Source: a virus
IMG/VR virus record: IMGVR_UViG_3300029319_000114
Location: 18,982 to 43,508 of that record
DNA: 24,527 bases
Strand: one strand, 5' to 3'
In this document: in pieces, positions 1 through 24,527 of the stretch
How positions within the stretch are numbered: position 1 is the first letter of the stretch
Layout: every line of letters starts with the position of its first letter
Notes under the pieces: model-generated
Databases searched by the model: none
Told to the model about the DNA's origin: nothing
What the model saw: only the letters and a program-made list of their open reading frames with translations
Position numbers and translations under genes: made by a program

Positions 1-502
1 AAGAAGTTTCATTAACACTTCCAATACTAAATTGCTCATCACCTGGAGCCAATAATAAATTTGCGTATTGAGAATAAACAGCCTTTGTAGGTGTTTTTCC
101 TGCAGATGCGTATTGACTTACAGGTGCAGAACCTGAGCCGTGGTAGTGTCCATAAGCAACAGCAAACTGAGGTTCAGCAGCTGGTATTGTTTGAGGGTCT
201 TCTCTATAAAATTCATAATAATAAACACCTGAAGCTGCATCCTGTACTGATGATGTGAACAATTCGTTTGATGCCATTTTTAATTCACCATCATTGTTTG
301 TCCACATTGCAGCAGTTATAGTATCTGCTTGTGCGTTTTCAACAATATCACCTGGTTCGAATCTACTGTAAAGTGGTGTTATTGGCCTTCTATAAGGTCT
401 AGACATTCGTCTATTACTTCTACCAACTCTGGTAGAAAAGTTTCTTGATAACGCGCCATCTCTTTCAAAACGTGGTGATGTACCTCTATCGTATGTTGCC
501 AT
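1..502 (-). CDS. Virion structural protein, N-terminal part (runs off left edge)
   Basis: An open frame runs without a stop from an ATG at 502 to the window edge, giving the first 167 residues (start MATYDRGTSPRFERDG). A strong ribosome binding site (AGGGG) lies 7 bases before the ATG. The N-terminus is rich in Arg and Ser (many Arg between residues 6 and 40), followed by a more ordinary Gly/Tyr/Ala-rich segment. It begins 12 bases after the stop of the 225-residue gene and lies last in the tail/baseplate operon, so a role as a virion component is inferred from position. I do not recognise a specific T4 counterpart. The 3' end is missing, so full length is unknown. Confidence 0.75.
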   Translation of the reverse strand, partial: MATYDRGTSPRFERDGALSRNFSTRVGRSNRRMSRPYRRPITPLYSRFEPGDIVENAQADTITAAMWTNNDGELKMASNELFTSSVQDAASGVYYYEFYREDPQTIPAAEPQFAVAYGHYHGSGSAPVSQYASAGKTPTKAVYSQYANLLLAPGDEQFSIGSVNETS

Positions 503-514
503 TTTTATCCCCTA

Positions 515-1192
515 TTATCTTTCAAAGTAATAATCTTCAACTAAATTTGTAGCTGTAGATTCTTTCTTAATTGTTACGTTAATTGTAACGTATCCACCAG
601 TTTCGTTTCCAATTATTGTAAGAGTTGTTGTTAAATCTGATACCGGCTGAGGTTTAGCAACAAGTTCAAATCTTGTTCCAACAGCTGTAACAGAATTACC
701 AGTATCTCCAATATAATCTGCAGTTGTTGGATTTGTTCTTGTTCTTATTCTACCACCTGGTGCAACATTAAGATATGCAGCATCAGAATTTGCAAGAATT
801 GCTGTATAGCCGTATGTTCTGTTACCATTTGCAAAGTTGGCAGTGTTTGGAGTAATTGGAGTTTTATCACCACCGTATGTCAATATGATATCAGTAACAC
901 CAACTGTAACTGTTGGCATTCTAGAAATATTTTTAGGAAGCGTTACTAGTTTGTGCTTCATAACATAATTTTCATTAGGTACAGCCTCAACAAGAGGTAA
1001 AGCCTCAATTGCCTGTCCATAATAATTTGTACCTAATTGGTGATTTACATCATATAAACCATAATCGATTTCGTCATCACCTAATGCAAATTGAGTAATG
1101 TTAAAAAATTCACTACCTTTTGCTAACAGTTCTCTACCTTTTTTTGTTAAGATAGCGTCAACTGTAATTGTTGTTTTATCTAAATATCCCAT
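515..1192 (-). CDS. Virion structural protein of T4-like marine phages, 225 aa
   Basis: The protein starts MGYLDKTTITVDAILTKKGR, an N-terminus I associate from memory with a conserved structural protein in the baseplate cluster of marine T4-like phages; no enzymatic motif is visible. The remainder is beta-rich with many Thr/Asn/Gly, typical of a virion protein. The start is supported by a GGAG site about 9 bases upstream, and a promoter-like motif (minus-strand TATATTTATA) lies 32 bases upstream. The gene therefore probably has its own late promoter in the 55-base gap after the 1431-residue gene. Assignment to the virion is from context; the exact place in the baseplate or tail is unknown. 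Confidence 0.7.
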   Translation of the reverse strand: MGYLDKTTITVDAILTKKGRELLAKGSEFFNITQFALGDDEIDYGLYDVNHQLGTNYYGQAIEALPLVEAVPNENYVMKHKLVTLPKNISRMPTVTVGVTDIILTYGGDKTPITPNTANFANGNRTYGYTAILANSDAAYLNVAPGGRIRTRTNPTTADYIGDTGNSVTAVGTRFELVAKPQPVSDLTTTLTIIGNETGGYVTINVTIKKESTATNLVEDYYFER

Positions 1193-1224
1193 ATTTGTTT
1201 ACTCCAAAAATCTATTTTATTATA

Positions 1225-1234
1225 TATAAATATA
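1225..1234 (-). promoter_or_regulatory. Candidate phage promoter element TATATTTATA
   Basis: Minus-strand TATATTTATA in the gap between the 1431-aa and 225-aa genes, 32 bases before the ATG at 1192 and upstream of a GGAG ribosome site. The same 10-mer or a one-to-two-base variant recurs before other genes in the window. Promoter function is inferred from recurrence and position. Confidence 0.45.
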
Positions 1235-1247
1235 TCTATATCAAATT

Positions 1248-4200
1248 TTATCTTATACTGTCATTAAAATTAACTGCCTCAATATCACCTTGCGCTGCTG
1301 ATGGTGAACCTATTACTAACGAATTAGGATTTGTATCTGTTATTTCTACAACAGGACCTCCATCAACAGTTGTTGTAACAGGCATATTAAAATCTGAACC
1401 TACAAGTTTACAACCTGCAAATAGCAGTCTATTATATGCGTCTGTTCTATAATCTTGAGCCTCAGCTCTTTCATAACTTCTACTAACAGGTCTTAAACCT
1501 GAACGGAAAAATCCTTTTCTTAATGTAGCAGGTGGATAACCACTCATACTTACATTAGAGTGATGGTTTCCTGTAGAACCTGAATTTGCCATATTATTCA
1601 TAGGTGCAAAATAATGATATTTAGGTGTTAGCTTAAACCTAGAATGTCTTTGGTGATGATAGTATTTTATATTTCCTCTATCATTAAATTTAGGAACTCT
1701 TTCAAGCCTTTGATTATGACCATAATTAGGGTGGTTAAAGTTAGAACCACTAACCTTCCAGTTGTCCTGTGTAAAAGAAGATTCTGATGTATGTGAATGT
1801 ACATATTTTTCTATTCCAAAATATCCTTCTGCAGGAATAGCTTCGATATTTAATAAAAAGTCACCAGCGTTCTCATATGAAGCACCACCTTGTATTACAC
1901 TTGCAGTTGGATTATTAAAATATCCTACATTAGCACCTGCAACAGATTGTGATTGATACCATTGCATATTGTCCCAATAATATCTCGAACCTTGTATGTC
2001 TACTTTGTGGCCATGTCTATTTCTTGTATCTAAAAATACTTCTATTTCAGCAGTAGACTGGTCAGTTGGTACAGCACCATAACTAGAACCACTTTCAAGT
2101 GTTTGATATCCTGTATGTGCTTGTATTGCTTTTGTTCCAGCTTCATCAGAGCCTGTTTCCCAAATACCATTTTTAGGATTTTGCCATTGGTGAAAAGGAC
2201 CACCTAGTGTAGTTGTGTTTGCTGTAACTCGGTATCTGCTTATATCTAAAGAGCCTGAGTAATGATTTTCTTCTACATACTCTTGTAGGTTTTCAACCTT
2301 AGGTCTTTCTAAAAGATTTGCTTTAACCAAAAGTCCTACCTGTGCATTTGCTCTTGCAGGTACCAACATTTCTATCTGCTTAAATAATGTATGGTCAATA
2401 TATCTTAATATTCTTAAGAATTCAAAAAAGTCATATGGGTTATCGTGCTTTTTCCAATAATGGTTTCTAAGTACTCTTAGTCTTTTATATTCATTATCTC
2501 TATAATCTAAAGGATTACCTACATAATTATCAAATCTTGCACCACCTAATTCGTGAGCAATGTCTAAATCTATTTCAAAATGAGGTGCAAAATAAACACC
2601 TAATCTATTCGAGTCCAATGGAGCTTTATCAAACTGGCTTCTTTCTACTTTTCGCTTATCACTTAATCTTCCTTGTAGCTCTGCAGACTCTATTCTAATT
2701 TTATCACTTATCTCTCTAGTTCCTACAAGGTCAGGCATAGGAGTATAATGTCTCTCTTCTTCTGTTATCCAATCTTGATTTACATTGCCTCTAAATCCTG
2801 AAGCTGTTGCAACAAGGTTACTTCCAAATGCGTTGGTACCTGTTGTTGTCCAAATATCAGTCAGTTTATGGTTTGGGTGTGATGATGATAAAAAATTATT
2901 ACCTGAATTCCAAGAAGAGCTAAACCTATTTAAGTCTGCACCAAGAGAATATCTTTGTACCAATTGGAAATAAGAACCTGTTGCTCCGTACGCCTCTATT
3001 GAAAGTGGTGCTCTCGCATGATTATGAAATTGTTTTAACGAATTCCAGCTTTCAAATGCAACATCGTCGTCTTCTGGTAATATCCAAGTTCTGTATTCTT
3101 GTAATGAACCTGTATAATAACTTTCTGGATTTGATGCCAATGATGTATCATCACCTCCTAATGTAACACGAACATTTTGTATATTCCAGGAATACTGTGC
3201 GTCTGTTTGAGCTGATACGTTTAAGAATGCAGATGATGTATGTGTAATTCTACCTCTTGAATGGTCAGCTGCTTTACATACTGCCAATTGAAAGCCTATT
3301 GCGTTATTTGTACCAAATTCCGAGCCTGTTGTTTTTGACACCATAACGTTCCACCAGTCATTATCGTAAATCGGCATATATGATGAAGAACAAAACAAAT
3401 CAGCACCAGCTGCTCCTATTCTGTAATGGAAAAATACTTGACCAAAGTTGTAATATCCTGATGTAACATTAGATGCTGATGGGTGAGCTCTTAATTCTAA
3501 TGCAAATTGATTAGCTCTTGAAAGAAGAGTCATGTTCTTACTTGCAGTGGTATTAAACCTTAATTCAAAAGCGTCAACTGGTCTATTTGTTGTTACGTGT
3601 TTTGGCCATTTTGCTGCATTAATCTTTGCCCAAGGTGTCTGTATTAGTGTAGGGTCTGGGTTAGGATTCTCTTCTCCAAACTGCAATGAAAAACTAAACT
3701 TATCATATATGGCATGAGAATCGGTTGTTTTTTCTTTTTGCGGTCCACCATATTCAAATATTCTTAGTAATGTTGGCGGTAAACCGTATGTTGTTGTCAA
3801 TGCACGTATACCTCTTTCACCACCTTTTGTTTTCATGAGATAAGGAAGGTTGTTTAGCATACGCTTCCAGGTTTCTCTTGAAAGCTCTTCTCTTGTTATC
3901 AGCGAACCTGTTTGTTGATTAGATGCAAGTGTATATTTTATCGAACCTGAATCAACCTGTATTACATTGCCGAACGCGTCATATGACTGTGTTGCATATC
4001 CTGTTATTTGAAACTGTGTATCTGAATTTGCGTATGTGTTATCTTCGTTAACACCTAGTGCATATTCCCAAAGGTCCGTAAAATGAAAACCTTGATATGA
4101 TTCCCAACCAAATGAAGCAAGTACATTATATACAAGGTCCTTAGAAAGTCCTTCGTATAAAGGATTGTTTCTTTTGTGTATTTGCATTGTATAATCAAGG

Positions 4201-5543
4201 TAATTATATACAGTGTCAAAATGATGTGCAACCATATTTACGAATAATAAATAATTTGCATTATCCTGGCCGTCACCTGCTTCTCTAATATGGAATGGAA
4301 TTACGTTTTCAAGATTGTGCTGGTTCATTACATCATAATCAAGTGCGACATTAGACTGAGATGCGAACCACGTTGTAGCCTCTGCTGAGTCAACAGCTGC
4401 TAATGTATAAGGTTCATCTGCATTTGTTTTTGGCCAAGTTCTTTGGTATCTTATTCCGTTACCTTTATTGTCAGGTTCGTATGAACCAGATTCAAAGTAA
4501 AGATATTTTTCATAACCATCAAAACCGTTTAATACCTCTTCTTTTTTTAGAATATAGCTATTTTTATTTTTAGTATTAAAATAACTTGACGATGCCATAG
4601 CATTTATTGTTGCAATTTGGTTATCGTAATATTCAATCAAACCTAACTTAAACTTAAAGTTTTCTAGCCTTTCTTTTGCAGAGCTAAAATGTACAAAATT
4701 ATAATAATAATGATAATCAATATTTAGATGTGTTGTATCATATCCCGAACCTGATATATATTTATTTAATATTTTCTGTCTAGATAGAGAGTTTGTACCT
4801 AAAAGAGAATTCCAAGTTTCAAACCCCGTTTCACCTCCAGCTCCTTTTGTAACATCAATTGTAAAATTAGGTCCTGCTATTTCTTCACCATCTTTTGGTT
4901 TTTCAGCAGGTATAAGTTTAATCATTTCTGTATGAGATGTGATTATTTCTTTTACAATCCAAAGCTGTTGCTTAACTAGTATATCTTTAGGTAAAGGTTT
5001 ATATAATTTAAGAAGTATTCCATCATCACCATCACCTTTCCAATTTGTTACAATGTGTACGTTATTGTCACCTAAATTTATTAAAAGGTCCTGCCATCCT
5101 TCGTCTACAAAATCATCAATATTTTTTTCTTGTAGCTCTTCAAACTCAGACAAAAACTCTTCATTTCTAGTAGTTGTTTTTATTCTTATTTCTGTACGTG
5201 AATCTGATATTTCGGATATGTGCAGTCCATTATTTTCATTGTATGAACCTAAAATATCTCTAAAAAAATTATAATGTACTTTATATAAACCTGATTTGAA
5301 TCCTAGGTCTCGTATATCATTGTGTATATCAAGTTCTATTCTAGGCTTCTTTCTTTTTCTACCTTTCTTTATATATTTATCAATCTTAAAAGTATCGACA
5401 TCATATTCACTAGCTAATAAAGTTTCACCTCCATATACGTGTAATTCAACTAAGTCAATTTCACCTTCACCAAAATTTGTAAAAATCTTTTTTGAAGGTA
5501 TATTCTTTAAGTCTTCTGGTTTATATCTTTCTATTCTATCCAT
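1248..5543 (-). CDS. Giant tail/baseplate structural protein, 1431 aa
   Basis: This is the largest gene in the window and the fifth-last of the baseplate operon. The N-terminal 150 residues are charged and include a Lys/Arg run (KKGRKRKKPR). Around residues 575-600 there is a motif GGERGIRALTTTYGLPPTLL followed by EYGG. Residues about 614-850 look like a beta-sandwich of the concanavalin/LamG type (FSFSLQF; FELRFNT; ALELRA; WWNVMVSKT; VRVTLGG; GSLQEYRTW). That fold reading is by eye. The C-terminal third is rich in Tyr, Asn, His and Gly (SRYYWDNMQW; HNYGHN-like stretches), as in receptor-contact or fibre-anchoring proteins. It overlaps the upstream 440-aa gene by 8 bases. The role is probably a peripheral baseplate or fibre-attachment protein; no T4 homologue is recognised. 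Confidence 0.75.
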   Translation of the reverse strand: MDRIERYKPEDLKNIPSKKIFTNFGEGEIDLVELHVYGGETLLASEYDVDTFKIDKYIKKGRKRKKPRIELDIHNDIRDLGFKSGLYKVHYNFFRDILGSYNENNGLHISEISDSRTEIRIKTTTRNEEFLSEFEELQEKNIDDFVDEGWQDLLINLGDNNVHIVTNWKGDGDDGILLKLYKPLPKDILVKQQLWIVKEIITSHTEMIKLIPAEKPKDGEEIAGPNFTIDVTKGAGGETGFETWNSLLGTNSLSRQKILNKYISGSGYDTTHLNIDYHYYYNFVHFSSAKERLENFKFKLGLIEYYDNQIATINAMASSSYFNTKNKNSYILKKEEVLNGFDGYEKYLYFESGSYEPDNKGNGIRYQRTWPKTNADEPYTLAAVDSAEATTWFASQSNVALDYDVMNQHNLENVIPFHIREAGDGQDNANYLLFVNMVAHHFDTVYNYLDYTMQIHKRNNPLYEGLSKDLVYNVLASFGWESYQGFHFTDLWEYALGVNEDNTYANSDTQFQITGYATQSYDAFGNVIQVDSGSIKYTLASNQQTGSLITREELSRETWKRMLNNLPYLMKTKGGERGIRALTTTYGLPPTLLRIFEYGGPQKEKTTDSHAIYDKFSFSLQFGEENPNPDPTLIQTPWAKINAAKWPKHVTTNRPVDAFELRFNTTASKNMTLLSRANQFALELRAHPSASNVTSGYYNFGQVFFHYRIGAAGADLFCSSSYMPIYDNDWWNVMVSKTTGSEFGTNNAIGFQLAVCKAADHSRGRITHTSSAFLNVSAQTDAQYSWNIQNVRVTLGGDDTSLASNPESYYTGSLQEYRTWILPEDDDVAFESWNSLKQFHNHARAPLSIEAYGATGSYFQLVQRYSLGADLNRFSSSWNSGNNFLSSSHPNHKLTDIWTTTGTNAFGSNLVATASGFRGNVNQDWITEEERHYTPMPDLVGTREISDKIRIESAELQGRLSDKRKVERSQFDKAPLDSNRLGVYFAPHFEIDLDIAHELGGARFDNYVGNPLDYRDNEYKRLRVLRNHYWKKHDNPYDFFEFLRILRYIDHTLFKQIEMLVPARANAQVGLLVKANLLERPKVENLQEYVEENHYSGSLDISRYRVTANTTTLGGPFHQWQNPKNGIWETGSDEAGTKAIQAHTGYQTLESGSSYGAVPTDQSTAEIEVFLDTRNRHGHKVDIQGSRYYWDNMQWYQSQSVAGANVGYFNNPTASVIQGGASYENAGDFLLNIEAIPAEGYFGIEKYVHSHTSESSFTQDNWKVSGSNFNHPNYGHNQRLERVPKFNDRGNIKYYHHQRHSRFKLTPKYHYFAPMNNMANSGSTGNHHSNVSMSGYPPATLRKGFFRSGLRPVSRSYERAEAQDYRTDAYNRLLFAGCKLVGSDFNMPVTTTVDGGPVVEITDTNPNSLVIGSPSAAQGDIEAVNFNDSIR

Positions 5544-6858
5544 AATACACCGATATATCGTTAATGTCTTCGCCGTCCATCAAATAAGGATTTTGTGAGT
5601 TTGAAGAAAGACTTTCTATATCACTAAAATCTCTTTCATATCCCATTTCTTCTCGATGGTCATAATATGTTTCTAGTCTACGGCCTCTTTCAAATTGGTC
5701 AACGCCTTGCTGTTGTGGAGATAAAAATCTATATACATTATTTGAATCTGACCAATATATTGTATTTGTTCCAGATATTCTCCAATAACCTTGTTTTCTC
5801 TGTTGGTTTGAAGATATTGTATTTCCTGACATTGAATTCTTTTTAATCCATTGTATCTTTTTATTAAAGTTCCAAGGTCGTTTATTTACAGCACGTCCAG
5901 GACTAACAGCATCAGCTGATTCGAAATCACTTGTTTCTGGATTATATCTTAGTCTAACCCATTTTTCTTGTTCCAGGTCGTAATTCATAAACGGTCTTGT
6001 TGGAGGTTTTTGTTTGTCGTAAGATTTATTTGTGTCTTCCCACTCAAACCTTCCTAAAGGTATATCCATTTCAGGACCTCCCATCATCTCTTTTATTCTA
6101 CCAGGCCTCCATACACTTACGAATTGAGCAACAGTTCTAGATACTCCTTTGTCATTTGTTATTTCACACATATACCTACCAGTACCTGACCTTTGTATAT
6201 TATATATACTTAGTTTTCTACCTTTTGCTATTACCTTGTTTTGAACATCTGTATCAAAGTTTCTTTTTGGTTCTGCAGAAAAATACCAAGTGTATTGTAT
6301 GTTATCTCTATTCTTTCTACCTTTTTTATCCTCATAGTTAAATGCATTTACAACCATAACAAGTGTGTCGTTAGCACCCATATCTAAAATATGAGGTTCT
6401 CCTAAATCGTATGCAAGTTTCCAACCACCACCTTTATCCTTATTCGCTTCTCTGAATGTAACGTTTTCATATTCGAATTGGTCTATAATAGGAGTACCAT
6501 ATACAGGTGCTTCTGCTTTTTCTAATTCTGTAAACTTAACATCAGTAAATCTTTCTGACATGTCCTGTTCAAAAATATATCTTGCGGATGCCAATTCTAA
6601 CTTCCAATCGTCTACATTCTCTCTTGATATTATTATACCTACACCATTTCTTTCGTTGTTTTTATCAATGTCAAATTCAAAGCTATCTCTTAATGCGTAA
6701 TTGGGGTCTGAATATAAACTATCGCCTTTTATTGCCGTTGCTGCTCTAATAGGACTTACAGGTTTGCCTCTTACGATAATCTGACGTCCTGGAGTCTTAG
6801 ATATTTTTACATCTCTAAGAAATTTTCTTTTATTTCTTTTATTTTTATTATGTGGCAT
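5536..6858 (-). CDS. Structural protein with an Ig-like domain, 440 aa
   Basis: The first 35 residues are strongly basic (MPHNKNKRNKRKFLRDVKIS). Residues about 159-248 read as an immunoglobulin-like beta sandwich. There is a C-strand Trp (IQYTWYFS), an E-strand GRKLSIYNI, the F-strand signature SGTGRYMCEITNDKG, and a G-strand TVAQFVSVW. The F-strand Cys is present but no B-strand Cys is visible, so the usual disulfide would be missing. The C-terminal 190 residues are Asn/Arg/Tyr-rich and unrecognised. The start overlaps the stop of the 396-aa gene (TAATG), which suggests translational coupling. Ig-like domains are known as surface decorations on phage capsids, tails and baseplates; here the operon suggests a tail/baseplate protein. 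Confidence 0.72.
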   Translation of the reverse strand: MPHNKNKRNKRKFLRDVKISKTPGRQIIVRGKPVSPIRAATAIKGDSLYSDPNYALRDSFEFDIDKNNERNGVGIIISRENVDDWKLELASARYIFEQDMSERFTDVKFTELEKAEAPVYGTPIIDQFEYENVTFREANKDKGGGWKLAYDLGEPHILDMGANDTLVMVVNAFNYEDKKGRKNRDNIQYTWYFSAEPKRNFDTDVQNKVIAKGRKLSIYNIQRSGTGRYMCEITNDKGVSRTVAQFVSVWRPGRIKEMMGGPEMDIPLGRFEWEDTNKSYDKQKPPTRPFMNYDLEQEKWVRLRYNPETSDFESADAVSPGRAVNKRPWNFNKKIQWIKKNSMSGNTISSNQQRKQGYWRISGTNTIYWSDSNNVYRFLSPQQQGVDQFERGRRLETYYDHREEMGYERDFSDIESLSSNSQNPYLMDGEDINDISVYYG

Positions 6859-8048
6859 TATCTAACAACCTTAAAAACATCCTTAATAGGATAATATGCA
6901 ACTGGTACAGAACCTGTTGTTATAGTACCATAGCTACTTGTATTATATAATTTTACCTCTATCTGATAATATCTTTCTGGTGAAAGATTTTTTGTATATA
7001 TTTCAAAATAATTACCTTCAGAATCTGCGCTTATTTTTCCAAAGTTTAGGTCATAAGGAATTACAGTCTCTCCTGTTTTAAGGTCTTTAACTGAATAGAA
7101 TGCTGAACCAGAAGGTAATACTTTTACTGTTAGATTTGCTGATGTGTTTCCATAAGTTTTTGTAGGATATTTTTCTCTTGCAACAATTCTAAATTTAGGT
7201 TTTGTATTCCATCTATATGTACCTGTGTTATTTTTTAGGTAAACAAATAAATTCTGCGGCTCTGTTATTGATATTGTACCAACACTTGTTGACCATGATG
7301 ACTCGTCCCAACAAAATTCTAATCTAGGTTGGTATATTGTATGAGTATCATTAGAAAAGAATTTTAGACTTCCTAATTTTGTATTGTTTAATTCAGCACC
7401 GCGTTCTCTTCTTATTAAAAATCCATTATTGTTTATTTTGTCAATTCCAGATACACCAGAAGACGCTGTCATTTTTCTTATCCAATATGTAACGTCTAAT
7501 CTTAAATCAGTTCTTTTATTTGTTGCTGCTCCATTACCTTGTGGTCCGTATACCTGGTTAATTGTTGGCTGGCCAGCTATTGAGTGTGTAGAACCTCCAT
7601 ACTGAATTTCGCCGTAACAATTTGTCCATAAAGAATTTTCATTTTCAGGATAAAGCCAAGTACAGCCTTCTCTTGTTATAGGCTCGTTTGTAAATCTACC
7701 ACTACCCATAAGCCATGATTGAGAAATTGCATCTAATTCTATTTCGTCGCTGAACGCTAAATTTTCGTCCTTGTTTGCAGAATATAATTTTAGAAATGTT
7801 GTTGGCGTACCTAAAGGTTTACCTATATTACTAGAGCCACTTCGTATTTCGTTAGGTAAATCAAATTGTATTAGTGTTCGAGAATTAAAAGGGCCTGAAC
7901 CTGAAACAAGTGGCATTGAGCCTGATATATCTTTTCTAATCTCTAATATTTCGTCAAGGCCTGTATTCATACTTGAAGAATATATTCCATCTCTTACCTT
8001 TTCGTAAATAGATGTATCTTGTGAAGCTGTTATAGTATATATTGCCAT
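6858..8048 (-). CDS. Baseplate/tail structural protein, 396 aa
   Basis: Starts MAIYTITASQDTSIYEK with an AGGA ribosome site. The N-terminal 230 residues (ITASQDTSIYEK; SRTLIQFDL; DEIELDAIS; LRLDVTYWIRKM) resemble the DNRLRE/carbohydrate-binding-like beta domains seen in some phage structural proteins, in which a thermostable-looking beta sandwich begins with an 'A..D..i' pattern. Residues about 250-390 look like a second beta domain (YQIEVKLYNTSSYGTITTGS). It sits one base after the gp6-like wedge gene and is coupled to the 440-aa gene. Structural role is inferred from operon and composition; no enzymatic residues are seen. Confidence 0.7.
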   Translation of the reverse strand: MAIYTITASQDTSIYEKVRDGIYSSSMNTGLDEILEIRKDISGSMPLVSGSGPFNSRTLIQFDLPNEIRSGSSNIGKPLGTPTTFLKLYSANKDENLAFSDEIELDAISQSWLMGSGRFTNEPITREGCTWLYPENENSLWTNCYGEIQYGGSTHSIAGQPTINQVYGPQGNGAATNKRTDLRLDVTYWIRKMTASSGVSGIDKINNNGFLIRRERGAELNNTKLGSLKFFSNDTHTIYQPRLEFCWDESSWSTSVGTISITEPQNLFVYLKNNTGTYRWNTKPKFRIVAREKYPTKTYGNTSANLTVKVLPSGSAFYSVKDLKTGETVIPYDLNFGKISADSEGNYFEIYTKNLSPERYYQIEVKLYNTSSYGTITTGSVPVAYYPIKDVFKVVR

Positions 8049-8049
8049 T

Positions 8050-9975
8050 TTAATATCCTACAATTCTACCTTTGATATCCTTGTCTAAATATTTAACTTC
8101 AAATATCGACGGGTCCATAGAAGGATATATTATACCTTCTCTTGTAGCTCCTTTTATATCGTATATATTTCCGCTATATCCAGATGCTCTATCAAACAAA
8201 TTAAACACTCTTAAATTTTTAACCGTTTGTACTCCTTCAACCTTATCTAATTCTGTTGCAATTTTAGGAAGTATTATCGGTTCGTTTATTGACCAATTGT
8301 CTGGGTCAAATATACATCTTAACTTTTTTATACATCTTAACAACACATCTTTATTTTGATAACCTGGTCTAGGTAATATACTAAAATCAACACCTACATT
8401 GATTATGTGTGCGTTTTTAATATTTATAGCATCTGTTAACATTCTATATTGAGATAGATATGTTTGAAGATTTTGTTTTGCTAATGGTGTAAGAGGTACA
8501 TAATTCTTATTATCGTCATAAGCAAGTGTATATAAATTTATTGCAAGAGGATTTTTTATTTCGTGTGTACCTACCGTTTGAATCCAGTATTGTTCGTCTT
8601 TATCTAAATAAGCTTTAGATACAGAGCCATATTTTGCTGGCATTGCGTATACTCTTGCTATATAATCTTCTCTTGTTACAGCTCTATTTTGTGATGCAAA
8701 ATGTGCCAAAGCGTTGTATTTTATATCGTCCGTTGTTTCAGCTGACCTACCACCTACAGCTGGTTTAAGATTTATAACAGCTAATGAATCTTTTACGATT
8801 TGTACTGTAGCATCAGGTAAACCATCTTCGTCCAAAAATACAGAACTTTCTATAATTGTATCTACTGTTCTAGCAGCAACGTTCGATGATATACCTCCAC
8901 CTGCAATATACTTTACTGTTAATGTTGTATCTCTAGGTGCCTCTCCGTATTGTCTTGTAAACATTGTGTTTGCAGGGTCAAATGCGACGTCTACATAAGT
9001 TGTACCATTCATATAATTTTGTGTTGTATTACCATAAGGTAATGCCAAGCCTACATTTGCAGGATTTGGTACAATTAACTCATCAGGCTGGCTAGATATT
9101 CCTGCACCAAACCAAAGTTGAGTTTTATTATTTGCTTTGACATGAGTTGTAAATCTTTTTGCTGTTCTTCTTAATTTCAAAATATAAGGTGCGTCATAAT
9201 TGTAGGCAGACATAGATGGGTCTGAACCCCAATTATTTATTACGTCTTCAAATATATTATCCTGAGCTAAATATTCTACCTCTCTCCATTTTGTTAAATC
9301 AGAATCTTTAACATCTATGATTGCAACAACATTATCAGGTTCTAATGTTATCTTGTCAAATTTCTTTGCAGCTCCAAATGTAAATGTTTCAGTTTCCATT
9401 TTACCTGCCATTGCGCTTACTTCTTTTTTAAGAAGATAATATGTAGGTTCTCCTGTTGTGTCGTCAATTTGATATACTGATATATCTGTTGGGTTTGCAG
9501 AGCTACTTGCCTTAAAGTCTACTTTATCTTGTGTAATAAATTCAGAATCACCTCCAGATAAAACCATACCTTCTGCAACCTCCATTGCATATCTCATATC
9601 TGGTGATACCTGTCCTGCTGTTGGATATATTGCAGGTACTATTTGGTATACCGATAATTCTACCAGTGAAGGTATAGAAGGTTTTGTTTTATATCCTAAT
9701 GCTCTTGCCAAATCAACAACATTCGCTCTTTCCTCTGCGTGCATTAACAGGCTTTCTTTTAATTGGTCATCCACATAATAAGATAGTACATCACCTACAT
9801 ACGATGCCATTTCTATAAACATCATACCTGGAGAAGATTCATTAAAATCGTTATAAGTTTCAGGGAAATAAGATTTTGCATAGTTAATAAGGTCAGCTCT
9901 AAAATTACCAAAATCCTTATTAAGATATTTAATATCTCTTATTTGTTTCTTATCTATATTACAATCATTTGCCAT
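8050..9975 (-). CDS. Baseplate wedge protein, gp6/Baseplate-J-like, 641 aa
   Basis: The N-terminus (YLNKDFGNFRADLINYAKSY; DFNESSPGMMFIEMASYVGD; DQLKESLLMHAEERANVVDL; ARALGYK) is the hallmark of the gp6/Baseplate_J family: an early 'G..f..l..A..Y' helix followed by the conserved MASYVGD/LARALGY block. The middle is beta-rich. The later region (NALAHFASQNRAVTREDYIA, around residues 425-445) matches the conserved 'nRAVT.eDY' segment of the family, followed by a C-terminal domain typical of gp6-type wedge proteins. In T4, gp6 forms the ring of baseplate wedges and contacts gp25 and gp53. Here the gp25-like gene is immediately upstream and their ends touch at 9975 (TAATG). Length is close to that of T4 gp6 (about 660 aa). 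Confidence 0.9.
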   Translation of the reverse strand: MANDCNIDKKQIRDIKYLNKDFGNFRADLINYAKSYFPETYNDFNESSPGMMFIEMASYVGDVLSYYVDDQLKESLLMHAEERANVVDLARALGYKTKPSIPSLVELSVYQIVPAIYPTAGQVSPDMRYAMEVAEGMVLSGGDSEFITQDKVDFKASSSANPTDISVYQIDDTTGEPTYYLLKKEVSAMAGKMETETFTFGAAKKFDKITLEPDNVVAIIDVKDSDLTKWREVEYLAQDNIFEDVINNWGSDPSMSAYNYDAPYILKLRRTAKRFTTHVKANNKTQLWFGAGISSQPDELIVPNPANVGLALPYGNTTQNYMNGTTYVDVAFDPANTMFTRQYGEAPRDTTLTVKYIAGGGISSNVAARTVDTIIESSVFLDEDGLPDATVQIVKDSLAVINLKPAVGGRSAETTDDIKYNALAHFASQNRAVTREDYIARVYAMPAKYGSVSKAYLDKDEQYWIQTVGTHEIKNPLAINLYTLAYDDNKNYVPLTPLAKQNLQTYLSQYRMLTDAINIKNAHIINVGVDFSILPRPGYQNKDVLLRCIKKLRCIFDPDNWSINEPIILPKIATELDKVEGVQTVKNLRVFNLFDRASGYSGNIYDIKGATREGIIYPSMDPSIFEVKYLDKDIKGRIVGY

Positions 9976-10502
9976 TATAAGTCACCTATTTCTAAAGCGA
10001 TTGTCTGAAGGTCCATAGCGTTACCTTTAAACATTCTCCAATCTATTTTTACATTCATTCTATTCTCGTTGGTTTTAGGCTGTTCTATTAAAACATCCTG
10101 TAAATCCACATAAGGAAGCCATATTGCAACTTGGTCAAAAATAAGTTGCGTTAATCGCTCTCTTAATTCTGGTGTGTTATGTTCAAAAAGAGATTTCCAA
10201 AGGTCGCATCCAAAATTAGGATGCATAGGTCTTTCACCTCTATTTGTTAAAACCAAGTTAATTAAATTAGATTTTGTTTGGTCAACAGTTGTATATGATT
10301 GTTGAAAGTCACCTCCGTTCTTACCTACCTTTGTACTTGGGTTAAAAGGCAACTGACCTGAACTACTTCCAGAAGGTATTAGTGTTTCATAGCTGTACCT
10401 TCTCGATGCACTAGAATCGTTTGTAAGAGGTAGCGTTAATCCTATTGCTACATCTCTTTCAAAGTCTAATGGATTGTATTTATATTCAGGTCTTTTTCTC
10501 AT
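9975..10502 (-). CDS. 25: Baseplate wedge subunit gp25-like, 175 aa
   Basis: The C-terminal half carries the gp25 family core: NLVLTNRGERPMHPNFGCDL, then LWKSLFEHNTPELRERL, then a helix-strand segment (LIFDQVAIWLPYVDLQDVLI). This matches the gp25-like wedge/sheath-initiator proteins of contractile tails and related injection machines. The N-terminal 60 residues extend beyond the core and contain a Ser-rich linker (SGSSSGQLPF). T4 gp25 is about 130 aa, so this form is somewhat longer at the N-terminus. In the known structures gp25 binds gp6 and starts sheath polymerisation; the neighbouring gp6-like gene fits that. Both ends overlap neighbours by one base. Confidence 0.92.
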   Translation of the reverse strand: MRKRPEYKYNPLDFERDVAIGLTLPLTNDSSASRRYSYETLIPSGSSSGQLPFNPSTKVGKNGGDFQQSYTTVDQTKSNLINLVLTNRGERPMHPNFGCDLWKSLFEHNTPELRERLTQLIFDQVAIWLPYVDLQDVLIEQPKTNENRMNVKIDWRMFKGNAMDLQTIALEIGDL

Positions 10503-10876
10503 TACTTAAATCTTTTAACTAATTCAGAATAATCTCTATTCAATGCTTTACTTAATGACGGGTCCAAAGTATTTGGATTTACCGGTACGTTATTTACATC
10601 TGTCATTTGAGTTGCTGGTGATGCTCCTTGCATTGACATAAATTGACTTCTCATATTACTTTTGAAGTCAGCCATTTCTGGATATGGTGCAAAATGGTCA
10701 TCAGTACTCGTTTGATTCAAAACCTCATTTAAGGTTGTATTAGATGTATACTTTTGTTTTTGTGAATTCTTATTTTCCATAATTGTTAAAGCTTCATTTA
10801 ATTCAGTTTGTACAGCTGATTTAATCTCTCTTTTAACAACCTCTCTAATAAGTCTCACCAATTCTTTTTTTGTCAT
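10502..10876 (-). CDS. Small structural/assembly protein, 124 aa
   Basis: I place the start at 10876 (MTKKELVRLIREVVKREIKS) rather than further upstream. AAGGAG lies 8 bases before this ATG, and the upstream extension would read through a promoter-like motif and into the end of the previous gene. The first 45 residues form a charged amphipathic helix; the rest is Asn/Ser/Thr-rich and probably flexible (ending LNRDYSELVKRFK). It overlaps the gp25-like start by one base. A protein with this kind of N-terminal helix commonly adjoins gp25 in marine T4-like phages (from memory), but its role is unknown. Confidence 0.75.
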   Translation of the reverse strand: MTKKELVRLIREVVKREIKSAVQTELNEALTIMENKNSQKQKYTSNTTLNEVLNQTSTDDHFAPYPEMADFKSNMRSQFMSMQGASPATQMTDVNNVPVNPNTLDPSLSKALNRDYSELVKRFK

Positions 10877-10898
10877 ATATACACTCCTTAAGTTTATA

Positions 10899-10908
10899 TA
10901 TAAATATC
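10899..10908 (-). promoter_or_regulatory. Candidate phage promoter element GATATTTATA
   Basis: Minus-strand GATATTTATA in the 47-base gap between the 159-aa and 124-aa genes, 22 bases before the ATG at 10876. An AAGGAG site lies between motif and start. It is the same motif family as at 1225, 12804, 18899, 21870 and 23264. Confidence 0.45.
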
Positions 10909-10923
10909 TAAAATAAAGTTTTT

Positions 10924-11403
10924 TTATACCCAAGGACCGGTTGCACCTGAGAACGTATTTGTCCAAGTTCCTGTTAACAACCAATTTGCTATTACATTTC
11001 CACAGTTAGTTGCCCACATAGTATGAGATATTCCTGACATACCTCCAGGATATGTTGACTCAATAGGACATTGAGTAGGAGGTACTGCTGCGAATGTTGG
11101 TAAACAACCTGCTGCGTATGTAGCATAAAAAGCATCAATAGCAGATTTTAGAACATTACCTGCACTATCATTGTTTGTGCTCCAACCTGCCAATATACCA
11201 TAGGCTGCAGCTTCTGCAGCTGGTATAGTAACAGAAGGTGGAAATATTGCAGTCGATGCTAATTTTAGAGATTCAGACCATCCTTTTGCTGTTCCAGGTG
11301 AAGCAACACCAGACACATCTCCTGTGACACCTTCATAAGCAGGTGACTCTGGGTCAAAATATCTAGCCATATTATTTGCGAATACTGGTACTAAAAAAGG
11401 CAT
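10924..11403 (-). CDS. Baseplate-hub-associated hypothetical protein, 159 aa
   Basis: The start at 11403 (MPFLVPVFANNMARYFDPES) overlaps the stop of the gp5-like gene as TAATG, so I prefer it to the longer upstream frame, which would lie antiparallel in frame-space inside the gp5-like coding region. The protein is Ala/Gly/Pro/Thr-rich (SVTIPAAEAAAYGILAGW) with three Cys near the C-terminus, and ends SGATGPWV. No PAAR-type spike motif is visible. Translational coupling to the gp5-like hub gene suggests a hub or tail-tip partner. Function not recognised. Confidence 0.65.
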   Translation of the reverse strand: MPFLVPVFANNMARYFDPESPAYEGVTGDVSGVASPGTAKGWSESLKLASTAIFPPSVTIPAAEAAAYGILAGWSTNNDSAGNVLKSAIDAFYATYAAGCLPTFAAVPPTQCPIESTYPGGMSGISHTMWATNCGNVIANWLLTGTWTNTFSGATGPWV

Positions 11404-12446
11404 TATTGTTTCATCGCCTCCATTTGTGCTTGAAGCTGAGAATATATTACGGCCTGTACTGGAGGACCTGACATACCACAAGGTGTTGGGTGTGTCTCTT
11501 GTACCAACTGCTGTAACATAGTTAAAACTATATCTGCTAAAGCACTTACGTTTAACTTCCATTTAGACGTAGACAAACTTATTTCTTTTTTTGCAGAAAT
11601 AATTATATTTTCTTTTTTGGCATTGAATATAAGTCTATCTGAATTTATTATTACCTGAGGAGAACCAAAATATGCATTTATAGGTTTCATAGGTATTACA
11701 GGACCTGTAGGTATTGCGACAGTTTGAGCCGCTATTGAATTTGCAGGTTGTAAATCTATTTTTTGAGTGCTTGTTAGCATCATTGTAGAATCGTTATCAT
11801 TAACATCTTCTATATGTGTATCACCTGTATCTGCATGTCCATTAGATATAATCATTATCGGGTCACCATCAGATGATACTGGGGTTGACCATGTATTACC
11901 TGGCTTTCCTAAAAATTGTGTTGAGCCTAATCTTATACTATTATCAAACCTACCTTGTACTATTGTGTCTCCTTCGTAATGCTGTGTAGGTTTTGTATCT
12001 TTTTCTGAAAACGTTTCACCTAATGTATCGTTTGTAAATTTATCATCGTTAAATGATATATTAGGTACTGCATTAACATTTGTATCGCCAAACATCTGTA
12101 CTGTATCAACCCAATAATACTGCGTTGCCTGCGACCTATATTGAGCACCAAGATTTGGAGCTCTTACTAAAAGAACTATTTCTCCTTTAAGCGGATACGA
12201 CGCTATATTTTTATTTAGTGGCGGAATCCAATAACCTTCCAACTCGTCGTTAAATGTCTTTCTTTCTCTCTCTTCACCTAACATTTTAACTTTTACATAA
12301 CCTATTTCAGCACCACCAAATTTAGATACAAGCCAGTCATGTGAATCATTCATTACAACATCAATAACCTCACCTGCCGCAACCATCTGGTTGTTTCCAG
12401 CCTGGTCATTATTAAAACTTGTTGCTCTTCCTTTATCTCCAAACAT
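11403..12446 (-). CDS. Baseplate hub/spike protein, gp5-like OB-fold without lysozyme domain, 347 aa
   Basis: Residues about 20-125 fit the gp5/VgrG N-terminal OB-fold: AAGEVIDVVMNDSHDWL, GYVKVKMLGEERE, a YPLKGEIVLLVRAP strand pair, and YYWVDTVQMFGD. The C-terminal region (about 230-300) has short repeated strands (VIINSDRLIFNAKKENIIIS; AKKEISLSTSKWKLNVS) like the beginning of a trimeric beta-helix spike, followed by a helical tail rich in Gln and Met. T4 gp5 is about 575 aa and carries a lysozyme domain between these parts; none is visible here. Coupled to the downstream 159-aa gene and to the upstream 112-aa gene, with shared start/stop bases. Confidence 0.82.
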   Translation of the reverse strand: MFGDKGRATSFNNDQAGNNQMVAAGEVIDVVMNDSHDWLVSKFGGAEIGYVKVKMLGEERERKTFNDELEGYWIPPLNKNIASYPLKGEIVLLVRAPNLGAQYRSQATQYYWVDTVQMFGDTNVNAVPNISFNDDKFTNDTLGETFSEKDTKPTQHYEGDTIVQGRFDNSIRLGSTQFLGKPGNTWSTPVSSDGDPIMIISNGHADTGDTHIEDVNDNDSTMMLTSTQKIDLQPANSIAAQTVAIPTGPVIPMKPINAYFGSPQVIINSDRLIFNAKKENIIISAKKEISLSTSKWKLNVSALADIVLTMLQQLVQETHPTPCGMSGPPVQAVIYSQLQAQMEAMKQ

Positions 12447-12784
12447 TATTTATTATCCTCTAAATCTTGTACTGAATCTAATAACTGTCTTTTTTCTGCC
12501 TCAGTTAATAAACCATCTGTGTTATTACCTGTATCTCTTGTCATTGCTCGTTGTACAATTGCAGCCATCTTTATTAGGTGTTCATCATTTTTTACGCTAA
12601 CCTCTAGATACTCTTTTATTATAGGCACCAATATTGTTGCATCACCCATATTTTTTATCATAGGTTGCAGCTGCAAAATAAGCTCGTTTATCTGCTTTTC
12701 TTTTTTAGCAGAATTTTCGTATATATCTTTTAGTAAACCTTCAAATGATTTACCTTCAAATATTTCGTCTTCATTTATTGCCAT
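12446..12784 (-). CDS. Small alpha-helical structural-operon protein, 112 aa
   Basis: First gene of the baseplate operon seen here. It has a clear AGGAG site 8 bases before the ATG and a promoter-like motif 19 bases upstream. The sequence is mostly helical and charged (FEGLLKDIYENSAKKEKQIN; EAEKRQLLDSVQDLEDNK) with no recognised motif. It overlaps the gp5-like start by one base. It could be a baseplate assembly factor or minor hub protein; this is context only. Confidence 0.7.
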   Translation of the reverse strand: MAINEDEIFEGKSFEGLLKDIYENSAKKEKQINELILQLQPMIKNMGDATILVPIIKEYLEVSVKNDEHLIKMAAIVQRAMTRDTGNNTDGLLTEAEKRQLLDSVQDLEDNK

Positions 12785-12803
12785 ACTAATACTCCTATTT
12801 ATA

Positions 12804-12813
12804 TATAAATATA
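12804..12813 (-). promoter_or_regulatory. Candidate late promoter of the baseplate operon
   Basis: Minus-strand TATATTTATA, continuing TATAAATAGGAG, directly after the terminator at 12819-12847 and 19 bases before the ATG at 12784. The element contains the palindrome TATTTATATATAAATA. A terminator, then this motif, then a ribosome site and the first structural gene is the arrangement expected of an operon boundary. Confidence 0.55.
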
Positions 12814-12818
12814 CAAAA

Positions 12819-12847
12819 CAAAAAACCTGGAGCTTTCACCCCAGGCT
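12819..12847 (-). terminator. Rho-independent terminator
   Basis: On the minus strand AGCCTGGGG and CTCCAGGTT pair over 9 bp (two G-U pairs) around a 6-base loop TGAAAG, followed by six T. It lies 27 bases after the stop of the small membrane protein gene and closes the operon read from higher coordinates. Confidence 0.88.
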
Positions 12848-12874
12848 TCTTTATATAACAATTGTAATTACTGA

Positions 12875-13099
12875 TTACTTCTTAATAAAGAATGACATCA
12901 CAATTACTAATACTACCAATCCTACAAATCCACCTTGTCCTAGTGAATTTACAAGTGCAGTTAAATTAGCAATTACGTCCATTCCAAATACAGTACCGCC
13001 TGTTAAGACAGTCCATAGGATTGTTACAGGTAATACTGCCATCATGATAGTCAAAAGACCACCAAAGAATCCTGTTACGTATTTGATTACTGAATCCAT
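12875..13099 (-). CDS. Small two-helix membrane protein, possible holin, 74 aa
   Basis: Start at 13099 (MDSVIKYVTGFFGGLLTIMM) is chosen because AAGGAGGG lies 6-8 bases upstream; the longer frame to 13150 would begin before this site. Two hydrophobic segments are visible, about residues 10-33 and 52-71, separated by a short Gly/Asn/Thr-containing loop, with a basic C-terminus (FFIKK). Size and topology fit a phage holin, but they also fit many other small phage membrane proteins. A lytic transglycosylase lies about 2.3 kb upstream in the same direction. It is the last gene before the terminator. Confidence 0.72.
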   Translation of the reverse strand: MDSVIKYVTGFFGGLLTIMMAVLPVTILWTVLTGGTVFGMDVIANLTALVNSLGQGGFVGLVVLVIVMSFFIKK

Positions 13100-13168
13100 A
13101 ATTCCCTCCTTGTTTTTAATAGTTTTGTGGCAAAATTGCCAAGCGCGCATTTGTTAATTTCTAGTTAG

Positions 13169-13579
13169 TTAAAATTTAAGACCAAATCCTAAAGTAAGAT
13201 TTGTAGTCTTTTGACCTGTGTTATATACAACCTTAGGGTCAATAAAAATGACCTTATGGAATGTAAACATTTTTCCTACACCAACACTCATGTTATCAGT
13301 GTCTAAACCATCAGTCGCTAAATAAGCGAAATATCCGTTCCAGAAATATCTTGCATGAAAGTCTAACTCCATGTCAACTGTTGAGTCTGCTTGAGCAACA
13401 GAGCAACCTATCATTAGGTTATCAGTTACACCATAGCCTACAGTTGGGCTAACTGACCATTCAGTCCAAGCAACGTTTGAAACATCACCAGTACCTACGT
13501 ACCAGTCACCTTTTGTTTGCGCTTGAGATGCGAAAGTAATTCCACATACTAAAGCGATTGTTAAAATTAAATTTTTCAT
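13169..13579 (-). CDS. Small secreted outer-membrane-type beta-barrel protein, 136 aa
   Basis: The N-terminus is a signal peptide (MKNLILTIALVCGITFASQA, cleavage probably after residue 20, giving a mature start QTKGDWYVG). The mature 116 residues show alternating polar/hydrophobic strands (WSVSPTVGYGVTDNLMIGCS; LDFHARYFWNGYFAYLA; MSVGVGKMFTF; TNLTLGFGLKF) and end in Phe, the usual C-terminal residue of outer-membrane barrels. The size would suit an 8-strand barrel or smaller. The SQAQ ending is common in Bacteroidota exported proteins. A strong AAGGAG site precedes the ATG. Phage-encoded outer-membrane proteins can alter the host surface or block superinfection; that role here is inference only. 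Confidence 0.8.
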   Translation of the reverse strand: MKNLILTIALVCGITFASQAQTKGDWYVGTGDVSNVAWTEWSVSPTVGYGVTDNLMIGCSVAQADSTVDMELDFHARYFWNGYFAYLATDGLDTDNMSVGVGKMFTFHKVIFIDPKVVYNTGQKTTNLTLGFGLKF

Positions 13580-13619
13580 ATTAAATTCTCCTTCTTGTTT
13601 TGGTTAGCTGCGCGCTAAT

Positions 13620-14393
13620 TTAATTACGAGCAATACGCTCATAAATTTTGTACTTCTCTTTGAAGTCACGTTTTATTACATTTACGACTCGAGATATATC
13701 TTGCGTTTTTTCATTTGTCATTTCTCGAATCAAAACATATAATGCTTTTTTATTATATTTTTCTATGTTTTCTCTACGCCTAAATAATTCTATTACCGCA
13801 TAGGCTATTTTTTTATCTGTGTCTTTATTAAATCTATCATCTATACTATCATCATATTTTTCTACAAATAAATCTGTAAAATCTTTAAGTGATTCTTTTC
13901 TTGAATTTGTTACCTGCTCATTAACAACATCTCTTTGTCTATCTACTGCAAGTAAACTATCTTTTGATTTTAATAATTTATAAGCCTTGTTATTTGTTTG
14001 TATACAATAATTTTTTGCAACAATACTAAAGTATGAAAAAGCTCTACCTTTATCTTCAGTATATTTTCCTAACTTCTGTAATAAAAATCCTATTACCTCG
14101 TATTGTTTATCTTCTGTAGTACCATTCATATAAGGAAATTTGAACCTGTTAATTATATTCTGTGCCAATTTCCAAACAGGATAATGTATATGTTCAGAAT
14201 AAATCTTGTTTCTTTTTGTTTGGTTCTTTTCATCATTATATGCTATTATTGCTTTTTCTGTAACAGGTGTAAAATACATTTTGTTCTTTCTTTTTCTACC
14301 TCGTTTACTTTTGCTGTTTTGGTAGTCTTCAAAATCTTTAATATATTTTTCAAGATTTTCATAAAATATATCAACAGGACTCTTACTCGGCAT
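13620..14393 (-). CDS. 55: T4 gp55-like late-transcription sigma factor, 257 aa
   Basis: Residues 75-86 (KLAQNIINRFKF), about 96-112 (KQYEVIGFLLQKLGKYT) and 116-131 (GRAFSYFSIVAKNYCI) form the sigma region-2-like block known from gp55-type factors of T4-like phages, which direct host RNA polymerase to simple late promoters with only a -10 element. The N-terminal 40 residues are basic (SKSKRGRKRKNK). The C-terminal 60 residues are helical and charged and end KIYERIARN. I see no hydrophobic/acidic clamp-binding tail of the kind T4 gp55 has. T4 gp55 is 185 aa, so this form is longer. It overlaps the preceding 91-aa gene by 11 bases. Confidence 0.85.
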   Translation of the reverse strand: MPSKSPVDIFYENLEKYIKDFEDYQNSKSKRGRKRKNKMYFTPVTEKAIIAYNDEKNQTKRNKIYSEHIHYPVWKLAQNIINRFKFPYMNGTTEDKQYEVIGFLLQKLGKYTEDKGRAFSYFSIVAKNYCIQTNNKAYKLLKSKDSLLAVDRQRDVVNEQVTNSRKESLKDFTDLFVEKYDDSIDDRFNKDTDKKIAYAVIELFRRRENIEKYNKKALYVLIREMTNEKTQDISRVVNVIKRDFKEKYKIYERIARN

Positions 14394-14658
14394 TTTTAAT
14401 CTCAGATTCTAGTTTTGTTAGTACGTCTTTTAATCCATCAAATACTGCACCTACCTCATCGTCTGATTCGAAGCCTCCTTTTGAATCTATTGCTCTCATG
14501 TCTTCAAGAGCCTCACCAAATTTTTGATATGAATTTTTTATTACATCATAACTATCTAAAACTTGGTCAGTTAAATCTTCGTTTTTTCTAATTAAATTTA
14601 TTGTAGTATAAGAAAGTGTTACAACAAATAAACTTAATATAATTACAGCAGCCAACAT
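14383..14658 (-). CDS. Small single-pass membrane protein, 91 aa
   Basis: One N-terminal hydrophobic segment (MLAAVIILSLFVVTLSYTTI) is followed by an acidic, mainly helical tail of about 65 residues (QKFGEALEDMRAIDSKGG; DVLTKLESEIKNAE) that could form a coiled coil. Start overlaps the stop of the HD-domain gene (TAATG) and its end overlaps the sigma-factor start, so the three are translationally linked. No known function is recognised. Confidence 0.7.
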   Translation of the reverse strand: MLAAVIILSLFVVTLSYTTINLIRKNEDLTDQVLDSYDVIKNSYQKFGEALEDMRAIDSKGGFESDDEVGAVFDGLKDVLTKLESEIKNAE

Positions 14659-15413
14659 TATTTAGCCTCTCCAAACAATCCTGAAAATATATCGTCTACT
14701 GATTTATTTGCTGTAGCTGTATCAAGAGATTTTTTCTTGTATTTTGTTTTAGATGCTTTTTTAACTTCACCTTCAACCTTGTTTATTTCTCCTTCAATTT
14801 TAGATGCCATTAAATCAGCTTGGTGTAATATCAAAGGCATGTTTGTTTTGAAATTTCTATCTGAATTGTAATGCTTAAAATATTGTGTATTAGCATCATC
14901 ATATAAACCATCATGTACCATAATGGCAATCATTTCATTTTCAGAAAACTCAATACCAAACTTTTGTAATAACCACAAACTTCTATGTTGTACTGGCATC
15001 CAATTTAATTCTGGATTAAGATTCCAAAGAGAACCTTGATTTTTTCTGTGCCAATCACTAGGGTTAGGTACATATAAATCTTTTTCCAAATCACCGTATT
15101 TACCTAAATCGTGATTAAGAGCACAAAACATAAGTTCTTCAATTGTATATCCTTTCATATTAGAACCCATATGTTTCCAAAGGTCATACGTATGTTTTGC
15201 AGCCTTGCAAACTCTTAATACATGTTCTACATACCCACCTACAAATGCGTTGTGATAATTTATGTTACCTGATGCTGGTGTAAACATCATTCTATCCTGA
15301 AAAGATTTATACATTTCTGTAAGCTTTTCTTTTCTTTCACCATCAAAGTTTTCCTCGATAATATCCATCAAGGAATTCCAATTTTGTAGTAACTGTTCTT
15401 CTGTTAAATTCAT
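14658..15413 (-). CDS. HD-domain phosphohydrolase, 251 aa
   Basis: The metal-binding pattern of the HD superfamily is present in order: H64 (GGYVEHVLRVCK), H101-D102 (CALNHDLGKYGD), H143 (MPVQHRSLWLL), H167-D168 (IMVHDGLYDD) and D200 (LILHQADLMASKIE). HD proteins hydrolyse phosphate esters of nucleotides, and phage members often act on nucleotides or signalling nucleotides, but the substrate cannot be read here. The C-terminus is a Lys-rich linker ending SVDDIFSGLFGEAK, an acidic/hydrophobic peptide similar in kind to sliding-clamp-binding tails. Start overlaps the transglycosylase stop as ATGA. Confidence 0.85.
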   Translation of the reverse strand: MNLTEEQLLQNWNSLMDIIEENFDGERKEKLTEMYKSFQDRMMFTPASGNINYHNAFVGGYVEHVLRVCKAAKHTYDLWKHMGSNMKGYTIEELMFCALNHDLGKYGDLEKDLYVPNPSDWHRKNQGSLWNLNPELNWMPVQHRSLWLLQKFGIEFSENEMIAIMVHDGLYDDANTQYFKHYNSDRNFKTNMPLILHQADLMASKIEGEINKVEGEVKKASKTKYKKKSLDTATANKSVDDIFSGLFGEAK

Positions 15414-15934
15414 GAATTCTCCTCCATTTTATTTTTAACTCTACTCCAATAATTAACTGTTTGTGGTTTTGCCAATCCTCTTGGTCCGCCATTCCAGCAT
15501 CGAGCTATATGCTCAGGAGTGTTGAGGTTATAGTGATTACAATATATTTTTAACATTTCGATGGATTTTGTGCGATTCCATCTATCGCTATATGTGTATA
15601 TTTTATTTTTTAATATTCTGTTAATATCGTCTACCATAGTTTTTCTTATCTGTAAACAACCAACGGCATCTTCGCTGGCATTATATGCAGAATCATTACC
15701 AGAGCTTTCAACAAAAATAAGAGCAGATATCATATTAGTTTCCATATCTACAAAGTCATATATTTCTAGTCTATTGTTTAACGTGTCTATTTCTTTATAT
15801 AAACTATCAATAATATTTTCATAATTATTTAATTCTTTATGCATTTCTTCTATTTGGTTTTCAGAATCTAATTGCATCAATAATAATAGCGTCATCGACA
15901 ATACGACAAACGCAATAAATAATATATTTTTCAT
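15410..15934 (-). CDS. Membrane-anchored lytic transglycosylase (SLT-like endolysin), 174 aa
   Basis: I choose the ATG at 15934 rather than a TTG three codons upstream. Residues 4-22 are a signal-anchor (ILFIAFVVLSMTLLLLMQL), 25-58 a coiled coil, and 66-170 an SLT-type catalytic domain. The likely catalytic residue is E76 in ALIFVESSGN, followed by AVGCLQI (90-96), and a late IARCWNGGPRGLAKP segment resembling the 'A..YN.G' motif. Such enzymes cleave the peptidoglycan backbone. The N-terminal anchor would place the active domain in the periplasm, as in signal-anchor-release endolysins. No Shine-Dalgarno is obvious, and the start is two bases after the previous stop, suggesting coupling. Confidence 0.83.
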   Translation of the reverse strand: MKNILFIAFVVLSMTLLLLMQLDSENQIEEMHKELNNYENIIDSLYKEIDTLNNRLEIYDFVDMETNMISALIFVESSGNDSAYNASEDAVGCLQIRKTMVDDINRILKNKIYTYSDRWNRTKSIEMLKIYCNHYNLNTPEHIARCWNGGPRGLAKPQTVNYWSRVKNKMEENS

Positions 15935-15935
15935 A

Positions 15936-16154
15936 TTAGTCAAATAAAAGTTTTAATTGTGCAGGGTCTCCGGTTTTTGTGTCTTTACCGAAATGCTCTT
16001 CAACTTGGTTGTTAGAATATCCTAACGCTTGAGCCATACGCTTACATGTTCTCTTAAACTCTTCAATTGTTAGATTGTTATTTACTTTGAATTCTATAAT
16101 CTGTGGTTCTTTAGATACTAATGTTCTTTGATATGTTAATTTATCTAATGCCAT
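15936..16154 (-). CDS. Hypothetical protein with clamp-tail-like C-terminus, 72 aa
   Basis: Small basic/acidic mixed protein (MALDKLTYQRTLVSKEPQII) with a predicted helical middle (EEFKRTCKRMAQALGYSN). It ends DPAQLKLLFD, a hydrophobic-acidic tail like those that bind the T4 sliding clamp. Preceded by GGAG 9 bases upstream and by the promoter-like motif at 16182, so it probably opens a transcription unit. Unrecognised family. A small transcription coactivator role (gp33-like) is possible given the sigma factor 1.5 kb downstream, but there is no sequence proof. Confidence 0.72.
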   Translation of the reverse strand: MALDKLTYQRTLVSKEPQIIEFKVNNNLTIEEFKRTCKRMAQALGYSNNQVEEHFGKDTKTGDPAQLKLLFD

Positions 16155-16181
16155 TCATTTACTCCAATAATTTTTATTATA

Positions 16182-16191
16182 TACTAATATA
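16182..16191 (-). promoter_or_regulatory. Candidate phage promoter element TATATTAGTA
   Basis: Minus-strand TATATTAGTA, a two-base variant of TATATTTATA, in the 64-base gap before the 72-aa gene and 27 bases before its ATG, with a GGAG ribosome site between. The same TATATTAGTA variant occurs at 19567. Confidence 0.35.
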
Positions 16192-16218
16192 ACAAATTTT
16201 TGTGAATTATGAAAACAA

Positions 16219-16722
16219 TTAGCTGAATAATTTTGTAACTAGTGATTCGGTAAATTTACCGTTCATTATTTTTGTATAATTTTTAATTTGTCTTGTAACC
16301 GCCTTCTTATCTTTTTTCCAGCGAAGGCCTTTTAGTTCTTTTTTAAGGTTTGCTATTTGCAAAGCCGCTTTATCTTTATATTCTTGTTTTTCCTTTTTGG
16401 AAAGTCGTTTTTTCTTCTCAATCTTTGTTGGAGGTAGAGTACCTTTCAGCTTAGGTTGCTCTACACCTTTATGGTATACATTACCATTTCTATCAACAAA
16501 TTCTTTCATAAAGTGCCAGCCTGAAGGTTTACCTGTATTACCTCTTCTGTTTATCTCTGGCGGGTCTGTCATCTCCATTACACATTCATGACACACAGTA
16601 GAAGTTGTATCTTCTGATACAGGTGAAAATTGACCGCATAATCTACATTCCATGTATTTATATAATCTATCAGGATTCTGGTTCCACCTTTCTCCTTTTC
16701 TATATTCTACTGCATATTCCAT
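16219..16722 (-). CDS. Zinc-ribbon hypothetical protein, 167 aa
   Basis: C26-x2-C29 (MECRLCGQFS) and C44-x2-C47 (TVCHECVMEM) form a CxxC-14-CxxC zinc ribbon. It is followed by a GKPSGWHFMKEFVDRNGNVY segment and a long Lys-rich helix (residues about 98-150; KKKRLSKKEKQEYKDKAA). The protein ends TESLVTKLFS, a hydrophobic tail reminiscent of sliding-clamp-binding peptides. Zinc ribbon plus basic helix suggests nucleic-acid binding. The specific role is not recognised. It begins one base after the 326-aa gene stop. Confidence 0.75.
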   Translation of the reverse strand: MEYAVEYRKGERWNQNPDRLYKYMECRLCGQFSPVSEDTTSTVCHECVMEMTDPPEINRRGNTGKPSGWHFMKEFVDRNGNVYHKGVEQPKLKGTLPPTKIEKKKRLSKKEKQEYKDKAALQIANLKKELKGLRWKKDKKAVTRQIKNYTKIMNGKFTESLVTKLFS

Positions 16723-16723
16723 A

Positions 16724-17704
16724 TTATTTCTTACCTTTTACTTTGTCTCTTATATTATTAAGTATACCTGAAACAGAGTTTATTCTGTCCTCAAAGCCCT
16801 TAATGTTACGTAAACCGTTGGCAACCTCATTGTTAAGTGCCTCAACTTTTTCTAATCTTTTCATACCTGATAGGTTCAAACCTAATTCTTCCATCTCGTC
16901 TTTTGACTTCATTGTGTTAAATGCGAAGTTTGCAGTTACAACAAGAGCTATTGCCAATGGGTCAAATACAAACACTATTAAAAGCAAAAACCAATTTACA
17001 ACTTTATCCATAGGAGTATTTGTCATATCTGATAAATATTTTAGAGGCCCTAACTCTCTTTGCTCTTCATTGTCCATTTCTAAATTTAACAAGTCTGTAT
17101 CAAGTCTCATTATAGAGTCCTGTATAGCTTCTAACTTTAAGTTTATATCATTTCTATCAGTAATTGTTGATTCCAATTCTTTCTGCAATGCCCTTCTTGC
17201 TGACGAAGATGTAGTAGTTATTAACTGACCCGATTCTCTATCTACATATTGTACCTGTGTTGGATTTGATAACGATGTTCTCAATTCGCTTATTGTATTA
17301 TTTAGTTGAGACTTCTCTATCATTAAGTCATTTTTATTATCTTCAAATCTGTTCTGTTTAACCTGCAACACTACTAATGATTTATCTAGGAATTCAGATT
17401 TGGTTGCTGTCTCTTGATAAGCTCCAGATAAGAATCCATATATACCACCTGATGTAATTACCATAAGAATAAACACAGCAATTGAAAGATATATCTTAAG
17501 TGCCTTATTTATTTCATTCCAATATTGGTATAATAAAGAAGCAACTACAAGCTTTGCAAATTCTAAACTACCAGCCATTATTATTACCTGGGTACTTGCA
17601 CCTGCAAATAATTTACTTAAACCAAATACGGAATAAAAAGCAGCAGAAGCAGAAACTGACAATGCACTAAAGGCTATTAGAAAAGGAAGTAATTTTGTTT
17701 TCAT
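16724..17704 (-). CDS. Multi-pass membrane protein with periplasmic coiled coil, 326 aa
   Basis: Hydrophobic segments are at about 5-25, 38-60, 68-92 and 236-262. Between the third and fourth lies a stretch of some 130 residues with heptad-like coiled coil (QNRFEDNKNDLMIEKSQLNN; ALQKELESTITDRNDINLKL) interrupted by a Ser/Thr patch (TTTSSSARR). A second coiled coil forms the C-terminal tail (VEALNNEVANGLRNIKGFED). If the termini are cytoplasmic, the long coil would be periplasmic. No family is recognised with confidence. Coupled to the 287-aa gene by an ATGA overlap. An envelope role, for example lysis control or superinfection exclusion, would be speculation. Confidence 0.75.
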   Translation of the reverse strand: MKTKLLPFLIAFSALSVSASAAFYSVFGLSKLFAGASTQVIIMAGSLEFAKLVVASLLYQYWNEINKALKIYLSIAVFILMVITSGGIYGFLSGAYQETATKSEFLDKSLVVLQVKQNRFEDNKNDLMIEKSQLNNTISELRTSLSNPTQVQYVDRESGQLITTTSSSARRALQKELESTITDRNDINLKLEAIQDSIMRLDTDLLNLEMDNEEQRELGPLKYLSDMTNTPMDKVVNWFLLLIVFVFDPLAIALVVTANFAFNTMKSKDEMEELGLNLSGMKRLEKVEALNNEVANGLRNIKGFEDRINSVSGILNNIRDKVKGKK

Positions 17705-18564
17705 GATTTTGGTGGTTGGTTTGAACTATATACCAATGTGTATATTACCTTTCCTTCAATGTCCTCTTTTATTCTAATTTCTGAATCTACAATTCCTAAT
17801 TTTTCTATGTGTCTTTGTAGCTTTGAAATTTTATCAGAGTCATAATTACTTATACATACAAACTCTCCAATTATTGTAACTACCAGATTGTCGTAGTTAT
17901 ATTGCTTTTGAAACGAGTTATATTTTTCATCATCCAATGTAGGTATTAGTGACGATGAATGTACAAGTCTTTCTGAATAGTATTTTTTATTTGATATATC
18001 TAATTTTTCGTACCATTTTCTAAAGGATGCATAATCACCTTCAAATATATTTTTATCATTTTCGTCCATAAGAGACCACATCTCTACAGCTGATAGTGCT
18101 TCAGGAATATATTTCATATCTCCTGTTTTATATGTACTACTTGTGTTATTTTCGAAACTGTCTCTATATTGTTTAAACAAACCTATTAAATGGTCAATGG
18201 AATTTAATCCATGTCTTTTAGTACTTTCAGTTTTATTCATTACAAAACTAGTACGTTTAGAATCTATTGTTATATCTTTGATAAGCTGAGCCATACCTTT
18301 TTTACCAGAATCTAATATGTCTTTTAATTCCTGACATTTCTCATATTCTTCTGTTTCTATAAAATAGTCTATTATGTCATTTAACATATCTGTTAATTCA
18401 TTCATCTCTATTTTATATGGGTCATATAATATATAGCTTATCTCATTACCCTGGCTAGCCAAATTGTCTATATTGAATTTACCTGTAAGAATTTTATAGG
18501 TATTTTCGAATGCCAGGTCCAAACCTTCATTATCAAGCTTTTCATATGATTCGTATGATTCCAT
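17701..18564 (-). CDS. Hypothetical acidic protein, 287 aa
   Basis: Acidic and mostly helical (MESYESYEKLDNEGLDLAFE; EMNELTDMLNDIIDYFIETE), with a more beta-like C-terminal 90 residues (NYDNLVVTIIGEFVCISNY; GKVIYTLVYSSNQPP). No motif recognised. GGAAG lies 6 bases upstream of the ATG. It is the first protein gene after the tmRNA/tRNA locus and is probably co-transcribed with it, since only about 33 bases separate the end of the coding-RNA pseudoknot from the ATG. Coupled to the downstream membrane protein. Confidence 0.72.
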   Translation of the reverse strand: MESYESYEKLDNEGLDLAFENTYKILTGKFNIDNLASQGNEISYILYDPYKIEMNELTDMLNDIIDYFIETEEYEKCQELKDILDSGKKGMAQLIKDITIDSKRTSFVMNKTESTKRHGLNSIDHLIGLFKQYRDSFENNTSSTYKTGDMKYIPEALSAVEMWSLMDENDKNIFEGDYASFRKWYEKLDISNKKYYSERLVHSSSLIPTLDDEKYNSFQKQYNYDNLVVTIIGEFVCISNYDSDKISKLQRHIEKLGIVDSEIRIKEDIEGKVIYTLVYSSNQPPKS

Positions 18565-18597
18565 TTGACTTCCATTTATTGATTAAAAATTAAACCT

Positions 18598-18745
18598 CCA
18601 ACCTCCGAAGCTTTGACGGCATGCTTCTTCTACCGTTGGGTCCGGGTGCCTATTTAGGCAGCCATTGCCATTTCAACTTGTTCGCCAGTTAATTGCGTTT
18701 GAACTTCCTTATATCCTTATCTTCTTGTCAAAACCAGTCATCCCC
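18598..18745 (-). ncRNA. ssrA: tmRNA, coding piece (5' half) of a permuted two-piece tmRNA
   Basis: Reading the minus strand from 18745, the RNA starts GGGGATG (acceptor 5' strand) and ACTGGTTTTGACA (the D-loop-like tmRNA start). It continues with the P2 5' strands AAGAAG (18726-18721) and ATATAAG (18714-18708), then the tag frame from 18686 to a TAA at 18654, a hairpin TGCCT/AGGCA around the stop, and a possible H-type pseudoknot. The pseudoknot pairs are ACGG/CCGT (18636-18633 with 18619-18616) and GAAGC/GCTTC (18627-18623 with 18611-18607). The acceptor and P2 strands pair exactly with the separate piece at 18836-18890. The 3' boundary near 18598 is estimated from the last possible helix (CCAAC/GTTGG, which would compete with part of the pseudoknot stem). 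Confidence 0.88.
18654..18686 (-). other. tmRNA tag-peptide reading frame
   Basis: GGC GAA CAA GTT GAA ATG GCA ATG GCT GCC TAA reads GEQVEMAMAA-stop. The C-terminal AMAA resembles the hydrophobic -AA degradation tail of known tags. The five bases before GGC are TAACT, with A at the -4 position as in the E. coli TAGTC that sets the resume codon. The start codon is inferred; the frame is open further upstream (…QTQLT), so a longer tag is possible, but the out-of-frame GCA at about 18694 is not the resume codon for this stop. Confidence 0.7.
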
Positions 18746-18757
18746 ATGTTTTAACCG

Positions 18758-18831
18758 TGGAGAATATCAGATTCGAACTGATGGCCTCTACAGTGCAAGT
18801 GTAGCGCTCTAGCCAACTGAGCTAATTCCCC
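18758..18831 (-). tRNA. tRNA-Ala (anticodon UGC)
   Basis: All four arms fold: acceptor GGGGAAT/ATTCTCC with the G3-U70 pair that marks tRNA-Ala; D-arm GCTC…GAGC; anticodon arm CTACA-CTTGCAC-TGTAG with anticodon TGC; a 5-base variable loop; and T-arm ATCAG-TTCGAAT-CTGAT. The discriminator is A; CCA is not encoded. It lies between the two tmRNA pieces, 4 bases after the acceptor piece and 12 bases before the coding piece. Confidence 0.96.
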
Positions 18832-18835
18832 TTTG

Positions 18836-18890
18836 TGGAGATGGTGGGAATCGAACCCACGTCCAAAGAAGTAGCTAATATAAGTACTAA
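18836..18890 (-). ncRNA. ssrA: tmRNA, acceptor piece (3' half) of a permuted two-piece tmRNA
   Basis: The minus strand ends GGAC, then T-arm GTGGG-TTCGATT-CCCAC (18860-18844), then CATCTCC (18843-18837) plus discriminator A, the typical 3' end of tmRNA. CATCTCC pairs with GGGGATG of the coding piece over 7 bp including G3-U70. Upstream, CTTCTT (18871-18866) and CTTATAT (18884-18878) pair with AAGAAG and ATATAAG of the coding piece, separated on both sides by 6 bases, giving helix P2. The 5' end near 18890 is inferred from the promoter motif just upstream. CCA is not encoded. No 5' half lies upstream of it, so this is not a conventional one-piece tmRNA. Confidence 0.87.
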
Positions 18891-18898
18891 CGTTCAAA

Positions 18899-18908
18899 TA
18901 TAAATATC
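18899..18908 (-). promoter_or_regulatory. Candidate promoter of the tmRNA/tRNA-Ala locus
   Basis: Minus-strand GATATTTATA, followed by TTTGAACG, immediately upstream of the acceptor piece and overlapping the stop codon of the 75-aa gene. It is identical to the element at 10899. A start 7-9 bases downstream would begin the RNA near 18890, just before the P2 strand. Confidence 0.45.
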
Positions 18909-19134
18909 ACTTTTCTACCTGTTTTTTAGGTTTTCGTCTATAAGTTCTGCGATTATTTTTTGGTGCAGATTTCCTAGAATTTTTACCAAGTGATTTGATT
19001 TCGTTTTTAAGTAACTCATTTACTAGAATTTTATCCTCTAATAATTCTTTTACCGTAACGAATTTTTTGTTTAGATATAGTACAGTTGCTACTACTCCTA
19101 AACCAAATGCTAGTATTACTGATAGTGTTATCAT
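18907..19134 (-). CDS. Small single-pass membrane protein with basic tail, 75 aa
   Basis: Residues 3-21 are hydrophobic (TLSVILAFGLGVVATVLYL), followed by a short helix (VKELLEDKILVNELLKNEIK) and a very basic tail (about 20 residues of Arg/Lys/Asn, including RRTYRRKPKK). The start overlaps the previous stop as ATGA. The tail suggests a cytoplasmic end near nucleic acid or membrane phosphates. Family not recognised. Its stop codon overlaps the candidate promoter of the tmRNA locus. Confidence 0.68.
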   Translation of the reverse strand: MITLSVILAFGLGVVATVLYLNKKFVTVKELLEDKILVNELLKNEIKSLGKNSRKSAPKNNRRTYRRKPKKQVEK

Positions 19135-19406
19135 TTCTTATACCCTTTCCATGTTCCTGTTCCCTCATCAAGCATTCCAAGTCTTTGTGCGTTTTTATAC
19201 ATTTTCTGCATATCCAACATTGTTTCAATAACACGATTTGTTTCTGAAAATGTTAATTCAAACCTTTTGTTGTCAATTAAAAATGTACCTATCAATGGTT
19301 GGTTTGCCTCGCCTTGTGGATATTTAGCTTTAGCTCCTTTCATTAAATCACAGTCAATAGTTGACCAAACTTTCCCATACTTTTGGGGATTAAATTTCTT
19401 TGCCAT
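19131..19406 (-). CDS. Hypothetical protein, 91 aa
   Basis: Compact mixed alpha/beta protein (MAKKFNPQKYGKVWSTIDCD; QPLIGTFLIDNKRFELTFSE; ETMLDMQKMYKNAQRLGMLD) ending in a Gly-rich tail. Pattern is two or three strands followed by a helix; no family recognised. It follows the 211-base AT-rich gap at 19407-19617, so it is the first gene of the unit that continues into the 75-aa gene and probably the tmRNA locus. Confidence 0.68.
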   Translation of the reverse strand: MAKKFNPQKYGKVWSTIDCDLMKGAKAKYPQGEANQPLIGTFLIDNKRFELTFSETNRVIETMLDMQKMYKNAQRLGMLDEGTGTWKGYKK

Positions 19407-19617
19407 GTCTTATTTTTTTTAGCAAATTATGTCTACTCTTTTACATTTAGGATTTTCGACTTTCTCCTTTAGAATTATCTAATATATTATTTAATTTATT
19501 AGTTAATTATTATATTAGTATACTAATTATTAGTATTATTAGTAATTACTATTATTAGTTTTTTACTACTAATATATTAAAAATTTCCGACAAATAAAAA
19601 TATTTTCAGAACTTTTT
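19407..19617 (-). promoter_or_regulatory. Very AT-rich palindromic intergenic region (promoter cluster or origin-like)
   Basis: The largest protein-free gap apart from the RNA locus. It contains dense TTAGTA/TACTAA repeats and perfect palindromes: 14 bp ATTAGTATACTAAT (19514-19527) and 12 bp TAGTAATTACTA (19540-19551). A TATATTAGTA promoter-like element lies at 19567-19576 on the minus strand, and an AAGGAG-like site further downstream. The right end is a diverged copy of the intergenic repeat at 21856 and 23246. No ORF is supported. It could be a regulator-binding region, a promoter cluster or a replication start. Confidence 0.4.
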
Positions 19618-19621
19618 TTAT
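19567..19621 (-). repeat. Intergenic repeat, diverged copy 3
   Basis: On the plus strand AAATTTCCGACAAATAAAAA and the run to ACTTTTTTTA align with 21885-21920 (AAATTTCCGAGATATAAAAG…CCTTTTTTTA). As in the other copies it lies right after a stop codon (that of the 78-aa gene) and has a TATATT-type element on its low-coordinate side. Confidence 0.5.
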
Positions 19622-19854
19622 TTTATTGGATAAATACCTTCTAACAACTGTGTCATATACACATCTATTAGATTTCTTCTGTATTCTATCGATTCGTTTT
19701 TAGACATTATCTTTTCTATATAATGACATATAGGACTGTTTGTCTCCATAAATATAGCGTCAGCATTAAACAAATCAGATACACCTTTAGAGCCACCATG
19801 CTTAAATGCAGATATTATTCTGTCTTTATCAATATGTCTTTTGTTAAATCCCAT
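19618..19854 (-). CDS. Hypothetical protein, 78 aa
   Basis: MGFNKRHIDKDRIISAFKHG begins two bases after the stop of the 43-aa ORF; a GAGAAG site lies just upstream. The sequence contains a helix (DRIISAFKHGGSKGVSDLFN) then CHYIEKIMSKNESIEYRRN and another helix. The first half (iISAFkhGGskGvsdLFnaDA) hints at a small helical DNA-associated or adaptor protein, but I cannot name a family. Confidence 0.68.
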   Translation of the reverse strand: MGFNKRHIDKDRIISAFKHGGSKGVSDLFNADAIFMETNSPICHYIEKIMSKNESIEYRRNLIDVYMTQLLEGIYPIK

Positions 19855-19855
19855 A

Positions 19856-19987
19856 TTACTTCTCTTGTCTATAATTTTTTATTCTATATAATACATAACC
19901 TAATACAGGTGTGCCGTATAGCATTGTTATTAGACTTGGATGCGGTTCTCCGCATAATCCTGTTGCGTGTTTAAGAAACTCTATCAT
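19856..19987 (-). CDS. Small conserved-looking phage protein, 43 aa
   Basis: A 44-codon frame starts MIEFLKHATGLCGEPHPSLI and ends YRIKNYRQEK. It starts inside the end of the GIY-YIG gene (out of frame, 17 bases overlap) with a good ribosome site (GAGGAAAG) 3-10 bases upstream, and stops just before the 78-aa start. The LCGEPHPSL block followed by a hydrophobic segment (TMLYGTPVLGYVLY) is a pattern I associate with tiny membrane-associated proteins of other marine phages. Tight packing on both sides supports it as a real gene. Confidence 0.7.
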   Translation of the reverse strand: MIEFLKHATGLCGEPHPSLITMLYGTPVLGYVLYRIKNYRQEK

Positions 19988-20729
19988 AACTTTCCTCTTT
20001 TAATCTTTTATTAAATAATCTATTTGATTCGTAATTATATGTATACAGATGTATTACAGATGCCTGGCTTTTACTTGCAGTACCTGTAAGTACACCTCCA
20101 TTAAATATTGAAGACATAATTTTATTTCCTTTTGGTATATGTCCACCATTACCATCAGATGTCCAGGTTATATCTTTATAATGAGCCACGATTTTTCCTT
20201 TACATCTTACAAGTATTTCATTTGCTAATGTTTTGTGTGGTTTGTTTTTATATCCACTACAATAATCTATCCAGTCCTTATCACCGTATGGGTCTAGCTT
20301 TGTAGATTTTCTAACATTTAATACAACTATTTTTCTATCTGTATTTCTTAATTCCTTTTTAAGTTCCCATAGGTCAATATTTATACCTGTGTTTAATTCG
20401 TCTTCAAGTCTATCAAATTTCTTGAAATAATGTTTACCTCCATGTCCTCTTTTTATATTAAGAAAACCTTCAGGTATACAAATCTGAGGATACTTCCAGC
20501 AAGTTTCTATCAGCATTGTTTCTGCATTTGTAGCATCCTCTTCTGTCTTAAATCTTCCAAGAAGTCTAAATGAATATTCGTTGTTTCTAAGCCATTCTAC
20601 TTTTTTACTAGAGTCATCAAGTTGTATATGTTGAGTGACTCTATCTGTTTGGCCTTTTCCTACGTATGCATGTAAACCTTTTTTACAGAAATAACCGTAT
20701 ACATAATATTTGTAATTATTCGCTTCCAT
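19971..20729 (-). CDS. GIY-YIG (LEM-3-like) nuclease-domain protein, 252 aa
   Basis: Residues 8-80 fit a LEM-3-like GIY-YIG domain: a YYVYGYF strand (8-14), HAYVGKGQTDRVTQHI (20-35, the YIG equivalent followed by conserved R30 and H34), and a helix with a candidate metal-binding Glu (ATNAETMLIE, E70 or E75). The C-terminal 170 residues contain a GRGH/GGKHYF-type segment and a late GGVLTGTASKSQASVIHLYTY block that may be a DNA-binding module. GIY-YIG proteins include homing endonucleases and phage DNA-processing nucleases. It is not inserted in a recognisable gene, so free-standing homing activity is only one possibility. It overlaps the SH3-like gene by 14 bases. Confidence 0.75.
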   Translation of the reverse strand: MEANNYKYYVYGYFCKKGLHAYVGKGQTDRVTQHIQLDDSSKKVEWLRNNEYSFRLLGRFKTEEDATNAETMLIETCWKYPQICIPEGFLNIKRGHGGKHYFKKFDRLEDELNTGINIDLWELKKELRNTDRKIVVLNVRKSTKLDPYGDKDWIDYCSGYKNKPHKTLANEILVRCKGKIVAHYKDITWTSDGNGGHIPKGNKIMSSIFNGGVLTGTASKSQASVIHLYTYNYESNRLFNKRLKEESYDRVS

Positions 20730-21039
20730 TAAGAAATTGTTTTTGTTCTTTAAGTGCTTTCTTTAATTCTTCTGCTTGTATTTTCTTAGATTTTTTATTC
20801 ATCTCTTTTTCAGAAGCCTTCATAGCAGCAAGAGCAGTTTTGTTTCTTTTTAGAATTCTTTCATGTGTCATACAAGGATATATTGTAAACCTGTCTTTGT
20901 TTTCATCGACTCTTATTTTGTAATCAGGTGTACCGTTATCCTTAAACGTTTGTTCTGTGATTTTACCAGTAAGTATATCACCGGTTAAAAATTTGAAAGT
21001 GACTATGTCGCCTACGTTATATAAATGTTGTTTTGCCAT
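20716..21039 (-). CDS. SH3/KOW-like small beta-barrel protein, 107 aa
   Basis: Residues 6-65 have the pattern of a small SH3-like barrel: YNVGDIVTFKFLTGDILTGK, ITEQTFKDNGTPDYKIRVDE, then RFTIYPCMTHERIL. The remaining 40 residues are a Lys/Glu-rich helix (EKEMNKKSKKIQAEELKKAL). The fold is common in nucleic-acid- or protein-binding modules; function unknown. It starts 23 bases after the tRNA-Arg gene. Confidence 0.7.
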   Translation of the reverse strand: MAKQHLYNVGDIVTFKFLTGDILTGKITEQTFKDNGTPDYKIRVDENKDRFTIYPCMTHERILKRNKTALAAMKASEKEMNKKSKKIQAEELKKALKEQKQFLNGSE

Positions 21040-21062
21040 GTTAAAATTATTTTAGTTAATAG

Positions 21063-21136
21063 TGAACCAGGAAGGATTCGAACCTTCGACCTACAGCTTA
21101 GAAGGCTGTTGCTCTATCCAGCTGAGCTACTGGTCC
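21063..21136 (-). tRNA. tRNA-Arg (anticodon UCU)
   Basis: Cloverleaf: acceptor GGACCAG/CTGGTTC (one G-U), D-arm GCTC…GAGC, anticodon arm ACAGC-CTTCTAA-GCTGT with anticodon TCT, T-arm GAAGG-TTCGAAT-CCTTC, discriminator A; CCA not encoded. It reads AGA (and AGG), codons frequent in this AT-rich phage. The first 10 bases overlap the 3' end of the nucleotidase gene, whose TAG stop lies within the tRNA. Confidence 0.96.
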
Positions 21137-21603
21137 ATGTAGTTTGATATTGGTGTTAACATCTTAATTGTTTCAACAGTTTTTGGCCAGTCGTAACCAT
21201 GTTGACCAAACCAAATCCAAGTACCTTTGAAGTCCGGTTGGCCTCTGTAATTACTGTCGTCTATTAGTATGTCACCAATAAGCAAATCTTTTCTGTGTGT
21301 TAAAAATACCTTTCTAGATAATTCAGGTAGATGTTCCTCTATCCAATCTCTCTTTTGTCCCCAGGCTGCAGGGTTATTCCAAGGAGCAGTTGATGCAATA
21401 AAAACATCATGACCTAACTCAATCAATTCTCTTACAGATTCTATTGCACCAGGCATAGGTTCAAAATGACTAAAGTTTAATACCTCGTCCATTTTAACTT
21501 TTTCTGATATATTGTCTGGAAGATTGCTAGATAACTTGTCAGCTGCCTTTTGAAAGTTGGCAAGTACACCATCCATATCTATATAAATTCTTAGTTTTTC
21601 CAT
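21127..21603 (-). CDS. 5'(3')-deoxyribonucleotidase, HAD family, 158 aa
   Basis: Motif I is D9-M-D11-G-V-L-A-N-F (IYIDMDGVLANF), with motif II S71/T72 (VFIASTAPW), motif III K105 (LTHRKDLLIG), and motif IV D111…D115-D116 (GDILIDDS), the full HAD catalytic set. The PGAIESVRELIELGHDV and GTWIWFGQHGYDWP segments fit the NT5C-type family, which removes phosphate from deoxyribonucleoside monophosphates. In phages it probably adjusts nucleotide pools. The stop codon lies inside the tRNA-Arg gene, so the tRNA's RNase P cut would remove the message's last codons. Confidence 0.9.
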   Translation of the reverse strand: MEKLRIYIDMDGVLANFQKAADKLSSNLPDNISEKVKMDEVLNFSHFEPMPGAIESVRELIELGHDVFIASTAPWNNPAAWGQKRDWIEEHLPELSRKVFLTHRKDLLIGDILIDDSNYRGQPDFKGTWIWFGQHGYDWPKTVETIKMLTPISNYMDQ

Positions 21604-21606
21604 ATA

Positions 21607-21846
21607 TTACATTGATTCGTTATACCATTCATTGTCCAATTCTTTGGAGCAAGGAACGTTGTTATTAGAAAATGCTGATACAAAACAAAATGCTGACATT
21701 AGCAAAGTACAAATGCAAAATGCAAATTCATTAAGTGGGTCAGCAAAGTTAATGTAATTTAGAATATCGCCAGTACCAGTAATGTATGCGATGTATAGGG
21801 CGGCCAAACCTAGTGCAGCGTAGCCAAATTTTTTAATCTTATTCAT
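21607..21846 (-). CDS. Small two-helix membrane protein, 79 aa
   Basis: Hydrophobic segments are at about 8-26 (YAALGLAALYIAYITGTG) and 41-60 (FAFCICTLLMSAFCFVSAFS), with a basic N-terminus (MNKIKK) and an acidic C-terminus (SKELDNEWYNESM). Family not recognised. It has no obvious Shine-Dalgarno site, like the ligase gene, which is preceded by the same intergenic repeat. A promoter-like motif lies 23 bases upstream. Confidence 0.68.
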   Translation of the reverse strand: MNKIKKFGYAALGLAALYIAYITGTGDILNYINFADPLNEFAFCICTLLMSAFCFVSAFSNNNVPCSKELDNEWYNESM

Positions 21847-21855
21847 GTTTCAATT

Positions 21856-21940
21856 GTTATTATTTATACTATAAATATACGCAAAATTTCCGAGATATAA
21901 AAGGATTTTGCTGCCTTTTTTTAACAAAGTTATTAACAAT
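21856..21940 (-). repeat. Intergenic repeat, copy 1 (after ligase gene)
   Basis: An 85-base segment, overlapping the ligase stop codon, matches 23246-23333. Shared blocks on the plus strand are TATTTATACTATAAATATA, then TCCGAGATATAAAAGGATT versus TACGACATATGAAAGGATT, then AAAGTTATTAACAAT. It contains the promoter-like motif and the palindrome TATTTATA-C-TATAAATA. Identity is far above what neighbouring DNA shows. Confidence 0.7.
21870..21879 (-). promoter_or_regulatory. Candidate phage promoter element TATATTTATA
   Basis: Minus-strand TATATTTATA followed by GTATAAATAATAA, 23 bases before the ATG at 21846, inside intergenic repeat copy 1. Unlike the structural-operon copies, no Shine-Dalgarno site separates it from the start. 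Confidence 0.5.
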
Positions 21941-23243
21941 CTCTTTGTGCTTCATATACGTGTTTTAGTACCGGAAACCTTAATGACCATTCGCCATCTT
22001 TGTTTTGTGATTCTTCGAAGTATTGTACTGTAACAATCTTTCCAAGAATTTTGCTATGGTCTTTGTGGTATTCCTTTCTCTGTTCTAGTGTAAAACCTGA
22101 ACCTACACCAACCTTATTACCTTTGTGTTCTATTACGATATTACTTAAACAAGGTATTGTTTTTTCTACACCGTCCTCTACAATCCTCATGTCTCCATTA
22201 ACAGCGTCGATAACTTTATATTCAGCATCGTGCATTTGTTTTACCTTGAGAATATCCTTAGAACGTTTACCTTTATATCCAACGTTATTACGAATCATAA
22301 TACCTTCATGACCGGCAGCTATAGCCTCATCGTTTAGGTGATTGAAATATTTTACATTAGGTATAAAATCCTGGTCAAGTACTTCTATAATGTTTTCATT
22401 ACAACCAGCTATATGTAGGTCATGTATAGAATTTTCGTATCTAGTATATAGTGGAGCCTCACCTTGTTTTTCATCGAATTCCTTGAGTGTAAGCATATCA
22501 AATACAAACATCTTAGGGTTAACAATGGTGTGTTTTTTACGTCTTATTTGTTTCATAATATCTTGGAAGTTTTCATTTCCATTATCATCAACAATACATA
22601 CCTCACCGTCAAGAACAAAGTCGCCTTCTATTTTATTAACCTCGTTAATTAAATTACCTAGCGTTTCAAATTCTTTACCTTGTCTAGAATAAGCCTTTGT
22701 TGTATCACCTTCTTTGCGTATAATACATCTTACTCCGTCTAGTTTTCTAGAACCAAACCATTCTTCGTTTTCAAAATCCGGCATATCTTTAATAGCCTCA
22801 GCCAATGCAACCTTGAACTGTGGTATTAGTCCAGGTATTGCTTTGTTTATTAAACTAGCACCAGCACGTGTTTTAAGGTCCTTGTCAATTATATTATATA
22901 TGATATCCTCATATTTTTTATTTGCCAATACAAAACCATTTACTGCAGATATTGCAGCGTGGCCTGTTAATACTCTATTAGATAAATCATCGAGTAAATC
23001 AAACAGCAAGTAAAGGTCATCGCTATCACAAAGGTCATGACGCTTTTTACAGTTGTCTGATGTTACACCAAACTGCATATAAGGACTATATACATATTGT
23101 AACACCTGGCAAAGCCATTTGTTTTGAGAATATGATTTAATAATTTCTATCTTTTCATTCGAGCTTGATGTAGCCTGTAATTCCTGTGAAAAGTTTTTAA
23201 CCGCCTGAAGGGTTTTTTGAGTGTCTAGTTTGTTCCAGTTCAT
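21933..23243 (-). CDS. ATP-dependent DNA ligase, 436 aa
   Basis: Nucleotidyltransferase motifs are in order: I K167-L-D-G-V-R (SRKLDGVRCI; K167 is the AMP-accepting lysine), Ia/II AYSRQGKEF and LDGEVCI (212-218), III FVFDMLT (246-252), IV EGIMIRN (313-319), and V ILKVKQ (331-336). A C-terminal OB domain follows (KVGVGSGFTLEQRKEYHKD; KIVTVQYFEESQ; LRFPVLKHVYEAQRD). The N-terminal 160 residues are the helical DNA-binding-type domain found in T4 gp30-like ligases; T4 gp30 is 487 aa. It seals nicks during replication and repair. The promoter-like motif lies 20 bases upstream. No clear ribosome site is seen. Confidence 0.93.
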   Translation of the reverse strand: MNWNKLDTQKTLQAVKNFSQELQATSSSNEKIEIIKSYSQNKWLCQVLQYVYSPYMQFGVTSDNCKKRHDLCDSDDLYLLFDLLDDLSNRVLTGHAAISAVNGFVLANKKYEDIIYNIIDKDLKTRAGASLINKAIPGLIPQFKVALAEAIKDMPDFENEEWFGSRKLDGVRCIIRKEGDTTKAYSRQGKEFETLGNLINEVNKIEGDFVLDGEVCIVDDNGNENFQDIMKQIRRKKHTIVNPKMFVFDMLTLKEFDEKQGEAPLYTRYENSIHDLHIAGCNENIIEVLDQDFIPNVKYFNHLNDEAIAAGHEGIMIRNNVGYKGKRSKDILKVKQMHDAEYKVIDAVNGDMRIVEDGVEKTIPCLSNIVIEHKGNKVGVGSGFTLEQRKEYHKDHSKILGKIVTVQYFEESQNKDGEWSLRFPVLKHVYEAQRDC

Positions 23244-23245
23244 TT

Positions 23246-23333
23246 GTTAATTATTATTTATACTATAAATATAATAAAAAATTACGACATATGAAAGGAT
23301 TATAGCAACTATTTTTGTAAAGTTATTAACAAT
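23246..23333 (-). repeat. Intergenic repeat, copy 2 (before ligase gene)
   Basis: Copy of the element at 21856-21940; it begins just upstream of the ligase ATG and ends at the stop codon of the 24-aa micro-ORF. Contains TATTTATACTATAAATATA, the TACGACATATGAAAGGATT block and AAAGTTATTAACAAT. Confidence 0.7.
23264..23273 (-). promoter_or_regulatory. Candidate promoter of the DNA ligase gene
   Basis: Minus-strand TATATTTATA followed by GTATAAATAATAA, 20 bases before the ligase ATG at 23243, inside intergenic repeat copy 2. Identical over this stretch to the element at 21870. Confidence 0.5.
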
Positions 23334-23407
23334 TATATTGCAATAAGAAATACAGTCACCATAATTGCTATGTATATAAACGGTGTTAAATCAATTTTAT
23401 TTTCCAT
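23333..23407 (-). CDS. Putative membrane microprotein, 24 aa
   Basis: A 25-codon frame reads MENKIDLTPFIYIAIMVTVF then LIAI and TAA. It has a short charged head and one hydrophobic helix of about 15 residues, the expected form of a phage membrane microprotein. Support comes from position: it ends exactly at intergenic repeat copy 2, just as the ligase gene ends at copy 1. A promoter-like AATATTTATA lies 4 bases before the ATG, so the message would be almost leaderless if that element is real. There is no Shine-Dalgarno site. It is too short for certainty. Confidence 0.4.
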   Translation of the reverse strand: MENKIDLTPFIYIAIMVTVFLIAI

Positions 23408-23410
23408 ATC

Positions 23411-23420
23411 TATAAATATT
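23411..23420 (-). promoter_or_regulatory. Promoter-like element AATATTTATA before the 24-aa ORF
   Basis: Minus-strand AATATTTATA, one base from the window's main motif, in the gap between the repeat-protein gene and the micro-ORF. Distance to the ATG at 23407 is only 3 bases, so either the message is leaderless or the element serves the ligase unit. Confidence 0.3.
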
Positions 23421-23462
23421 TTACTATAAACCTACGTGTGTTAACAGAATGTAAACAAATTG

Positions 23463-23807
23463 TTATCTTACCTGCCATTTATATTTTGTAATATACCAAA
23501 CTTCATCTGCTCTATATCTAGATGTAACGAAATATATTCTACGGTCGGCCTCCCATTTATTGGAAGACCAATATACAATGTTGTTTTCAGCCTCCGATTT
23601 TCGATCTGTATAATATACAATCTTGTCAGCCTGCCATTTGTTCTTTGTTTCAAAAACCTTTACAACATCCTTTTCCCATTTGTATTCGGTAGCATATAAT
23701 ACCTGAGCATTGCAAGATTCCATAAAAAATATTCCAAGAAACAATAACACTGTAAGTATCAGTATAAGTCTATTTGCAAAGCATACGCCTTTTTCTTCTT
23801 CTGTCAT
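23463..23807 (-). CDS. Exported DUF6150-like repeat protein, 114 aa
   Basis: Residues 14-30 are a hydrophobic export signal (LILILTVLLFLGIFF), ending in MESCNAQ, where the Cys could mark a lipoprotein or the AQ a signal-peptidase I site. The mature part is built of about six short units of 12-15 residues with the pattern (Y/N)KW.AD..(V/I)Y(Y/F).T: YKWEKDVVKVFET, NKWQADKIVYYTD, KSEAENNIVYWSS, NKWEADRRIYFVT, YRADEVWYIT, YKWQVR. This is the pattern of DUF6150-type proteins, common in Bacteroidota (from memory). Each unit would be one beta strand plus turn. The role is unknown; a cell-envelope effect is inferred from export. Confidence 0.76.
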   Translation of the reverse strand: MTEEEKGVCFANRLILILTVLLFLGIFFMESCNAQVLYATEYKWEKDVVKVFETKNKWQADKIVYYTDRKSEAENNIVYWSSNKWEADRRIYFVTSRYRADEVWYITKYKWQVR

Positions 23808-23808
23808 T

Positions 23809-23997
23809 TTATTCTATTTCTTCTACGTTTTTTTCATATTCACTATATCCAAAAATCAAATCGATTGTGGCAATACCTAAACCTATTTCAATTTCTGTCC
23901 ATTTGCATTCTTCGTTGGCACCTATATATTGCCAACCAAGCATAAATCTATCGTGTGGCCAATGCAGCCTAAGTCTTACAAACCAGTCTTGAATCAT
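23809..23997 (-). CDS. Hypothetical protein, 62 aa
   Basis: Begins MIQDWFVRLRLHWPHDRFML and continues with an aromatic, hydrophobic second half (IGLGIATIDLIFGYSEYEKN). The HWPHDRFMLGW block with an acidic ECKWTEIEIGL strand recurs in my memory in tiny phage proteins that associate with membranes, but I cannot name it. Start overlaps the previous stop as ATGA and the end is one base from the repeat-protein ATG, so translation is coupled along this string. Confidence 0.7.
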   Translation of the reverse strand: MIQDWFVRLRLHWPHDRFMLGWQYIGANEECKWTEIEIGLGIATIDLIFGYSEYEKNVEEIE

Positions 23998-24185
23998 TGC
24001 TCTAGTTCTAAATAGTTTAACAAAAATTCTAACTTGGCATCTATGATATTCATTTTTTCTATAATAATATCCATCTTGTCACGCGCGCTCTCTTGATTCC
24101 CTCGCCCGTTCGGGGCGCGGTACCCATATGTTTTTAGTTGGCGCAGTTGGTTAAGGGTTCGTTGCTTTTTTCTTTTTCCGTCCAT
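23994..24185 (-). CDS. Hypothetical protein with a GC-rich core, 63 aa
   Basis: The ATG at 24185 (MDGKRKKQRTLNQLRQLKTY) is chosen over upstream starts because AAGGAG lies 7-8 bases before it; the longer frame would begin inside the upstream gene. The N-terminus is basic, the middle (YRAPNGRGNQESARD) is encoded by an unusually GC-rich stretch, and the C-terminus is a leucine/isoleucine helix (IIEKMNIIDAKLEFLLNYLE) that may form a coiled coil. It overlaps the start of the 24151 gene's end region by 35 bases. Function unknown. Confidence 0.62.
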   Translation of the reverse strand: MDGKRKKQRTLNQLRQLKTYGYRAPNGRGNQESARDKMDIIIEKMNIIDAKLEFLLNYLELEQ

Positions 24186-24348
24186 TGTTTTTCTCCTTGT
24201 AAATTTCGTACGCATGTTCGAACTTGTCGGCCATAGTACCATACTTTTTATTTTCTAGTGTTTTGCTAATTTTCATAACACCGTCGTATACATGTTTACC
24301 TTCATTGTATAAATCCATCAATATGTCTTCTGTTCTATCAAATCCCAT
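24151..24348 (-). CDS. Hypothetical helical protein, 65 aa
   Basis: I start at the ATG at 24348 (MGFDRTEDILMDLYNEGKHV) because it overlaps the preceding stop as TAATG; an upstream TTG in the same frame is less likely. The protein is helical and charged (VMKISKTLENKKYGTMADKF; YEIYKEKNNGRKKKKATNP). It ends in a basic tail. It overlaps the start of the next gene. Family not recognised. Confidence 0.62.
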   Translation of the reverse strand: MGFDRTEDILMDLYNEGKHVYDGVMKISKTLENKKYGTMADKFEHAYEIYKEKNNGRKKKKATNP

Positions 24349-24527
24349 TACATTTTCCAATTTCTAAACGCATAAGCTATTTCGTCGTCCACCTTATCAT
24401 CCTCAGTATAAGTAATCTTATCAGGTATAGGTAACAAGGTATTGATAATAGTACGCAGATTAAATACGTGAGTAGAACTAATGGTATGACTAGCATAAAG
24501 AGATTCTATCCAATCGATACACCAGTC
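24348..24527 (-). CDS. Hypothetical protein, C-terminal part (runs off right edge)
   Basis: An open frame with no stop runs from the window edge to TAA at 24350-24348, giving the last 59 residues. They begin DWCIDWIESLYASHTISSTH and end DDEIAYAFRNWKM. Its stop is shared with the next start (TAATG). The upstream part is outside the window. The sequence is acidic with a Trp-rich beginning; no family recognised. Confidence 0.6.
   Translation of the reverse strand, partial: DWCIDWIESLYASHTISSTHVFNLRTIINTLLPIPDKITYTEDDKVDDEIAYAFRNWKM

Follow-up and report, generated by a model that had tools for sequence, protein, structure and literature searches.

The window analysed here, a 24,527-nucleotide part of a 43,508-base IMG/VR virus record (IMGVR_UViG_3300029319_000114), carries on its minus strand a tmRNA gene in two permuted halves, with a tRNA-Ala gene in the intervening segment (IVS) between them. 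Acceptor half, tRNA-Ala and coding half follow one another at the coordinates that the original prediction had given, and the 4-nt and 12-nt spacers on either side of the tRNA are likewise there. The acceptor half was also placed correctly, except that its start lies a few bases before the proposed 18890, because the prediction had overlooked the 5′ strand of a third helix between the halves, P2c (TTGAAC 18897–18892 with GTTCAA 18704–18699). From upstream to downstream, the features are:

18907–19134, minus strand: 75-aa protein, directly upstream; syntenic marker
18899–18908, minus strand: promoter-like motif GATATTTATA, found at a constant offset 5′ of the acceptor half in 30 of 50 family loci
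18836–18897, minus strand: tmRNA acceptor half (RF04321 match; covaries with the coding half across 38 relatives), comprising the P2c 5′ strand (18897–18892), P2b 5′ strand (18884–18878), P2a 5′ strand (18871–18866), T arm (18860–18844), acceptor 3′ strand CATCTCC (18843–18837) and discriminator A (18836)
18832–18835, minus strand: 4-nt spacer CAAA, separating the acceptor half from the tRNA; CAAA also opens the 20-nt IVS of the related loci L249 and L250
18758–18831, minus strand: tRNA-Ala(UGC), complete cloverleaf with G3-U70 (RF00005, 70.3 bits; ARAGORN)
18746–18757, minus strand: 12-nt spacer CGGTTAAAACAT between tRNA and coding half
18745 to about 18607, minus strand: tmRNA coding half (RF04321, covariation; 3′ end approximate), comprising the acceptor 5′ strand GGGGATG (18745–18739), P2a 3′ strand (18726–18721), P2b 3′ strand (18714–18708), P2c 3′ strand (18704–18699), tag (18686–18657) and pseudoknot (18636–18607)
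18654–18686, minus strand: tag frame GEQVEMAMAA with stop TAA (ARAGORN)
18607–18636, minus strand: 3′ pseudoknot, ACGG 18636–18633 with CCGT 18619–18616 and GAAGC 18627–18623 with GCTTC 18611–18607
17701–18564, minus strand: 287-aa protein of unknown function, directly downstream; syntenic marker for finding relatives

The promoter predicted upstream of the acceptor half is weakly suggested by the fixed placement of GATATTTATA, of which the window holds two copies against 0.27 expected. The 287-aa downstream protein has no PHROG or Pfam match. Elsewhere in the window, a DUF805b RNA motif (Rfam) lies upstream of the tmRNA locus (19430–19469, minus strand; 37.8 bits against a cut-off of 35.6), and a second tRNA, Arg(UCU), is encoded on the same strand as the locus (21063–21136, minus strand; 73.2 bits). 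In agreement with the proposed T4-like assignment, the contig encodes T4-type baseplate wedge homologues of the gp6/gp25 type (phrog_219, phrog_6, phrog_261 and phrog_43), with wedge protein identities of 47% to Microcystis phage Mel-JY01 and 42% to Flavobacterium phage immuto. The acceptor-half T arm of L125, a relative of the window, finds its best match in tmRNAs of Bacteroidota phages, and our guess is a Bacteroidota host. The parts of the genome that were read showed no phage SmpB.

The two halves pair as predicted over the 7 bp of P1, including G3-U70, and through P2a (CTTCTT/AAGAAG) and P2b (CTTATAT/ATATAAG). The permuted-tmRNA covariance search proposed with the prediction returned a match well above the cut-off (RF04321 tmRNA_permuted, 18894–18654, minus strand; 67.4 bits, E = 3e-11, gathering score 47; cmscan, Rfam 15), this merged model being the only permuted-tmRNA model to match the window. 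ARAGORN likewise called a permuted tmRNA with the tag GEQVEMAMAA* and, inside it, a tRNA-Ala(tgc). The tag frame closes at a stop and encodes a hydrophobic C terminus, which is a criterion for permuted tmRNAs.

The original prediction named halves that vary without compensation as evidence that would count against it; in related phages, changes in both P1 and P2 are compensated. Across 38 distinct mature sequences, aligned with the IVS removed, paired cells made up 266/266 in P1 (100%), 190/190 in the T stem, 214/228 in P2a (93.9%), 251/266 in P2b (94.4%) and 206/218 in P2c (94.5%). For each helix, 0/500 partner shuffles equalled the observed pairing, a figure that ignores relatedness and is not a probability. 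Double changes were found in 16 of 31 pairs: one P2a pair occurs as CG, AT, TG, TA and GC across relatives, and P2c is also found as TGACC/GGTCA and GAATC/GATTC. The alanine identity pair G3-U70 of the tmRNA acceptor stem is an invariant T-G column (38/38). The tag is 10 aa long in all 50 family loci and, across its 10 variants, always ends in AMAA. The second pseudoknot stem stays complementary with varying words (GAAGC/GCTTC, GGGC/GCCC, GGGAT/ATCCC, GAGGT/ACCTC, AGAGC/GCTCT and others), found by a per-sequence search with some freedom in the choice of words. Judged by these comparisons, the split tmRNA of the window is genuine and conserved among relatives, and the earlier interpretation of the locus is supported.

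Relatives were traced in viral contigs through the 287-aa downstream protein; RF04321 scored above its cut-off in 15 of the 16 relative records tested, with synteny kept. A coding-half pattern then gave 49 IMG/VR contigs, which together with the window make 50 complete loci, 41 of them distinct. The IVS is short (18–22 nt) in 39 loci, a two-hairpin cassette (68–70 nt) in 10 and a tRNA in one, the window (90 nt); none of the other 49 IMG/VR loci of this tmRNA family has a tRNA in its IVS. The tmRNA bodies nearest to that of the window are those of L249 (92.8%), L250 (91.2%) and L125 (88.1%), all with spacers of 20–22 nt, and L125 is syntenic with the window, its neighbouring proteins being mostly 87–96% identical. 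Because these nearest relatives have short spacers, the tRNA is a recent gain in the window's lineage. The window's spacers resemble the ends of the L249 and L250 IVSs, with CAAA on the left and ...AAACAT or ...AACGACAT on the right. On this comparative evidence, the tRNA-Ala was added later to an existing IVS. Two other family loci, L229 and L256, share a 68-nt two-hairpin IVS that is identical except for its last base, and their tmRNA bodies differ, which suggests that the IVS alone has been exchanged between phages. In L132, the corresponding locus holds a short non-tmRNA remnant with no RF04321 match, suggesting loss of the tmRNA.

The half/tRNA/half order, which the original prediction proposed to seek in related phage contigs, was found in phages of other lineages (L315 and L321, nine cyanophage-type contigs and crAssphage cr114_1). 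A broader scan, for tmRNA T arms with an AGCTCA D arm no more than 33 nt further on, brought up such cases. L315 and L321 enclose a tRNA-Ala and share the P2 motifs of the window's tmRNA, with a different gene neighbourhood and a 37-aa tag. These long tags, GTQIKPVKAGIFATLAAIRLLGTKEIATKEPVLAMAA in L315 (about 4600–4700, minus strand) and GKQVETVKAGIFASLAAIRFLATETVATEESVFAMAV in L321 (about 4600–4720, plus strand), are conserved across both phages and followed by a strong terminator. The tRNA-Ala genes of the window, L315 and L321 differ from one another at 10–12 of 74 bases and form full cloverleaves in all three. A tRNA-Asn lies in the IVS of cyano_tmRNA-type genes in L277, L293, L295, L297, L299, L323, L325, L326 and L335, with ANNIV-type tags (that of L277 is lost at the contig end); in L295 the array runs Thr, acceptor half, Asn, coding half, Arg. 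A tRNA-His, itself unannotated, occupies the IVS of the annotated tmRNA of crAssphage cr114_1 (L348, NC_055897; 647–718; 63.1 bits). The IVS of cr125_1, a close relative of cr114_1, is of similar length and holds no recognisable tRNA.

Isolate cyanophages carry related tmRNAs that enclose no tRNA. That of S-SSM7, which is akin to the tRNA-Asn-enclosing cyanophage tmRNAs (83% DNA identity to L323), has an empty 5-nt IVS, and those of Sf-FS3 and S-CAM1 likewise lack an enclosed tRNA. In the records of all three (L342, L343 and L344, respectively) the permuted tmRNA is unannotated, and the S-SSM7 record has a hypothetical protein over it. ARAGORN found 180 distinct permuted tmRNAs across all loci and called 13 of them tRNA-enclosing, of which 12 are credible, with L277 added by sequence; enclosed tRNAs were among the features searched for in building this set, so the counts do not give a frequency. 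Candidates set aside were L338, where a false permuted call overlies a one-piece tmRNA; L002–L004, which comprise a one-piece tmRNA followed by a tRNA, and tRNA arrays, and are no relatives of the window locus; and L272, L308 and L322, whose 100-nt IVSs are chance matches. A pattern with an IVS of 70–100 nt gave at least 114 permuted calls, with no IVS tRNA among those listed; it demands a 4-nt spacing that is absent in the window. Exact patterns of the window and cyanophage types, which cover close versions only, had no match in the genomes of 84,980 bacterial and archaeal species. From the contigs compared, tRNA enclosure is recurrent among phages of unrelated lineages and involves different tRNAs, of at least three isotypes.

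Other cargo is found at the same position. In the crAssphages cr56_1 and cr113_1, an antisense gene annotated as an endonuclease lies between the tmRNA halves, a layout shared by the unannotated faecal phage scaffold MT835588. The antisense gene in L358, L359 and L360 (about 509–1090, minus strand) looks HNH-like by eye and has no Pfam match; cr6_1 and cr4_1 possibly have a related layout. In L224 (10733–10873), a beta_tmRNA-like permuted tmRNA with the tag ANDNVFALAA has an IVS with a tRNA-like fold in which the loop of the anticodon region is enlarged; this may be a tRNA in decay. Some crAssphage coding halves run directly into a tRNA (L349, L351 and L352) or into a mini-tRNA-like element made of a T arm and acceptor (L348, L350 and L356), which is possibly a 3′-end processing signal. 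Across the loci collected, the IVS appears as an exchange slot that holds short spacers, hairpin cassettes, tRNAs (Ala, Asn or His) or endonuclease genes.

Taking these observations together, we favour, with a probability of about 0.88, the reading that the window encodes a two-piece tmRNA gene with a functional tRNA-Ala inserted into its IVS, the RNAs being co-transcribed, processed, charged with alanine and used in tagging. The architecture, its conservation and covariation, the gain of the tRNA and its recurrence can be read directly from the sequences. A single transcript would contain the acceptor half, the tRNA-Ala and the coding half, with the halves joined through P1 and the three P2 helices. 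By analogy with known two-piece tmRNAs and tRNA processing, RNase P would cut at the 5′ ends of the tRNA-Ala and the coding half, and the tRNA 3′-end machinery would trim both the tRNA and the acceptor half, neither of which encodes a full CCA. Each transcript would thus yield one tRNA-Ala and one two-piece tmRNA, and the latter, once charged with alanine, would tag stalled proteins with GEQVEMAMAA in infected cells.

Folding of the 303-nt precursor (ViennaRNA) strongly supported P2a–c and both T arms, and gave probabilities of 0.04 for P1 and 0.08 for the tRNA acceptor stem. Both values are low since the model instead pairs the acceptor-half CUCC with GGGG in the adjoining tRNA (0.8). The sequence itself creates this competition, as the tmRNA and the tRNA, whose four stems can all pair fully, share the alanine acceptor signature (GGGG...CUCC), and the precursor would have to escape such mispairing; nearest-neighbour folding, which ignores tertiary contacts and pseudoknots, does not decide the question.

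Whether the enclosed tRNA contributes to maturation of the tmRNA is the point on which the explanations differ. It might fold first, bring RNase P and 3′ nucleases to the region that separates the halves, and set a 1:1 ratio of tRNA to tmRNA. The gap between acceptor half and tRNA is just 4–5 nt in the window, L315 and most of the cyanophage cases, so an acceptor half freed by RNase P cleavage at the tRNA would keep a trailer of very few bases. The tRNA is nevertheless not needed to make the tmRNA ends, because spacers of 5–22 nt suffice in relatives and in S-SSM7, and the thermodynamic model predicts mispairing between tRNA and acceptor half in the window. We consider such coupled maturation doubtful, and any processing advantage of enclosure would be conjectural. 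The main rival to it, and one that we think has somewhat better than even odds, is that any insert is tolerated in the IVS as long as the acceptor stem can still pair, with tRNAs arriving by phage tRNA-gene recombination and their enclosure serving nothing more than the normal expression of both RNAs. The free variation in IVS content (short spacer, two-hairpin cassette, tRNA or endonuclease), the near-identical L229 and L256 segments in different tmRNA bodies, the cyanophage halves situated within tRNA arrays (L295) and the 5-nt IVS with which S-SSM7 manages all argue for such neutral insertion. Against it, the enclosed tRNAs have diverged between phages yet keep intact cloverleaves, three isotypes in unrelated phages are more than a single accident would give, and a degenerate tRNA-like relic was seen in L224 only. 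A broader proposal, in which the phage permuted-tmRNA IVS is a general cargo slot for tRNAs (Ala, Asn and His) that mature jointly with the tmRNA through shared enzymes, the tRNA being the signal at which processing parts the halves, is tentative.

Two further explanations would deny the arrangement itself, and we regard both as very improbable. If the halves were remnants that no longer form a tmRNA, five covarying helices, a conserved tag frame and a conserved pseudoknot would be hard to explain. The tRNA is confined to a single contig among the 50 family members, which might point to a misassembly that placed it between the halves; however, the window's spacers match the IVS ends of L249 and L250, and the same order with a homologous tRNA-Ala recurs in the independent contigs L315 and L321. 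The reading of a functional two-piece tmRNA that has acquired a tRNA-Ala is therefore retained.

The original prediction regarded a tRNA filling the IVS as undescribed, and one earlier mention corrects this. The nominally archaeal metagenome-assembled genome GCA-2688965__sp002688965.2 was reported to have a permuted tmRNA with an intact, high-scoring tRNA-Ala gene in its IVS, called a unique feature, in one sentence of a study whose authors doubt the archaeal binning (PMC11915505, 2025). That case and the window share a tRNA-Ala in the IVS; the published account does not go into sequence, mechanism or relatives, and the case may be a misbinned phage contig like the window's. No further report of a tRNA inside a permuted-tmRNA IVS was found in the open-access literature, to which the search was confined, subscription papers being outside its scope. 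Permuted tmRNAs have been published in marine phages, Melnitz and Mosig among them (PMC9004378). Those are, like that of the window, phage-encoded and two-piece, and mainly marine; no IVS tRNA is reported for them, some have a glutamine riboswitch, and their tag and lineage are unlike those of the window (PMC9004378). The permuted tmRNAs of Alphaproteobacteria, Cyanobacteria and Betaproteobacteria (RF01849, RF01851 and RF01850, merged into RF04321) share with the window the gene order, IVS removal, P1 and P2, T arm, tag and pseudoknot, but the IVS in these is described as nothing more than a spacer. The tag GEQVEMAMAA also resembles neither the AND-type nor the ANNIV-type tags seen in the other permuted tmRNAs examined.

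Permuted phage tmRNAs were thus already known; what is new is the recurrence of enclosed tRNAs in phages, their derivation by gain into an existing IVS and the use of the IVS as an exchange slot. The findings suggest that nominally archaeal permuted tmRNAs are worth checking for phage origin. What had been a one-line curiosity becomes an architecture that recurs in phages, takes up tRNAs of three or more isotypes as well as other cargo, and has relatives in which the site is cleanly empty. Two-piece tmRNA processing also becomes directly testable, because a natural tRNA marks the exact site for RNase P and the 3′ nucleases.
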